Source: Rhizobium sp. TH135 (GTDB taxonomy: Bacteria; Pseudomonadota; Alphaproteobacteria; Rhizobiales; Rhizobiaceae). Taken from it: DNA of 64,000 nt. Both the position numbers and the translations under genes were made by a program. The stretch's first letter is position 1. Each line of letters begins with the position of its first letter. The stretch covers positions 620,001 through 684,000 of the forward strand of contig NZ_PKRP01000001.1 of assembly GCF_002855515.1 (NCBI RefSeq). The letters are read 5' to 3'. The notes beneath the pieces are model-generated. The model searched no databases. It was not told the origin of the DNA and worked only from the letters and a program-made list of their open reading frames with translations. This document shows, one piece after another, positions 1-64,000 of this stretch.

Positions 1-2
1 TG

Positions 3-62
3 CGCCAGCGTCTGAAGGTTGCGATCCAGGTGCTGACCGCGATGGCGGGTGCGCAGAATTGA
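3..62 (+). CDS. 3' end of an unidentified gene (partial)
   Basis: The first 60 bases read open in one frame to a TGA at 60-62 and would encode a 19-residue tail, RQRLKVAIQVLTAMAGAQN. The composition is protein-like and the frame enters from outside the window, so it is probably the C-terminus of the gene upstream of lysS. The tail is too short to name. It is separated from lysS by a mosaic repeat. Confidence 0.4.
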   Translation, partial: RQRLKVAIQVLTAMAGAQN

Positions 63-72
63 TTTGAAAGAG

Positions 73-188
73 TGCCCCTCATCCGCCCTTCGGGCACCTT
101 CTCCCCGTGAACGGGCGAAGGCCACGACGGCCAAACTTGGCACAACGTCTCCTCTACCCGCTTGCGGGGAGAGGGTAGGGTGAGGGGC
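73..188. repeat. Rhizobial intergenic mosaic repeat (RIME-like)
   Basis: The element is bounded by GCCCCTCA (73-80) and its complement TGAGGGGC (181-188) and contains internal inverted pieces such as CTTCTCCCCGTGAACGGG and CCCGCTTGCGGGGAGAGGG. The same ends and inner pieces recur at 10985-11054, 12386-12540 and 39192-39268. Such palindromic intergenic elements are known in rhizobia; transcripts would fold into strong hairpins. Confidence 0.75.
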
Positions 189-225
189 GAAGACTTACGG
201 CAGAGGCCGCCACAGGAACCACGCG

Positions 226-1722
226 ATGACCGAACAGACCACCGAAACCGCCCTCTCCTCCGACCCGACGGAAGTCCGCCGCCAGAAGCTCGCGCTGCTG
301 CGCGAACAGGTCGGCGACGTCTATCCGGCGCATTTCCACCGCACGATGACCAATGCGGAATTTGCCGAGAAATACGCAGGGTTGGAACTGGACGAGACGT
401 CTGACGACATCATCACTGTAGCCGGCCGCGTTTATTCATCGCGCAATTCCGGCATGTTCATGGACATCCATGACGCCTCGGGCAAGATCCAGATCTTCTC
501 CCACAAGGACACGACGCCGGAACAAGCCCGCGCGCTGCTGCCGATGATCGACCTCGGCGACATCATCGGCGTCAAGGGCCAGGTCCGTCGCACCAAGCGC
601 GGCGAACTGACCATCAACGCCCATGAAATCACCATGCTGACCAAGACGCTTCTCCCCATGCCGGAGAAGTATCATGGCCTCGCCGACATCGAGCTGCGCT
701 ACCGCAAGCGCCACCTCGACATCCTCACCAATGAGGAATCCAAGCTCCGCTTCCAGCAGCGCTCGAAGATCGTCTCCGGCATCCGCCGCTTCCTCGAGGG
801 CGAAGGCTTCCTCGAAGTCGAGACGCCGATGCTGCAGACCGTCTATGGCGGCGCGACCGCCGAGCCGTTCAAGACGCACCACAACACGCTGAAGATGGAC
901 ATGTATCTGCGCATCGCGCCGGAACTGTTCCTCAAGCGTACGCTGGTATCGGGCCTTGCCGACAAGGTGTTCGAGGTCAACCGCAACTTCCGCAACGAAG
1001 GTGTGTCGACCCGCCACAATCCCGAATTCACCATGATGGAATGCTACTGGGCCTATGCCGATTACGAGGACATGATGGGCCTCGTCGAGCGCATGTTCGA
1101 GACGCTCGCGATCGGCATCCACGGCACGACCGACCTTACCTTCGGTGACAAGCAGCTTTCCTTCAAGGGCCCGTTCAAGCGCGTGCCCATGCCCGACGCC
1201 GTCAAGGAAGCAACAGGCATCGACTTCCTGGCCATGAAAACCGACGAGGAAGCCCGCATCGCCGCGAAGGCCGCAGGTTTTGCCGTCGAGAAGGACTGGA
1301 CATGGGGCGAATGCCTCGCCTTCATCTTCGAGGAAAAGGTCGAGGGCACGCTGATCCAGCCGTCGCACGTTACGCATTTCCCCAAGGACATCTCGCCCTT
1401 TGCCAAGGAAGTGCCGGGCGAACCGCGCCTCGTCGAGCGTTTCGAGACCTATTGCAACGCCTGGGAAGTCGGCAACGCCTTCTCTGAACTGAACGACCCG
1501 GAAGAGCAGCGCAAGCGCATGGTCGAGCAGCTCGAACAGGCCCATTCGCGCGGCGAAAAGGACAAGCAGCTCGACGACGAGTTCCTCGATGCGATCGACC
1601 AGGGCATGCCGCCCGCCGGCGGCCTCGGCATCGGCGTCGACCGCCTGATCATGCTGTTGACCAACGCCCCGTCGATCCGCGACGTCATCCTCTTCCCGGC
1701 GCGCCGCAACCGCAACGACTGA
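226..1722 (+). CDS. lysS: Lysyl-tRNA synthetase, class II
   Basis: Charges tRNA-Lys with lysine using ATP in the cytoplasm. The 498-residue length fits the class II enzyme. An N-terminal OB-fold (about residues 55-165, with AGRVYSSRNSG and the later KGQVRRTKRGEL) precedes the catalytic core. Motif 2 is seen as FRNEGVSTRHNPEFTMME and motif 3 as GIGVDRLIMLLTNAPSIRDV close to the C-terminus. The ATG at 226 has AGGAA at 213-217, and the N-terminus has the short acidic lead common in alphaproteobacterial LysRS. It stands alone between a mosaic repeat and a bidirectional terminator. Class II LysRS is unusual among alphaproteobacteria at large, where class I is common, but many rhizobia carry it. 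Confidence 0.96.
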   Translation: MTEQTTETALSSDPTEVRRQKLALLREQVGDVYPAHFHRTMTNAEFAEKYAGLELDETSDDIITVAGRVYSSRNSGMFMDIHDASGKIQIFSHKDTTPEQARALLPMIDLGDIIGVKGQVRRTKRGELTINAHEITMLTKTLLPMPEKYHGLADIELRYRKRHLDILTNEESKLRFQQRSKIVSGIRRFLEGEGFLEVETPMLQTVYGGATAEPFKTHHNTLKMDMYLRIAPELFLKRTLVSGLADKVFEVNRNFRNEGVSTRHNPEFTMMECYWAYADYEDMMGLVERMFETLAIGIHGTTDLTFGDKQLSFKGPFKRVPMPDAVKEATGIDFLAMKTDEEARIAAKAAGFAVEKDWTWGECLAFIFEEKVEGTLIQPSHVTHFPKDISPFAKEVPGEPRLVERFETYCNAWEVGNAFSELNDPEEQRKRMVEQLEQAHSRGEKDKQLDDEFLDAIDQGMPPAGGLGIGVDRLIMLLTNAPSIRDVILFPARRNRND

Positions 1723-1743
1723 GCGAATATAACCATCACATGC

Positions 1744-1776
1744 AAAAGCCCCGGCCTCTAAGGACCGGGACTTTTG
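1744..1776. terminator. Bidirectional rho-independent terminator
   Basis: AAAAGCCCCGGCC, a short loop TCTAA and GGACCGGGACTTTT form a GC-rich stem flanked by A-run and T-run, so it can end both lysS (+) and the converging gene at 1827-3386 (-). Confidence 0.8.
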
Positions 1777-1826
1777 TGTTTCTTGGCCGTGAGTTGCAGC
1801 GCGTGGTGCTCAGGCAATCTCAGCGA

Positions 1827-3386
1827 TCAGTGATCGGCCTTGGCATGCTCGTCGGCTTTGGGCTTGGCCTTGGGCGGCAGGATTGCTTCGTCTTCCGCGG
1901 GTGGATGGGCCTCGGTCGCAGCGCCATGCTCTTCCGGCTTGGGTGCCGGCGCGGCAGCTCCCGCACCCTGTGGTGCGATCGGCTGTGCCCGCATCTTCTC
2001 GAGCCAGGCAGCCCCGTGGTCGGCACTCTTGGCACCATCCGAACCCTCGGCGGGCTTGGCTTCAGCGGCAACATCCGCGACGGGTGCCTCTTCCTCGGAG
2101 CCGCCAAGCCCAACCATGCTCTTTAGCGATGAGAACCAGCCGTCGCCTTCGGCGGGTGCCTCTTCGGCAACAGGCGTCTCACCGGCAGCAACGTCATGGC
2201 CAGCGGCTTGTTCGACCGCACCGTCGTGGCTGCTTTCATCCGCGCTATGGGCCGCAGCCTCATCGACAACAGCGGGCTTCTCTTCGGTATGCGCGACCTG
2301 TTCAGCCCCATGCTCGGGCGCAGCCACATGCGCCGCATCGGCAGCCGGGTCTTCAGCATGTGCGGCAGGATCCGCGGCAGCATGTTCGGTCGTGGCGTCT
2401 CCGTGCGTCTCGCCAGAGCCTGCGTCTCCATGGGCGACAGCAGCCGGTTCCGCATGATCCTCGGCCGGCGCCTCGTGCCCCTCGGCCACGGCACCATGGC
2501 CATCGGCGGGTGCCGCATGGCCGTCCGCCGGTACGGCATGTCCTTCTGCTGGCGCTTCATCACCGCCAAGACCGACCATGCCCATCAGCGAGGCCATCCA
2601 GCCCTTTCCTTCTTCGGCACCGTGCTCGGCGACCGGAGTTTCCTCACCGTGTTCGCCGGCCGGCGCATCGCCATGCCCTTCGGCCTCACCCTTGGCATCC
2701 GTCTCGCCATGCCCATCGGCCGGCTTCTCGCCATGGGCATCCTCGGCACCATGAGCCGGCGCCTCTCCGTGACCATCGGCGGCCTTCTCGCCATGGCCCT
2801 CACCTTCCGGCACCAGGCCTTCAGGCTTCACACAATCCGTCTGATCGTTGAGCTTGGCGACAAGCGCCTGAATATCGGCCTCGAGCATGTCGACACGCTC
2901 GCCGAAAAACTCGCCATTCGGCGCAGCAAGACCATCAGCATAACGGGCCGTCAGGACACGCGCCGACATATCCTGAGGCACATGGCTCGGGTCCGGAACG
3001 TAGATAACGTCAGCCCCGACCGCACGACCGCGCATGCCCGAGCGATCCTTGGGACCGCTGGCATCGAGTACCACGACCTGCACCAGGTCGGCCTTCTTCG
3101 TTTCCTGCAGGGTCTTTGCCACGCGCAAGGCCGTCTTGACGCGCGTCAAGCCATCGCCCGGCTCATTGGTGGTGATGAACTTGCGCACCCAGAAGCGATC
3201 CTTTTTGTGGATCTCGACCGTCTTCACTTCCGTGCATTCAAGCCCGTTCAATTCGGCATAGGAGGGGCCGAGCAGTTTGTCCGCGCCGATATAGACGGCA
3301 GCGGCACCCGTGCCGCCAAGGGTGACCAGCACCCCGCCCAAAATCAGCATGAGCTTTCGTGAAAGGTGGATCTTCGGCACCTTCAC
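1827..3386 (-). CDS. Membrane-anchored protein with long His/Ala/Glu-rich tail, unknown function
   Basis: Not recognised as a named family. Taking the GTG at 3386 (GGCGGAG just upstream) gives 519 residues. A basic start (VKVPKIHLSRK) leads into one membrane segment (about 12-32, LMLILGGVLVTLGGTGAAAV). Next comes a folded region to about residue 165 with two cysteines. After that, more than 300 residues are low complexity: repeated GHGE, DGHG, HGAE and AHGD units, with dozens of histidines, alanines, glutamates and prolines. Two copies of a short insert, WMASLMGMVGLGG and WFSSLKSMVGLGG, interrupt the tail. A His-rich tail can bind divalent metals; its divergent placement beside sitABCD makes a periplasmic metal-buffer role conceivable, but this is inference. 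The low-complexity tail could equally be a linker. Confidence 0.6.
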   Translation of the reverse strand: MKVPKIHLSRKLMLILGGVLVTLGGTGAAAVYIGADKLLGPSYAELNGLECTEVKTVEIHKKDRFWVRKFITTNEPGDGLTRVKTALRVAKTLQETKKADLVQVVVLDASGPKDRSGMRGRAVGADVIYVPDPSHVPQDMSARVLTARYADGLAAPNGEFFGERVDMLEADIQALVAKLNDQTDCVKPEGLVPEGEGHGEKAADGHGEAPAHGAEDAHGEKPADGHGETDAKGEAEGHGDAPAGEHGEETPVAEHGAEEGKGWMASLMGMVGLGGDEAPAEGHAVPADGHAAPADGHGAVAEGHEAPAEDHAEPAAVAHGDAGSGETHGDATTEHAAADPAAHAEDPAADAAHVAAPEHGAEQVAHTEEKPAVVDEAAAHSADESSHDGAVEQAAGHDVAAGETPVAEEAPAEGDGWFSSLKSMVGLGGSEEEAPVADVAAEAKPAEGSDGAKSADHGAAWLEKMRAQPIAPQGAGAAAPAPKPEEHGAATEAHPPAEDEAILPPKAKPKADEHAKADH

Positions 3387-3510
3387 GCTTGGAACTCCGC
3401 CATGACACCGTCCCGACTGTTTACGCAATACTGAGGTCGACTATAGCCCCCTTCTCCTTGCGGAACCTTTAACCCCGGCTTTCCAGTTCCGGCACAGATC
3501 ACGGAAAGCT

Positions 3511-3531
3511 TTTTGCAAATGATTTGCAAAA
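3511..3531. promoter_or_regulatory. Perfect palindrome, probable Mur/Fur-family operator of sitA
   Basis: Two 10-base arms, TTTTGCAAAT and its exact complement, flank a central G directly upstream of the sitA -35 box. The TGCAAAT...ATTTGCA pattern resembles Mur-responsive sequences described for rhizobial sitABCD, where Mur with manganese represses transcription. It may also affect the divergent His-rich gene starting at 3386. Confidence 0.7.
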
Positions 3532-3534
3532 GCG

Positions 3535-3562
3535 TTGACATCAGCGCGAAGCGCGATAGATT
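3535..3562 (+). promoter_or_regulatory. Probable sitABCD promoter
   Basis: TTGACA at 3535-3540 and TAGATT at 3557-3562 are separated by 16 bases and lie 36 bases before the sitA ATG. The -35 box nearly abuts the palindrome at 3511-3531, a geometry that fits repression. Confidence 0.55.
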
Positions 3563-3597
3563 TTAATGAGAATGACTTGCAAGAACAGGAATAGACC

Positions 3598-4485
3598 ATG
3601 GTCTCAAAGCTTGCCTGCCGTCTTTTCGCCCTGGCGCTCCTGCTGCCGGGGACAGCCTTTGCAGACGACAAGCTGAAGGTCGTCACGACTTTCACCGTGA
3701 TTGCCGATATTGCCCAGAATGTTGCAGGCGATGCCGCAATCGTCGAAAGCATCACCAAGCCCGGCGCGGAAATCCACGGCTACCAGCCCACGCCGCGCGA
3801 CATCCTGAAGGCACGCGATGCCAATCTGGTGCTGCGCAATGGCCTCAACCTCGAAGCCTGGTTTGAAAAATTCCTCGCCAATCTCGACGACGTGCCGACC
3901 GTAACCGTCAGTGATGGCATCGAGCCGATCGGCATTGCCGGCGGTGCCTATGACGGCAAGCCCAACCCGCATGCATGGATGTCGCCGGAAAACGCCCTCG
4001 TCTATGTCGAAAACATCCGCAAGGCCCTGACCGATCTCGACCCCGCAAACGCCGCGATCTACGAGGCCAATGCGAGGACCTATTCGCAGAAGATCAGCGC
4101 CGAGATCGAGCCGATGAAGGCGGAAATCGCCAGGATCCCGGAAAACGAGCGCTTCCTCGTGACGAGCGAAGGCGCCTTCTCCTACCTCGCCCGAGATCTC
4201 GGCATGAAGGAACTCTACCTCTGGCCGATCAATGCCGACAGCCAGGGCACGCCGCAGCAGGTCAAGGCGGTCGTTGACCAGGTGATCGAAAACAAGATCC
4301 CCGTCGTATTCTCTGAGAGCACTGTATCCGACAAGCCGGCCAAACAGGTCGCAGCCGAAACCGGGGCACGCTACGGGGGCATACTTTATGTGGACTCCCT
4401 CAGCGAGCCTGATGGCCCGGTCCCGACCTATCTGGATCTCTTGAAGGTGACGGTATCGACCATCGTGAAGGGATTTGCCGGATGA
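3598..4485 (+). CDS. sitA: Manganese/zinc ABC transporter, periplasmic binding protein SitA
   Basis: Cluster A-I (ZnuA/SitA) binding protein of 295 residues that captures Mn2+ (possibly Zn2+ or Fe2+) in the periplasm. Signal peptide at residues 1-22 ends LPGTAFA. Candidate metal ligands are His in [11 protein letters not shown], His in [11 protein letters not shown], Glu in [13 protein letters not shown] and Asp near the C-terminus ([11 protein letters not shown]). It lacks the long His-rich loop typical of ZnuA, favouring a manganese role. First gene of sitABCD; AGGAA precedes the ATG and the stop overlaps sitB. Confidence 0.88.
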
Positions 4486-5369
4486 TCATGGGATCGGGCG
4501 CAAGACGCAATCGCGAAGGGATCGCCGCAGAGGATGTGACGGTCACCTATCGCAACGGCCACACGGCCTTGCGCCATGCGAGTTTTGCGATCCCGCCCGG
4601 AACCATCACGGCCCTTGTCGGCGTCAACGGCGCCGGCAAGTCCACCCTCTTCAAGGCGATCATGGGCTTCGTGCCGGTAGCGTCAGGTGAGATCCGCGTG
4701 CTCGGCATGAGCGTCAAGCAGGCACTCAAGCAAAACCTCGTCGCCTACGTCCCTCAGGCCGAAGAAGTCGACTGGAACTTCCCCGTGCTCGTCGAAGATG
4801 TCGTGATGATGGGCCGTTACGGCCACATGAATTTCCTGCGCATCCCCTCCAAGCGCGATCATCAGCTCGTTGACGAAGCGCTCGCCCGCGTCGGCATGGG
4901 CGATTACCGCAAGCGCCAGATCGGCGAGCTCTCCGGCGGACAGCGCAAGCGCGTCTTCCTTGCCCGTGCACTCGCCCAGGAAGGCCAGGTGATCCTACTC
5001 GACGAACCCTTCACCGGCGTCGATGTCACCACCGAGGAACAGATCATCGGCCTGATGAAGGATCTGCGCGCCGAAGGCCGCGTCATGCTGGTCTCCACCC
5101 ATAATCTCGGCAGCGTGCCCGACTTCTGCGATCGCACCATCTTCGTCAAGGGCACGGTCATCGCCTCGGGCAAGACCGAGGACACCTTCACCGAGGCAAA
5201 CCTGAAAACCGCCTTCGGAGGGGCGCTACGCCACTTCGTGCTCGCCGGCCGCGACCTGCACGACGACGACGATGGCCGCGAGGTCACCGTCATCACCGAT
5301 GACGAGCGCCCCTTCGTCATCTATGGCCAGCCGAAACCAGGAGCATCAGATGCTCGCGACCCTGGTTGA
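4482..5369 (+). CDS. sitB: Manganese ABC transporter ATPase SitB
   Basis: Cytoplasmic ATPase powering SitCD. Walker A GVNGAGKS is at residues 47-54, the signature LSGGQ at 150-154 and Walker B VILLDEP at 170-176, followed by the switch histidine in VSTHNLG. The start ATG overlaps the sitA stop; a second ATG two codons on is possible. The C-terminus (about 240-295) is an acidic extension and overlaps sitC by 20 bases, so translation is coupled. Confidence 0.9.
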
Positions 5370-6258
5370 GCCCTTCACCTATGATTACATGCGCAACGCC
5401 ATCCTGGTGAGCGCATTGGTTGGCGGCGTCTGCGGCTTCCTCTCCGCCTATCTGATGCTGAAGGGCTGGTCGCTGATCGGCGACGCGCTCTCCCATGCCA
5501 TCGTGCCGGGCGTTGCCGGCGCCTACATGCTCGGCCTGCCTTTTGCATTCGGAGCTTTCATGTCCGGCGGGCTCGCAGCGCTTGCCATCCTCTTCCTCAA
5601 CCAGCGGACCAAGCTGAAGGAAGACGCGATCATCGGTTTGATCTTCACCTCCTTCTTCGGCCTTGGCCTGTTCATGGTGTCGATCTCGCCCGTCTCGATC
5701 GACATCAAGACCATCGTGCTCGGCAATATCCTCGCGATCACGCCGGCCGACACGCTGCAGCTCGTGCTGATCGGCGGCGTAAGCCTCCTCGTGCTGACGC
5801 TGAAGTGGAAGGACCTGATGGTCACCTTCTTCGACGAGAACCATGCCCGTTCGATCGGCCTCAAACCCGAGCGTCTCAAGGTAATCTTCTTCACCCTGCT
5901 AGCGGCCTCAACGGTTGCCGCCATGCAGACCGTCGGCGCCTTCCTGGTCATCGCCATGGTCGTGACGCCAGGCGCCACAGCCTATCTGCTGACCGACCGC
6001 TTCCAGCGGCTGATCCTCATGGCACTCGGCATCGGTGCCGGCACGAGCTTCGTCGGCGCTTATGCCAGCTACTTCCTCGACGGCGCCACGGGCGGGATTA
6101 TCGTCGTGCTGCAGACCCTGATCTTCCTCGCAGCCTTCCTCTTCGCCCCCAAGCACGGCTTGCTGGCCGCCCGCAGTCGCGCCCGCGAAGCGCTGGAACC
6201 CATGCCTTCCGCAGCCACGGCAGAACCGCACCGCTTGCCCGAGGAGCGGCCGGCATGA
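5350..6258 (+). CDS. sitC: Manganese ABC transporter permease SitC
   Basis: Inner-membrane ABC-3 family permease of 302 residues with many hydrophobic spans from residue 14 on; motifs [20 protein letters not shown] and [12 protein letters not shown] are typical of ZnuB/SitC. The ATG at 5350 is chosen over the upstream in-frame start at 5272 because AGGAG lies just before it and the family N-terminus begins here. It lies inside the end of sitB and is followed by sitD with an ATGA overlap. The last 30 residues are hydrophilic. Confidence 0.88.
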
Positions 6259-7112
6259 GCGAAACCCTCGAACTCGCGATCCTGCCCTTCCAGCTTCCTT
6301 TCATGCAGTCGGCCTTCGTGGTGACGCTGATGATCGCCATCCCCATGGCACTCCTCTCCTGCTTGCTGGTGCTAAAAGGCTGGTCGCTGATGGGCGACGC
6401 CGTCTCCCATGCCGTGCTTCCGGGCGTGGTCATCGCCTACATCGTCGGTATTCCGCTGGCGATCGGGGCCTTTATCGCCGGTCTCGTCTGTGCGCTTCTG
6501 ACCGGCTTCATCAAGGAGAACAGCCGCATCAAGGAAGACACCGTGCTCGGCATCGTCTTTTCGGGCATGTTCGGTCTGGGCTTGGTCCTCTATGTCCAGG
6601 TCCAGAGCTCCGTTCACCTTGACCACATCCTCTTCGGCGACATGCTGGGTCTGCTGCCCTCGGATCTCATCGAGACCGGCCTGATCGCCCTCTTCGCCAC
6701 CGCATTCCTCGTTGTATTGCGCAAGGATCTTCTGGCCCACGCCTTCGATCCGCAGCACGCCCGCGCCATCGGCCTCTCGGTCCGTCTGCTGCATTACGGC
6801 CAGCTCGCCGTGCTCTCGCTCGTCGTCGTCGGTGCCTTGAAGGCCGTTGGCATCATCCTATCGATTGCCATGCTGGTCGCCCCCGGCGCCATCGCCTTCC
6901 TGCTCACCAAGCGCTATGCAACGATGCTGGTGACGGCCGTGATCGTTGCTGTCTCGTCTTCACTCGCGGGCATCTATCTAAGCTTCTTCATCGACAGTGC
7001 CCCCGCCCCGACGATCGTCTTGATCATGAGCGGCATCTTCATCCTCGCCTTCTTCCGCACGCTTTGGCAGGCCCGCAGCGTCAACCGCATCGCCGCAGCA
7101 GAAAACATCTGA
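6255..7112 (+). CDS. sitD: Manganese ABC transporter permease SitD
   Basis: Second ABC-3 permease, 285 residues, paralogous to SitC: LVLKGWSLMGDAVSHAVLPG and MLVAPGAIAFLL match the SitC motifs. Two different permeases in one operon is the usual SitABCD/MntABCD arrangement, giving a heterodimeric channel. The start overlaps the sitC stop by ATGA. Last gene of the operon; arsA begins 82 bases later on the same strand with its own ribosome binding site. Confidence 0.88.
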   Translation: MSETLELAILPFQLPFMQSAFVVTLMIAIPMALLSCLLVLKGWSLMGDAVSHAVLPGVVIAYIVGIPLAIGAFIAGLVCALLTGFIKENSRIKEDTVLGIVFSGMFGLGLVLYVQVQSSVHLDHILFGDMLGLLPSDLIETGLIALFATAFLVVLRKDLLAHAFDPQHARAIGLSVRLLHYGQLAVLSLVVVGALKAVGIILSIAMLVAPGAIAFLLTKRYATMLVTAVIVAVSSSLAGIYLSFFIDSAPAPTIVLIMSGIFILAFFRTLWQARSVNRIAAAENI

Positions 7113-7194
7113 TCGCCCTGCCACTTGGCATGGATCAAGTGTGCAAAGGCAAGGGCGGGCTAGGGTCTCCTCATCAAAGCGAGGATGGACGCCC

Positions 7195-8964
7195 ATGTCG
7201 ACGATGAAACTGCTTCAAAAACCCACCCGCCATCTGTTTTTCACCGGCAAGGGTGGCGTCGGCAAGACCTCGCTCAGCTGTGCGACGGCCATCGCGCTCG
7301 CCGACCAGGGACTGAAGATCCTGCTCGTCAGCACCGATCCCGCCTCCAATCTCGATGAAATGCTGGGGCTGATCCTCGGCAGCGATCCGACACCTGTGCC
7401 GGGCGTGCCAGGCCTGTCGGCGATGAACATCGATCCCGAGAGCGCAGCAGAAGACTATCGCCAGCGCGTGCTCGGCCAGATGGCACCTGATGTGACCGAA
7501 AAGGACCGCACCACCGTGCGCGAACAACTGTCAGGCGCCTGCACCACCGAGATTGCCGCCTTCGACGAATTCGTCGGCCTGCTGGCCGATGACAATCCAC
7601 GCTTCGACCACATAATCTTCGACACAGCCCCGACCGGCCACACCCTGCGGCTGCTCAGCCTGCCCAAGGCCTGGACAGGTTTTCTGGAGACCAACGAACG
7701 CGGCGCCTCCTGCCTTGGCCCCCATTCCGGGCTGAAAATGCAGGAGGACCGCTTCCGCACGGCGCTGGAATGCCTCGGCGATCCCGCCCGAACCACCATC
7801 GTGCTGGTGACACGCGCCGATCGCGGCGCGATCCGCGAGGCTGCCCGCACCGCCGGAGAACTTTCCGAACTCGGCCTCTCCAACCAGATGCTCGCCGTCA
7901 ACGGCCGCTTCACGCCGACAGATCCGAACGACCCGGTGGCCGCGGCCTTCGCGGCAGAACAGAAGAAGGCACTGACTGACCTGCCAACCGTACTGGCATC
8001 GCTGCCTCGCGACGAGGTCGCCCTCAAACCCTTCGACATGGTGGGACTCGAAGCGCTGCGCGGACTGCTGTCCGATACGCCGCTCCCACCTCCCGGCGAT
8101 ACCGCAGACGACACCTTCGAAAGCCCCGACCTCCCCCGTCTCTCGACGCTGGTCGATGAAATCGCGGCAAGCGGCAAGGGCCTCGTGATGGTCATGGGCA
8201 AGGGCGGCGTCGGCAAGACCACGGTTGCGGCAGCCGTCGCCGTCGGGCTCGCCGCCCGTGGCCACACGGTCCACCTCACCACGACAGACCCGGCGGCCCA
8301 TCTGTCCTTCGTCGTCGGCGCCGCCGCCATGCCCGGCCTGACCGTCGACCGCATCGATCCAGAGGCCGAGACCACCCGCTACATCGACAAGATCATGGCG
8401 ACCAAGGGCCGGGATCTCGATGAAGCCGGGAAGGCCTTGTTGCGCGAGGATCTTGCCTCTCCCTGCACCGAGGAAGTGGCCGTCTTCCACGCCTTTTCGC
8501 GCGTCGTCGGCGAAGCCCGATCGAGCTTCGTCGTCATCGATACGGCCCCGACAGGCCACACGCTGCTGCTCCTCGATGCGACAGGCGCCTATCACCGCCA
8601 GATGACCCGCCACATGGACGACAACGCTCCCGGCCGCATGGTCACGCCGCTGATGCGCCTGCAGGACCCCGCCTATACGCGCGTCCTGCTGGTGACGCTG
8701 CCGGAGACGACACCGGTCTCGGAAGCATCCGCCCTGCAGGACGACCTGCGCCGCGCTGGCATCGCGCCCTATGGCTGGGTGGTAAACAAGTCCATGGCGA
8801 TCACAGGCACCCGCGATCCGCTCCTGCGCGCCCGCATCCGGGGCGAAAAGGCGCAGATCGAAAGGGTGAAACGCGATTATGCCGAGCGGTTATACGGCCT
8901 GGACTCCCGCCCGATTGCTCCGGTGGGGCTGGAAGAATTGAAACGCATTGCGGAAGAGGAATAA
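7195..8964 (+). CDS. arsA: Two-domain ArsA-type arsenite/antimonite ATPase
   Basis: Soluble ATPase that normally energises ArsB to export As(III)/Sb(III). At 589 residues it is the duplicated bacterial form: P-loops GKGGVGKT at 18-25 and 335-342, and signal-transduction motifs DTAPTGHT at 143-150 and 449-456. The three metalloid-binding cysteines of E. coli ArsA (113, 172, 422) have clear counterparts at Cys116 (SGACTTEIAAF), Cys173 (GASCLGP) and Cys424 (ASPCTEEVAVF), so metalloid activation is likely retained. The ATG at 7195 is chosen for GAGGA at 7181-7185. No arsB, arsC, arsD or arsR lies in the window, so its membrane partner must be elsewhere or absent. Confidence 0.88.
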   Translation: MSTMKLLQKPTRHLFFTGKGGVGKTSLSCATAIALADQGLKILLVSTDPASNLDEMLGLILGSDPTPVPGVPGLSAMNIDPESAAEDYRQRVLGQMAPDVTEKDRTTVREQLSGACTTEIAAFDEFVGLLADDNPRFDHIIFDTAPTGHTLRLLSLPKAWTGFLETNERGASCLGPHSGLKMQEDRFRTALECLGDPARTTIVLVTRADRGAIREAARTAGELSELGLSNQMLAVNGRFTPTDPNDPVAAAFAAEQKKALTDLPTVLASLPRDEVALKPFDMVGLEALRGLLSDTPLPPPGDTADDTFESPDLPRLSTLVDEIAASGKGLVMVMGKGGVGKTTVAAAVAVGLAARGHTVHLTTTDPAAHLSFVVGAAAMPGLTVDRIDPEAETTRYIDKIMATKGRDLDEAGKALLREDLASPCTEEVAVFHAFSRVVGEARSSFVVIDTAPTGHTLLLLDATGAYHRQMTRHMDDNAPGRMVTPLMRLQDPAYTRVLLVTLPETTPVSEASALQDDLRRAGIAPYGWVVNKSMAITGTRDPLLRARIRGEKAQIERVKRDYAERLYGLDSRPIAPVGLEELKRIAEEE

Positions 8965-8979
8965 GACCTGCGGAGCGTT

Positions 8980-9876
8980 TTAGACCCGAGCCTCTTCCTC
9001 GGCACGCTTGGCGCGGCGTGACACCACCCATTCCCGCCAAACGGTGAAGAGACCCGCACCGACGACGATGACGGCACCCACCACCGTGTTCCAGCGCAAC
9101 ACTTCGCCAAAGACGGTGACCGCAATCATCGCCCCGAGCACCAGCTGCCAGTAGGAGATCGGCTGGACGATCACGGCATCGAGGTTCTCATAGGCCTTGA
9201 TCAACGCCAGATGCCCCACGATGCCGGTGCAGCAGAGGCCGATCATCAGGCTCCAGCCGGCCGGTGTGAACGGTGTCCAGAAGAAGGGACCGAGCAGGTT
9301 CGAGCCGATGAAGCCGACGATTGCCAGATAGAAGAAGCTGGTCGATGGCTGGTCGTCGCGGCTGACAAGACGTGTGGCGATCCCGTAGATCGCGCCGAGC
9401 ACTGCGCAGATCAGCGGCAGCCAGATATAGGAATTGAAGCCGTCGCCGCTGGGCGCCAGCATGATCACGACGCCGACGAGGCCGAAAAGGATCGCCGTCC
9501 AGCGCCGCCAGCCGACTTTTTCCCCGAGGATCGGCATGGACAGGAGCGCGACAAAGATCGGCCCGGCCGCGAAGATCGCCTGGCTCTGGGCAAGTCCCAC
9601 CTGCGTGAAGGCCACGATCGAGATAAGGATCTGCAAGAAGAGGATGAGGCCCCTGAGGATTTGCAGAAACGGCCGCTTCGTGTTGACCGCGACGCTCAGG
9701 CCGCCGGACGACCGCATCGCCAGAAACAGCGCGAAGGCGACGAAGGCCCAGTAGCGCACCATCGCCACCTGCACCGGCGAGTGGGTTTCGCCGAGATGCT
9801 TGGAAAGGCCGTCCTGAATGGCGAAGACGGAAAAGGCGAGGAAGGTGAAGAGATAGCCGAGCGGCGTCGATTTCAT
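8980..9876 (-). CDS. EamA-family (drug/metabolite) transporter
   Basis: Inner-membrane exporter-type protein of about 298 residues with ten predicted hydrophobic segments in two EamA halves (first from LGYLFTFLAFSVFAIQDGLSK, second from WLPLICAVLGAIYGIATRL). The ATG at 9876 starts where the family usually begins; a longer frame to 10071 lacks any family resemblance. It ends 15 bases from arsA, tail to tail, and is divergent from a LysR regulator that may control it. Substrate unknown; RhtA/RarD-like members export amino acids or metabolites. Confidence 0.82.
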   Translation of the reverse strand: MKSTPLGYLFTFLAFSVFAIQDGLSKHLGETHSPVQVAMVRYWAFVAFALFLAMRSSGGLSVAVNTKRPFLQILRGLILFLQILISIVAFTQVGLAQSQAIFAAGPIFVALLSMPILGEKVGWRRWTAILFGLVGVVIMLAPSGDGFNSYIWLPLICAVLGAIYGIATRLVSRDDQPSTSFFYLAIVGFIGSNLLGPFFWTPFTPAGWSLMIGLCCTGIVGHLALIKAYENLDAVIVQPISYWQLVLGAMIAVTVFGEVLRWNTVVGAVIVVGAGLFTVWREWVVSRRAKRAEEEARV

Positions 9877-9974
9877 GGGGCAATGGGAGCTTTGCACGAG
9901 GAGGGATCCGTGGACGAACCAACGGCGCGGGCATAACGATCCTACACCCTGAGCGGGTCTTGACCAGTGCAGTT

Positions 9975-9993
9975 TTGCAAACCTGCCCTGCAA
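9975..9993. promoter_or_regulatory. Candidate LysR-type operator
   Basis: TTGCA and TGCAA flank nine bases in the divergent intergenic region, about 53 bases before the LysR start, matching the general T-N11-A inverted-repeat pattern of LysR binding sites. Placed between the exporter gene and lysR, it could regulate both. Confidence 0.35.
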
Positions 9994-10045
9994 CCTGACA
10001 ACCCCTCGCCTGTCATGACGACCGCCTTGCCTCACGGCGGGCGCC

Positions 10046-10969
10046 ATGCTTGAAAGAGCCATGGCCTTCACCCTCCGTCAGTTGCAGTATTTCGTCGCCG
10101 TCGCCGAGCAGGGTTCCGTCACGCGCGCCGCCCAGAACCTCTCGATCTCCCAGTCCTCAGTGACCGAGGCGATCAAGGAGCTGGAGGGCGATCTCGGCGT
10201 CGAACTTTTCGAGCGCCACCCGCGCGGCCTGACCATCACCTATAACGGCCACCAGTTTCTCCGCCACGCGACGAAGATCCTCGCGGATGTGTCGGACGCC
10301 CGCAACGTCTTCACCGAAACCCAGAACAGCACCGGCGGCACGCTCAACATCGGCGTCACCTCGCTCGTCGCCGGCTACGTTCTGTCAGACCTGCTCGCCC
10401 GCTATCGCCGGGCCTGCCCGGGCGTCGAGGTCTCGGCGATCGAGGACAACGGCTCCTATCTCGAACACCTGCTGATCGGCGGCGAACTGGATGTCGCGGT
10501 CATGGTCATCTCCAACCTGCGCGACCGCATGGCGCTACAGGCCGAAATCCTGGAAACCTCGCCCTATCGCCTCTGGCTCCCGATCGGCCATCCGCTGGTC
10601 TCGGCCGACATCATCTCGATTGCCGATATCACCAAGGAACCGCTGATCATGCTGACGGTGGACGAAATCGAGGAGAACACCGGCAAGCTCTTGTCGGCGC
10701 TGGGCGCCCGCCCGCATGTCGCTTTCCGCACCCGCTCGGTCGAAGCGGTCCGCAGCCTGGTCGCCACCGGCGCCGGCGTGGCGCTCCTGCCCGACCTCGT
10801 CTACCGCCCCTGGTCGCTGGAAGGCGACCGCATCGAAAGCCGCGATGTGTCGGGCGCGCTTCCGGTGGTGCAGGTCGGCATGGTCTGGCGCAAGGGCTCG
10901 AGCCTGCCGCAGGCAGCCCGCGACTTCGTCGGCATCGCTGAGGCGAGCCGGAGTGGAAGGGTCAGGTAA
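10046..10969 (+). CDS. LysR-family transcriptional regulator
   Basis: 307-residue regulator: winged helix-turn-helix at about residues 6-65 (LRQLQYFVAVAEQGSVTRAAQNLSIS then SVTEAIKELE) and a substrate-binding domain from about 90. The start may be the ATG at 10046 or the one at 10061. Divergent from the EamA transporter, which is the likely target; autoregulation is usual in this family. The downstream ydc-like operon begins 238 bases further on beyond a mosaic repeat, so control of that operon is possible but less likely. Inducer unknown. Confidence 0.88.
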   Translation: MLERAMAFTLRQLQYFVAVAEQGSVTRAAQNLSISQSSVTEAIKELEGDLGVELFERHPRGLTITYNGHQFLRHATKILADVSDARNVFTETQNSTGGTLNIGVTSLVAGYVLSDLLARYRRACPGVEVSAIEDNGSYLEHLLIGGELDVAVMVISNLRDRMALQAEILETSPYRLWLPIGHPLVSADIISIADITKEPLIMLTVDEIEENTGKLLSALGARPHVAFRTRSVEAVRSLVATGAGVALLPDLVYRPWSLEGDRIESRDVSGALPVVQVGMVWRKGSSLPQAARDFVGIAEASRSGRVR

Positions 10970-10984
10970 AGACCCGCAGCGATT

Positions 10985-11054
10985 GCCCCTCATCCGGCTA
11001 CCGCCGCCTTCTCCCCGCCTGCGGGGAGAAGATCCCGGCATGGGGATGAGGGGC
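10985..11054. repeat. Rhizobial intergenic mosaic repeat (RIME-like), short copy
   Basis: Bounded by GCCCCTCA and TGAGGGGC with the inner palindrome CTTCTCCCCGCCTGCGGGGA; a shorter version of the element at 73-188. It sits after the lysR stop, where its hairpin may act as a terminator. Confidence 0.75.
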
Positions 11055-11207
11055 ACTTAAGAACAATTACCTCAACCAACACGCCATCGGAAAAACCGAT
11101 ACCACCATTCTGACGAATGAATTTGCGAATGCGGTTAATTCGCGGCAACTTTCTCGCCGGGAACATATGGCCGCAAAAACGCGGCCTCAAAAACGGGAGA
11201 CCCCGCG

Positions 11208-12365
11208 ATGAAATCTCTTCTGAAGTCTTGCACTGTCCTTGCCTCTGTATTGAGTATGACCACCGCCGCTGTTGCCCAGGAGCCGTTGCAGGCACTCGGA
11301 GCCGGCGAAGGCGCCCTCTCCATCGTGGCCTGGGCTGGCTATATCGAACGCGGCGAAACCGACAAGAATTTCGACTGGGTCACCGAATTCGAGAAGAAGA
11401 CCGGCTGCATGGTCTCGGTAAAGACCGCCGCCACCTCCGATGAAATGGTCGCCCTGATGAACGAAGGCGGCTTCGATCTCGTCACCGCCTCGGGCGACGC
11501 TTCGCTGCGCCTCGTGGCCGGCAAGCGCGTTCAGCCGATCAACACGGCGCTGATCCCCTCCTGGAGCACCATCGACGAGCGCCTGCAGAACGCACCTTGG
11601 CATACCAAGGACGGCGTCCATTACGGCACGCCTTACGTCTGGGGCCCGAACGTCCTGATGTACAACACCAAGGCTTTTGGCGATAAAGCTCCCGACAGCT
11701 GGAACGTCGTCTTCGAAGAGATGACGCTTGCCGACGGCAAGTCCAACAAGGGCCGCGTTCAGGCCTATGACGGCCCGATCCATGTCGCCGACGCCGCCAA
11801 CTACCTGATGTTCCACAAGCCGGAACTCGGCATCAAGGACCCCTTCGAACTCAACGAAGATCAGTACAAGGCAGCGCTTGACCTCCTGCGCGGCCAGCGA
11901 CAGCTCGTCAGCCGCTACTGGCATGATGCCTTCATCCAGATCGACGACTTCAAGAACGAAGGCGTAGTCGCCTCCGGCTCCTGGCCCTTCCAGGTCAACC
12001 TCTTGAAGGCCGACCAGCCCGTGGCATCGGTCTTCCCGAAGGAAGGCGTCACCGGCTGGGCCGACACGACCATGCTGCATGCCGAAAGCGAGCACCCGAA
12101 CTGCGCCTATATGTGGATGGAGCATTCGCTGTCCCCCAAGGTCCAGGGCGACGTCTCCGCCTGGTTCGGCACGGTTCCCTCCGTTCCCGCCGCCTGCAAG
12201 GGCAACGCGCTCCTGACCGACGCTGGCTGCACCAACAACGGCTTCGACAACTTCGAGAAGATCAAGTTCTGGAAGACGCCGGTTTCCAAGTGCGAAAGCC
12301 AGGGCGAATGCGTCCCCTACCACCGCTGGGTCTCCGACTACATCGGTGTGATCGGCGGACGTTGA
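11208..12365 (+). CDS. ydcS: Polyamine (putrescine) ABC transporter binding protein, YdcS-like
   Basis: Periplasmic solute-binding protein of family 1, 385 residues, signal peptide 1-23 (ending TTAAVA). E. coli YdcS is of similar size. LSIVAWAGYIERGE corresponds to the conserved strand that starts polyamine-binding proteins, and a late Cys-rich tail (ACKGNALLTDAGCTNN, KCESQGEC) is typical of YdcS-like members. First gene of an operon with ydcTUV-like transporter genes and patD, as in E. coli ydcSTUV-patD. Putrescine as substrate is inferred from this order. A mosaic repeat separates it from the ATPase gene and may lower downstream expression. Confidence 0.78.
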   Translation: MKSLLKSCTVLASVLSMTTAAVAQEPLQALGAGEGALSIVAWAGYIERGETDKNFDWVTEFEKKTGCMVSVKTAATSDEMVALMNEGGFDLVTASGDASLRLVAGKRVQPINTALIPSWSTIDERLQNAPWHTKDGVHYGTPYVWGPNVLMYNTKAFGDKAPDSWNVVFEEMTLADGKSNKGRVQAYDGPIHVADAANYLMFHKPELGIKDPFELNEDQYKAALDLLRGQRQLVSRYWHDAFIQIDDFKNEGVVASGSWPFQVNLLKADQPVASVFPKEGVTGWADTTMLHAESEHPNCAYMWMEHSLSPKVQGDVSAWFGTVPSVPAACKGNALLTDAGCTNNGFDNFEKIKFWKTPVSKCESQGECVPYHRWVSDYIGVIGGR

Positions 12366-12385
12366 TCTCGCAAACCGGGGCACTT

Positions 12386-12540
12386 GCCCCTCACCCTAAC
12401 CCTCTCCCCGTGAACGGGGAGAGGGGACTTGCCCCGAAGCCACCGCTCTGATTGCTGCCAGCCGACGCTTTGCGAGGCCGGCGGAAGCACGTCCTTCTCC
12501 CCGCCTGCGGGGAGAAGGTGCCGGCAGGCGGATGAGGGGC
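12386..12540. repeat. Composite mosaic repeat (RIME-like) within the ydc operon
   Basis: Bounded by GCCCCTCA (12386-12393) and TGAGGGGC (12533-12540), with two strong internal hairpins, CCTCTCCCCGTGAACGGGGA and CCTTCTCCCCGCCTGCGGGG. It lies between the binding-protein gene and the ATPase gene of one operon, so RNA hairpins here could stabilise the ydcS message or attenuate read-through. Confidence 0.75.
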
Positions 12541-12563
12541 TATAAAGCAACTCTGGAGCCCCC

Positions 12564-13553
12564 ATGACCGCAGCCGTCTCCTTCTCGAAGGTCTCGCGCC
12601 ATTTCGGCAGCGTGAAAGCCGTCGATGCCGTCGACCTGACGGTCGAGCCAGGTGAATTCTTCGCCATGCTCGGCCCCTCCGGCTCCGGCAAGACGACCTG
12701 CCTGCGCCTGATCGCCGGCTTCGAACAGCCGACGTCTGGCCATATCGAGATCTTCGGTGAAACCGCCGAGGGCGTGCCGCCCTATCGCCGCAACGTCAAC
12801 ACGGTCTTCCAGGACTATGCCCTCTTCCCGCATTTGAACATTCTCGACAACGTCGCCTATGGCCTGATGGTCAAGGGCGTGGCCAAGGCCGAGCGCCACC
12901 GCGAGGCCGAGAAGGCGCTGGAAATGGTCAAGCTTCCTGGCTACGGCACCCGCAAGCCCGGTCAGCTTTCCGGCGGTCAGCGGCAGCGCGTGGCGCTTGC
13001 CCGCGCTCTCGTGAACAAGCCGAAGGTCCTCCTTCTCGACGAACCGCTCGGCGCGCTGGACCTGAAGCTGCGCGAACAGATGCAAGAGGAGCTGAAGAGC
13101 CTGCAGCGCTCGCTCGGCATCACCTTTGTCTTCGTCACCCACGATCAGGGCGAGGCACTCTCCATGGCCGACCGCGTCGCTGTCTTCAATGACGGCAAGA
13201 TCGTCCAGGCCGGAACACCGCACGAGATCTACAACAAGCCCCGCACCCGCTTCGTCGCCGATTTCGTCGGCTCGTCCAATGTAGTTGCACCTGAAGCCAT
13301 GAAGGCGCTGGGCGGAGAAGCCCGCTGGACGAGCCTGCGCCCCGAAGCGATCCGCATCGTATCGGAAGGCGGTGTCGAGGCGACCGTGCGCTCGACCAGC
13401 TTCCTTGGCGCCTCGACCAAGCTCTTCGTCGAGACGGCGGTGGCCGCTCTCACGCTCTCGCTGCCAGCCGGCCAAGCCGCACCGCAGGCCGGCGAAAGCA
13501 TCCGCATCACCTGGTCGGCTTCCGACCTGCATTACATGGAGGAGGCCGCATGA
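12564..13553 (+). CDS. ydcT: Polyamine ABC transporter ATPase, YdcT-like
   Basis: ATPase of the PotA/YdcT class, 329 residues. Walker A GPSGSGKTT is at 37-45, the signature [15 protein letters not shown] and Walker [13 protein letters not shown] follow, and the C-terminal TOBE-like region (from about 235) closes the protein. Energises the YdcUV-like permeases. Its stop overlaps the next start by ATGA, which shows coupled translation. Confidence 0.82.
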   Translation: MTAAVSFSKVSRHFGSVKAVDAVDLTVEPGEFFAMLGPSGSGKTTCLRLIAGFEQPTSGHIEIFGETAEGVPPYRRNVNTVFQDYALFPHLNILDNVAYGLMVKGVAKAERHREAEKALEMVKLPGYGTRKPGQLSGGQRQRVALARALVNKPKVLLLDEPLGALDLKLREQMQEELKSLQRSLGITFVFVTHDQGEALSMADRVAVFNDGKIVQAGTPHEIYNKPRTRFVADFVGSSNVVAPEAMKALGGEARWTSLRPEAIRIVSEGGVEATVRSTSFLGASTKLFVETAVAALTLSLPAGQAAPQAGESIRITWSASDLHYMEEAA

Positions 13554-14500
13554 CGGCGATCTCCACATCTGCCATCACCCCTGGCCGTCAGGGCCTGATG
13601 GGGCGGCTCTCGGATCTGTTCTGGCGGAGGCCCAACCTGCTGCTGGTTCTGATGCTGGTGCCGCCCCTGCTCTGGCTCGGCATCATCTACGTCGGCTCGC
13701 TGGTGGCGCTGCTCCTGCAGAGCTTCTTTTCCATCGACGAGTTCTCCGGGCTGATCAATTACGAGTTCACGCTGGCAACCTATGGCGAACTGCTCCGCCC
13801 GGCCAATTTCGACATCATCCTACGCACGCTGCTGATGTCGGCTGCCGTCACGCTGGCCTCTGCCGTCATCGCCTTCCCGATCGCCTACTACGCCGCACGT
13901 TATGCCAAAGGCCGCTGGAAGGCCGTCTTCTATCTCGGCATCATGCTGCCGCTCTGGTCGAGCTATCTTGTCAAGGTCTATGCCTGGAAGCTGATCCTCG
14001 CTAAGGAAGGCATCCTCACCTGGATCTTCGCCAAGCTCCATCTGACCTGGCTGCTCGATGGGCTGCTTGCCATTCCCGTCATCGGCGGCAATTCGCTGTC
14101 GATCAGCTATCTCGGCACCTTCATTGTCTTCGTCTATGTCTGGCTACCCTTCATGATCCTGCCCACTCAGGCGGCCCTTGAACGCGTGCCCGGCAACCTG
14201 ATCGAAGCCTCGGGCGATCTCGGCGCCGATAGCCGCCAGACCTTCCGCCATGTGCTCTTTCCCCTGGCGCTGCCCGGCATTGTCGCCGGCTCGATCTTCA
14301 CCTTCTCGCTGACCATGGGCGATTACATCATCCCGCAGATCGTCGGCACCTCGCGCCTCTTCATCGGCCAGGCCGTCTATGCCCAGCAGGGCACCGCCGG
14401 CAACATCCCGCTTGCCGCCGCCTTCTCGGTCGTGCCGATCGTGATCATGGGCATTTATCTGACCATCGCCAAACGCATGGGGGCCTTCGATGCGCTCTGA
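13550..14500 (+). CDS. ydcU: Polyamine ABC transporter permease, YdcU-like
   Basis: Inner-membrane permease of the PotB/YdcU type, 316 residues, about six membrane spans. The EAA loop that contacts the ATPase is visible as [19 protein letters not shown]. Starts within the ydcT stop (ATGA) and overlaps ydcV by 11 bases. A region rich in membrane residues ([19 protein letters not shown]) begins the transport core. Confidence 0.82.
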
Positions 14501-15305
14501 CCGCTCCCAGTCATCAGGCCTTGCGCTCAAGATCGCCGCTGGCGCCGGCCTGGCCTTCCTGCATCTGCCGATCCTGCTGATATTCGTCTATGCCTTCACC
14601 ACGGAGGAAAAGAGCTTCCAGTGGCCACCACCGGGCTTCACCACCAAGTGGTTCGCAGTTGCCTGGAACCGTCCGGACATCTGGGAAGCGCTCTGGCTCT
14701 CGGTCAAGGTCGCGAGCATCGCAACCGTCATTGCCATGGTACTCGGAACGCTAGCAGCCGCAGCTGTCGCCCGCACAAAGTTCTTCGGCCGGGAAGTGAT
14801 CTCGCTGCTCGTCATCCTGCCGATCGCGCTCCCCGGCATCATCACCGGCATTGCGCTGCGCTCGGCCTTTTCGCTCGCGGATATCCCCTTCTCCTTCTGG
14901 ACGATTATCCTCGGCCATGCCACCTTCTGCGTGGTCGTGGTCTACAACAACGCCGTCGCCCGCTTCCGCCGCACCTCCGGCTCGCTCATCGAGGCCTCGA
15001 TGGATCTCGGCGCAGACGGCTTCCAGACCTTCCGCCATGTGATCCTGCCGAACATCGCCACAGCCCTTCTCGCCGGCGGCATGCTCGCCTTCGCGCTGTC
15101 CTTCGACGAGGTCATCGTCACCACGTTTACCGCCGGCCAGCAGTCGACGCTGCCGATCTGGATGCTGGAAGAACTGATCCGCCCCCGCCAGCGCCCGGTC
15201 ACCAACGTCGTCGCCATGGTCGTGGTCATCGTCACTTTCCTGCCGATCCTGGCGGCCTATTACCTGACCCGCGATACCGACCAGATCGCAGGCAGCGGCA
15301 AATGA
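14490..15305 (+). CDS. ydcV: Polyamine ABC transporter permease, YdcV-like
   Basis: PotC/YdcV-type permease of 271 residues; EAA loop [19 protein letters not shown] near residue 165. Pairs with the YdcU-like protein to form the channel. Overlaps ydcU by 11 bases and is followed after 66 bases by patD, all on one strand, consistent with one transcript for uptake and breakdown of putrescine. Confidence 0.82.
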
Positions 15306-15371
15306 ACCACCGGCGACGCCTCGTCTTCAGGGGCGCTGTCGCAAATGAAGTCTGATAAAAGGGAGAACGAC

Positions 15372-16796
15372 ATGGACACCCAGATGTTGATCGGCGCCAA
15401 GTTCGAAGCCGGCACAGAGACGGACGAAAAGATCCTGAACCCCAAGACCGGCGAACTCATCGTCGATCTCCCGGAAGCCTCACTCGCCCAGGTCGAGGCG
15501 GCCGTCGACGCTGCCGAGGGCGCCTTCGTCTCCTGGTCGCAGACGACACCCGGCCAGCGCGCCGGCTACCTTCTCGCAATCGCCGACGCGATCGAAAAGG
15601 ACGCAGCTGCTTTCGCCGCGCTCGAAAGCCTCAATTGCGGCAAGCCGATCAACGCCGTGCTCAACGATGAAATCCCGGCGATCGTCGACTGCTACCGCTT
15701 CTTCGCCGGCGCGATCCGCACGCTGCAGGCACCGGTCTCTGGCGAATATCTGCCAGGCTTCACCTCAATGATCCGCCGCGATGCCGTCGGCGTCATCGGC
15801 TCGATTGCGCCGTGGAACTACCCGCTGATGATGATGGCCTGGAAGCTTGCACCAGCGCTAGCCGGCGGCAACACCGTGGTCTTCAAGCCCTCCGAGCAGA
15901 CGCCGCTGACGGCGCTGAAGCTCGCCAAGGTCATGGCCGATATCCTGCCCGAGGGCGTGGTGAACGTGGTTCTCGGCCGCGGCGAAAGCGTTGGCAACGC
16001 GCTGATCAACAACCCGAAAATTCAGATGCTGTCGATCACCGGCGATATCGCCACCGGCAAGAAGATCATGACGGCAGCCGCCAAGACGGTGAAGCGCACC
16101 CATCTGGAGCTCGGCGGCAAGGCCCCGGTCATCATCCATGACGATGCCGATATCGACGCCGCCGTCGCCGCCATCCGCACCTTCGGCTACTACAATGCCG
16201 GCCAGGACTGCACCGCCGCCTGCCGCATCTATGCGAGCGACAAGATCTACGACCGCTTCGTCGCGGATCTCGCGGCCGCCGTGTCCACGATCAAGTTCAA
16301 CCAGGCCGACGATGCCGAAAACGAGATCGGCCCGCTGATCTCCAAACGCCAGCGCGACCGCGTTGAAAGCTTCGTGACGCGGGCTGCCGAACACAAGCAC
16401 ATGGAAGTGGTCGCCGGCGGCAAGCTCGGCTCCGACAAGGGCTTCTTCTACACGCCAACAGTCATTGCCGGCGCAACGCAAGACGACGAAATCGTCCGCC
16501 GCGAAGTCTTCGGCCCCGTCGTTTCCGTCACCCGTTTCACCGATGCCGAACAGGCCGTCGCCTGGGCCAATGACAGCGACTACGGCCTTGCCTCCTCCGT
16601 CTGGACCAAGGACATTTCCCGCGCCATGCAGAGCGCCGCCAAGCTTCGCTACGGCTGCACCTGGATCAACACCCACTTCATGCTCTGCAACGAAATGCCC
16701 CATGGCGGCATGAAGCAGTCGGGCTATGGCAAGGACATGTCGATCTATGCGCTGGAAGACTACACGACCGTCCGCCACGTGATGATCGCGCATTAA
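15372..16796 (+). CDS. patD: Gamma-aminobutyraldehyde dehydrogenase
   Basis: Oxidises 4-aminobutanal, made from putrescine by a transaminase or oxidase, to GABA with NAD+. From the ATG at 15372 (GGGAG upstream) it has 474 residues, the same as E. coli PatD. The oxyanion-hole Asn lies in SIAPWNYP (residue 149), the general base is Glu246 (LELGGKAP) and the nucleophile is Cys280 ([10 protein letters not shown]), at the same positions as in PatD. A betaine-aldehyde dehydrogenase role is a weaker alternative. It closes the ydc-like operon before a strong terminator. The transaminase for the first step is not in the window. Confidence 0.85.
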
Positions 16797-16820
16797 GTTC
16801 AGCAGGGGCCTGCGGGCGAT

Positions 16821-16856
16821 AAGGGGAAGGGGTCACCTCGGTGGCCCCTTCCCTTT
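16821..16856 (+). terminator. Rho-independent terminator after patD
   Basis: GGGAAGGGG, inner CACC/GGTG pairs and CCCCTTCCC followed by TTTT form a long stem 24 bases after the patD stop. Confidence 0.85.
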
Positions 16857-16946
16857 TGGCTGTTGGCATTTACCCTGACGCAGCAAAGCGGTGGCGGCAT
16901 CCCGCAGCCGCCGGTATGATGCGAAGCACCTCTCAGGGAGCCTCGC

Positions 16947-17384
16947 ATGCAGCACCGCGCTACCATGATCATCCTGACCGCCCTCGCCTGCATCGCAGGT
17001 ACGAGCCTTGCGGCGCATGCTCAAGAGCCGAAAGTCATCCCCGCCCCCGACATCGATGACAGCACTTTGATGGACACCTATCTCTGGCATGTCCGCGGCC
17101 TGCCGCCTGGGAAGCGCCTCGCGGTCCACTCCGGCGCAGGCCCGAATTTCCGCGTCATCCACGCACTCGATGAGGGTCAACCGATCGAGCGCCTCTCCTG
17201 CCAGGATAGCCGCGGCGGCTACTGGTGCCGCATCGCGACTGTGGATCGCCCCCGCATTTCAGGCTGGGTCGATGGACGCTTCCTGCTTGAGGAGACAGGC
17301 TTTGCGCCGCCGGATGACGTGCGCAATCCATCGTTCGAGCCGGAGATCATCATCGATCCCTTCCCAAGGCCCAGAAGGCCCTGA
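16947..17384 (+). CDS. Secreted SH3-like domain protein
   Basis: 145 residues with a signal peptide (about 1-26, ending LAAHAQ). The mature part holds a bacterial SH3 fold: RLAVHSGAGPNFRVIHALDEGQ, then a disulfide-capable pair in RLSCQDSRGGYWCRIA and the closing strand ISGWVDGRFL. Such domains bind cell-wall or protein ligands; the role here is unknown. CAGGGAG at 16935 supports the ATG at 16947. It converges on the octapeptide-repeat gene, ending 22 bases from it; no functional link is evident. Confidence 0.75.
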   Translation: MQHRATMIILTALACIAGTSLAAHAQEPKVIPAPDIDDSTLMDTYLWHVRGLPPGKRLAVHSGAGPNFRVIHALDEGQPIERLSCQDSRGGYWCRIATVDRPRISGWVDGRFLLEETGFAPPDDVRNPSFEPEIIIDPFPRPRRP

Positions 17385-17406
17385 GGGCGATGCGTGGTCT
17401 GGCGGA

Positions 17407-20400
17407 TCAGATTTCCTGATAGGCTGCGATAACCGCCGCGAGCTGGACGTCGTTCATGGCCTGCACCTGCGGGGTCGTCAGGGCGAAGAGTTGCGCAGAG
17501 CTCAGATCATCGATGTCCTGGGTCGAAAGACCGGCAATCGCGGACGTGGCAATGGCGGCTATGTCTTCAGTGGCGAAGAGCTGCAGGTCACCATCCTCCA
17601 GGGCACGGATCGCGGCCGATCCGAGAGCGGCGACCTGCGCTGCGGTCAAAGCCTCGATCTGCCCCGTGGTCATGGCAACCACTTGCTCAGTCGATAGCGA
17701 CCCGATGACCCGCGAACTGAGCGCTGCGACCTGAGCGGTGTTGAGAGCGACGATGCTGCTGGTCGACAGGCTGCGGATCTGTGTCGATGTCAGAGCAGAG
17801 AACTGACTGCTCGTCAGGCCAGCGACCTGCGCCGACGTCAATGCCCGGATCTGGGACGTCGTCAGCGCACTCATCTGCGATGTCGTCAAGCCGGCGAGCT
17901 GAGCGCTGCCGAGGGCGGCGATATTGGCCGTCGACAATCCGACGATCGCCCGCGAACTGATGGCGGCGATATCGCTCGATTCCAGCGCACCCAAGTCTTC
18001 GGTCGTGAGACCGGCAACCGCAGCGCTCGAGAGCAAGGCCAAGAGGGCCGTCGTCAGAGAGCCGATCTGCTCGGAAGACAGGGCGGCGATCTGGGCAGAA
18101 GCGAGACCGGCAAAAGCACGGGTGTTGATTGCGGTAATCTGGCTGGTGGAGAGCGAGGCAAACGTATCGGACGTCAGAGCCCGCAACTGCGCGCTGGTCA
18201 AGGCACCGATCGCGGCCGATGTCAGCCCGTCGAATTGCGTGCTGTTGAGAGCAGCAATCTGCGCCGTGGTCAGCGCGGAGGCCTGCCCGGACGTGAGGCC
18301 GGCCAACTGGGTGGTGTCGAGAGTGGCGAAGGCAGATGGGGCGATGGAAGCAATCGTTCGGCTGCTCAATACGGCAAGTTCCGACGAGGTCAGCGTATCG
18401 AGCTGGGTAGAGGCGAGCGGCGCACTTCCAAGCGCCGCCAGTTGCGACGTCGAAAGAGCAGCAAATTCCGCGCTTCCGACCGCAGCCCATAGAGTGCTGC
18501 CAAGATCAGCAAGCGCACGCGTGCTCAAGGATTGCATCTGTTCGCTCGACAGAGATCCGAACTGCTCTGGCGTCAGCGAGCGAACCTGGGCACTTGTGAG
18601 CCCGGCGACCGCGGCTGTGGAGAGTGCATCGATCTGAGTGCTGGTCAGGGCGTCGATTTGCGCTGATGTCAGTGCTGCGACCTGAGAGGCGGTCAGGCTC
18701 GAAATCTGGTCGGATGTCAGCGCCGCGATGCCGCTGCTGGAAAGCGCGCCAATGACACGAGACGGCAGAGTGGCGATCTCGGAAGATGTCAGGGTACCGA
18801 TGGCACCGGTAGTCAATGCGCGAATAGCCGACGAACTCAGCGCACCCAGTTGCGTGCTCGTCAGCGCATCGAAGGTCGCCGTGCTCAGGGCAGAAATCTG
18901 TTGGGACGTCAGAGCCGCGATGCCACGCGTGCTGATCGCCCTGATCTGCGCCGTGTCGAGCAATCCAAGTGCGGTGCTGGAAAGCGCCGCGATCTGGCTC
19001 GACGACAGTGTCGCGATCTGGCCCGTGGTCAGGGCATTCAGCTGAGTGCTCTGCAGCGAACCAATCACGGCGGTCGAGAGAGCTGTGATCTGAGCAGAGG
19101 TAAGAGCGACCAGCTGGCTCGAGGTCAGGCTGGAGAATGCACCGGTCGTCAGGCCGGCCAGCGAACGAGATTGCAGCGCGGCAATGTCGGCGGAATCGAA
19201 GGTGGAGAGATCATCGGACCCGAGTGCTGCGACCGAGGTCGACGACAGGGCCGCAATCTGGGCGCTCGACAGACTGGCGATTTGCGCCGACGTCATGGCC
19301 GCAACCTGCCCTGAGGCGAGAGCCGCCACGGCCCGCGTGTTCATCGCGGCGATCAGCGTGGTCGACAGGGTGCCGATCACAGAAGTGGAGATGCCACGGA
19401 TGGCAGCGGAGGTGAGCGCGGCGAACTCGTTCGTGGAGAATGTCTCCAGGTCGCTGGCCAAGAGTGCTGCGACGTCGCTCGACGAGAGCGCGGCGATCTG
19501 GGCCGATGTCAGCGCCGCGATCTGGTCGCTGGTCATCGCATCGAGTTGGGCGCTGGTGAGCGCGCCGATGGCACGGCTGTTCAGTGCGGCGATCTGCTCG
19601 GTGGAAAGCGTGGTGATGTTGACGTTGCCGAGCGCAACAATCTGGGCAGATCCGAGCGCCGCAATCTGGGCCGTGCTCAAACCGTCGATCTGACTGCTGT
19701 TGAGTGCTGCCACCTGGGCTGTCGTCAGGCTCGCAATCTGGCCGCTGGAGAGCGCCGTCAGCTGAGCCGAGAGCAGGCTGGCGATCTGGACTGTCGTCAG
19801 CGCCTGCAGTGCACGGGAATTCAGGGCCGCAAGCTCGGTGGACGTGAAGTTCGCAAGATCGTCGGTCCCGAGCCCGGCCACGCCCGACGAGGACAGGGCG
19901 GCAAGCTGCGCGGTCGAGAGGGCCGCGACCTGCGCACTATCGAGCGCGGCGATCTTGGCCGACCCGAGCATCGCGATCACGCGGGTGGTGAGACCGCTGA
20001 TCTGCAGGGTGCTAAGCGAGAGCAGCGTGCCGGAGTTGAGCGCGTTGACTTGAGCGCTCGTCAGACCAGCAAGCTGGGCTGACGCGAGGCCGTCGACCTG
20101 ATCCGATGTCAGTGAAGCGATCTGCGCCGTGGTCAAGGCGGCGATCTTGGCCGAAGTCAGGCTCGTCAGCTGTGCGGACCCGAGCGAGGCAAAGACGTCG
20201 ACCGAAATACCGGCCAGGGCGCGCGTCGAAATGGCGGCCACATCCTCTGCGGACAGCACATCGATATCATCGGACCCGAGGCCCTTGATCGCCGCGGAGC
20301 TGAGCGCCGCAAGCTGGCCGGTCGTCATCACATCGATCTGCTCGGTCGAGAGTGCCGCCAGCTGTGTCGAAGACAGGGCAGCCACCGTACCGCTCCGCAG

Positions 20401-21069
20401 GGCTGCGATCTGATCAGTCCCAAAGGAAGCAAATTTATCGGCGTTGAGCACCGTTATCTGGCGCGAGGTCAGGCCTGAGACCTGCAGCGCAGAGAGACCA
20501 TCGATCTGGCTGCTCGTAAGGCCAGCGATGACAGCGGTGGACAGAGAGGCAATCTGGGCCGTGGTGAGACCAGCAAGCTGACTGCTGGTCAGTGCGGCAA
20601 AATTGGTGGCGGACAGACCGGAAAGCGCCCGTGTAGACAGAGCGGAGAGCTCGGCTGCGGTCAGCGTCGCAATATCGTCCGTGCCGAGACCGGCAAGCGC
20701 CACACTGGTGAGCGCGCTCAGTTGGGACGTCGTCAGGGCATTGAACTGATCGGCCGACAGCGCTGCGATCTGGATAGAAGAAAGCGCGCCGAGCTGACCG
20801 CTCTGCAGCCCAATCATCTTGGCACTGTCGATGACGGCGAGCTGATCCATCGTCAATCCGCGCACCGCAGCAGCCGAAACGGCGCGCAACTGGCTGGATG
20901 ACAGACTGTCGAAATCATCTGTCTGGAAGGCCGAGATCTGCTTCGACGACATGGCGCCGATCTGAGCGGAGCTCAGCGCATTGACGTCTTCGCTGGAGAA
21001 AGCCGCGATCGTCGATGTCGCCAGCGTCCTGATCTGAGTGATGCTCATCGAAGGAATGATCGTAGCCAT
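17407..21069 (-). CDS. Giant octapeptide-repeat protein, function unknown
   Basis: No family recognised. From the ATG at 21069 (AGGGCGG upstream) it has 1220 residues, which are fully explained as 6 lead residues, 151 octads and 9 tail residues, less a 3-residue deletion. The octad consensus is [AGS]-L-[ST]-[ST]-x-Q-[IVL]-[ASG], for example ALTSAQIA. No cysteine or histidine was noticed, and only one tryptophan. No signal peptide, no membrane span and no RTX-like glycine-aspartate repeat is visible. The octads are ordered into 17-octad (136-residue) super-repeats; see the repeat entry. The regular hydrophobic positions 2 and 7 suggest a solenoid, whether beta or short-helix is open. A surface, secreted (type I-like) or cytoplasmic scaffold role are all possible. 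The gene stands alone, with G+C like its neighbours. Confidence 0.8.
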   Translation of the reverse strand: MATIIPSMSITQIRTLATSTIAAFSSEDVNALSSAQIGAMSSKQISAFQTDDFDSLSSSQLRAVSAAAVRGLTMDQLAVIDSAKMIGLQSGQLGALSSIQIAALSADQFNALTTSQLSALTSVALAGLGTDDIATLTAAELSALSTRALSGLSATNFAALTSSQLAGLTTAQIASLSTAVIAGLTSSQIDGLSALQVSGLTSRQITVLNADKFASFGTDQIAALRSGTVAALSSTQLAALSTEQIDVMTTGQLAALSSAAIKGLGSDDIDVLSAEDVAAISTRALAGISVDVFASLGSAQLTSLTSAKIAALTTAQIASLTSDQVDGLASAQLAGLTSAQVNALNSGTLLSLSTLQISGLTTRVIAMLGSAKIAALDSAQVAALSTAQLAALSSSGVAGLGTDDLANFTSTELAALNSRALQALTTVQIASLLSAQLTALSSGQIASLTTAQVAALNSSQIDGLSTAQIAALGSAQIVALGNVNITTLSTEQIAALNSRAIGALTSAQLDAMTSDQIAALTSAQIAALSSSDVAALLASDLETFSTNEFAALTSAAIRGISTSVIGTLSTTLIAAMNTRAVAALASGQVAAMTSAQIASLSSAQIAALSSTSVAALGSDDLSTFDSADIAALQSRSLAGLTTGAFSSLTSSQLVALTSAQITALSTAVIGSLQSTQLNALTTGQIATLSSSQIAALSSTALGLLDTAQIRAISTRGIAALTSQQISALSTATFDALTSTQLGALSSSAIRALTTGAIGTLTSSEIATLPSRVIGALSSSGIAALTSDQISSLTASQVAALTSAQIDALTSTQIDALSTAAVAGLTSAQVRSLTPEQFGSLSSEQMQSLSTRALADLGSTLWAAVGSAEFAALSTSQLAALGSAPLASTQLDTLTSSELAVLSSRTIASIAPSAFATLDTTQLAGLTSGQASALTTAQIAALNSTQFDGLTSAAIGALTSAQLRALTSDTFASLSTSQITAINTRAFAGLASAQIAALSSEQIGSLTTALLALLSSAAVAGLTTEDLGALESSDIAAISSRAIVGLSTANIAALGSAQLAGLTTSQMSALTTSQIRALTSAQVAGLTSSQFSALTSTQIRSLSTSSIVALNTAQVAALSSRVIGSLSTEQVVAMTTGQIEALTAAQVAALGSAAIRALEDGDLQLFATEDIAAIATSAIAGLSTQDIDDLSSAQLFALTTPQVQAMNDVQLAAVIAAYQEI
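17605..20691 (-). repeat. Eight tandem super-repeats of 17 octads (408 bp) within the repeat gene
   Basis: Units begin at 20691, 20283, 19875, 19467, 19227, 18819, 18411 and 18012, and a last partial unit begins at 17604. Full units are 17 octads; the fourth has only 10 (seven octads missing) and the seventh lacks 3 residues in its first octad (STQLD). Position 1 is often GLGTDDIA-like, position 2 carries an acidic residue (TLTSSELA), position 3 an Arg (ALSTRALA, AISSRAIV) and position 13 a second Arg (ALNSRAIG, AINTRAFA). Codons differ between copies, so the pattern is old and kept at protein level. Confidence 0.85.
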
Positions 21070-21521
21070 CAACGCCCGCCCTAAAGAAATGTGGATCAAA
21101 TATGCATTGCGACCCCACACTAGGCGCGCGTCTCCCCCGGGTTGACGCGCTAGCCCGGCGGCTGCTGCAAGGCGCACGTTGAACAACGGGCGACATCTGG
21201 CAGTGCGGCTGCGGACGCAATTTTCAGTGGAAACATGGCTCTTGAGAGCCTGGCGTTGGATCGGGCATCATGCAGCAGAGATGGTCTCTGCTTCCCCCGC
21301 CATCACAATGACGCAAGGCGGAAAATCCCGCCGCTCGCCTGCGCGAATCCCATGCGGATTCGAAGGCTCGTCATTTATGCGATATGACGCAGAAATTAAC
21401 CCTTCGTCAATCTTTAAGGCAGCACTTCCTGCAGCCCTGAGTCGGGTCAGAACGACATTGCCCGCAATTGATGCGATGGCGCCACAGCGGAAAACTGCAG
21501 AATCCGGCCGACCCCGCCGCC
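21070..21521. other. Intergenic region upstream of the repeat gene
   Basis: About 450 bases between the repeat gene start and the end of the GFA-family gene. It must hold the repeat gene promoter; CATATT-like sequence near 21095-21105 (minus strand) is a possible -10 but no convincing -35 was found. GCGCGTC...GACGCGC around 21125-21150 can form a hairpin. Short open frames here look random. Confidence 0.4.
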
Positions 21522-21905
21522 TCACTCCGCCTCACCCGGTCGATCCCGCTTGTGGCGCTCCCCCACCGGAAACTCCGGCAGCCAGCCCTCCCGCCGGATC
21601 GTCCAGAGTTCGTAGCTCGGCTGAAACACATTGATGTCGTCGAGAGAGCCCATATGAAGCTCGACCTCGCCGCCGCTGCGATTGAAGACCCGCGAGCCGC
21701 AGGTCAGGCAGAAATAGCGACCCTCGTACATCTGCGCCGCGCCGGTAATGCTCACCTGCGTGTCTGGATAGATGGCTGCGGCGTAGAACAGCGCGCCATG
21801 AAATTTGCGGCAATCGAGGCAATGGCAGATGCCGACACGATCCGGCTCCCCCTCCGCCTCGAACCGCACCTTGCCGCAGACGCAACCGCCCGTGATGATG
21901 GCCAT
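21522..21905 (-). CDS. GFA-family zinc protein (glutathione-dependent formaldehyde-activating-like)
   Basis: 127 residues from the ATG at 21905, preceded by GGGAGAG. Zinc-binding cysteines of the GFA (Mss4-like) fold are visible: CVC at 8-10, CHCLDC at 27-32 and CLTC near 68-71. Family members include glutathione-dependent formaldehyde-activating enzyme, but most small members have no proven activity, so only the fold can be called. It lies on the same strand downstream of tal, with a terminator between them. Confidence 0.8.
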   Translation of the reverse strand: MAIITGGCVCGKVRFEAEGEPDRVGICHCLDCRKFHGALFYAAAIYPDTQVSITGAAQMYEGRYFCLTCGSRVFNRSGGEVELHMGSLDDINVFQPSYELWTIRREGWLPEFPVGERHKRDRPGEAE

Positions 21906-21946
21906 GTCAACTCTCCCTTCAACAACACCAGCAGCCTGGCACGAAT

Positions 21947-21977
21947 GAAAAATGGCCGCAGCTTTCGCCACGGCCAT
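21947..21977 (-). terminator. Terminator of tal
   Basis: On the minus strand ATGGCCG and CGGCCAT pair around a 12-base loop and run into ATTTTTC, 35 bases past the tal stop. Confidence 0.65.
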
Positions 21978-22011
21978 CCTCGAACTCGATATTGGAGAAT
22001 TGGTTGCCCGA

Positions 22012-22968
22012 TCAGGCAGCCAGTGCCTTGGCGATCTGGCCGCGCAGCGTATCCATATCCTTGGCAAATCCGCGAATGCCTTCGGCAAGCTTTTCGGTCG
22101 CCATGGCATCCTGGTTCATCGCCCAACGGAAGGCCTTTTCGTCGAGCGAGACATGCGGCTCAGCCTTGACCGTGTCCGGCGACAGCGCGCGGGCAAGCGT
22201 GCCTTGGTCCGCATTCAGCTCGTCGAGCAGCTGCGGGCTGATCGTCAGGCGGTCGCAGCCGGCCAGCGCTTCGATTTCGCCGGCATTGCGGAACGAGGCG
22301 CCCATGACGATCGTGTTGACGCCATTCGCCTTGTAATAGTTGTAGATCGAGCGGACGGAGACCACGCCCGGATCGGTTTCGGACGTGTAATCCTCACCGG
22401 TCGACTTCTTGTACCAGTCCAGGATGCGGCCGACGAAGGGCGAGATGAGGAAGACCTTGGCTTCGGCGCAGGCAATCGCCTGGGCCTTGGAGAAGAGCAG
22501 CGTCAGATTGCAGTCGATGCCTTCCTTCTGCAGCACTTCGGCAGCGCGGATGCCTTCCCAGGTCGAGGCGAGCTTGATCAGGATGCGATCCTTCTCGATG
22601 CCGCGCTCCTTGTAGCCGGCGATGATCTGGTGTGCCTTCTCGATCGACGCCTTAGTGTCGAAGGAGAGGTCGGCATCGACTTCGGTCGACACGCGACCCG
22701 GAACGAGTTCAGCCAAGGCAGCACCAACGGAGATCGCCATACGGTCGGCGATCGCACCGATCACGGCATCATCCTGGCCGCCCTTGGCCTTGCCCCAGGT
22801 GATCGCTTCCTGGAAGGCATCCTTGAACGCATCGGTGCCGAGTGCCTTCAGAACGATCGACGGATTGGTGGTGCAATCGACAGGCTTCAGGCGGCGTACG
22901 GCCTCGATGTCACCGGTATCGGCGACCACGGTCGTCATGGAACGAAGCTGTTCGAGTTTCGAGGTCAT
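22012..22968 (-). CDS. tal: Transaldolase, TalB type
   Basis: Transfers a dihydroxyacetone unit between sugar phosphates in the non-oxidative pentose phosphate pathway. From the ATG at 22968 (AAGGATG upstream) it has 318 residues, the size of E. coli TalB. The Schiff-base lysine is Lys132 in [14 protein letters not shown], with VADTGD (Asp17) and TTNPS (Asn35) forming the rest of the active site. Divergent from a SorC-type regulator, which may respond to a sugar phosphate and control tal. Confidence 0.95.
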
Positions 22969-23065
22969 CAGATCATCCTTCGGCTGCGCGAAAAGGGTTG
23001 GCGACCGGCATTTGCACGCCGGTCTCGTTGCCTGGACTATCACCGTCAGAAGACGGCAAAGTCAA

Positions 23066-23075
23066 GACATATGTC
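23066..23075. promoter_or_regulatory. Palindrome between tal and the SorC-type gene
   Basis: GACATATGTC is a perfect 10-base palindrome, and a second GACATA lies at 23086-23091 overlapping the -35 box of the regulator gene. Candidate binding site for the divergent SorC-family regulator acting on both genes. Confidence 0.35.
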
Positions 23076-23083
23076 CTTTGAAT

Positions 23084-23112
23084 TTGACATAAGTACCACA
23101 AGAACGGATAGT
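23084..23112 (+). promoter_or_regulatory. Probable promoter of the SorC-type regulator
   Basis: TTGACA at 23084-23089 and GATAGT at 23107-23112 with 17-base spacing, 32 bases before the start codon. Confidence 0.5.
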
Positions 23113-23144
23113 GCCCGCTGGAAGTTCCCCATTCGAGAGAGATC

Positions 23145-24122
23145 TTGACCAAGCTCCGACGCGAGACCCACACCACCCTTTCGGACGCAGCCGCGCTGCG
23201 CATCCGCGCCGCCTGGCTGTATTATAACGAGGGCCTGACGCAGAAGGACGTGGCGGACCGTCTCGGCATAAGCCGCTCGACCGTCATCCGCATGCTGGAG
23301 GAAGCGCGAAAACGGGCTGAAGTGCAGATCTGGATCAGTGACGGCGTCGCCGACTGCGTTGATCTCGCCGTGTGGCTGGAAAAAGCCTATGGCCTTGACG
23401 AAGCCGTGGTTGTCCCCTCACCGGACAGCAACGATGCCGCCTCGATCGCCAAGGCCGTCGGTCTGGCACTCGGCCAGTTCCTGACCGAAGTCATCACCAA
23501 CGACATGACCATCGGTGTCGGCTGGGGCCGCACCATGACGGCGTCGCTTGCCGGTTTCCGGTCACCTGGCCGGGAAAACTGCAAGGTCGTCTCGCTGCTC
23601 GGTGGCATCGTCGCCGTGCGCCAGACCAACCCGATCGACTACACCTGGCGGCTGGCAAGCCAGCTCGGCGCCGAATGCTACATGTTTCTGGCACCACTGC
23701 TGGTCGATTCCGTCGCCACCAAAAGGGCGCTGATCGAGGAATGCGGGTTGAAGGCGATCTACGACCTCGCCGAAAACCTCGACCTAGCCATCGTCTCCTG
23801 CGGCGACATAGGCCCGCATTCCACCTCGCTCTCCGAAGGCTTCATCACCCACCAGACATTGACCGAACTCGTTGACGCCGGCTGCGTCTGCGACACAATG
23901 TTCAACTTCCTGGATGCCGACGGAAACACCGTCGCCCACCCGATCAACGAGCGCGTGATGTCGGTCGATTTGGATACGCTGAAGAAGGCCAAGCACATCG
24001 TCCTGTCTTCAGGCGGGGCCCATCGTGCCAAGGCGATCCGGGCGACGATCCGGCGGATCGGGTGCAACACGTTGATCACCGATGAGGCGGCGGCGCGGGA
24101 GTTGCTGGGGCTGGCGGAGTGA
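23145..24122 (+). CDS. SorC/DeoR-family sugar-binding transcriptional regulator
   Basis: 325 residues. N-terminal helix-turn-helix (about 22-55: YYNEGLTQKDVADRLGISRS, then TVIRMLEEA) and a C-terminal sugar-phosphate-binding SorC domain with the strand IGVGWGRTMTASL and VVSLLGGIV. The ORF begins where family members start. Divergent from tal with shared control region; the likely effector is a sugar phosphate of the pentose or related pathway (inference). Confidence 0.88.
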   Translation: MTKLRRETHTTLSDAAALRIRAAWLYYNEGLTQKDVADRLGISRSTVIRMLEEARKRAEVQIWISDGVADCVDLAVWLEKAYGLDEAVVVPSPDSNDAASIAKAVGLALGQFLTEVITNDMTIGVGWGRTMTASLAGFRSPGRENCKVVSLLGGIVAVRQTNPIDYTWRLASQLGAECYMFLAPLLVDSVATKRALIEECGLKAIYDLAENLDLAIVSCGDIGPHSTSLSEGFITHQTLTELVDAGCVCDTMFNFLDADGNTVAHPINERVMSVDLDTLKKAKHIVLSSGGAHRAKAIRATIRRIGCNTLITDEAAARELLGLAE

Positions 24123-24188
24123 AGAGCGTTTGACGGTGGCAAATCCGCCCACTAGGAGAATACATCTTCACTGCTCGGGATAAGAATC

Positions 24189-25142
24189 TTGGCTCAGCGT
24201 CTTCTTCGCCACTTCCGTTACGGCAAAACCTTCGCCTTCCTGCGGCGCCTGACCAGTAGCCGCTCGAAAAGCATCAACGCCGTGCGCAGCCTCTATCTCG
24301 AACAGGGGCTCGACAACCGGCCTTGTGTCCTGTGCGGCGGAAGCGAATTCACGCTGATTTGCGAAGGTGACCGCTACGGCTTCGATCTGGACAAACAGAT
24401 TTGCGACCGCTGCGGCCTGGTGCAGACGAGCCCCGCGGTGAAGAAGGATTTCCTCAACACCTTTTACCGCGATCACTATCGCCGTCTCTACACGAAACGA
24501 ATGGAGGTCGACCACGCGCGCCTCGTGGACGAGCAGCACGACAAGGGCAGACGTTTTCTGCAGTTTCTCAAGTCGACAGAAGCCGCGGGCCAACTGGCCG
24601 ATCTCGCGGTCATCGAAATGGGTTGCTCATCCGGAGGCATTCTCGACACCTTCAAGCCGCATTGCCGCAGCGTCCAAGGTTGTGACCTAGATGTCGAGGC
24701 GATCCGCTACGGCAAGGAGACGCTCGGCCTCGACCTTGAGGTCTCGGAATTTCCCACGCATCTGCCGGATGGGCCACGCCTGTTCCTCCTGTCACATGTA
24801 CTCGAGCACACCCATGATCCGCTGGTATCTCTCAAGCAGATCAAGTCGCTGATGTCGGCGCAGGATTATCTCTTCATCGAAGTGCCGGGCATAAACATGG
24901 TGGCGGAAGGCGACTACAAGAACGACCTGAAGTCCTATTTCCACCTCGCCCATGTCTGTGATTTCTCTGAGGGCACCCTGCGTGCACTCGCGGCCCGCGC
25001 TGGCTATGAAGTGCTGAGCTGCAACGAGACCGTGACGGCACTTCTTCGCCCTTCAGACGAAGCGGAACTGCCGTGGCGGCGCAGTGAAAAGGACACGCCA
25101 GAGAATATCCTGCGCATCGAGGCGACACGACAGGCCCGCTGA
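24189..25142 (+). CDS. Class I SAM-dependent methyltransferase with N-terminal zinc-ribbon
   Basis: 317 residues from a TTG start with only a weak purine-rich stretch upstream. Residues 46-76 hold a four-cysteine ribbon (CVLCGG and CDRCG), followed by a Rossmann methyltransferase domain: VIEMGCSSGGILDTF is the SAM motif I, CDLDVEA motif II and SHVLEHTHDP a later core motif. This layout resembles sugar C-methyltransferases and related cell-surface glycan enzymes, but the C-terminal sugar domain of those is shorter or absent here. No glycan genes adjoin it, so the acceptor is unknown. Confidence 0.7.
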   Translation: MAQRLLRHFRYGKTFAFLRRLTSSRSKSINAVRSLYLEQGLDNRPCVLCGGSEFTLICEGDRYGFDLDKQICDRCGLVQTSPAVKKDFLNTFYRDHYRRLYTKRMEVDHARLVDEQHDKGRRFLQFLKSTEAAGQLADLAVIEMGCSSGGILDTFKPHCRSVQGCDLDVEAIRYGKETLGLDLEVSEFPTHLPDGPRLFLLSHVLEHTHDPLVSLKQIKSLMSAQDYLFIEVPGINMVAEGDYKNDLKSYFHLAHVCDFSEGTLRALAARAGYEVLSCNETVTALLRPSDEAELPWRRSEKDTPENILRIEATRQAR

Positions 25143-25162
25143 GCGGGCTTCCGCACTAGTTC

Positions 25163-26047
25163 TCACCCCTTCCCCGCCTCCCAGCCGAGCATGGCACGCT
25201 TGCGGGTCAACCCCCAGTGATAGCCGGTCAGCGCGCCGCTCTTTCCGAGCGCCCGGTGGCACGGCACGACAAACGAGATCGGATTGCGGCCGACAGCGGC
25301 ACCCACGGCACGGCTGGCGGTCGGCTGCCCGATCTTCCGAGCAATGTCGGAATAGGTGACTGCCTTCCCGAGAGGGATCTGAAGGAGGCTCTCCCAGACA
25401 CGGATCTGGAAGTCCGAGCCGATCAAAACGACACGCAAGGGCTCCTCCGCCGACCAGCGCTCCGGGTGGAAGACGCGTGCCGCATAAGGCTCTGTCGCAC
25501 CAACATCCTCGACGTAATGCGCATTCGGCCATCGCTGCGCCATGTCGTCGAAACAGGCGACCTCGCCGCCCACATCGGCAAAAGCAAGTCCCGCCAGCCC
25601 GCGCTCGGTGATCATGACGAGCGCTAGCCCGAACGGCGAAGAGTGGTAGCCATAGCGAATTGTCAGCCCTGCGCCGCGCGCCTTCCACTCTCCGGGGCTC
25701 ATGGCTTCATGCGTGACGAAGAGGTCATGCAGCCGACCGGGGCCGGAAAGCCCCAGTTCCAGCGACGTCTCGAGCAGCGGCAGTTCCTCGCGTCCCAGCA
25801 GCCGCTTGGCATGGTCAAGCGTGACAGCCTGAAGGAAGGCCTTCGGTGAAAGGCCCGCCCAGCACGTGAACGTCTTCTGCAACTGTGTCGGCGACTGGCC
25901 CAGCCGCTCGGCGATGACCTCCAGCGACGGCTGGCTCTGATAGTCCAGCGTCAGCATCTCGATCACCTGCCGCACGGTCTCATAGTCGGAGCCATCGGGT
26001 GTGATGTCGGTGGTGCGGGAAAGGTCGATCTGTTGCGCAAGCGTCAT
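25163..26047 (-). CDS. Ada-like AraC HTH / O6-methylguanine-DNA methyltransferase
   Basis: 294 residues. An AraC-type DNA-binding domain (about 25-122) joins a suicide alkyltransferase domain ending in the active site PCHR (Cys263), with the preceding GRNPISFVV strand. It takes alkyl groups from guanine O6 in DNA. The N-terminal zinc domain that makes E. coli Ada a methylphosphotriester sensor is missing, so damage sensing of that kind is unlikely; the HTH may support another form of control. AGGA precedes the ATG. Stands alone, converging on the methyltransferase gene. Confidence 0.87.
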   Translation of the reverse strand: MTLAQQIDLSRTTDITPDGSDYETVRQVIEMLTLDYQSQPSLEVIAERLGQSPTQLQKTFTCWAGLSPKAFLQAVTLDHAKRLLGREELPLLETSLELGLSGPGRLHDLFVTHEAMSPGEWKARGAGLTIRYGYHSSPFGLALVMITERGLAGLAFADVGGEVACFDDMAQRWPNAHYVEDVGATEPYAARVFHPERWSAEEPLRVVLIGSDFQIRVWESLLQIPLGKAVTYSDIARKIGQPTASRAVGAAVGRNPISFVVPCHRALGKSGALTGYHWGLTRKRAMLGWEAGKG

Positions 26048-26128
26048 GGCGAAATCCTCAATCTCAACAGGACTTCACCACGGGCAAGCCCTCGGCGCCA
26101 CCCGTTTCTTGCGCTGATGTCTGATGAC

Positions 26129-26623
26129 TCAGATCCGCTGCTTCGCCGTAGCGAGTGCACCTGTGAGGGCCTTGGCGAAACTCTCGCGATCATCGGGGTT
26201 AAGGAAGGAGCCGACTTCGGTACCGCGGCCCTCGCCGCTAACCATCATCGACGTGATGCCGAACTCCTCGTGCCGCTGGACGAAGAAGCGCGCCCAGAGC
26301 GTCTTGAACTGATACTCGGTCATCCGCCCGGCCGGCGTGAACTTGCGGATCGAAAGCTCGGTGCGCGACACCGTCACCTCTTCACGCGCCCGCGCAGAGC
26401 GATAGTTCAGCCAGAACGCGCCGTAGAGCAGCAGAAAGTCGAGCCCGAAGAACAGACCGATCGGCCAGGCACCGGTCGCCATGAAGAAGATCGCATGGAC
26501 GAGACACACGGTCCCGGTGATGGCAAAGAGAATGCGATACCCCTTGCGACCGAGCGACCGGTAGGGTGTCAGTTCCGCTGCGAAAATCGGCTGGTCCGCC
26601 GCCTGCTCGAGATTGCCTTCCAT
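26129..26623 (-). CDS. DUF2244 membrane protein
   Basis: 164 residues from the ATG at 26623 (GTG at 26626 possible). LTPYRSLGRKGYRILFAITG, two adjacent membrane segments (about 32-75) and the later strand pair EVTVSRTELSIRKFTPAGR match the DUF2244 family of small inner-membrane proteins common in alphaproteobacteria. Function unknown. Its start codon is only 25 bases from that of nth on the opposite strand, so the promoters must overlap the other gene's 5' end or one start lies further downstream. Confidence 0.78.
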   Translation of the reverse strand: MEGNLEQAADQPIFAAELTPYRSLGRKGYRILFAITGTVCLVHAIFFMATGAWPIGLFFGLDFLLLYGAFWLNYRSARAREEVTVSRTELSIRKFTPAGRMTEYQFKTLWARFFVQRHEEFGITSMMVSGEGRGTEVGSFLNPDDRESFAKALTGALATAKQRI

Positions 26624-26648
26624 CACCGCGCCCGATTATAGGTTTTTC

Positions 26649-27428
26649 ATGACTGTAGCGAAGCCGAAATCCAGCACCCAAACTTTGAAAAAGTCAAATC
26701 CTGCGACCCGTCGCAAGCCGGCGACACGCCGTCGCACGGCTTATTCAAAGGCCGAATTGGAAGAAATCTTCCGCCGTTTCTCGATCCAGAGGCCGGAGCC
26801 CAAGGGCGAGCTGGAACACGTCAACCCGTTCACGCTTGTCGTGGCCGTGGCGCTCTCCGCCCAGGCAACCGACGCAGGCGTAAATAAAGCGACGCGCGCC
26901 CTCTTCAAGGTGGCCGATACGCCGGAAAAGATGCTTGAACTCGGCGAGGAAAAGGTCCGCGACTACATCAAGACGATCGGGCTCTACCGCAACAAGGCGA
27001 AGAACGTCATCGCGCTGTCCCAGAAGCTGGTCGACGACTTCGGCAGCGTCGTGCCGCGTACCCGCGAAGAACTGGTGACGCTGCCGGGTGTGGGCCGCAA
27101 GACTGCCAATGTCGTGATGTCCATGGCCTTCGGAATTCCGACCATGGCGGTCGACACGCATATCCTCCGGATCGGCAACCGCATCAAGCTCGCGCCCGGC
27201 AAGACGCCCGACGAGATCGAGGACATCCTGATGCGGATCATCCCTGAACAGTATCTCTTCCACGCCCATCACTGGCTGATCCTGCATGGGCGCTACTGTT
27301 GCAAGGCGCGGCGCCCCGAATGCGAGCGCTGCGTCATCGCCGACATCTGCAAGTCACCGGAAAAGACGGTGGATGTCCCGGCCCCGCTCGTCGAATTGCC
27401 GCAGCAAGTGATCGGCGAGGTCGAGTGA
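26649..27428 (+). CDS. nth: Endonuclease III, base-excision repair glycosylase/AP lyase
   Basis: Removes oxidised pyrimidines and nicks the abasic site. 259 residues from the ATG at 26649. Helix-hairpin-helix LPGVGRKTANVV holds the catalytic lysine, and Asp follows in MAVDTHILR. The [4Fe-4S] cluster ligands are seen as C-X6-C-X2-C-X5-C in CKARRPECERCVIADIC. A lysine/arginine-rich N-terminal extension of about 30 residues (SSTQTLKKSNPATRRKPATR) precedes the E. coli-like core; such basic leaders are frequent in rhizobial Nth. Ends four bases before the EI24 gene on the other strand. Confidence 0.95.
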   Translation: MTVAKPKSSTQTLKKSNPATRRKPATRRRTAYSKAELEEIFRRFSIQRPEPKGELEHVNPFTLVVAVALSAQATDAGVNKATRALFKVADTPEKMLELGEEKVRDYIKTIGLYRNKAKNVIALSQKLVDDFGSVVPRTREELVTLPGVGRKTANVVMSMAFGIPTMAVDTHILRIGNRIKLAPGKTPDEIEDILMRIIPEQYLFHAHHWLILHGRYCCKARRPECERCVIADICKSPEKTVDVPAPLVELPQQVIGEVE

Positions 27429-27431
27429 CGC

Positions 27432-28145
27432 TTAGCGCGCGAGCGCCACGTCCCGAGCCGTCAGCGCCTTGTGCAGGTGCACCATCAGGCCTGCGGCAAA
27501 GAGCGGGGTGAGAAGGTTGACGATCGGCACCGCCAGGAACAGCGCAATCACCAGGCCCGCCATGAAGACGGTGCCGGAATGCCTGGACCTCAGCAGCTTT
27601 GCCTCTTCGACACTGCGGAAGCGCATGGCAGCGAACTCGAAGAATTCGCGTCCGAGCAGATAGCCGTTCACCAGGAAGAAGGCGATGATGTTGATGCCCG
27701 GGATGAAAAGCAGCATCAGCGCGAAGAGATTGCCGACGATAACCACACCGAAGAACTTGATCGAGGCGATGATTGCCTGACCCATCGGCATCGCCGTGCC
27801 GGGCGGATCATTGGGATAGTCCCGCTTCTCGACCACCTCGGCGACGTCGTCGAGGAAGAGACCGGCGATGATTGCAGTAACGGGCGACAACAGCAGTGCC
27901 AGCCCAAGCGCCAGCCCGATGCTGGCGAGAATGCCGAAGATGAAGGTCAGCCACCCCGCCCAGTCCGGAAGCTCGGGAATGAAACCCTGCAGCAGCGGCA
28001 TGATGAAGGCCATGAAGCTCTCGCGCAATCCGAACCACAGGCCGATGAGCACGAGGATCGTCAGACCAAGCGTCTTCCAGAAGACGGTCCGCGTCTCGGG
28101 AGCGAACAGGTTGCGCAGCGACAACGCGGCAGCGTCAAAAATCAT
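27432..28145 (-). CDS. EI24 / CysZ-like membrane protein
   Basis: 237 residues from the ATG at 28145 (AAGGAG upstream), with five to six hydrophobic segments and the EI24-type stretch INIIAFFLVNGYLLGREFFE. CysZ members move sulfate, but many EI24-domain proteins have no proven transport role, and no sulfur assimilation gene is nearby. Converges on nth with a four-base gap. Confidence 0.75.
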   Translation of the reverse strand: MIFDAAALSLRNLFAPETRTVFWKTLGLTILVLIGLWFGLRESFMAFIMPLLQGFIPELPDWAGWLTFIFGILASIGLALGLALLLSPVTAIIAGLFLDDVAEVVEKRDYPNDPPGTAMPMGQAIIASIKFFGVVIVGNLFALMLLFIPGINIIAFFLVNGYLLGREFFEFAAMRFRSVEEAKLLRSRHSGTVFMAGLVIALFLAVPIVNLLTPLFAAGLMVHLHKALTARDVALAR

Positions 28146-28208
28146 CGGGGTCTCCTTCATCTGTCGCTGAGATGTAGGAGACCTGGGCGCCCGCTGCAAT
28201 GCGGAGCG

Positions 28209-28997
28209 TCAGCCCAGACGATAGAGGCCGGGCCTGCGATCGATCAGATAGGGGTTCTGCGCCTTCGCGTCGTCATAAGCCTTGGGATCAATCTCCGCGA
28301 CCAGCAAGGTTTCGCGCATGCCAGCCCGCGCCAGTTCGTCACCGTCAGGACCGAGGATCACCGAACGACCGCCGTAGGAGAGGTCGTTCTCCTTGCCGCA
28401 GAGATCGGCATATACCAGGAACACCCCGTTTTCGAAGGCGCGTGTCGGCACCACCGTATCGGCGACCCGCCGGCTGATGATGCCTTCGGGCAGCGCTGTC
28501 GGCACCAGGATCAGTTCCGCACCGGCAAGCGCAAGCGTGCGGACATTTTCCGGAAACTCCACATCATAGCAGATCAGCATGCCCGTCTTGATGCCGTTGA
28601 GATCGAAGATATGCGGCGGCTCGGCGCCCGGCACGAAAGCTGCCCGCTCACCGTCGCCGTAAAGATGGCTCTTGCGATAGAATTCCGTGCTGCCGTCAGG
28701 CCGGATGAGCACCGAGGAATTGAACACCTGATTGCCGTCCCGCTCGGGAAAGCCCGCACAGATGGCAAGGCCGCAATCCGCAGCGATCTCCGTCAGCGCT
28801 CCGATGATCGACCCGTCACGGCCTTCCGCGACCTCCTTGAACTCGGCACCGAGCGCATAACCGCTCGTGCCAAGCTCCGGCGTTACCAGCAGTTCCGCCC
28901 CCATTTCCGCCGCCGCCATCGCCGCTTGCGCGATCTTGCCGATATTGCCCGGGACGTCGCCGGAAAGCGGCTGCATTTGATAGAGCGAAATCAGCAT
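28209..28997 (-). CDS. Carbon-nitrogen hydrolase (nitrilase superfamily)
   Basis: 262-residue single-domain hydrolase of amides or carbamoyl groups. The catalytic triad is visible as Glu41 (TPELG), Lys109 (RKSHL) and Cys143 (ICYDVEFPE). Length and motifs fit the branch of aliphatic amidases and N-carbamoyl-type amidohydrolases; the substrate cannot be told. It lies 63 bases upstream of the EI24 gene on the same strand, which may be co-transcribed. Confidence 0.82.
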   Translation of the reverse strand: MLISLYQMQPLSGDVPGNIGKIAQAAMAAAEMGAELLVTPELGTSGYALGAEFKEVAEGRDGSIIGALTEIAADCGLAICAGFPERDGNQVFNSSVLIRPDGSTEFYRKSHLYGDGERAAFVPGAEPPHIFDLNGIKTGMLICYDVEFPENVRTLALAGAELILVPTALPEGIISRRVADTVVPTRAFENGVFLVYADLCGKENDLSYGGRSVILGPDGDELARAGMRETLLVAEIDPKAYDDAKAQNPYLIDRRPGLYRLG

Positions 28998-29154
28998 GAT
29001 GCACCTGTCTGCGTCGGAGGTTGAATTCGGAGGTTAGTGCTGCATGCCTAGCGCAGACAAGCGGCAACTCCAAGGCAGGCATCTGTGGTTGCCTTTCCGG
29101 TCGCCGCCCTTATCTTCAAGAGATGGATCATGAAATCGAAGCCAATCTGACGTG

Positions 29155-29646
29155 ATGGCATTTGTCGTCACCGCCGCCGTCGCCCTGATGCTGATCGAGC
29201 TTTTCCTCAGGCGTCGTCCCTGGGCGATTGCGCTGACCGCTGCGATCGCCGTCATCGCCACCATCGTCTGGCTCTTCAGCGATGGCCAATCCCGCCAGCA
29301 ACAAAACGCCGTGTCGGCGGTCACCGTGACGGTGGCGGCCGACGCATCCGTTTGCGTTGACCCGGCCCTTCCGATTTCCGCGACCTTGGCCAACAATTCG
29401 GATGCGATGGTGAACCGTCTGTTGTTCGACCTTGTCGGGCGGGAGGAAGGCCGAACGGCGATCGCCTATCGCGGCACCCTGCGCCACGATCGCGCATTGG
29501 CTCCCGGCGAAACGCTCACCCGATGCTACGCCCTGCTTTATCACGGCTTTTCACATCCGCGCCCGCAGATCATCGACGCCACGAAGTATCAATGGACGGC
29601 GCATGTCTCGCTGGTCGGTTTCGGCAACGCACCCGTCGAGCAATAG
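29155..29646 (+). CDS. Hypothetical membrane-anchored protein
   Basis: Not recognised. From the ATG at 29155 (a GTG precedes it at 29152) 163 residues: two hydrophobic segments at the N-terminus (AFVVTAAVALMLIELFL and AIALTAAIAVIATIVWLF) separated by RRRPW, then a soluble domain of about 115 residues with two cysteines and a beta-sandwich-like look. The soluble part is likely periplasmic. Stands alone between the nitrilase-family gene and the peptide transporter ATPase, converging on the latter. Confidence 0.55.
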   Translation: MAFVVTAAVALMLIELFLRRRPWAIALTAAIAVIATIVWLFSDGQSRQQQNAVSAVTVTVAADASVCVDPALPISATLANNSDAMVNRLLFDLVGREEGRTAIAYRGTLRHDRALAPGETLTRCYALLYHGFSHPRPQIIDATKYQWTAHVSLVGFGNAPVEQ

Positions 29647-29683
29647 GCGAAACCAGCCCCCGTATCGGGACTGGCACCATGCT

Positions 29684-31519
<1,836 letters not shown>

Positions 31520-31564
31520 ATCCCGTTCCCCTGTTTTTATCTGTGTCGAGATGTGGTCGTTTGA

Positions 31565-32728
31565 TCAGGCGGCGAGCGCCGTCTCGGCGAGCGTCACCCA
31601 GTAGCTGATGCCATAGGGAATAACCTCGTCGTTGAAGTCGTAGGCCGAGTTGTGAAGGTTGGCGGTATTGCCATTGCCGATGAAGACGAAGGAGCCCGGC
31701 CGCGCCTCGAGCATATAGGAGAAATCCTCCGCCCCCATGGCCGGCGGAAAAGCATCGCTGACGGCGTGATCGCCGGCCACCTTGCGCATGATCTCGAGCG
31801 CGAACTCGGTTTCCGACTCATGGTTCATGGTCACGGGGTAACCGCGATGATAGCGCAGCGTCGCCTTGGCACCCATGGCCATGGCAACGCCTGAGGCGAT
31901 CTCGCCGATCCGGGTTTCCGCCATGTCGCGCATCTCCGGCAGCAGCGTGCGCACGGTGCCCGACAGGGTAACGGCGTCGGGAATGACATTATAGGCATCG
32001 CCGCCGTGGATCTTGGTAACGGTGACCACGACGGAGCCCAGCGGATCGGTTTCGCGCGACGCAATCGACTGCAGCGCCACCACCACCTGTGAAGCCGCCA
32101 GGACTGGATCGACGCTTTTATGCGGCTGGGCGGCATGGCCGCTGCGGCCTTCGACGACGATGTCGAACTGGTCGGCAGCAGCCATCACCGAACCCTTGCG
32201 GGTGGCAAAGGTGCCGACCGCCATGCCGGGATGATTGTGCATGCCGTAGACTTCCTTGATACCGAAGTTCTCCATCAAGCCATCGGCGACCATTTCGCGC
32301 GCACCGCCGCCACCCTCTTCGGCCGGCTGGAAGATGACGGCGATCGAGCCGCGGAAATTGCGGGTTTCGGCAAGGTATTTGGCGGCCCCCAGCAGCATGG
32401 CGGTATGCCCGTCATGGCCGCAGGCATGCATCTTGCCAGGCGTCTTGGAAGCCCAGGCCTTGCCCGACATCTCGTGAATCGGCAGGGCATCCATGTCGGC
32501 ACGGAAACCGACGACCGGGCCATCGCCGCGATTGCCCTTGATGATGCCGACCACGCCGGTGCGACCGATCCCCGTCTTCACCACGTCACAGCCAAATTCC
32601 TTGAGCTTCTCCGTCACGAAGGCGGCCGTGCCGTGCACATCGAAGAGAAGCTCCGGATTTTGGTGCAGATGGCGGCGCCACTCCGCGACTTCGGGCTGAA
32701 GTTCGCTGGCGCGGTTGAGCACTGGCAT
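31565..32728 (-). CDS. M20-family amidohydrolase (hippurate hydrolase / N-acyl amino acid hydrolase type)
   Basis: 387 residues from the ATG at 32728 (AGAGGTCC upstream); the longer frame to 32986 has no family match. Metal-binding residues: MHACGHDGHTAM, a Glu pair in QPAEEGGGGAREM, and HNHPG. The family removes acyl groups from amino acids or cleaves small peptides. Situated between the double ATPase and the divergent binding protein of a peptide importer, it probably cleaves what is imported. No signal peptide, so cytoplasmic. Confidence 0.85.
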   Translation of the reverse strand: MPVLNRASELQPEVAEWRRHLHQNPELLFDVHGTAAFVTEKLKEFGCDVVKTGIGRTGVVGIIKGNRGDGPVVGFRADMDALPIHEMSGKAWASKTPGKMHACGHDGHTAMLLGAAKYLAETRNFRGSIAVIFQPAEEGGGGAREMVADGLMENFGIKEVYGMHNHPGMAVGTFATRKGSVMAAADQFDIVVEGRSGHAAQPHKSVDPVLAASQVVVALQSIASRETDPLGSVVVTVTKIHGGDAYNVIPDAVTLSGTVRTLLPEMRDMAETRIGEIASGVAMAMGAKATLRYHRGYPVTMNHESETEFALEIMRKVAGDHAVSDAFPPAMGAEDFSYMLEARPGSFVFIGNGNTANLHNSAYDFNDEVIPYGISYWVTLAETALAA

Positions 32729-33050
32729 GAAAGGACCTCTTTTTGTCGTTGTTCCCCGCAGGATTTCGCGCATACTGTGCTGCGATGCGCAGCTTTGGCA
32801 AGCCGCAAAATTCCATCTTGCATGGAAAATAGGCTTGTGTTTACATGGCCTAAATTTTAGCCAACCCGACAGTTGCTGAGCTGTCCGGGAACGCCTGTCG
32901 CGACTCCGATATTTGCCGGATGCGCCCAAATTTTCCTGAAATACCAAAAAGATAGGTGGTTGACATTTCTTGAATGCGCTGGCCACATCCCGGGTCGGCA
33001 GATCGGGTTACCATCATGCCTGCTAACAAAAAATAATGGGGAATGAGCAC
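32729..33050. promoter_or_regulatory. Divergent control region of the peptide transport locus
   Basis: 322 bases between the M20 gene and the binding-protein gene. It is AT-richer than the surrounding genes. A TTGACA at 32960-32965 points toward the binding-protein gene but lacks a clear -10 at the right distance. GGGGAA at 33039-33044 is the ribosome binding site for 33051. No operator is recognised. Confidence 0.45.
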
Positions 33051-34757
33051 ATGAACACTCGCAAACTGATGCTGGCAGCGTCTGCTGCCGCTTTTGCGCT
33101 GACGGCAGCGCCGGCAATGGCCGAACGCGGCACCGACGGCGACCTGAAGATCATCTTCTGGCAGGCCGTTTCGACGATGAACCCGTATCTGTCGGGCGGC
33201 ACCAAGGAAGTCTACGCAGCCTCGATGGTCATCGAGCCACTGGCCCGTTACGACGAGACCGGCGCGCTGGTGCCGATGCTCGCCACGGAAATCCCAACGG
33301 TAGAAAACGGCGGCGTCGCGGCCGATTTCAAGAGCATCACCTGGAAGCTGAAGCCTGACCTGAAGTGGTCGGACGGCACGGCTGTGACGGCCGAAGACGC
33401 CATCTTCACCTGGAAATACTGCACGGCACCGGACGGCGGCTGCGCCCAGGGCGCCTATTTCGAAGGCGTGACCAATGTCGAGGCGATCGACGCCTCCACC
33501 ATCAAGGTCTCCTTCGCGGATGCCAAGCCTTACCCCTACAGCGCCTTCGTCGGCGCGCAGGCCCCGATCATCCAGGCTGCCCAGTTCAAGGATTGCCTCG
33601 GCGCCAAGGCACCGGAATGCACCTCGGCCAACTTTGGCCCGATCGGCACCGGCCCCTTCGTCGTCAAGGAGTTCAAGCCGAACGACGTGGTGACCTTCGA
33701 AGCCAACAGCAATTACCGCGATGCCGCCAAGCCGGCCTTCGCCTCGGTCACCCTGAAGGGTGGCGGTGACGCCGCTTCCGCAGCCCGCTCTGTTCTCGAA
33801 ACAGGCGAATTCGACTACGCTTGGAACATGCAGGTCGAGCCTGAAATCCTCGAGCAGATGATGGCTGCCGGCAAGGGCAAGATCGAAGTTGCCTTCGGCA
33901 CCCAGGTCGAACGTATCGACATCAACCCCTATGGCGTGGACGCCTCGCTCGGCGACAAGCGCTCGACCAAGGAAGCCGGCCCGCATCCGGCACTGTCCGA
34001 CCCGGCCGTCCGTCGCGCGCTCTCGATCGCCATCGACCGCGAGATCATCGACGAAGCCGGCTACGGCCCGAACGGTCAGCCAACCTGCAACATCCTGCCC
34101 GCTCCGGACATCTATGTCTCGACCGCCGTCGACTGGTGCCTGAAGCAGGACGTAGAAGGCGCCAACAAGCTGCTGGAAGATGCCGGCTGGAAGATGGGCT
34201 CGGATGGCATCCGCGAAAAGGACGGCGTCAAGCTCTCCTTCCTCTACCAGACCTCGACCAACTCCGTCCGCCAGGGCACCCAGGCGCTGGTCAAGGACAT
34301 GTGGAGCCAGATCGGCGTTTCCGTCGAACTGCGCAACATCTCGGCTTCCGTCTTCTTCGGCGGTGACCCGGCCTCTCCGGACACCTTCCAGAAGTTCATG
34401 GCCGACATCCAGATGTACACCAACAACTTCGACGGCACCGACCCCGAGAAGTACATGGCCGGCTGGATGTGCGACAAGATCCCGAGCCCGGCCACCGGCT
34501 GGCAGGGTGAGAACATCGTCCGCTATTGCAACCCGGAATACGATGCACTCGTGAAGGAACTCGGCAAAACCGGCGAACTCGAAAAGCGCGCCGAAATTGC
34601 CAAGAAGCTGAACGACATGCTCTCCAACGATGTCGCCCAGATCCCGCTCATCCATCGTGGCCAGCCTTCGGCTGTCAACAACACGCTGCTGGGCGTCAAG
34701 ATGAACGCCTGGGACTCGGAACTCTGGAACGTCGCCGACTGGTCGCGCGCTAAGTAA
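33051..34757 (+). CDS. Peptide ABC transporter substrate-binding protein (family 5)
   Basis: 568 residues from the ATG at 33051. Signal peptide 1-24 ends APAMA. Family 5 (DppA/OppA) fold: MNPYLSGGTKEVYAASM start, WKLKPDLKWSDGTAVTAED in lobe I, and PAVRRALSIAIDREII. Captures peptides or other linear cationic molecules in the periplasm. First gene of a unit with two permeases; the double ATPase and M20 hydrolase are divergent. A strong hairpin follows its stop and would favour more binding protein than permease. Confidence 0.88.
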   Translation: MNTRKLMLAASAAAFALTAAPAMAERGTDGDLKIIFWQAVSTMNPYLSGGTKEVYAASMVIEPLARYDETGALVPMLATEIPTVENGGVAADFKSITWKLKPDLKWSDGTAVTAEDAIFTWKYCTAPDGGCAQGAYFEGVTNVEAIDASTIKVSFADAKPYPYSAFVGAQAPIIQAAQFKDCLGAKAPECTSANFGPIGTGPFVVKEFKPNDVVTFEANSNYRDAAKPAFASVTLKGGGDAASAARSVLETGEFDYAWNMQVEPEILEQMMAAGKGKIEVAFGTQVERIDINPYGVDASLGDKRSTKEAGPHPALSDPAVRRALSIAIDREIIDEAGYGPNGQPTCNILPAPDIYVSTAVDWCLKQDVEGANKLLEDAGWKMGSDGIREKDGVKLSFLYQTSTNSVRQGTQALVKDMWSQIGVSVELRNISASVFFGGDPASPDTFQKFMADIQMYTNNFDGTDPEKYMAGWMCDKIPSPATGWQGENIVRYCNPEYDALVKELGKTGELEKRAEIAKKLNDMLSNDVAQIPLIHRGQPSAVNNTLLGVKMNAWDSELWNVADWSRAK

Positions 34758-34764
34758 TGCCATA

Positions 34765-34799
34765 GGTGCCGGGCCTGCCCTGTCGGCAGGCCCGGCACC
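34765..34799 (+). terminator. Perfect 15-bp hairpin after the binding-protein gene
   Basis: GGTGCCGGGCCTGCC pairs fully with GGCAGGCCCGGCACC around a 5-base loop. There is no long T-run, so it may act as an mRNA 3'-end stabiliser or partial terminator between binding protein and permeases. Confidence 0.6.
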
Positions 34800-34831
34800 A
34801 GCATTTTCTGTGACAGTCTGGAGACCAGCCG

Positions 34832-35842
34832 ATGTTTACCTTCACCGTCCGGCGGCTGCTGTTCGCAGTCCCGACGCTACTGGCCATCAGTTTCATTATC
34901 TTTGCCCTGCTCGACCTCTCCCCAGGAGATCCCTTAAGCGACCTGCCGCTGACCATTCCGCCTGATGTGCGTGAGCAGATCCGCGCCGCCATGGGTCTCG
35001 ATCAGCCCTTCCTCATCCGCTATTTCAAATGGCTCCAGCAGTTCTTCATCAATGAACCGCTGAATATCTTCGAACAGATTACCGGCATTACCGTCGGTTC
35101 CGGCGAGCGCATGCGCGTGCTCTCCTGGGCGACACGCAGCCCCGTGGTCGACCTGATCGTCCAGCGCCTGCCGCAGACGCTCTGGGTCGTTGGCCTGTCC
35201 TACCTCTTCGGCGTCTTGATCGCGATCCCGATCGGCGTCATCTCGGCCTATCGCCAGTATTCCTGGTTCGACCAGATCGGCACCTTCATCTCGATGGTCG
35301 GCTATTCCGTGCCGACCTTCTTTACCGGCGTTCTACTGATCGTCGTCTTCTCGTCCTATCTGCAGTGGTTCCCGTCGATCTACGACACCACGCTGGTGGT
35401 CAACAGCTGGGACAGCTTCGTGCTCCAGGTGAAGCAGATGTTCCTGCCCGTGCTGGTGCTGACGCTCTTCAACGTTTCGCAGATCAGCCGCTTCGTTCGC
35501 GCCTCCATGCTCGACAACCTGAACATGGATTATGTTCGCACGGCGCGCGCCAAGGGCGTCAAGGAAAAGGTCGTGCTGCTCGTGCATGTCCTGCGCAACA
35601 GCCTGATCCCGGTCGTCACCGTCATTGCGCTTGGCGTGCCGACGATCTTCTCCGGCGCCATCATCACCGAACAGGTCTTCCGCGTGAATGGCCTCGGCCA
35701 GCTGCTGATCACCGCGATCCAGGGCGCAGACATCCCGCTCGTGCAGACGCTGACCTTCATCTTCGCGATCCTGATCGTGCTCTTCAACCTGATTGCCGAC
35801 GTTCTCTACGGCATACTCGATCCGAGGATCCGCTATGAGTGA
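34832..35842 (+). CDS. Peptide ABC transporter permease, DppB-like
   Basis: 336-residue inner-membrane permease with the DppB-type start (FTFTVRRLLFAVPTLLAISF), periplasmic loop, and the EAA loop YVRTARAKGVKEKVVLLVHVLRN (residues about 232-254). Overlaps the next permease by eight bases. Confidence 0.9.
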   Translation: MFTFTVRRLLFAVPTLLAISFIIFALLDLSPGDPLSDLPLTIPPDVREQIRAAMGLDQPFLIRYFKWLQQFFINEPLNIFEQITGITVGSGERMRVLSWATRSPVVDLIVQRLPQTLWVVGLSYLFGVLIAIPIGVISAYRQYSWFDQIGTFISMVGYSVPTFFTGVLLIVVFSSYLQWFPSIYDTTLVVNSWDSFVLQVKQMFLPVLVLTLFNVSQISRFVRASMLDNLNMDYVRTARAKGVKEKVVLLVHVLRNSLIPVVTVIALGVPTIFSGAIITEQVFRVNGLGQLLITAIQGADIPLVQTLTFIFAILIVLFNLIADVLYGILDPRIRYE

Positions 35843-36761
35843 CGCCGCCATTGTGACCGCAACAGCACCGCAGACAAGGCCCCAGAGCGGCGGCTTCTGG
35901 CCCATGCTTTGGCGCCAGTTCCGCGCCCACAAGGGCGGCGTCGCCGGCCTGATTGTCTTCACCTTCATCGTGCTGGCCGTGTTCATCGGCCCCTATATCC
36001 ACACGATAGACCCGAACAAGATCGACATCCGCGCCAAGAACCAGGGCCCCTCCTGGGAACATCCCTTTGGCACGGACAATCTCGGCAAGGACATGCTGGC
36101 CCAGGTGCTGGCCGGCGGGCAGATCTCGCTTGCCGTCGGCATGACCGCGATGTTGCTGGCGCTGGTCGTCGGCACGCTGATCGGCGTGCTTTCGGGCTAT
36201 TCCCGCAAGCTCGACGGTCCGCTGATGCGCATGACCGACCTCTTCCTCGCGCTGCCGCTTTTGCCGCTGCTCCTGGTCATCATCATGCTCTTCCGCGACA
36301 CGCTGCGGGCAGCCTTCGGGCCGGAAACCGGCATCTTCATCCTGATCGTTTTCATCATCGGCATCACCAGCTGGATGCACACGGCCCGCATCGTTCGCGG
36401 CGACGTGCTTGCGATCAAGAGCCAGGAATTCATCCTGGCGGCCAAGTCGAGCGGCATGCGCGAATACCGCATCATCATCAAGCACATCCTGCCGAACGTC
36501 ATGTCCTCGATCATGGTCTCGGCGACGCTCGGCATCGCCACCGCCATCATCACCGAATCCGCGCTCTCATTCCTCGGCCTCGGCTTCCCGCCCGACTTCC
36601 CCACCTGGGGCCGCCTGCTTTTCGACGGCGCCAACTTCCTGCAGATCAACCCGTCCCGCGTTCTCTGGCCGGGTCTGGCGATCTCGCTGACAGTGTTGAG
36701 CGTCAACTATATCGGCGACGCCATCCGCGATGCGCTCGATCCGAAGGCATTGAAGCATTGA
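35835..36761 (+). CDS. Peptide ABC transporter permease, DppC-like
   Basis: 308 residues from the ATG at 35835, inside the end of the DppB-like gene. OppC/DppC features: N-terminal cytoplasmic lead before the first span, HPFGTDNLGKDMLAQVL-like turn (here EHPFGTDNLGKDML), EAA loop FILAAKSSGMREYRIIIKHI and FLGLGFPPDFPTWGRLL. Completes the channel. A weak hairpin (GAGGG/CCCTC) follows, then the AT-rich caspase-like gene. Confidence 0.9.
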   Translation: MSDAAIVTATAPQTRPQSGGFWPMLWRQFRAHKGGVAGLIVFTFIVLAVFIGPYIHTIDPNKIDIRAKNQGPSWEHPFGTDNLGKDMLAQVLAGGQISLAVGMTAMLLALVVGTLIGVLSGYSRKLDGPLMRMTDLFLALPLLPLLLVIIMLFRDTLRAAFGPETGIFILIVFIIGITSWMHTARIVRGDVLAIKSQEFILAAKSSGMREYRIIIKHILPNVMSSIMVSATLGIATAIITESALSFLGLGFPPDFPTWGRLLFDGANFLQINPSRVLWPGLAISLTVLSVNYIGDAIRDALDPKALKH

Positions 36762-36874
36762 GGGGTGCTTTAAGATCCCTCATTGAATTTTCGCTGTCGC
36801 TGACTGATCATGATTATAGTTGCTCAAGGTGGCAAACAACCTAGAATGGCACTCCTTTCGAATGGGAGGGTGAC

Positions 36875-38302
36875 TTGACATCAACAGCGATCTTAATCGG
36901 CAATGCCGTCTATGAACGTGAGAACGATTTACCGTTTTGCGAGAACGACCTACAAGTCTTTACAAGCCTAATCGAAGCGACCGGTAACTTCGACAGAATC
37001 ATCAGCAAGAAAAATGCAAATGCAGACGAAATTAGAGAATTGATCCGAGAGAACGCGCCGACAGACGGAGTAAACAGCAATATATTCTTCTACTTTTCGG
37101 GCCATGGATACAATTTTGGATCAGAATTATTTCTGTGTGGATCCAATTTCGACAGCAGCAGGCCACATGAGACAGGAATATCTCACGAGGAGATAACCGA
37201 TCTATTCAGGGCAGTTAGGCCAAATTTATTGGTCCTTGTGCTCGACGCCTGCTTTGCTGGCGCTTCTCTTATAAAAAGCGCCTCGCCAATTCCAGTTATA
37301 CAAAAAGAAGGGCTAAGAAGCGTAATTCAGTTTTCTTCGTCCCTCGACAACCAGACATCGTTAGGCGGAGAGAAGCTAAGCGAATTCACAAAGGCGTTCG
37401 TTGACGCAAGCATGCGCAAGACCGAAGGCCCCATCTACTACAGCGATATTCGCAACACAATCCGAGATAACTTCATTGGCAACGAAAGCCAAACGCCGTT
37501 CTTTGTAGACCAAGGCACCGGGCGAGATCTTTTTGTCGACGATGCCTCAAAACTCGAAAAATTTAGGGAACACTATAGAAAGGATTGGATGCCAACGGAC
37601 GGAAACGTTCTAGAAGATGGAGACGAAATTTCTGCCGAAGGCGTTTCTGGGGTCGGCAGAATAAGATTAATTCTTGAAAAACTTGAAAACAAAGCAGCGG
37701 AGCCAGATAAGGCAGAAACCTTAATAGGAAGCATATTTGATGGGGTTGAGAAAGAAGTAGAAAATCACGGCTTCTCTGAATTTTTCAAATTGGAGAAACG
37801 TAGCTATAATTCCTTCGCAGAGGAAGGCCCCAAAGAATTGATGATCAGAGTACTCTCTAAGGAGGAGAGGCCAGATCGACTTGTCACTGCAGAACTAAAG
37901 AAATCGAAGAAAAATCCATTGCCTTTTGATAGAATGGCTGGACTTATTGCTTCCTTATATGACGAATGGGAAGAGCACTACGATCTGGAGTTAAACTGCA
38001 CACTGCCACGTGTGCAGCTAAAGATCGAATTGACCCCAACTTACAGTTCGCTACAAAAAATCAATTTGATTCTAACCTGCGCACCCAGCCTGCATCATTG
38101 CTATGTTTTTGAGTTAACAACAGTACACCCCAGAACGGATTGGGATCATTTTTCAAAACAAGGACGTGAAATAGTAAGGCGCTGGTACAAACTTGGGTGG
38201 GACGATCAGACAAATAGCTTGATACAGAAAATCGTGAAAGGCCTTGATGATGCCGTTACCGAGCACCTTTCTGAGACGACCAAGCAATTAGACGGTGGCT
38301 AA
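36875..38302 (+). CDS. Caspase-family (peptidase C14) protein, AT-rich, probably acquired
   Basis: 475 residues from a TTG start with GGGAGGG eight bases upstream. The N-terminal half is a caspase/metacaspase p20-like domain: AILIGNAVY start, catalytic His77 in YFSGHG and catalytic Cys126 in LDACFAGA. Residues about 240-475 form a second region I cannot name, with charged and beta-rich stretches (VQLKIELTPTY, NLILTCAPSLHHCYVFEL). Bacterial caspase-like proteins are often effectors that kill or disable the cell on phage infection. Two sampled 60-base lines are 35 and 40 percent G+C, and AGA, ATA and TTA codons are frequent, unlike all neighbours, so recent transfer is likely. No sensor, cyclase or adjacent effector is present; it seems to act alone or with unlinked partners. 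Confidence 0.8.
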   Translation: MTSTAILIGNAVYERENDLPFCENDLQVFTSLIEATGNFDRIISKKNANADEIRELIRENAPTDGVNSNIFFYFSGHGYNFGSELFLCGSNFDSSRPHETGISHEEITDLFRAVRPNLLVLVLDACFAGASLIKSASPIPVIQKEGLRSVIQFSSSLDNQTSLGGEKLSEFTKAFVDASMRKTEGPIYYSDIRNTIRDNFIGNESQTPFFVDQGTGRDLFVDDASKLEKFREHYRKDWMPTDGNVLEDGDEISAEGVSGVGRIRLILEKLENKAAEPDKAETLIGSIFDGVEKEVENHGFSEFFKLEKRSYNSFAEEGPKELMIRVLSKEERPDRLVTAELKKSKKNPLPFDRMAGLIASLYDEWEEHYDLELNCTLPRVQLKIELTPTYSSLQKINLILTCAPSLHHCYVFELTTVHPRTDWDHFSKQGREIVRRWYKLGWDDQTNSLIQKIVKGLDDAVTEHLSETTKQLDGG

Positions 38303-38327
38303 TGGTACTGCTTCGAAGGTGGCTTCT

Positions 38328-39017
38328 TCACCGCCCCAACACCCGCCTTGCCACAAACCAGCTCCCACACGCCCATACGGTCCCCGCGGCCCAGCCGCCG
38401 AGCACGTCCGTCGGATAATGCACGCCGAGATAGATGCGGCTGAGGCCGATGATCAGCGTTAGCACCACCGCGACCAGCGGGAAGAAGTAGCGCAGCGATG
38501 CGCGCTCCTCGAGCCGCGACAGCATGGCGCCGAGCGTCAGATAGGTGATGGCGGACAGCATGGCATGGCCGCTCGGAAAGCTCATATCGGTGACCTCGAC
38601 CAGATGCTGGACCACCTCCGGCCGCGGCCTTGCGATGCCGAGTTTCATGGCGCTGCTCAAAGCCCAGCCACCGAGGATGGACGCGGTGACGAAGAGGGCC
38701 GTCCGGTATTTCTGGCGGAGCGCCAGATAGACCACAACAAGGGTCACCAGCAGCGTCAGCACGGTGACGCCGCCGAGTGCGGTAATGTCCACCATCATCT
38801 TGGTGAGCCAGGCAGGCCCCCGTGGCATGGCCGGATCGGCAGGGTCGCGCAACATCAGGAGCACGCCCTCATCAAAGGCGCGCGTCTCACCCTCCAGCAC
38901 CTCGCCCGTCAGCTCGAACAGGAAGTAGGCGACCAGTGCCGCCACCAGCGCGGTCAGCCAGACACGCCGTTCTGCCGCCGAGGCGATTCGAGTGAGATGG
39001 AGCTTGATGCGATGCAT
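38328..39017 (-). CDS. PAP2-family membrane phosphatase
   Basis: 229 residues from the ATG at 39017. The three phosphatase motifs are present: KLGIARPRP, PSGH in MSFPSGHAMLS, and SRIYLGVHYPTDVLGG. About six membrane segments. Removes phosphate from lipid phosphates such as undecaprenyl diphosphate or phosphatidic acid on the outer face of the inner membrane. Single gene; its end is 25 bases from the caspase-like gene. Confidence 0.87.
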   Translation of the reverse strand: MHRIKLHLTRIASAAERRVWLTALVAALVAYFLFELTGEVLEGETRAFDEGVLLMLRDPADPAMPRGPAWLTKMMVDITALGGVTVLTLLVTLVVVYLALRQKYRTALFVTASILGGWALSSAMKLGIARPRPEVVQHLVEVTDMSFPSGHAMLSAITYLTLGAMLSRLEERASLRYFFPLVAVVLTLIIGLSRIYLGVHYPTDVLGGWAAGTVWACGSWFVARRVLGR

Positions 39018-39378
39018 GGGCTGGTTCCTGATCCGTGGCGTTGAAGGTACATCGCGTCGCAAGGCGCGTGCGTCAACCGGGACGCGGGAGGCAAATGTGG
39101 GCGGGTCGCGGTTGTTCCATCAACTCGTTGACCCTTCTTCTTCGGTCCGACGGGAGTAGATGGCACACCGCTTGGGCCGACTGCAGGTTTTGCCCCTCAC
39201 CCTACCCTCTCCACGCAGGCGGGGAGAGGGTGCCGCCCTTCGACAGGCTCAGGAGCCGGATGAGGGGGCAAGGGTGGAGCGGGCAGCGGTGAGGGGGACA
39301 AAGCCATATGACGCCCAACGACCTTGATCTTCTCCCCCGCCCCAGCCACTCTCCGCCCACTCATCCGGAGACCCTCCC
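39018..39378. other. Intergenic region with a mosaic repeat
   Basis: 361 bases between divergent genes (PAP2 and S58 peptidase). The central part is the mosaic repeat at 39192-39268. The rest shows no clear promoter or gene. Confidence 0.5.
39192..39268. repeat. Rhizobial intergenic mosaic repeat (RIME-like)
   Basis: GCCCCTCA at 39192 and a slightly changed right end TGAGGGGG at 39261-39268 enclose CCCTCTCCACGCAGGCGGGG. Same family as 73-188. The insert CCCTTCGACAGGCTCAGGA differs from the other copies. Confidence 0.7.
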
Positions 39379-40377
39379 ATGCCCCAAGGCCTTCTCAACC
39401 TGCTGACCGACATCGCTGGCCTCTCTGTCGGCCATGCAACCGACCTTGGCCTCGGCTCCGGGGTAACCGTAATCGTCTTCGATGAACCCGCGACCGCATC
39501 CGGCACCGTAGTCGGCGGAGCGCCGGGTGGGCGGGACGTCACGCTCCTTGATCCGTCGATGACGATGCAACAAGTCGATGCCTTCGTACTGTCAGGCGGC
39601 TCGGCCTTTGGGCTCGACGCTGCAGGCGGGGTGCAATCGGGCCTACGCGCGGCCGGTCGCGGCTTTGCCGTCGGAACGGTGCGGGTGCCGATCGTACCGC
39701 AGGCGATCCTCATGGATCTCTTGAATGGTGGCGATAAGGATTGGGGCCTGCATGCGCCCTATCGCGACCTCGGCTATGAGGCCTATCGAAACGCCGCCAA
39801 GGGCGCCTTCCCGCTCGGCACCATCGGCGCGGGAACCGGTGCCACGACGGCGAACTTCAAGGGCGGCCTAGGCTCGGCCAGCGCCGTCTCTTCCTCAGGC
39901 CATACGATCGCAGCACTCGTTGCCGTCAATGCCATGGGCTCGGTGGTGATCGGCGACGGACCGCATTTCTGGGCCGCCCCCTTTGAAGAGGGACAGGAGT
40001 TCGGCGGGCTCGGCCAGCCTGCCCATGTCAGCGCCGACGACCGCGCCATGCAAATCAAGGGCTTGCGACTGACGGCAACCACCATCGGCGCTGTCGTGAC
40101 CGATTGCACCCTGTCAAAACCCGAGCTCCACCGCCTGTCTCTGTCTGCCCATGACGGTCTGGCACGCGCGGTGCTCCCCGCCCATCTGCCGCTGGATGGC
40201 GACACGATGTTTGCAGCCTCGACAGGCAAGCGTGAGAGCAATGGCACGGCAGACCTCATGGAACTCTGCCATCTGGCAACGCTGGTGACCACGCGCGCCA
40301 TTGCACGCGGGGTTTATGAGGCCGTTGCCTTGCCGTATGCCGGTGCGCAGCCGGCATGGCGTGACAGGTGGGCTTGA
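39379..40377 (+). CDS. P1/S58-family (DmpA-like) peptidase
   Basis: 332 residues, an N-terminal-nucleophile type aminopeptidase of the DmpA/BapA group. ITDIAGLSVGHATD-like start (here LLTDIAGLSVGHAT), SGGSAFGLDAAGGV and the self-cleavage region FKGGLGSASAVSS, where the serine after GG-LG becomes the N-terminal nucleophile. AGAC/GGAGAC upstream. Members cut beta-alanyl or N-terminal residues from small peptides. No signal peptide. Stands alone between two repeat elements. Confidence 0.82.
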   Translation: MPQGLLNLLTDIAGLSVGHATDLGLGSGVTVIVFDEPATASGTVVGGAPGGRDVTLLDPSMTMQQVDAFVLSGGSAFGLDAAGGVQSGLRAAGRGFAVGTVRVPIVPQAILMDLLNGGDKDWGLHAPYRDLGYEAYRNAAKGAFPLGTIGAGTGATTANFKGGLGSASAVSSSGHTIAALVAVNAMGSVVIGDGPHFWAAPFEEGQEFGGLGQPAHVSADDRAMQIKGLRLTATTIGAVVTDCTLSKPELHRLSLSAHDGLARAVLPAHLPLDGDTMFAASTGKRESNGTADLMELCHLATLVTTRAIARGVYEAVALPYAGAQPAWRDRWA

Positions 40378-40708
40378 CTTCTTCTCCCCCTCACCCTGAG
40401 GTGCCCGACAACGTCGGGCCTCGAAGGGCGAGGCCACAAACAGACCCAGCACCTCCGCATACGCCTGTCAAAATGAGAAGCCGCTCGATGCTTCGAGGCC
40501 CGCGCCGTGCGCGGGCACCTCAGCATGAGGGCGTTGAGCCAACAGCGCTTGCAGCCTCTCCTGCACCCCCAAGACTTTCGTCCCACCGCCCCTTGACCCA
40601 AGTCAAGGACAGCCCACCCTACACCACAGAGATTGCCCCTCAGGGTTGGCCATGCTGACGAAGCAGACCGGCTGCAGGATAAACGGATCGGGGGAGGACG
40701 GTTCGACA
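40378..40708. other. Intergenic region with a second repeat family
   Basis: 331 bases ahead of the MaoC-Pta gene; nearly half is the repeat at 40386-40530. GGGAGGA at 40691-40697 is the likely ribosome binding site. Promoter not clear. Confidence 0.5.
40386..40530. repeat. Palindromic intergenic repeat, second family
   Basis: CCTCACCCTGAGGTGCCCG and GGGCCTCGAAGGGCGAGG (left part) are echoed inverted by GCTTCGAGGCCCGCG and GCGCGGGCACCTCAGCATGA (right part). The CCTGAGGTGCCC / GGGCCTCGAAGG pattern is common as an intergenic repeat in alphaproteobacteria and differs from the GCCCCTCA-bounded elements in this window. Confidence 0.65.
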
Positions 40709-42091
40709 ATGGAAGACGAAAGCGACATGGAAAGACCAGTCCTCACCAACCGCATGTTCGACGAGCTGAAGCTCGGCGATGCCGCCAGCATCACCCGCGT
40801 GATTGGCCCCGATGATATCGAACTCTTTGCAGCCCTCTCCGGCGACAACAATCCCGTGCCGCTCGGTCAGTCGCTGATCCCGGCCGGCATGATCTCGGCT
40901 GTGTTCGACACCCGCCTCCCCGGCCCAGGAACAGTGTATCTCGGCCAGGATCTGGAGTTCTGGAGGGACATCGCGACCGGAGACCGGATCACCGCGACAG
41001 TCACGCTGATGACCAAGGAAAGCGATGGCCGGACGCTGATCTTCGACACCCGCGCCGTGAACCAGCATGGCGAGCCGGTGCTCGCCGGCAAGGCCCGCGT
41101 GCGTGCGCCAACCGAGCGCATCAGCTGGTCGGAAAACCTTCCGCCGGATGTCTCCCTGCAACGCCACGACCGCTTCGATGCCATCGTCGCTGAGGCCCGG
41201 AGCCTGCCGATGGTCAAGACGGCCCTCGTCCACCCGTGCTCACCGGAGGCGATCGAGGCGGCCGTCGAGATCCGTGATGAGGGTCTGCTGGAGCCGATCC
41301 TGATCGGTCCGGAGGCGAAGATCCGCGCAGCGGCTGAACAGGCGGGTATCTCGATCGACGGCTTCGAAATCCTGCACACCGAACATAGCCATGCGGCAGC
41401 AGCCCTTGCTGTCAAGCTTGCGGTTGCCGGCAAGGTCGGCTCCGTGATGAAGGGCAGCCTGCATTCCGACGAGCTGCTCGGCGCGGTCGTGGGCAGCGGC
41501 GCGGGCCTCAGAACCGAACGCCGCGTCAGCCATGTCTATGTCATGGATGTGCCCGCCTATTCCAAACTGCTGATCGTCACGGATGCGGCGATCAACATCG
41601 CCCCAACGCTGGAGCACAAGCGCGACATCTGCCAGAACGCGGTCGATCTCATGCATATGCTCGGTGTTCCCGAGCCCAAGGTCGCCGTGCTCGCCGCCGT
41701 CGAGACGGTCAACGACAAGATGCCGGCAACGCTCGAGGCGGCAGCCCTCACCGTCATGGCCGCACGCGGCCAGATCAAGGGGGCCAAGGTCGACGGCCCG
41801 CTTGCCTTCGACAATGCAATCAGCATCGAAGCCGCCCGCACCAAGGGCATCATTTCGCCCGTCGCCGGCGATGCCGACATCCTGCTCGTGCCGGACCTCG
41901 AAGCGGGCAACATGCTCGCCAAGCAGCTCCTATACTTCGCGAATGCCGATGCCGCCGGCCTGGTGCTCGGTGCGCGGGTACCGATCATTCTGACCAGCCG
42001 CTCGGATAGCCTCCGCGTCCGCATCGCCTCGGCCGCGCTCGCGAAACTCGTCGCCGCAAAGCGCGCGGCAGCGCTTGGTGGCAAGGCATGA
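40709..42091 (+). CDS. MaoC-like hydratase / phosphate acetyl(butyryl)transferase fusion
   Basis: 461 residues from the ATG at 40709 (another ATG at 40730). Residues about 8-145 are a MaoC/hot-dog domain (ITRVIGPDDIELFAALSGDNNPV with the hydratase-type Asp/His region partly kept: the expected His appears replaced by Val-Pro). Residues about 160-461 are a phosphotransacetylase domain (ALVHPCSPEAIEAAVE, GAVVGSGAGLRTERRVSHVYVM). Converts acyl-CoA and phosphate to acyl phosphate, then acetate kinase makes ATP. Its stop overlaps ackA. Because the hydratase motif looks altered, the first domain may only bind acyl-CoA. Confidence 0.85.
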   Translation: MEDESDMERPVLTNRMFDELKLGDAASITRVIGPDDIELFAALSGDNNPVPLGQSLIPAGMISAVFDTRLPGPGTVYLGQDLEFWRDIATGDRITATVTLMTKESDGRTLIFDTRAVNQHGEPVLAGKARVRAPTERISWSENLPPDVSLQRHDRFDAIVAEARSLPMVKTALVHPCSPEAIEAAVEIRDEGLLEPILIGPEAKIRAAAEQAGISIDGFEILHTEHSHAAAALAVKLAVAGKVGSVMKGSLHSDELLGAVVGSGAGLRTERRVSHVYVMDVPAYSKLLIVTDAAINIAPTLEHKRDICQNAVDLMHMLGVPEPKVAVLAAVETVNDKMPATLEAAALTVMAARGQIKGAKVDGPLAFDNAISIEAARTKGIISPVAGDADILLVPDLEAGNMLAKQLLYFANADAAGLVLGARVPIILTSRSDSLRVRIASAALAKLVAAKRAAALGGKA

Positions 42092-43263
42092 GCCAGAAAC
42101 TGCTGCTAACCTTCAATGCCGGCTCTTCGACGGTGAAGATCGGCATTTTCGCCCGCGAACAAGCAGGCGCCAGACGCATCGGCAAGGGCGTCATAGACTT
42201 CCGCGCCGAACCGCTCACCTTCCATCTGGTCGAAGGACCCGCCGTCTTCGACGTGCCCCTGGTGGCAAAGACCGACGACCTGCTGCACGACGTTCTTGAA
42301 GAGGTCTTCGACTGGCTGTCCGAGCACTACGACCTCGACGCCGTCTCGGCCGTCGGCCACCGCGTGGTGCATGGCGGCGATCTCTTTACGGATGCCGTGA
42401 AGGTCGACGACACCAGCCTCGCCGGCATCAAGAGCCTTGTAGCCCTCGCCCCGCTCCACCAACCGCAGAACCTGCGTCTGATCCGCGCCATCGCCGAGTT
42501 GAAATCCGGCCTGCCCCAGACCGCGTCCTTCGACACCGCCTTCCACCGCACGCAATCCGATGTCATCAGGCGCTTCGCCATACCGCGCGAGTGGTTCGAC
42601 AAGGGCGTCAAACGCTATGGCTTTCACGGCCTCTCCTATGCCTATGTCGCGGGCGCCCTGAAGGCGCTCGAACCGGAAACGGCCGGCGGCCGCGCTGTCG
42701 TTGCCCATCTCGGCTCCGGTGCCAGCCTCTGCGCGCTGGAGAATGGCGTGAGCCGCGATACCTCCATGGGCTTTTCCACCATCGACGGCGTACCCATGGC
42801 GACCCGTTCCGGCGCAATCGATCCGGGCGTGCTGTTCCATCTGATCGAGGCCCATGGGCTGAGCATCCGGCAAGTCGAGGACCTGATCTACAAGCAGTCG
42901 GGCCTGCTCGGTCTCTCAGGTATCAGCGCCGATAGCCGCATATTGCTGGAGACCCCGTCGAAGGAGGCCCGCGAGGCGATCGACGTCTTTACCTTCCGTA
43001 TCGCAGGTGAAGTGGCGCGGCTCTCGGCCACGCTCGGCGGCCTGGACACGCTGGTCTTCACCGCCGGCATCGGCGAGAACCAGCCGGCAATCCGCCGATC
43101 GGTGGTCGAGCGCCTGCGCTTCCTCGGTCTGCTGCTGGATGGCGAGGCGAACGACCGCAACGAAGCGGTCATTTCGCGCGAGGAGAGCCGCGTGAAGATC
43201 CGCGTGATCGCAACCGACGAGGAACAGGTGATCGCCGACGATTGCCTGAGGCTTCTCGGCTGA
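42088..43263 (+). CDS. ackA: Acetate kinase
   Basis: Makes acetate and ATP from acetyl phosphate, or the reverse. 391 residues; LTFNAGSSTVKIGIF start, VGHRVVHGGD with the substrate arginine, FDTAFHRT, HLGSGASLCA and FTAGIGENQPAIR are acetate kinase signatures. Coupled to the phosphotransacetylase fusion by an ATGA overlap, so the pair forms a substrate-level phosphorylation or acetate activation module. A butyrate/propionate kinase role is possible. Confidence 0.92.
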   Translation: MSQKLLLTFNAGSSTVKIGIFAREQAGARRIGKGVIDFRAEPLTFHLVEGPAVFDVPLVAKTDDLLHDVLEEVFDWLSEHYDLDAVSAVGHRVVHGGDLFTDAVKVDDTSLAGIKSLVALAPLHQPQNLRLIRAIAELKSGLPQTASFDTAFHRTQSDVIRRFAIPREWFDKGVKRYGFHGLSYAYVAGALKALEPETAGGRAVVAHLGSGASLCALENGVSRDTSMGFSTIDGVPMATRSGAIDPGVLFHLIEAHGLSIRQVEDLIYKQSGLLGLSGISADSRILLETPSKEAREAIDVFTFRIAGEVARLSATLGGLDTLVFTAGIGENQPAIRRSVVERLRFLGLLLDGEANDRNEAVISREESRVKIRVIATDEEQVIADDCLRLLG

Positions 43264-43343
43264 GAAGATCCGCCAGCACTGACACCAAAGCGTCATGAAA
43301 CGCGCCTAGAGACGCCTCGACGAGAGCGGATGGAGATGCGGTC

Positions 43344-44537
43344 ATGCTGAGACAGACGAATGCCACGGGTGAAACCCATGAATCAGCGCGCGGCGAGGCA
43401 CTGGTGCTTTCCAATGCCCGCGTTGTCACACCAAACCATGTACTCCATGGCTCGCTAGTGATTGAAAACGGGAAGATCGCGGAGATCCATGAAGGCCCGT
43501 CGCGCCATGCCGATGCGCTCGATTTTGCCGGCGACTACCTGCTGCCCGGCCTTGTCGATATCCACACCGACCATTTCGAGAAACACCTCTATCCCCGCGC
43601 GCATGTGCGCTGGGATTTCATGCGCGCGGCCCTGGCCCACGATGCCCAGATCATCGGCGGCGGCGTCACCACCGTTTTCGACAGCCTCTGCGTCGGAGCG
43701 ACCACCGACAATCCGGAACGGGCCGAGATCCTGAAACCGATGATCGAGGCGCTGGAGCAGGCGCAGAGCTCCGGCATGCTGCGCGCCGAACATCTCGTTC
43801 ACCTGCGCTGCGAACTGACGGACCCGGTAACGCCGCAACTGACAGCCGACAATATCGACCGCGAGATCGTGCGCGTCATCTCCATCATGGAACACCTGCC
43901 CGGCATCCGCCAGAGCCGCGACATTGAGGCCTATGTCGCAAGAGCATGCAAATCGACCGGCGAGAGCCCCGAACTGGTGCGCGAGAGGATCAAGGTGCTG
44001 GTCGCGGAAAAGAGCCATATCGCCGCCACGACGCGGCCTGATATCGTCGCCCTTGCCCGCACGCGCTCCATGCCGCTCATGAGCCACGACGACACGGATA
44101 TCGCCCATATCGAGGATGGCGTAGCGGAGGGTGTGTCGATTTCGGAATTCCCCTGCTCGATGGAGGCGGCGGAAGCAGCACGCGCCGCTGGCATGCGCAT
44201 CGTTGCCGGTGCGCCTAATCTCGTGCGTGGCGGTTCACAATCCGGCAACATCGCCGTGCGCGACCTGCTAGCAGCAAGGCTCGTCGATATCCTGGCTTCA
44301 GACTACGTCCCGCGCTCCATGCTCGATGCAGCCTTCATGATCTCAGCCGATCCGGGCCTCGACTACGATCTGCCGAGCGCTGTTGCCATGGTCACCCGCA
44401 GCCCGGCGCTCGCCGGCGGCTTGACGGATCGCGGCGCAATCGAAACCGGCTTAAAGGCCGACCTGATCCGTGTCGACCTGCAGGACGGCCATCCCTTCGC
44501 CAAGTCGGTGTGGCGCTCCGGTCACCGCGTCGCCTGA
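43344..44537 (+). CDS. phnM: PhnM-like phosphonate metabolism hydrolase
   Basis: 397 residues of the amidohydrolase superfamily. GLVDIHTDHFEKH, the His pair in MPLMSHDDTD, and ISEFPCSMEAAEAARAAGM with IVAGAPNLVRGGSQSGN identify PhnM, which hydrolyses ribose-1-methylphosphonate 5-triphosphate in the C-P lyase pathway. No phnGHIJKL genes are here, so the pathway must be completed elsewhere. GGAG precedes the ATG. Follows ackA by 80 bases on the same strand, perhaps a separate unit. Confidence 0.85.
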   Translation: MLRQTNATGETHESARGEALVLSNARVVTPNHVLHGSLVIENGKIAEIHEGPSRHADALDFAGDYLLPGLVDIHTDHFEKHLYPRAHVRWDFMRAALAHDAQIIGGGVTTVFDSLCVGATTDNPERAEILKPMIEALEQAQSSGMLRAEHLVHLRCELTDPVTPQLTADNIDREIVRVISIMEHLPGIRQSRDIEAYVARACKSTGESPELVRERIKVLVAEKSHIAATTRPDIVALARTRSMPLMSHDDTDIAHIEDGVAEGVSISEFPCSMEAAEAARAAGMRIVAGAPNLVRGGSQSGNIAVRDLLAARLVDILASDYVPRSMLDAAFMISADPGLDYDLPSAVAMVTRSPALAGGLTDRGAIETGLKADLIRVDLQDGHPFAKSVWRSGHRVA

Positions 44538-44558
44538 GCGGAAGCGCCCTCCCCGCGT

Positions 44559-45611
44559 TTACTCGTGCCAGGCAGACGCCAGCACCCGCAGCCAGTTTTC
44601 CCGGCAGATCTTGTCGAGATCGGCAGGACGATAGCCGCGCTCCTTCAGCGCGGTCACAAGCCGTTGGTTGCCGGAGGCATCGCCGATCACGTTCGGGATC
44701 GTCGCCCCGTCAAAGTCAGACCCCAGCGCCACGCAGTCGATCCCCATGCGGTCGACGAGATAGTCGATGTGGCTGACCATAGTGGCAAGCGAGGTTTCGG
44801 CATCGTCGCGCCCATCGGGCCGCAGCATAGTGACGGCATAGTTGAGCCCCACCAGCCCGTGGCTTGCCTTGATCGCGTCCATCTGCCGGTCCGTCAGGTT
44901 GCGGGCAACCGGCGTCAATGCATGCACGTTGGAATGGCTGGCGATCAGCGGCTGGTCGCTCAGGCGCTCGACGTCCCAGAAGCCCTTCTCGGTAATGTGC
45001 GCAAGATCGATCAGAATGCCGAGCCGGTTGCAGGCCCGGATCAGATCTTCGCCGGCGCGCGTCAGGCCGGGTCCTGTATCGGGCGAACTCGGATAGGCGA
45101 AGGGTACACCATGGCCGAAAATGTTGTGGCGGCTCCAGACGGGCCCGAGCGAACGAAGGCCAGCAGCGTAGAAAACCTCGAGCGCATCGAGATCGGCATC
45201 GATGGCCTCGCAGCCTTCCATATGCATCACCGCAGCAAACACGCCATCATCCATGGCTTGCCGGATGTCACGGGTCGAGCGGCAGAGCCGCCAGCTTCCG
45301 TCCTGATCGAGCCGATGGGCGATGGCTGCCATTTCCATCGCGATATCGAGCGACGCCTGGCGATCGAGCGGCGGATCGAGCGGAGTCGCATAGTGCCCGT
45401 TCGCATCCGGCTCGCGCAGCGTGAAATCATGCGGCGACGGGATGTAGATGGCACAAAGACCACCGGCGAGACCACCCCGCTTGGCCCGGGGTGCATCGAT
45501 ATGCCCGGCGCTGGTTCCGTTGCGGAATTCGGCCACGGGGTTGCGACCTTCCGTTCCGCTGCGCCAGAGGCGGAGGAGAACATCATTGTGGCCGTCGAAA
45601 ACGAGGTTCAT
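44559..45611 (-). CDS. M19 membrane-dipeptidase-family hydrolase
   Basis: 350 residues from the ATG at 45611. FDGHNDVLLRL (first zinc His-x-Asp), MEGCEAIDAD, ASHSNVHAL and GSDFDG are renal dipeptidase family motifs. Cleaves dipeptides, including those with D- or dehydro-residues. No signal peptide despite the family name. Downstream of the amidase on the same strand (142-base gap), so probably part of the same catabolic locus. Confidence 0.88.
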   Translation of the reverse strand: MNLVFDGHNDVLLRLWRSGTEGRNPVAEFRNGTSAGHIDAPRAKRGGLAGGLCAIYIPSPHDFTLREPDANGHYATPLDPPLDRQASLDIAMEMAAIAHRLDQDGSWRLCRSTRDIRQAMDDGVFAAVMHMEGCEAIDADLDALEVFYAAGLRSLGPVWSRHNIFGHGVPFAYPSSPDTGPGLTRAGEDLIRACNRLGILIDLAHITEKGFWDVERLSDQPLIASHSNVHALTPVARNLTDRQMDAIKASHGLVGLNYAVTMLRPDGRDDAETSLATMVSHIDYLVDRMGIDCVALGSDFDGATIPNVIGDASGNQRLVTALKERGYRPADLDKICRENWLRVLASAWHE

Positions 45612-45753
45612 GCAGGCAGATCCAGAAAATGGCATCCAGGTGTGGACCCGGACGGGAGGGGATGGCTGGGCGTCGAAGCAAAACTGTTTCGGAATCGTTG
45701 GACGAAATCATGTCGCGCTTCAAGTCGGCCGACGATTAACCGGGAAGAAGAGT

Positions 45754-47178
45754 TCAAGAGAGCGACGGTATCTGGGTGAGCCAGTCGGTGGCGTCCTCGT
45801 AAGCGGCGGCAACAGACAGAACCTGCGCATCCGCGCGAGGTTGACCAATCAGCTGGAAACCGGTCGGCAGGCCCTGCGGGGAAAAGCCGGCCGGAAGGGC
45901 GGCAACCGGCAGACCCGCCATGCTGGGACCAATCACCACCTCCATCCAGCGATGATAGGTATCCATGTGTTTACCCGCGATCTCGCGCGGCCAAGGGATA
46001 TCGGCATCAAAGGGGAAGACCTGGGCGGCGGGCGCAATCAGGTAGTCATGGATCTCGAAGACCTTCGACAGCGCCTGATACCATGCCGTCCGCACCGCTG
46101 ACGCCTCGTAGACATCCGCAGCATTGATCCTGAGGCCCGATCGGACCTCGTAGAGGATCTCCGGCTTCAGCGAGCCGCGCCGGCCGGGATCCTCGTAATA
46201 GTCACGCATGCTGCCGGCGGTGAAGAAGCTGCGCAGCGTTGTCCAGGCCCACCAGAGCCTGTTCATATCGAAGTTGATGCGAACAGGCTCGACGGCGTAG
46301 CCCAGCCCCTCGAAGACACCCAACGCCTTCTCGTTGAGATCAAGCACACCCGGTTCGAAGGGAAGATGCGCGCCGAAATCGCCGAGCCAGCCGATCCGCC
46401 CGCCCTTGGCCGCCATCTCCCGGTCGAGGGCAAGCGGTCCACTCTCAAAGGAGCTGGGATCGCGCGCATCGAAACCGGATTGCACGTTGAGGAGCGTCAC
46501 AACATCCTCGATGGAGCGCCCCATGGGTCCCAGCGTCGCAAGCTGATTGAGATAGGCATCGCGACCAGGCAGAGCCGGGATGCGACCGAAGCTCGGGCGG
46601 AACCCGACCACGTTGTTGAAGGCTGCCGGGTTGCGCAGGGAGCCCATCATGTCGCTGCCATCGGCGATCGGGACGAGCCGCGCGGCAAGCGCCGCCCCTG
46701 CCCCGCCGCTGGAGCCACCAGCCGAACGGCTCAGGTCCCAGGGATTGCGCGTCACACCGAAGACGGGATTGTAGCTATGCGAGCCGAAACCCCATTCCGG
46801 CGTATTGGTCTTGCCGATGATTATGGCGCCAGCGGCGCGGATGCGCTCGACCTGAATATCGTCGAAATCGGGCACATAGTCGTGGAAGAGCGGCGAGCCA
46901 TAGGTGCAGAGAATGCCCTTCGCCTCGCTCAGATCCTTGATCGCAATCGGCACGCCATGCAGCGCGCCAAGAGCAGCGCCCTGCTTCCGTTCAGCATCCC
47001 TGGCCCTCGCTTCGGCAATGAGAACCTCGCGCGGTCGGACGCTCACAAGTGCATTGATCTTTGGATTGAGCCGTTCGATCCTGTTGAGGCAGGACACCAT
47101 GAGCTCTTCGCAGGTGACGCGCTGCGTTTCGAGCGCGGCGAGGAGTTCGGTGAGGGACAGGGAGATCGGATCGGACAC
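45754..47178 (-). CDS. Amidase (amidase signature family)
   Basis: 474 residues from a GTG at 47178 with CAGGAG upstream; the ATG four bases earlier is out of frame. The catalytic Lys is in GVPIAIKDLSEAKG, the cis-Ser in SAGGSSGGAGAAL, and the nucleophile serine in DGSDMMGSLRNPAAF (DMGGS in most members, here DMMGS). Hydrolyses amides to acid and ammonia or amine. Divergent from the polyamine-type transporter operon at 47614, with which it shares a 435-base control region; substrate unknown. Confidence 0.88.
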   Translation of the reverse strand: MSDPISLSLTELLAALETQRVTCEELMVSCLNRIERLNPKINALVSVRPREVLIAEARARDAERKQGAALGALHGVPIAIKDLSEAKGILCTYGSPLFHDYVPDFDDIQVERIRAAGAIIIGKTNTPEWGFGSHSYNPVFGVTRNPWDLSRSAGGSSGGAGAALAARLVPIADGSDMMGSLRNPAAFNNVVGFRPSFGRIPALPGRDAYLNQLATLGPMGRSIEDVVTLLNVQSGFDARDPSSFESGPLALDREMAAKGGRIGWLGDFGAHLPFEPGVLDLNEKALGVFEGLGYAVEPVRINFDMNRLWWAWTTLRSFFTAGSMRDYYEDPGRRGSLKPEILYEVRSGLRINAADVYEASAVRTAWYQALSKVFEIHDYLIAPAAQVFPFDADIPWPREIAGKHMDTYHRWMEVVIGPSMAGLPVAALPAGFSPQGLPTGFQLIGQPRADAQVLSVAAAYEDATDWLTQIPSLS

Positions 47179-47613
47179 GCATGGCTCCTGAGGGATGGGC
47201 CGCTCGGGCCGGGCAGTTTCCAACGATGGAGCCCCCGCCTGAGCTCTGTCAAGCGCTGGGCCGAGCGCCTCACGCAGGCCTGCCATGCACATCCGGAATT
47301 CTTGGGACCTGCCGAAAATAAAAATGGTCAAACGACCAAATTAGAGGCAACATGCCATAAAAGAGGATGATGCGGAGGCCGTCGAGCTGCATCTCCGAAA
47401 CACGGAAACCTCGACGAAACAAGGCAAAAGCCGGCAAATACCCTGTTCCGGGATCATGTTGCAGGCCAAGCCGAAGGGGAGAGCTCAGCATGCCGAAAAG
47501 CTGGCACGTGACTTGCGTGACATCATCTGCGCCACCCCGTGAGCGGCAACCTCTGCCGACCGACGGGTCGACCAAAGCACATCGCGCATAACCCGAACGC
47601 CAGGGGGCACGGC
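47179..47613. promoter_or_regulatory. Divergent control region of the amidase and transporter operons
   Basis: 435 bases between amidase (-) and potA-like (+). It contains the inverted repeat at 47325-47338. AGGGGG at 47602-47606 serves the TTG start of the ATPase. No other gene-like frame is convincing. Confidence 0.5.
47325..47338. promoter_or_regulatory. TGGTC-N4-GACCA operator candidate
   Basis: TGGTC and GACCA arms flank AAAC in an A-rich context. The shape matches GntR/FadR-type operators, although the only regulator in the neighbourhood is the TetR-family gene at 56134, which could also bind here. Placed to control both divergent units. Confidence 0.4.
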
Positions 47614-48714
47614 TTGAGTTCCGCATCAGACAAGGCAGCCATCGAAATCCGCGGCGTCAGCCGCGTCTATGGAACCGGACCCGACAAGGTCACAGCACTC
47701 GACGGGATCTTTCTCAAGATCAAGGAAAACGAGTTCTTCACGCTGCTGGGGCCATCCGGCTGCGGCAAGACGACCCTTCTCCGTCTGATCGCCGGCTTCG
47801 ATTTTCCCACCACGGGCGAAATCCTGCTGCACGGCGAAGACATCGCACCGCTGCCGCCCTTCAGGCGGCCGGTCAACACCGTTTTCCAGTCCTACGCCCT
47901 GTTCCCGCACATGTCGGTCGCCGAAAACATCGGCTTCGGTCTGAAGATGCTCGGCAAGCCGAAGGCCGAGATCGAAGCGCGCGTCGCCGAGATGTTGGAA
48001 CTCGTGCACATGACCAAGATGCGCGACCGCCAGGTGAGCCAGATCTCCGGCGGCCAGCAGCAGCGCGTGGCGCTTGCCCGCGCACTCGCCCCGAAGCCGA
48101 AAGTCTTGCTTCTCGACGAGCCGCTGTCGGCGCTGGACTACAAGCTGCGCAAGGAAATGCAGATCGAGCTGAAGCGCGTGCAGGCCGAAACCGGCATCAC
48201 CTTCATCTTCGTTACCCATGACCAGGAAGAGGCGCTGACCATGTCGGACCGCATTGCGGTCATGTCGACAGGCAGCCTCCGCCAGGTGGGTTCCCCTTGG
48301 GACATCTATGATCGTCCGGCCGAGCGCTTCGTCGCCGACTTCATCGGCGAGACCAACTTCCTTGAGGTAGAGGTCGCCTCCGTCACCGGTGATCGGGCGA
48401 GCGTCCGGCTACGTTCGGGCCGCGAGATCCCCGCGACCTTCCCGGAAAACACCACGCCATCCGGCAAGGTCACCATTGTGATCCGTCCGGAGCATGCAGA
48501 GGTCGTCGAACCGACGGATGCGGCAACACTGAAGGGCACCGTCGAAAGCGTCGTCTATCTCGGCACAGACACGAACATCAACGTCCGCCTTGACGGCGGC
48601 TCGCTGTTCACTGTCCGCCAGCAGAACAGCCGCAGTGGCAGCTGTGGGGTGACGGAAGGCCAAACGGTCGGCATCCTCGTCAGCGACGATGTCGCGCAGA
48701 TCCTGAGGGATTGA
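47614..48714 (+). CDS. Polyamine-type ABC transporter ATPase, PotA-like
   Basis: 366 residues from a TTG at 47614 (AGGGGG eight bases before). Walker [10 protein letters not shown], signature [15 protein letters not shown], Walker [13 protein letters not shown] and a C-terminal TOBE domain (about 290-366). Drives the PotBC-like permeases. First gene of an operon reaching 56814; the order ATPase, two permeases, binding protein, hydrolases, regulator suggests one purpose. Confidence 0.88.
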
Positions 48715-48716
48715 CC

Positions 48717-49640
48717 ATGAGCGCGATGAAAACGGCCCCCGAAACTGCCAGATCGCGCGATGTCAAAAACCGTTGGTTGCTCAGCCTCCCGGCCCTTGCG
48801 ATCATCTTCGTCGCAGCACTTGGTCCGCTCTTCGTCATGGTGCTCTATTCCTTCCTGGAGAAGGGCGACTATGGCGACGTCAAGTTTGGCGTCTTCTCGC
48901 TCGAAGGCTGGACCTCAGTCTTCATGCAGCGCGATATCTTCGATGACACGCTCGGCATCGCCGACGCGCATCTGGCAATCTTCTGGCGGTCCATCAAGCT
49001 CTCGCTCTACACGACCCTCTTTACCCTGATCCTGGGCTTTCCGACCGCCTATTTCATCGCGACCCGACCGGCCCGGACCCGCGAAATCTGGGTTTTCCTG
49101 ATCACGATCCCCTTCTGGACCAACCTGCTGATCCGCACCTTTGCCATGCAGCAGGTTATCCGCAACGAAGGCATCCTCAACAACCTGCTGATCTGGCTCG
49201 GCATCATCGATACCCCCCTGCAGATCATCTACACCGATACAGCGACCCTACTTGGCATGACCTATGTCTACCTGCCGCTGATGGTGCTGCCGCTCTATGC
49301 CTCGATCGAGAAGCTTGATTTCCGCCTCGTCGAGGCCGGATATGATCTGTACGCCAACCGCCTGCAGGTGCTCTGGCGGATCGTCATCCCGCTGGTGAAG
49401 CCGGGGCTGATCGCAGGCTCCATCCTGGTCTTCATCCCCTCGCTCGGCGCCTATGTCATTCCGCGCGTGCTGGGCGGCGGTAAGAACCTGATGCTGGGCA
49501 ACCTGATCGAACTGCAGTTCGGCTCTGGTCGCAACTGGCCGCTCGGGGCCGCCATGTCGATCACGCTGATGGCCCTCGTGATGATCGCCCTGCTCTTCTA
49601 TGTCCGCAACGCCGCGAAATCGGGGGTGCGTCATGGCTGA
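48717..49640 (+). CDS. Polyamine-type ABC transporter permease, PotB-like
   Basis: 307 residues from the ATG at 48717 (GAGGGA upstream; a TTG at 48711 is in frame). A hydrophilic start precedes about six membrane spans, with the EAA loop LVEAGYDLYANRLQVLWRIV. Its end overlaps the next permease by eight bases. Confidence 0.88.
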   Translation: MSAMKTAPETARSRDVKNRWLLSLPALAIIFVAALGPLFVMVLYSFLEKGDYGDVKFGVFSLEGWTSVFMQRDIFDDTLGIADAHLAIFWRSIKLSLYTTLFTLILGFPTAYFIATRPARTREIWVFLITIPFWTNLLIRTFAMQQVIRNEGILNNLLIWLGIIDTPLQIIYTDTATLLGMTYVYLPLMVLPLYASIEKLDFRLVEAGYDLYANRLQVLWRIVIPLVKPGLIAGSILVFIPSLGAYVIPRVLGGGKNLMLGNLIELQFGSGRNWPLGAAMSITLMALVMIALLFYVRNAAKSGVRHG

Positions 49641-50442
49641 ACGTCGCTTCGACATCCGCTCGCAGCCGGGCTTCGGATTGATCGCGCTTTTTACCTTCTT
49701 CGCGCTCTATCTGCCGATTGCAACCCTCGTTGCCTATTCCTTCAACGCCAATGACTCCCTCTCGAGCTGGGGCGGTTTTTCCCTGCGCTGGTTTGCATCC
49801 GCCTTGGAAAATGGCGCAGCCCAGGAGGCGGCGCTTCGTTCGGTCATAATCGCCCTCTGGGCAGCGGGGCTCGCAACGGTCGCCGCGACCATGGCGGCGC
49901 TGGCCACGACCCGCACCGAGCCCTATCGCGGCCTAACGGCCAAATATGCCGTCATCAACCAGCCGCTGATGATCCCGGAAATCGTCACCGCCGTGGCGCT
50001 CCTCATCGTCTTCTCGCGCATCAAGGTCTGGACCGGCTATTCCGGCCTCGGCTACCTGATCATGGCGCATACGGCCTTTTGCATTCCCTTCGCCTATCTG
50101 CCCATTCGGGCACGTCTGGAAAGCATGGACCTGACGCTGGAGCGGGCGGCAGCCGATCTCTACGCCACGCCCTGGCAGGCCTTCCGCTTCGTGACTTTTC
50201 CCCTGCTGCGACCTGCCATCATCGCCGGCTTCATGCTCGCCTTCGTGATTTCGCTCGATGACGTCGTCATCACGGAATTCGTCAAATCCGGCGGGCAGGA
50301 CACGCTGCCCACCTACATGCTCGGCCAGATCCGGCGCGAGACGACACCCGAAATCAACGCCATCGCCACAATCTTCCTGGCCGCCTCGACGGTGCTGATC
50401 GTGATCTTCTTCTTCATCAACCGGCGTAAGCCGCAAGCATAA
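49633..50442 (+). CDS. Polyamine-type ABC transporter permease, PotC-like
   Basis: 269 residues from the ATG at 49633, inside the end of the PotB-like gene. EAA loop LERAAADLYATPWQAFRFV near residue 175. Together with the PotB-like protein forms the membrane channel. Confidence 0.88.
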   Translation: MAERRFDIRSQPGFGLIALFTFFALYLPIATLVAYSFNANDSLSSWGGFSLRWFASALENGAAQEAALRSVIIALWAAGLATVAATMAALATTRTEPYRGLTAKYAVINQPLMIPEIVTAVALLIVFSRIKVWTGYSGLGYLIMAHTAFCIPFAYLPIRARLESMDLTLERAAADLYATPWQAFRFVTFPLLRPAIIAGFMLAFVISLDDVVITEFVKSGGQDTLPTYMLGQIRRETTPEINAIATIFLAASTVLIVIFFFINRRKPQA

Positions 50443-50468
50443 CGACAACCAAAAGAGAGGAACGGAGA

Positions 50469-51509
50469 ATGACAATGAAATGGATGACGACCACGGCAAT
50501 TGCCGCCATCTCGGTGCTGGGCTTCGCAGGCGCGGCCTCGGCCGCTGGCGAGCTCAACATCTATAACTGGGGTGACTATACCAGCCCCGAGTTGATCAAG
50601 AAGTTCGAGGAACAGTTCGACGTCAAGGTGACGATCACCGACTATGACTCCAACGACACCGCGCTCGCCAAGGTTCGCGCCGGCGGCCATGGCTTCGACA
50701 TCGTCGTGCCCTCGGCCAACTACATGCCGATCTGGATCAACGAAGGCCTGCTGCTCGAAGCCCGTCCTGACCAGATGGAAAACTTCAAGAATGTCGACCC
50801 GCGCTGGGCGGATGTCGAATGGGATCCGGGCCGCCGCTACTCGGTTCCGTGGCAGTGGGGCGTGACCGGCATCGGCGTCAACACCAAGTTCTACAAGGGT
50901 GACATCAACACCTCCGCCATCTTCCTCGATCCGCCGGAAGAACTGGTCGGCAAGCTGAACGTCACGCCCGAAATGAACGACGTTCTCTTCGCCACCATCA
51001 AGTATTTTGGCGGCGCTTGGTGCACGACCGACAAGGAAGTACTGATGAAGGTCCGCGACAAGCTGGTCGAAGCCAAGGCCAAGTGGCTCGCCATGGACTA
51101 TAGCGTCACCGACAAGCTGCCGACCGGCGACTACGCGGGCGTCTACTACTGGAACGGCGCCATCATGCGCTCGCGCCTGCAGAATCCGGAGGTCAAGTTC
51201 GGCTATCCGAAGGAAGGCTATCCTGTCTTCATGGACAGCGTCGTCATCCTCAAGGATGCCAAGAACGTCGACAACGCCAAGGCCTTCATGAACTTCATCA
51301 TGGCCCCGGAAAATGCGGCCATGCTGTCGAACTTCGCCAAGTATGCCAACGGCATCAAGGGTTCGGAAGCTTTCATGGACAAGGAGATGCAGGGCGCGCC
51401 CGAACTGGTGATCCCCGCAGAACTGGAGAGTGCCGGCGAATTTCTGCTGAGCTGCGAACCCGACGTGCAGCAGCTTTACACCCGGATCTGGACCGAAGTT
51501 CAGAAGTAA
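50469..51509 (+). CDS. Polyamine-type ABC transporter binding protein, PotD/PotF-like
   Basis: 346 residues with a signal peptide ending GAASA near residue 25. ELNIYNWGDYTSPELIKKFE is the typical PotD/PotF start of the mature protein, and VPWQWGVTGIGVN follows in the first lobe. The ligand may be a polyamine or a related amine-bearing compound. ATG at 50469 or 50475 is possible. Last gene of the transporter part; a hairpin then separates it from the hydrolase genes. Confidence 0.88.
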   Translation: MTMKWMTTTAIAAISVLGFAGAASAAGELNIYNWGDYTSPELIKKFEEQFDVKVTITDYDSNDTALAKVRAGGHGFDIVVPSANYMPIWINEGLLLEARPDQMENFKNVDPRWADVEWDPGRRYSVPWQWGVTGIGVNTKFYKGDINTSAIFLDPPEELVGKLNVTPEMNDVLFATIKYFGGAWCTTDKEVLMKVRDKLVEAKAKWLAMDYSVTDKLPTGDYAGVYYWNGAIMRSRLQNPEVKFGYPKEGYPVFMDSVVILKDAKNVDNAKAFMNFIMAPENAAMLSNFAKYANGIKGSEAFMDKEMQGAPELVIPAELESAGEFLLSCEPDVQQLYTRIWTEVQK

Positions 51510-51535
51510 CCTCGACCCAAAACAAAATACAGAAA

Positions 51536-51558
51536 CGGGAGGGCCAATGGCCCTCCCG
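51536..51558 (+). terminator. Perfect 10-bp hairpin after the binding-protein gene
   Basis: CGGGAGGGCC and GGCCCTCCCG pair around AAT, 26 bases after the stop, with no T-run. The ribosome binding site of the next gene (GGAGGA, 51561) follows directly, so it may attenuate read-through or limit its translation. Confidence 0.55.
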
Positions 51559-51576
51559 CAGGAGGAGCACACCCTG

Positions 51577-52758
51577 ATGACGACGCAGTTTGCCGAGGCC
51601 TATGGCTTCGAAAGACGGGACGTGACGCTTGCCAACTGGCGCACGGCCCCTTTCAGCCGCTTCAGCTTCGGCCATGCCGAGGAGGTGGTGCCGAGCGCCA
51701 GGATCTCAGCAGGCGCCGAAGAGCCTGAGGGCTCGCCGGTGGTCTCCGACCTCATGCGCCAGTCACTCCCTGAGGGTCTTGCCGGCCAGCCGAATGTCGG
51801 CGCATATCTCGACTACGCGCATACCGACGCCTTCGTGCTGATGAAGGCGGGCCGGATCGTCGCCGAACACTATGCCCCGCATGCTAGTATCAACCAGCTC
51901 CACATTATCTTCTCGATCAGCAAGTCGCTGACCGCGCTCGTCATCGCCACATTGGAAGCCGATGGCCTGATCAACCCGGACGCCCTCGTCAGCAGTCTCC
52001 TGCCCGAAGCGGCGGGTTCCGCCTATGGCGACTGCACCATTCGCGACGTGCTCGACATGCGCGTCAGCCTCGCCTTCGACGAGGCCTATCTCAACACCGA
52101 TGGCGCCTATGCCCGCTATCGCCGCGCCACGCTCTGGAACCCGGCCGATCCGTCCCAGCCGGATGAAACCTTGCTCGCCTTCCTGCTGACGCTGAAGAAA
52201 GACGCCCATCCGCATGGCGGCGCCCATTTCTATGCCTCGCCCAATTCCGACCTGCTCGGCATCCTGATCGAGCGCGCTACCGGCGAACGCTACGCCGATG
52301 TTCTCTCGACCCGCCTCTGGAAGCCGCTCGGCGCAAAGAACCATGCCAGCGTCACCGTTGATGCCGAGGGCACGGCGCGTGCCGCAGGTGGCATATCGGT
52401 CACCGCCCGCGATCTCGCCCGTGTGGGCGAGATGTTGCGCATCGGCGGCACGGTCGACGGCAAACGCCTCATTTCCGAAACCTGGCTCGCCGACATGCTG
52501 ACGGCAGGCGACCACCAGGCCTGGGTGGATGGCAAATCCAACTTCTTCCCCAAGGGGCGTTATCGCAGCCAGTGGTACCAGTCGGGTGAACAGGATGGAG
52601 CCTTCTGCGCCATCGGCATCCACGGCCAATGGCTCTATGTCGACCCATCGACGGACACCGTGATCGTCAAGCTCTCCTCCCAGCCGAACCCGCTGGACGA
52701 CGAACTGAAGCACGACAATTTCGCCTTCTTCCGCGCGCTTTGCGCCTGGACCGCATGA
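51577..52758 (+). CDS. Serine hydrolase of the beta-lactamase / DD-peptidase fold
   Basis: 393 residues from the ATG at 51577. SISK at 113-116 supplies the nucleophile Ser113 and Lys116, and YASPN gives the second-motif Tyr. No signal peptide, so cytoplasmic, unlike true beta-lactamases; this fits the class C-like esterase/amidase group (such as 6-aminohexanoate-dimer hydrolase or EstB). In this operon it more likely cleaves an amide or ester of the imported compound than an antibiotic. Confidence 0.85.
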   Translation: MTTQFAEAYGFERRDVTLANWRTAPFSRFSFGHAEEVVPSARISAGAEEPEGSPVVSDLMRQSLPEGLAGQPNVGAYLDYAHTDAFVLMKAGRIVAEHYAPHASINQLHIIFSISKSLTALVIATLEADGLINPDALVSSLLPEAAGSAYGDCTIRDVLDMRVSLAFDEAYLNTDGAYARYRRATLWNPADPSQPDETLLAFLLTLKKDAHPHGGAHFYASPNSDLLGILIERATGERYADVLSTRLWKPLGAKNHASVTVDAEGTARAAGGISVTARDLARVGEMLRIGGTVDGKRLISETWLADMLTAGDHQAWVDGKSNFFPKGRYRSQWYQSGEQDGAFCAIGIHGQWLYVDPSTDTVIVKLSSQPNPLDDELKHDNFAFFRALCAWTA

Positions 52759-52775
52759 CATTAGAGGAAACCGCC

Positions 52776-54446
52776 ATGGCAACCACGGCAAACATTATCA
52801 TCACCAATGGCCGCGTCCTCACCATGGACAGCGCCGCCCCGCGCGCCGAAGCGGTCGCGATCGCCAGCAACCGCATTCTTGCGGTCGGGAGCGAAGCCGA
52901 GGTGAAGGCTCTGGCCGGCACGAACACGAAGCTAATTGACGCCAAGGGCGCGACCGTCATGCCGGGCTTCAACGAAGCCCATATGCATATCTTCCCTGGC
53001 TCCGTCTCGCTGCGCCAGTTGAACCTGCACGGCATTCAGGGCTTCGAGCCATTGAAGGCCGCAATCCTCGACTATGCGGCGAAGAACCCCGACGAGCCGC
53101 TGCTGATGGGTTTCTCCGCCGACTATTCGATCATCTCGCTGACCGAACCCTGCACCCGCCATCACCTGGATGCGATCCTTCCGGACCGTCCCTTCATGAT
53201 GTTCGCGCCCGACCATCACACCGCTTGGGCCAACACCGCAGCACTGGAGAAGGCAGGCATTCTGCAGGGCAAGGATGTCGGCATCGGCAATGAGATTGTC
53301 ATGGGACCGGACGGTCTCGCGAATGGCGAGTTGCGCGAGGGCAATGCCTTCGGCCCGGTCTCGGCGCTCGCCTCCACAGGCGGGCGCGAGGAACTCGGCA
53401 TGGTCACAGGCATGGATCCGGAAAACGTCACGCCGGAACAGTTTGCCCTCGACCGCGCCATATTGAAAGCCGGCCTCGACTATTGCGCCTCCTGGGGCGT
53501 CACCTCGATCCAAAATTTCGATGGCAACCACTACCAGCTGCGCCTGATGCGCGATCTGGAGCTTTCGGGCGAGCTCTCCTGCCGCATCCGCATCCCCTAT
53601 CACATGAAGAATTTCATGGCGCTGGAGGACCTCGACAAGGCGGCAGCCTGGAAGAAAGAATTCGCCACCGACATGCTGCGCGGCGATTTCGTCAAGGTCT
53701 TCATGGACGGCGTACTGGACAGCCAGACGGCCTATATGCTGGACGGATATGGCGACCGGCCGGGCTATACCTACGAGCCGCTCTTCACGCCGGAAGCCTT
53801 CAACGCCATCGCCACGAAGGCCGATGCACTCGGCCTGCAGGTCGCAGTCCACGCGATCGGCAGTGCCGCGATCCGTCAGACACTCGACGGCTACGAGGCT
53901 GCTGTGAAGGCGAACGGCAAGCGGAACAACCGCCACCGCATCGAGCATATCGAGATCATCCATCCGGATGATATCCCGCGCTTTGCCGAGCTCGCCATCG
54001 TCGCCTCCATGCAGCCTGTCCATTACCCCGGGGGCACCTGTTTCCCGGCGGAACCGACGACGGCGAAGATCGGCGAGGATCGCTGGGACTACGCCTATGC
54101 CTGGCGCACGATGAAAGAAGCCGGCGCCCCCGTCGTCTTCGCCTCCGACTGGCCCGTCTCGCCCGTATCGCCCTTCCAGTGCATCCAGGATGCATTGACC
54201 CGGAAACCCTGGAAGGAGGGCCTGAAGGACCAGCGCTTTTCGCTGATGGAGGCGCTCGAAGCCTACACTTCGATCGGCGCCTGGGTGGAGTTCATGGAAG
54301 ACCGCAAGGGCATGCTGAAGCCCGGTTATCTCGCCGATGTCGTGATCCTCACCAGAGATATCGAGGCTGTCGCGCCCGAAGAGATCATGGACAGCGTTCG
54401 TCCTGCCGTCACGATCTGCGACGGCCACATCACCTTCCAGGCTTGA
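52776..54446 (+). CDS. YtcJ-like metal-dependent amidohydrolase, copy 1
   Basis: 556 residues from the ATG at 52776 (AGAGGAAA upstream). NGRVLTMD start, MPGFNEAHMHIF with the metal ligands, and a composite beta-sandwich plus TIM barrel fold typical of the YtcJ/NfdA group, whose members hydrolyse N-acyl or N-formyl amines. Paralogue of the next gene. Cytoplasmic. Confidence 0.87.
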   Translation: MATTANIIITNGRVLTMDSAAPRAEAVAIASNRILAVGSEAEVKALAGTNTKLIDAKGATVMPGFNEAHMHIFPGSVSLRQLNLHGIQGFEPLKAAILDYAAKNPDEPLLMGFSADYSIISLTEPCTRHHLDAILPDRPFMMFAPDHHTAWANTAALEKAGILQGKDVGIGNEIVMGPDGLANGELREGNAFGPVSALASTGGREELGMVTGMDPENVTPEQFALDRAILKAGLDYCASWGVTSIQNFDGNHYQLRLMRDLELSGELSCRIRIPYHMKNFMALEDLDKAAAWKKEFATDMLRGDFVKVFMDGVLDSQTAYMLDGYGDRPGYTYEPLFTPEAFNAIATKADALGLQVAVHAIGSAAIRQTLDGYEAAVKANGKRNNRHRIEHIEIIHPDDIPRFAELAIVASMQPVHYPGGTCFPAEPTTAKIGEDRWDYAYAWRTMKEAGAPVVFASDWPVSPVSPFQCIQDALTRKPWKEGLKDQRFSLMEALEAYTSIGAWVEFMEDRKGMLKPGYLADVVILTRDIEAVAPEEIMDSVRPAVTICDGHITFQA

Positions 54447-54460
54447 AGAAAGACCGTACC

Positions 54461-56137
54461 ATGAGCGCCGATCTCGTCATTCACAATGCTCGCATCCTCA
54501 CCATGGATGACGAGCATCCCCGCGCGGAAGCGATCGCGCTCACCGGCAACCGCATCACTGCCGTGGGTAGCAGTGCCGAGATCCTTAAGCTCGCGGGACC
54601 GCAGACCCGCGTCGTCGATGCCGGTGGCGCAACGGTGCTGCCGGGCTTCAACGAAGCGCATATGCACATCTTCGGCGGCTCGGTCTCGCTCGGCGAACTC
54701 TCGCTCTTCGGTGTTAGTGGATTCGACGCCCTGTCCAAGGCCGTACGGGACTATGCGACCGCCAACCCGGACCTGCCACTGCTTGTGGCCCAGACGGCAG
54801 ATTACACCATTCTGTCAGAGACTGAGCGCGTCACTCGCCACCATCTCGACCGCATTATCCCGGATCGCCCCTTCATGATGGTCGCTCCCGACCGGCACAC
54901 GGCCTGGGCCAATACCATCGCGCTGGAAAAGGCCGGCATCCTTCAGGGTCGCGATGTCGGCGTCGGCAACGAGATCGTGATGGGCGAGGACGGCCTCGCC
55001 AATGGCGAGCTGCGCGAGAGCAACGCGATGCGTCCTGTCGCGTCGATGAGCGTGACCGGCGGACGCGAAGGTCTGGGCGTCGGCACCGGCGGTGATCCCG
55101 AACATGTCACCCCGCAAGAGCGCGCCGGCGACATCGCGGTGCTGAAGAAGGGGCTGGCCTATTGCGCCTCACTCGGCATTACCTCGTTCCAGAACATGGA
55201 CGGCAATCTCTATCAGCTGGAAATGCTGGACGAGATCGAGAAGACCGAGGGCTTGGCCGTTCGCGTGCGCATGCCTTACCACATGAAGAACTTCATGCCC
55301 CTCTCAGATCTCGAAGAGAAGGCCGCCGCCTGGAAGGCGCGCTTCGACACGGACAAGCTCCGCTGCAACTTTGTTAAGCTGTTCATGGATGGTGTCACCG
55401 AGGGCGAAACGGCCGTCTTCGTCGACGACTACGCCCATAAGCCCGGCTGGAGGGGCGAGCCGCTATTCTCGAGCGACGCCTTCAATGCCGTCGCGACGGA
55501 AGCCAATCGCCTCGGCCTGCCGGTTGCCGTGCACGCGATCGGTGACGGCGCGGTCCGCATGGTGCTCGATGGCTACGAGGCCTCGATCAACGCCAATGGC
55601 CGAAAGGACATGCGCAATCGCGTCGAGCATATCGAGGTCGTTCATCCCGACGACATCAAGCGCTTTGCCGAAACTGGCACCGTCGCGTCCATGCAGCCGA
55701 CGCATCCGCCGGGTTCGGCAGGCCTGCCGCTCGAACCCTATCTCACCTATATCGGCCGCGAGCGCTGGCCTCTCGCTTTCGCTTGGAAGACGCTGGTCGA
55801 TGCCGGAGCCACGATCGTCTTCGCGACCGACTGGCCGGTCTCCCCGCTTCCGCCTTTGAGCTGCATCGGCGACGCCATGACGCGCCACCCCTGGGCGGAT
55901 GATATGCCGGACCAGCGCCTGAGCCTTCAGGAAACGCTCGCCGCCTACACCCGAACCAGCGCCTGGGTCGAATATATGGAAGACCGCAAGGGCGTGTTGA
56001 AACCGGGATATCTCGCAGATGTCGTACTTCTCTCTGGCGACATCGAGGCGACCGACCCGGCAAGCATCACCGCGCTGTCTCCCGTGCTGACCATCTGCGA
56101 CGGCCGCGTCACCTTCGAAGCCGGAGGAGGCCGATGA
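54461..56137 (+). CDS. YtcJ-like metal-dependent amidohydrolase, copy 2
   Basis: 558 residues from the ATG at 54461. It shares long blocks with copy 1 (FNEAHMHIF, PDRPFMM, TAWANT, ALEKAGILQG, GLANGELRE, MPYHMKNFM versus IPYHMKNFM), so the two came from a tandem duplication and then diverged, perhaps for different acyl or stereoisomer substrates. Only 14 bases separate it from copy 1, and its stop overlaps the TetR gene. Confidence 0.87.
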   Translation: MSADLVIHNARILTMDDEHPRAEAIALTGNRITAVGSSAEILKLAGPQTRVVDAGGATVLPGFNEAHMHIFGGSVSLGELSLFGVSGFDALSKAVRDYATANPDLPLLVAQTADYTILSETERVTRHHLDRIIPDRPFMMVAPDRHTAWANTIALEKAGILQGRDVGVGNEIVMGEDGLANGELRESNAMRPVASMSVTGGREGLGVGTGGDPEHVTPQERAGDIAVLKKGLAYCASLGITSFQNMDGNLYQLEMLDEIEKTEGLAVRVRMPYHMKNFMPLSDLEEKAAAWKARFDTDKLRCNFVKLFMDGVTEGETAVFVDDYAHKPGWRGEPLFSSDAFNAVATEANRLGLPVAVHAIGDGAVRMVLDGYEASINANGRKDMRNRVEHIEVVHPDDIKRFAETGTVASMQPTHPPGSAGLPLEPYLTYIGRERWPLAFAWKTLVDAGATIVFATDWPVSPLPPLSCIGDAMTRHPWADDMPDQRLSLQETLAAYTRTSAWVEYMEDRKGVLKPGYLADVVLLSGDIEATDPASITALSPVLTICDGRVTFEAGGGR

Positions 56138-56814
56138 GCGAGGCAGCGGACGCGACGCAGGAGAAACCGGTGAACGCCCCGGGACGTGGCCGCCCCACAG
56201 GCGCCACCCGCAAGGGGCTGGAAACCCGTGTCCGCATCATCAAGGGTGCCCGCGAAGCGCTGGAGGAAGGCGGCATGGAGGCGCTGACGACGCGCCGCAT
56301 CGCCGCCTCCGCTGGCGTCAAGCTCGCGACACTGCACTATTATTTCGACAGCAAGGAAAGCCTCCTGCTTGCCGTGCTCGAAGACCTTATTGCAGAAATG
56401 GATGAGGCCTACCGGCAGGATGTCGCCTTGCCGAAAGACCCGGAGGACCGGGTGGAAGCCCTGATCCGGGCCAGCTGGCGCTACATCCAACGCACAAGGG
56501 GCAAGCAGATCGCCCAGACGGAGCTGACGCTCTACGCCCTTCGGACCAAGGGCTCTGAATGGCTCGCGGCCCGTCAGTACAACGCCTATATCGACTTTTA
56601 CGGACACCTCGTCTTCGAGGACGACAGCGACGAGGAGCTCCGCCGCATTGGACGAGCCGTCGCCCGCCAGATGCTGATCGGCATCGACGGCATCATCCTG
56701 CAGAGCTACGCCCTCGAAGATCTCTCCGCCTCGAATGAGGACATCGAAGCCCTCATCATTGCCATGCGCGGCTATCTCCGCCGTCTCCTGGCAGAGCATG
56801 GCAAGGCGCGTTAG
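56134..56814 (+). CDS. TetR-family transcriptional regulator
   Basis: 226 residues, ATGA overlap with the amidohydrolase, so last gene of the operon. Helix-turn-helix at about 45-75 (TTRRIAASAGVKLATLHYYF) follows a flexible lead with GRGRPTGATR. Probably represses the operon until the substrate or product binds; target site unknown. The last four bases overlap the opposite-strand fuconolactonase-like gene. Confidence 0.88.
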   Translation: MSEAADATQEKPVNAPGRGRPTGATRKGLETRVRIIKGAREALEEGGMEALTTRRIAASAGVKLATLHYYFDSKESLLLAVLEDLIAEMDEAYRQDVALPKDPEDRVEALIRASWRYIQRTRGKQIAQTELTLYALRTKGSEWLAARQYNAYIDFYGHLVFEDDSDEELRRIGRAVARQMLIGIDGIILQSYALEDLSASNEDIEALIIAMRGYLRRLLAEHGKAR

Positions 56815-57650
56815 CCGAGCTGCCAGATCCCTCGGGCATTGCCAGAGAAGAGCTTTTCCTTCTCTTCAATCGTGCATCCATGCAGCAGCGCCTGCGTCGT
56901 CGCGACCCAGGTCGAGAGCCCGCCGCCCAGCGTGCAGACCGGCCAGTCCGAGCCCCAGATCGCGCGATCGAAACCAAAGGATGCGATCGTGTGCTCAAAA
57001 TAGGGCTTGAGGTCTTCGAGCGTCCAGTTCTCCAGATCGCCATAGGCCGGGATGCCGGAGATCTTCACCCGCACGTTTTCGCGGCTGGCAATGTCGGTGA
57101 TCCCGGTCTTCCACGTGTCATAGCCATGCCCCTTGATGTCGGGCACACCGCAATGATCGAGGATGAAGGTGACGTCGGGCGCAAGATCAAGCAGTGCCTT
57201 CGCCTTGTCGATCTGATGCGGCAGCATGCAGAGATCGAAGGTGAGACCCGTGCCTGAGAGCCGTTTCACATTTTCGCGAAACAGAGCGCCTTCCGACACA
57301 TCATCCGGCACGACATGCAGCACGCGGCGAAAGCCTTTGACGAAGGGGGTGGCGCGCTGGGTCTCCAGATAGGAGGCAAAGCCAGGCTCTTCCGGCCGGC
57401 ACGAGGCAATCACGCCTCGGATCAGGCTATCAGGCCTCCGCGACAGGTCCTGAACTATCGCGGTTTCCCGGGGAATATCCTCGGGCGCGACGTCTACCTC
57501 CATATGCAGCACCGAGGAGATCCCGAGCCGACGCGCCTCCCGCGAATAGGTCTCCCACGTGAAGTCGGCATCCAGCGCCGGCACATCCTTCAGCCAAGGA
57601 TAGCTCAGCCGGTCGCGATAAATAAGATGGAGATGGGTATCTATAATCAT
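56811..57650 (-). CDS. Amidohydrolase-2 family hydrolase (L-fuconolactonase-like)
   Basis: 279 residues from the ATG at 57650 (GGGAGGGG upstream). MIIDTHLHLIYRDRLSYPWL and the closing IWGSDWPVC are signatures of this TIM-barrel group of lactonases and decarboxylases. With the SDR and FAH genes nearby it fits the second step of non-phosphorylative L-fucose breakdown (lactone to L-fuconate). Lies 28 bases downstream of the IclR gene on the same strand. Confidence 0.82.
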   Translation of the reverse strand: MIIDTHLHLIYRDRLSYPWLKDVPALDADFTWETYSREARRLGISSVLHMEVDVAPEDIPRETAIVQDLSRRPDSLIRGVIASCRPEEPGFASYLETQRATPFVKGFRRVLHVVPDDVSEGALFRENVKRLSGTGLTFDLCMLPHQIDKAKALLDLAPDVTFILDHCGVPDIKGHGYDTWKTGITDIASRENVRVKISGIPAYGDLENWTLEDLKPYFEHTIASFGFDRAIWGSDWPVCTLGGGLSTWVATTQALLHGCTIEEKEKLFSGNARGIWQLG

Positions 57651-57678
57651 GGCAGGCCCCTCCCAAGGCCGTTGAAAC

Positions 57679-58479
57679 TCAATTCGTGTCGGCCATCTCA
57701 GCGCCGAGACCGGCACCCGCAAGCTCCGAGATCCGCCGCGCCGTCTCCGTCAGCGCCTCGATCGTGCGAGTGATATCGGGCGCCTCGGGCGCGTTGATGA
57801 TGGTGATGTAAGGCACAGTGAGCGCGCCCAAGGCCTCGCCATCGGCACTGACGATCGGCGCCGAGAGGTTGACGACCCCAGCCGTCTGGGCGCTCGGCAT
57901 CATCTCGTAGCCGCGAGCCCGAATCTGGTCGAGCCTGCTGATGAAGGCCTCCGTCATCCGCCCTTCGGGACCACCGCTCGCCACATGCTCGGCGACCATC
58001 ATCGCCCGCACCTCCGGACTGCGGAAGGCGAGAAGGATATGGCCGGAACCGGTGTCGAACAGCCCCATGCGCGAGCCGACGCGGATCGAGATCCCCCAAT
58101 AGCCCGGCGCCTCCAGCTGCGCGATGACGACGGGATGGCCACGGTCATAGACGACGATGTGGTTTTCCTGCCGGGTGATCTCAGCCAGTTCCCGCATCAA
58201 CGGCATGGCAAGCGAGGCCAGCCGCCGCGTCGGCGCGTGCAGTTGTGCGAGACCAAAGAGCTTCAGCGTCAGCACGTACCGGTCACCGTCGAGCCGCGCG
58301 ACATAGCCGCGCTTCACCAGTCGATCGAGCATACGGTAGAATTCATTCGGGCTGCGGTCGAGTTTCTTGGCGATCTCCGCCTGGCTCAAGCCCCCATCGA
58401 CGCCCGCCAGAAGCTCCAGAATGTCGAGCCCCTTGTCGAGCGCCGGCGCCCGGTAGCGGTCCTGATCGAGGTCATTCAC
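57679..58479 (-). CDS. IclR-family transcriptional regulator
   Basis: 266 residues. Winged helix-turn-helix (about 10-70: LDILELLAGVDGGLSQAEIA then YRMLDRLVKRGYV) and a C-terminal effector domain with GSRMGLFDTGSGHILLAF. The ATG at 58479 has GGGAGAG upstream. Divergent from the SDR-FAH pair and upstream of the lactonase-like gene, so it likely controls both. Confidence 0.88.
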   Translation of the reverse strand: MNDLDQDRYRAPALDKGLDILELLAGVDGGLSQAEIAKKLDRSPNEFYRMLDRLVKRGYVARLDGDRYVLTLKLFGLAQLHAPTRRLASLAMPLMRELAEITRQENHIVVYDRGHPVVIAQLEAPGYWGISIRVGSRMGLFDTGSGHILLAFRSPEVRAMMVAEHVASGGPEGRMTEAFISRLDQIRARGYEMMPSAQTAGVVNLSAPIVSADGEALGALTVPYITIINAPEAPDITRTIEALTETARRISELAGAGLGAEMADTN

Positions 58480-58511
58480 GTTTTTCTCTCCCTGAAGTCC
58501 AATGACTGACC

Positions 58512-58544
58512 TTGACGTTCATGAATAAATGTTTTGCATATGAA
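58512..58544 (+). promoter_or_regulatory. Probable promoter and IclR operator
   Basis: TTGACG (58512-58517) and GCATAT (58536-58541) have 18-base spacing. TTCAT at 58518-58522 and ATGAA at 58540-58544 form an inverted repeat over the promoter, and TTCATGAA is itself a palindrome. The layout fits control of the SDR-FAH unit by the divergent IclR-type protein. Confidence 0.4.
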
Positions 58545-58614
58545 TGATGCTCGCATCGACCGTGGGAATATGCAAGGGTCGACTGACGAGGGATCGGCTG
58601 GAGGAGCCAAGAAG

Positions 58615-59343
58615 ATGAACCTTGAAAAGAAGCATGCGCTGGTAACCGCAGCCGGCCAGGGCATCGGCCGCGCCAGCGCCATCGCCTTCGCCCGCGCAGG
58701 CGCCACCGTTGTCGCGACCGACATCAACACCGAAGCGCTGGCAAGCCTGGAGGGCGAGACAGGCATCACCACGCGCCAGCTCGACGTCTTGAACGACGAT
58801 GCAGTCAAGGCCGTGGTCGCCGAGACCGGACCCTTCGATGTTCTGTTCAATTGCGCCGGTGTCGTGCATGGCGGAACGGTCCTGGACATGAACGACAAGG
58901 ATCTGGACTTTGCCCTCGACCTCAATGTCCGCGCCATGATCCGCACCATCCGCGCAGTTCTGCCGGCCATGCTGGAACGCGGCGACGGCTCGATCATCAA
59001 CATGGCCTCGGTCGCGAGCGCCATCAAAGGCGTACCGAACCGCTTCGCCTACACGGTCACCAAGGCAGCCGTGATCGGCCTCACCAAGTCGGTCGCCGCC
59101 GACTATGTCACGCAGGGCATCCGCTGCAATGCCATCTGCCCGGGCACTGTCGAAAGCCCCTCGCTGCAGGACCGCATGCGCGCTCAAGGGGACTACGACG
59201 CCGCCCGCGCCGCCTTCATCGCCCGCCAGCCCATGGGGCGCCTGGGTACCCCGGAAGAAATCGCCGACCTTGCCGTCTATCTCGCCGGCGCCACCTACAC
59301 TTCGGGCCAAGCCTATGCCATCGACGGCGGCTGGACGATCTAA
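58615..59343 (+). CDS. Short-chain dehydrogenase (2-keto-3-deoxy-L-fuconate dehydrogenase-like)
   Basis: 242 residues from the ATG at 58615 (GGAGGA upstream). NAD-binding TAAGQGIG (11-18), NCAG, catalytic Ser in NMASVAS and Tyr146-X3-Lys150 in AYTVTK. In the L-fucose route this enzyme oxidises 2-keto-3-deoxy-L-fuconate, the product used by the FAH enzyme next door. The SDR fold alone would not fix the substrate; the neighbours do most of the work here. Confidence 0.85.
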   Translation: MNLEKKHALVTAAGQGIGRASAIAFARAGATVVATDINTEALASLEGETGITTRQLDVLNDDAVKAVVAETGPFDVLFNCAGVVHGGTVLDMNDKDLDFALDLNVRAMIRTIRAVLPAMLERGDGSIINMASVASAIKGVPNRFAYTVTKAAVIGLTKSVAADYVTQGIRCNAICPGTVESPSLQDRMRAQGDYDAARAAFIARQPMGRLGTPEEIADLAVYLAGATYTSGQAYAIDGGWTI

Positions 59344-59364
59344 TATTCAGGAAGGAACAAGACC

Positions 59365-60207
59365 ATGAAACTCATGCGCGTCGGCCCGCTCGGCCAGGAA
59401 AAGCCTGCGATCCTCGACAAGGATGGCAAGGTTCGTGACCTTTCCGCCCACGTGACCGATATCGGCGGCGCCGCCATCTCGCCGGAGGGCCTGGCGAAGA
59501 TCACGGCTCTCGACCTCTCCTCGCTGCCGGAAATTGCTGCCGACCGCATCGGCGCCTGCGTCTCCGGCACCGGCAAGTTCATCTGCATCGGCCTCAACTA
59601 TTCCGACCACGCCGCCGAAACCGGCGCGGCCGTCCCGCCGGAGCCGGTCATCTTCATGAAAGCGACCTCGGCCATCTGCGGCCCCAACGACGACGTCCTG
59701 ATCCCGCGCACTTCGGAAAAGACCGACTGGGAAGTCGAACTCGGCGTCGTCATCGGCAAGACAGCGAAATATGTCTCGGAAGCCGACGCCATGGATTACG
59801 TCGCCGGCTACTGCGTCTCCCACGACGTCTCCGAACGCGCCTTCCAGACGGAGCGCGCTGGCCAGTGGACCAAGGGCAAGTCCTGCGACACCTTCGGCCC
59901 GATCGGCCCCTGGCTCGTCACCAAGGACGAGATTTCCGATCCGCAGAACCTCAAGATGTGGCTTTCGGTCAACGGCAAGATGATGCAGGACGGCTCGTCC
60001 AAGACCATGGTCTACGGCGTCGCCCACCTCGTCTCCTACCTCTCGCAGTTCATGAGCCTGCATCCCGGCGACGTCATCTCCACCGGTACGCCTCCAGGCG
60101 TCGGCCTCGGCATGAAGCCGCCGCAGTTCCTCAAGGCCGGCGATGTGGTCGAGCTCGGCATCGAGGGCCTCGGCACGCAGAAGCAGACGTTCAAGGCGGA
60201 TGTCTGA
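59365..60207 (+). CDS. Fumarylacetoacetate hydrolase-family protein (2,4-diketo-3-deoxy-L-fuconate hydrolase-like)
   Basis: 280 residues; AGGAAGGAAC precedes the ATG. FICIGLNYSDHAAE, the metal-binding EVELGVVIGK, SHDVSERAFQ and STGTPPGVGLGM are FAH-family motifs. Likely cleaves the diketo acid to L-lactate and pyruvate. Annotation as ureidoglycolate lyase is common for this group but less fitting here. Followed by a strong terminator. Confidence 0.85.
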   Translation: MKLMRVGPLGQEKPAILDKDGKVRDLSAHVTDIGGAAISPEGLAKITALDLSSLPEIAADRIGACVSGTGKFICIGLNYSDHAAETGAAVPPEPVIFMKATSAICGPNDDVLIPRTSEKTDWEVELGVVIGKTAKYVSEADAMDYVAGYCVSHDVSERAFQTERAGQWTKGKSCDTFGPIGPWLVTKDEISDPQNLKMWLSVNGKMMQDGSSKTMVYGVAHLVSYLSQFMSLHPGDVISTGTPPGVGLGMKPPQFLKAGDVVELGIEGLGTQKQTFKADV

Positions 60208-60232
60208 GTTGAACTTTTAGTACCGCATTGGA

Positions 60233-60255
60233 CCCCGCCCTCGTGGCGGGGTTTT
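60233..60255 (+). terminator. Rho-independent terminator after the FAH gene
   Basis: CCCCGCC, loop CTCGT and GGCGGGG run into TTTT, 25 bases past the stop. Confidence 0.85.
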
Positions 60256-60581
60256 CAATTGCGCCCAGAAGCGGTCAAGAATTCAGCCAGTCTCGATGAA
60301 CGCGCTAAGCTACGTCCTTCACACGGATCTCGATCTCGAGCCGCTGATGCGATGTTAAACAGTGCATCAAGTGAAAATTTCGAGAGCTTCCCGCGCAAGA
60401 GATCATTGGTACGCGGACGGGTCAGCCCGAGTCGCCTGGCTGCCTCATCCTGCGAGAGACCCCATCCGAAAACAGCATTGCGGATTTCGAAAAGCAGAGC
60501 TGAACGCGCCTTGAGATTGGCCGCTTCCTGCTCGGTGTCAGAGAGGGCGTCCCAGACGCTAATATCAATCTCTTCGCTCAT
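60255..60581 (-). CDS. higA: HigA-like antitoxin (XRE family)
   Basis: 108 residues from the ATG at 60581 (AGGAA upstream); its ATG overlaps the stop of the toxin gene. Helix-turn-helix LSQDEAARRLGLTRPRTND, then LLRGKLSKFSLDALFNIA, as in HigA2/XRE antitoxins that neutralise HigB and repress the pair. The reading frame is intact. It is encoded second, the usual higBA order. Confidence 0.78.
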   Translation of the reverse strand: MSEEIDISVWDALSDTEQEAANLKARSALLFEIRNAVFGWGLSQDEAARRLGLTRPRTNDLLRGKLSKFSLDALFNIASAARDRDPCEGRSLARSSRLAEFLTASGRN

Positions 60582-60902
60582 ATTTCCTGCTTCCATCGCT
60601 TCAGCCTCTGAATGGCAAGATCGATATCTTTCTTAGGTGTAGCCTGTGTCTTCTTCTGGAAGGCATGCAACACCAGAACCCTGTCCTCCAATGTCGCCAG
60701 GTAGACGATCCGGAAAGCCCCGAAAGCTTCACGGATTCTGATTTCCCGGACCACCGGCTCCGATTGTCGGCATCGGTTTCCAGTCATCTGGATCCAATCC
60801 TCGCTGAACGAGTTCCAGTTGCCAGCCGGCATCGATCCGGGCGTCCTCGGGAAACGCACGAACATCCGCTTTGCTACTTCCAAGCCACTGGATCAGCTTC
60901 AT
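60578..60902 (-). pseudogene. higB: HigB-like toxin gene, frameshifted
   Basis: The RelE/HigB-type mRNase reading frame is split. From the ATG at 60902 it reads KLIQWLGSSKADVRAFPEDA, then LELVQRGLDPDDWKPMPTIG, but runs into a stop soon after AGGPGNQ. The rest, VREIRIREAFGAFRIVYL and VLVLHAFQKKTQATPKKDID, lies one base off. GGTGGTCCGG near 60749-60756 has one base more than the frame needs; the total length, 325 bases, is 108 codons plus one base. So the toxin is inactive, unless frameshifting or a sequencing error is involved. The apparent 101-residue frame at 60578-60883 has a false N-terminus. Confidence 0.75.
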
Positions 60903-60939
60903 GCAGCTAATGTATCAAAACGGGTACAGTGCTACCAAC

Positions 60940-60965
60940 AAAAAACCGGGCGTCGCCACCCGGCT
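60940..60965 (-). terminator. Terminator of the porin-like gene
   Basis: On the minus strand GCCGGG and CCCGG pair across an 8-base loop and run into TTTTTT, about 40 bases beyond the stop. Confidence 0.75.
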
Positions 60966-61005
60966 TCTACTTTAGATCGCTGCCTGACAACCCTGGTCGT
61001 TCAGA

Positions 61006-61716
61006 TCAGAAACTGTAATTCACGCCAACCCGGAACAGGTGGCTTGAAGGGTCGGACTTGTAGCTGTCAGTCGGGCTGACCGTCCCGACCGGCGAGGTGC
61101 GCGACTTGTAATCGGTGTAGAGATACTCAGCCTTGAAGCTCAGCGCTTCGGTCATGGCATATTCTGCACCGACACCAGCGACGTAGCCGAAATATGTCTG
61201 CTGGTCTTCGCCCACAATCGCACCAAGGACCGGGTCAACACCACCCTTGCCACCGGCGACCGCCAGACCACCGGTCACGTAGAGCAGCGTCCGGTCGAAA
61301 GCGACGCCGACGCGAGCGCGCGCCGTGCCCTGCCAGCCGAGTTCGAAACTGCAGTTCTGCGAGGGAAAGCCCGCGCAGGCCTTGTCGCCCTTGATCTTCG
61401 CCCAGGAAACGTCGGCTTCGACGCCATAGACCATGTTGCCGTTCTGGATGTTATAGCCCGCCGTCACACCGGCGAGGCCACCGCGCAAGGGCGTTTCGGA
61501 AAACAGCGTGCCCGAGCCGGTCTGCGTTTCCACTTCGCCGACGGCACCACCGCCGACAACACCGACATAGCCGCCGCCCCAGTCGTGAATGATATCAGCG
61601 ACAGCGCCCTGCGGCGGCAGCGGTAGTGGTGCATCGGATGAATTAAGGTCGGCTGCCGTCGCTGCCGTTGCGATAAGCCCGGCGGAAATGCCGGCAAGAA
61701 ACACCCTGATGCTCAC
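61006..61716 (-). CDS. Outer-membrane beta-barrel protein (Omp25/Omp31-like)
   Basis: 236 residues from a GTG at 61716, chosen because AGGAG lies six bases before it; the ATG at 61746 lacks one. Signal peptide ends ATAATAA near residue 22. WGGGYVGVVGGGAVG start of the barrel, alternating strands, and the closing LFRVGVNYSF with a terminal Phe for outer-membrane insertion. Two cysteines (DKACAGFPSQNCSFEL) could pair in a loop. Structural or adhesion role. Confidence 0.87.
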   Translation of the reverse strand: MSIRVFLAGISAGLIATAATAADLNSSDAPLPLPPQGAVADIIHDWGGGYVGVVGGGAVGEVETQTGSGTLFSETPLRGGLAGVTAGYNIQNGNMVYGVEADVSWAKIKGDKACAGFPSQNCSFELGWQGTARARVGVAFDRTLLYVTGGLAVAGGKGGVDPVLGAIVGEDQQTYFGYVAGVGAEYAMTEALSFKAEYLYTDYKSRTSPVGTVSPTDSYKSDPSSHLFRVGVNYSF

Positions 61717-61793
61717 GAAAACTCCTGCGGTCACACTGGCCACCATCTAAGTGGCTTATGGTTAACGTCCGGTTTTCATGGCAACCCATGGAA

Positions 61794-61823
61794 GAAAAAA
61801 GCCGGGCGTCACCACCCGGCTTT
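61794..61823 (-). terminator. Terminator of pntB
   Basis: GCCGGG and CCCGGC with an 8-base loop; on the minus strand it runs into a T-run (61794-61800). It closely resembles the hairpin at 60940-60965. Confidence 0.8.
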
Positions 61824-61846
61824 AAAGATTTGGTCTGATCCGAAGC

Positions 61847-63346
61847 TTACTTGATCAACGGCAAAATACTGTCGATCGACTTCTTCGCATCACCGTAGAA
61901 CATCCGCGTATTCTCCTTGTAGAACAGCGGGTTCTCGATGCCGGAATAACCTGTGCCTTGGCCGCGCTTGGAGACGAAGACCTGCTTCGCCTTCCACACT
62001 TCCAGAACAGGCATGCCGGCGATCGGCGAGTTCGGGTCTTCCTGGGCGGCCGGGTTGACGATGTCGTTCGAGCCGATCACGATGACGACATCCGTCTCGG
62101 GGAAGTCCTCGTTGATCTCGTCCATTTCCAGAACGATATCGTAGGGCACCTTGGCTTCGGCAAGCAGCACGTTCATGTGGCCTGGCAGACGACCGGCGAC
62201 CGGATGGATCGCGAAGCGCACCGTCTTGCCGGCAGCACGCAGCTTGCGGGTCAGCTCCGACACCGACTGCTGCGCCTGGGCAACCGCCATGCCGTAGCCT
62301 GGAACGATGATGACGCTGTCTGCATCGTTCAGCGCATTGGCAACACCGTCGCCGTCGATCGCGATCTGCTCGCCCACGACTTCCATCTGCGGTCCGGTCG
62401 TGCCGCCGAAGCCGCCAAGGATGACCGAGACGAAGCTACGGTTCATCGCCTTGCACATGATGTAGGAGAGGATCGCACCGGACGAACCGACCAGCGCGCC
62501 GACGACGATCAGCAGATCGTTCGACAGCGAGAAGCCGATGGCCGCAGCTGCCCAACCGGAATAGCTGTTGAGCATTGAGACGACGACCGGCATGTCGGCA
62601 CCGCCGATGCCCATGATCAGATGGTAACCGATGAAGAGCGCCAGAAGCGTCATCAGGATCAGCGTCCAGCTACCGGCGCCGTTGAAATAGAGCACCAGCA
62701 GGATCAGCGAGCCGAGGGCAGCACCGGCATTCAGCATATGGCCGCCCGGCAGTTTCTTCGCCTTGCCATCAACCTTGCCCGCCAGCTTGCCATAGGCGAC
62801 AACCGAGCCGGTGAAGGTCACCGCGCCGATGAAGACGCCGAGGAAGACCTCGATCTTCAACACGGCGATTTCGGCTCCAGTCTTTTGAGCGATCTTGAGC
62901 GCGAAGCCGGCAAAGTCGGCAAACAGGTTCGCCTGACCGGCCTGAGCCGCGCACGCCACGGCGCTTAGCGGATCGCAAGTGTTGAGGCCGGCGTCGGCAA
63001 GCGTGCTGGCGATGCGCCACATCTCGATTTCGGCATTGAAGCCGATGAAGACGGCAGCCAGACCAACCAGCGAATGCATGGCGGCCACAAGCTGTGGCAT
63101 TTCCGTCATCTGCACGCGCTGGGCAACGACCCAGCCGATACCGCCACCGATGGCGATCATGACGACCGAGACGAACCAGTTACCGGCACCAGGGCCGTAA
63201 AGCGTCGCGACCACCGCGAGCCCCATGCCGACGATGCCATACCAGACGGCGCGCTTGGCGCTTTCCTGGCCGGAGAGCCCGCCGAGCGACAGGATGAAGA
63301 GAACGGCGGCGACAACATAGGCCGCTGTGGTGAATCCGTATTCCAT
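61847..63346 (-). CDS. pntB: NAD(P) transhydrogenase subunit beta
   Basis: Membrane proton pump that links NADPH formation to the proton gradient. 499 residues: [20 protein letters not shown] first span, [14 protein letters not shown] and [20 protein letters not shown] in the channel, then the NADP-binding domain with [12 protein letters not shown] and [20 protein letters not shown]. It is about 37 residues longer than the 462-residue E. coli protein, mainly from an insert near residues 118-160 with three cysteines. Downstream of pntA by 21 bases. Confidence 0.95.
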
Positions 63347-63367
63347 GAGTGTGTCCCCTCCCCTAAC

Positions 63368-64000
63368 TCAAGACTTCTGGAACATGGCGAGCATGCGCCG
63401 TGTCACCATGAAGCCACCGAAGATGTTGATGCCGGCCATCAGGACCGACAGCGCACCGAGGATGATCACCAGGAAGTTGCCTGATCCGATCTGCATCAGG
63501 GCACCCAGAATGATGATCGAGGAGATGGCATTGGTGATCGCCATCAGCGGCGTGTGCAGCGAATGGCTGACATTCCAGATGACCTGGAAGCCGACGAAGC
63601 AGGCGAGCACGAAGACGATGAAATGGCTCATAAAGCTGGCCGGCGCGTAAAGACCGGCGAGCAGGATGAGCGCGCCGCCACCGGCAAGCATGCCCACCTG
63701 GTTGCGGGTCTGGGTCTTGAAGGCGGCGATTTCCTGGGCCCGCTTTTCTTCGGGCGTCAGCTCCTTCACCTTTTCCTTCGGCTTGGCAGCAGCGATCGCC
63801 TGGATCTTCGGCGGCGGTGGGGGATAAGTAATCTCGCCGTCCTTGGTGACGGTGGCACCCCGGATGACATCGTCTTCCATATTGTGCACGACCACGCCAT
63901 CCTTGGCCGGCGTCAGGTCCGTCATCATGTGGCGGATGTTGGTCGAATAGAGCGTCGACGACTGCGCGGCCATGCGGCTCGGGAAGTCGGTATAGCCGAC
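63368..64000 (-). CDS. pntA: NAD(P) transhydrogenase subunit alpha, C-terminal part (runs off the window)
   Basis: The frame stays open to the end of the window: the nine codons upstream of the Met at 63973 read VGYTDFPSR, matching the TD-PSR motif inside PntA, so that Met is internal. The visible 210 codons cover the end of the NAD-binding domain, a proline- and charge-rich linker ([29 protein letters not shown]), and the membrane segments to MFQKS. The linker is notable; split PntAA/PntAB forms exist in other bacteria but the frame here is continuous. Confidence 0.9.

Follow-up and report, generated by a model that had tools for sequence, protein, structure and literature searches.

A stand-alone arsA gene with a putative FixK/FnrN-type promoter in Rhizobium sp. 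TH135

The arsA gene, its product and its surroundings

We analyzed a window of 64,000 nt (positions 620,001 to 684,000 of contig NZ_PKRP01000001.1) from Rhizobium sp. TH135, whose genome (4.80 Mb in 14 contigs) is 99.94% complete. An open reading frame at 7195–8964 on the forward strand encodes a stand-alone two-domain ArsA ATPase of 589 aa. The product matched TIGR04291 (arsen_driv_ArsA) with 755.3 bits against a cut-off of 650, contained two stretches of PF02374 in a profile search, and aligned over residues 4–586 with E. coli ArsA of the ArsDAB pump (structure 1f48, 670 bits), with which it shares the two domains, both P-loops and the three metalloid cysteines. The 1f48 protein is presumably the ArsA of plasmid R773. 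Both P-loops read GKGGVGKT (residues 18–25, encoded at 7246–7269, and residues 335–342, at 8197–8220, forward strand), and DTAPTGHT motifs occupy residues 143–150 and 449–456. The alignment identified C116 (codon at 7540–7542), C173 (7711–7713) and C424 (8464–8466; all on the forward strand) as the metalloid-site cysteines; each was invariant in 85 of 85 ArsA proteins, a set that includes the window's own and from which the fragments and broken copies L065, L084, L089, L100 and L101 had been removed beforehand.

Upstream of arsA, the genes of a Mn/Fe-type ABC importer (sitABCD-like; 3598–7112, forward strand, recognized by profile matches) encode a ZnuA-type binding protein, an ABC ATPase scoring over the cut-off of a Mn/Fe transporter model, and two ABC-3 permeases. 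Convergent with arsA lies an EamA-family permease gene (8980–9876, reverse strand). The sequence-only reading had described a two-domain ArsA with both P-loops and all three metalloid cysteines intact, situated between a metal importer and an EamA gene; TIGR04291, the 1f48 alignment and the motifs agree on the protein, and the neighbors are as it said. A perfect palindrome upstream of sitA, TGCAAATGATTTGCA (3514–3528), occurs once in the window; we take it to be a Mur/Fur-type box, and it is likely the importer's own control site. It recurred with 0–1 mismatch in the related loci L033–L036, L038, L044, L046, L049, L088 and L093 and with 3–4 mismatches in L039–L043. An ORF at 1827–3428 (reverse strand, 533 aa), which adjoins and diverges from the importer, encodes a protein with an N-terminal hydrophobic stretch, a His/Ala/Glu-rich tail and no Pfam match. 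Elsewhere in the window, the gene at 17407–21186 (reverse strand) encodes a 1259-aa protein in which 41 ALTTAQ repeat stretches were matched (PF20080, 668 bits).

In a tree of 85 ArsA rows, computed by a quick method with SH-aLRT support only and with long-branch warnings, ArsD-linked ArsA (12 rows) and ArsD-less ArsA (73 rows) were separated by a branch with an SH-aLRT value of 100. By this tree the window's ArsA belongs to the ArsD-less branch of alpha- and betaproteobacteria and stands, in contrast to the E. coli ArsDAB system, across that branch from the ArsD-linked proteins. Nineteen of the 21 proteins from the window's site fell into one group, with L048 and L049 apart. Full-length ArsA was found in 6 of 151 genomes of the family sample, two of them ArsD-linked. 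Other settings of arsA varied. In Reyranella relatives, Rhizobium alvei, Polaromonas and Ideonella it is part of an ars gene cluster or adjoins one, but its neighbors are other genes in Hoeflea, R. johnstonii 3841, Neorhizobium, Sinorhizobium sp. A49, Bradyrhizobium and others, and on a Roseibium plasmid it has no ars neighbor. On plasmid pRX1 of Methylocapsa polymorpha (L114), a lone arsA lies beside a merP-merT group and a MerR-family regulator. The stand-alone relative L054 presumably carries, going by its strain name, the arsA known as Rle1. Rle1 of Rhizobium leguminosarum bv. viciae 3841 is included in cluster 1 of the ArsA classification by Castillo and Saier 2010 (PMC2963123, in the part of the text available), which is the same family as the window's ArsA.

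Arsenic genes and arsenite exit proteins

The window's arsA is the only full-length copy in its genome. Searches of the whole genome gave no match for ArsB, ArsD or an ArsP-type protein, and no Acr3 over the cut-off of 282.8; the only Acr3 match, of 31 bits (C6:279064), was rejected as an SBF-family protein adjoining an acyl-CoA ligase-like gene. The genome thus holds neither a complete ArsAB nor a complete ArsA-Acr3 pump (ArsB or Acr3, and ArsD). This bears out the view of the sequence-only reading that the ArsA is an orphan, and the arsB in a regulated unit elsewhere, which it had named as evidence to the contrary, did not appear.

A separate ars operon was present on the same contig, 84 kb upstream of arsA and outside the window, in the order arsR-arsC-aqpS-arsC-arsH. 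Its first arsC-like gene belongs to the low-molecular-weight-phosphatase family and scored below the NCBIfam arsC cut-offs, the other arsC is of the glutaredoxin type (TIGR00014, 147 bits), and arsH matched TIGR02690 with 402 bits. The aqpS-like product is a MIP family protein (PF00230, 83 bits against a cut-off of 25) whose first box reads NPV and second NPA; with its gene inside the ars operon, it is an ars-operon aquaglyceroporin of the AqpS type. This channel is the only recognized arsenite exit in the genome. As the ars operon is present and the pumps are absent, the cell handles arsenic, but without a pump known to take ArsA. In the available parts of the literature, AqpS is described as standing in for ArsB in a Sinorhizobium operon (PMC6205960), and the S. 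meliloti AqpS pathway is credited to Yang et al. 2005 (via PMC6205960 and PMC4435449). The TH135 operon is similar in having an aqpS-like gene where relatives have acr3, but here the genome also has an ArsA, unlinked and under another type of predicted promoter.

Acr3, ArsB and ArsD were searched in 45 genomes and AqpS in 46. Among 41 non-enteric ArsA carriers, 18 had AqpS only, 21 Acr3 only, two had both and none had neither; for the 19 genomes with arsA at the window's site, the respective numbers were 11, seven and one for both. A match to the AqpS query in G188, at 31% identity, was left out of the AqpS count. ArsD was found in 0 of the 41 non-enteric versus 4 of 4 enteric genomes. Eight of the 41, the window's genome not among them, had ArsB-family matches of 86–112 bits, which are over the Pfam cut-off of 22.2 but far below the 527–542 bits of enteric ArsB; such a match occurred in four of the 18 genomes with AqpS and without Acr3, and in the remaining 14 there was none. 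ArsP, present in 2 of the 19 window-site genomes and absent from that of TH135, was dismissed as a partner.

The predicted promoter of arsA

Our principal new result is a putative promoter that arsA has for itself, located in the 82 bp that separate it from sitD. It consists of a FixK/FnrN-type box (CRP/FNR family), ACTTGGCATGGATCAAGT, at 7123–7140 on the forward strand (core TTG-N8-CAA at 7125–7138), with its center 63 bp from the arsA start, and a −10-like TAGGGT at 7161–7166 (forward strand), 20 bp past the 18-mer. From this spacing, transcription is predicted to start near 7173, which would put the box center near −41.5, the class II position; the predicted layout has the class II arrangement, with the box overlapping the −35 region and the −10 element at fixed spacing. 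Published forms, in the accessible parts of the respective papers, are TTGA-N6-TCAA for the FixK box (PMC3050613) and TTGAT-N4-ATCAA for the FixK/FnrN box in R. leguminosarum 3841 (PMC7888657). The window's box, TTGG-N6-TCAA, has 7 of the 8 specified bases of the former and 8 of the 10 of the latter, and the arsA promoter of R. johnstonii 3841 reaches 9 of 10. The arsA promoter thus resembles the anaerobox promoter of fixNOQP in R. leguminosarum 3841 (PMC7888657, part of the text) in having a TTGAT-N4-ATCAA-like box near the start site, but the window's box differs from that type in two of ten positions. Compared with E. coli ArsDAB, arsA here lacks ArsD, ArsB and an ArsR operon and would instead use its own FixK/FnrN-type promoter.

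All 34 Rhizobiaceae-type ArsD-less loci that have upstream sequence carry TTGN-N6-TCAA 40–118 bp 5′ of arsA; this count takes the window as extra, omits L065 and L084, which have no upstream sequence, and includes two pairs with identical proteins (L005/L052 and L006/L082). The same search gave 1 of 16 Bradyrhizobium/Afipia loci, 1 of 25 other ArsD-less loci and 0 of 12 ArsD-linked arsA loci. The exact TTGA-N6-TCAA occurred in 7 of the 34, R. johnstonii 3841 among them. Of 35 promoters, the window's included, 32 have the box center 50–75 bp from the start of arsA (500 shuffles: mean 0.15, at most 2), and TAnnnT followed 18–21 bp past the 18-mer in 28 of 35, the other 7 being without it at this spacing (300 shuffles: mean 0.02, at most 1); as the arsA loci are related, these shuffle numbers are not probabilities. 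A single box match also means little, since the whole window contains 3 TTG-N5-GATCAA matches versus 0.55 expected. The stronger point appears to be that box and arsA stay together across differing contexts, the box being kept where sit was lost, has moved or is not nearby. TTG-N8-CAA was also seen farther upstream in some Bradyrhizobium, Reyranella and other loci, and three Reyranella-type loci of this kind have TAnnnT at the set spacing, too.

The promoter of the ars operon, in front of arsR, carries a different palindrome, ATATCCA-N6-TGGATAT. Parts of its arms, ATATC and GATAT, which would belong to a putative ArsR operator, are absent from the 200 bp upstream of arsA, and conversely no TTG-N8-CAA box was found in the window's sitA upstream region or in the arsR upstream regions examined. 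A sigma-70 scan of 6900–9100 had its sole match inside arsA, at 7589, and the fold of the 82-bp RNA leader was not remarkable (z −1.6). Because arsA has its own box, which was kept in 34 of 34 relatives across contexts and found in 0 of 12 ArsD-linked loci, it is probably low oxygen, and not ArsR or the Mn regulator, that turns the gene on. Our literature search returned no paper with both arsA and FixK, or with both FnrN and "arsenical pump", and regulation by oxygen is not a topic in the available text of Castillo and Saier 2010 (PMC2963123).

Partner and role of the stand-alone ArsA

What is unusual about this arsA is its partner and its regulation. ArsA is the textbook case of an ATPase that converts a carrier into a primary pump. 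Without ArsB, ArsD, Acr3 and ArsP, the TH135 protein requires a partner other than those pumps, or none. We consider it fairly probable that arsA encodes a functional ArsA-family metalloid ATPase which is kept outside the ars operon under a low-oxygen class II promoter and aids the cell's arsenite exit. Low oxygen would act through the FixK/FnrN-type box so that ArsA is made; ArsA would bind As(III) or Sb(III) via C116, C173 and C424, hydrolyze ATP, and work in trans with the separate ars pathway. The exit would be Acr3 in many relatives and, in TH135, AqpS or an unrecognized carrier. From sequence features we infer that oxygen controls the gene, that the protein binds metalloids and contributes to tolerance, and which partner it has. 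As the partner in TH135, an unrecognized carrier is our first, tentative choice, followed at a somewhat lower level by no partner at all, i.e., a cytosolic buffer or chaperone; AqpS seems rather unlikely, something else altogether improbable, and the neighboring importer or EamA less likely still. The suggestion of the sequence-only reading that ArsA drives another carrier therefore stands in part: the genome has no known pump, but the specific neighbors are poor candidates, EamA being weakly supported and the importer unlikely.

Under low oxygen, ArsA could also do without any transporter and buffer metalloids in the cytosol or serve as a Get3-like chaperone. We regard this as unlikely, though it is the best placed of the competing explanations. 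It agrees with the lack of ArsB, Acr3 and ArsP over cut-off in 11 of the 19 window-site genomes and with the presence of Get3 among the single-domain relatives in the structure database. The Get3/TRC40 tail-anchor chaperone has a CXXC zinc motif, however, and a search for CXXC in the window's ArsA found none. Furthermore, the three metalloid cysteines are kept in all 85 proteins and Acr3 is kept in many relatives, which argues against this reading.

Less likely than a transporter-free role, but itself a sub-case of the favored arsenite-exit reading, with which its odds overlap, is that ArsA loads, gates or scavenges for AqpS, so that ArsC-made arsenite leaves without back-leak. Every one of the 41 non-enteric carriers has Acr3 or AqpS, and 18 have AqpS while lacking Acr3. 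All 20 AqpS homologs of at least 54% identity are encoded next to arsR and an arsC. In close relatives, the place between the two arsC genes is taken by either aqpS or acr3: acr3 of L124 (G166) and aqpS of L126 (the TH135 operon) occupy this position, while the remaining operon proteins are 86–95% identical, so that the protein for arsenite exit has been exchanged in nature. Mapped on the ArsA tree, the exit type switches at least 9 times (the two genomes with both were entered as Acr3), and ArsA stays. On the other hand, the co-occurrence was counted in ArsA carriers alone, hence without a baseline, and does not demonstrate that ArsA depends on AqpS or Acr3; G107, a genome without arsA, had no AqpS. 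Moreover, the 20 AqpS loci contain no arsA within about 1.5 kb of flanks, and 4 of the 18 genomes have an ArsB-family match over the Pfam cut-off. To our knowledge, no mechanism has been described by which a channel such as AqpS would use ATP. A review account of the S. meliloti aqpS operon does not name arsA as part of it (PMC6205960, part of the text), and the passages on aqpS and arsA in the literature consulted contain no proposal that both proteins work together. As partners of ArsA, the available text of Castillo and Saier 2010 (PMC2963123) proposes ArsB, ArsP, Acr3 and CstA (in other clusters); neither the word aquaporin nor the word aquaglyceroporin appears in the paper. A more specific version, that ArsA turns the passive AqpS into a one-way, ATP-assisted exit as part of a low-oxygen FixK/FnrN regulon when reduced arsenic prevails, is a long shot.

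That arsA is a decaying relic of a lost ars operon is quite improbable. A match at E 1e-20 was found in 31 of 63 genomes of the genus, so the gene is dispensable, and its median dN/dS of 0.104 (36 pairs of 9 sequences) exceeds the 0.041–0.080 of neighboring genes (lysR pairs with L044, spoiled by an in-frame stop in the L044 stretch, are to be disregarded). The ArsA copies of L089 and G227:C348 each contain a single in-frame stop, possibly decay or an assembly error. But a dN/dS of about 0.10 means that arsA is under purifying selection, the catalytic residues are intact, and the box is kept in all 34 Rhizobiaceae-type relatives.

It is very unlikely that arsA is co-transcribed as the last sitABCD gene from the metal-dependent box, serving metal import or balancing metalloid entry. 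The gene lies on the same strand as sitD, and the 82-bp gap between the two showed no terminator-like site, so importer transcripts could run on into arsA. Among the best 80 of 336 relatives from a genome-collection scan, 21 loci share the window's site between lysS/sit and eamA-lysR (L033–L049, L088, L089, L093 and L103; L065, cut off upstream, is outside this count), and in 16 of these 21 the importer lies 84–153 bp upstream of arsA. Yet the gap contains the conserved predicted promoter, and in the same 21 from the best 80 of 336, arsA and box persist where the importer is 6.4–6.6 kb away (L045–L047), reduced to a sitD remnant (L048) or absent (L103). The same holds for Hoeflea, R. johnstonii, Neorhizobium and others, for which no sit cluster was found in the arsA flanks retrieved. 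The importer is not a likely partner of ArsA either.

The least probable alternative, put forward by the sequence-only reading, is that ArsA powers the convergent EamA permease, which would then be a new exporter of metalloids: the lack of a known pump and the adjacency of eamA to arsA in the window and in 13 of the 21 same-site loci (best 80 of 336) speak for it, but the genes are on opposite strands, in 8 of these 21 they are 3.8–4.8 kb apart with a large gene between them (1278 aa in L039), and in 21 of 21 eamA stays beside a lysR-type gene. No homolog of the window's EamA was found in the 62 other loci (tblastn, E 1e-4). As its adjacency is not conserved, EamA was set aside as a partner; a counterpoint is an EamA-family gene of a different kind directly upstream of arsA in Paucibacter (L099). 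Carriers adjoining arsA vary with context, with LysE in Hoeflea (L050), TauE in R. alvei (L058) and AI-2E in Bradyrhizobium (L055) besides the Paucibacter EamA (4 of 10 neighbors scanned, picked by eye), and their different families name no partner, yet leave room for another carrier.

If the AqpS proposal were true, AqpS would be a fourth metalloid partner class for ArsA, beside ArsB, Acr3 and ArsP, as well as a MIP channel coupled to ATP. More generally, ArsA is kept by a whole branch without ArsD (0 of 41) and, in 18 of 41 genomes, without Acr3. An ArsA kept without the known pumps would, if working, have a new kind of partner or job, and the putative oxygen-type promoter suggests when the cell needs it.
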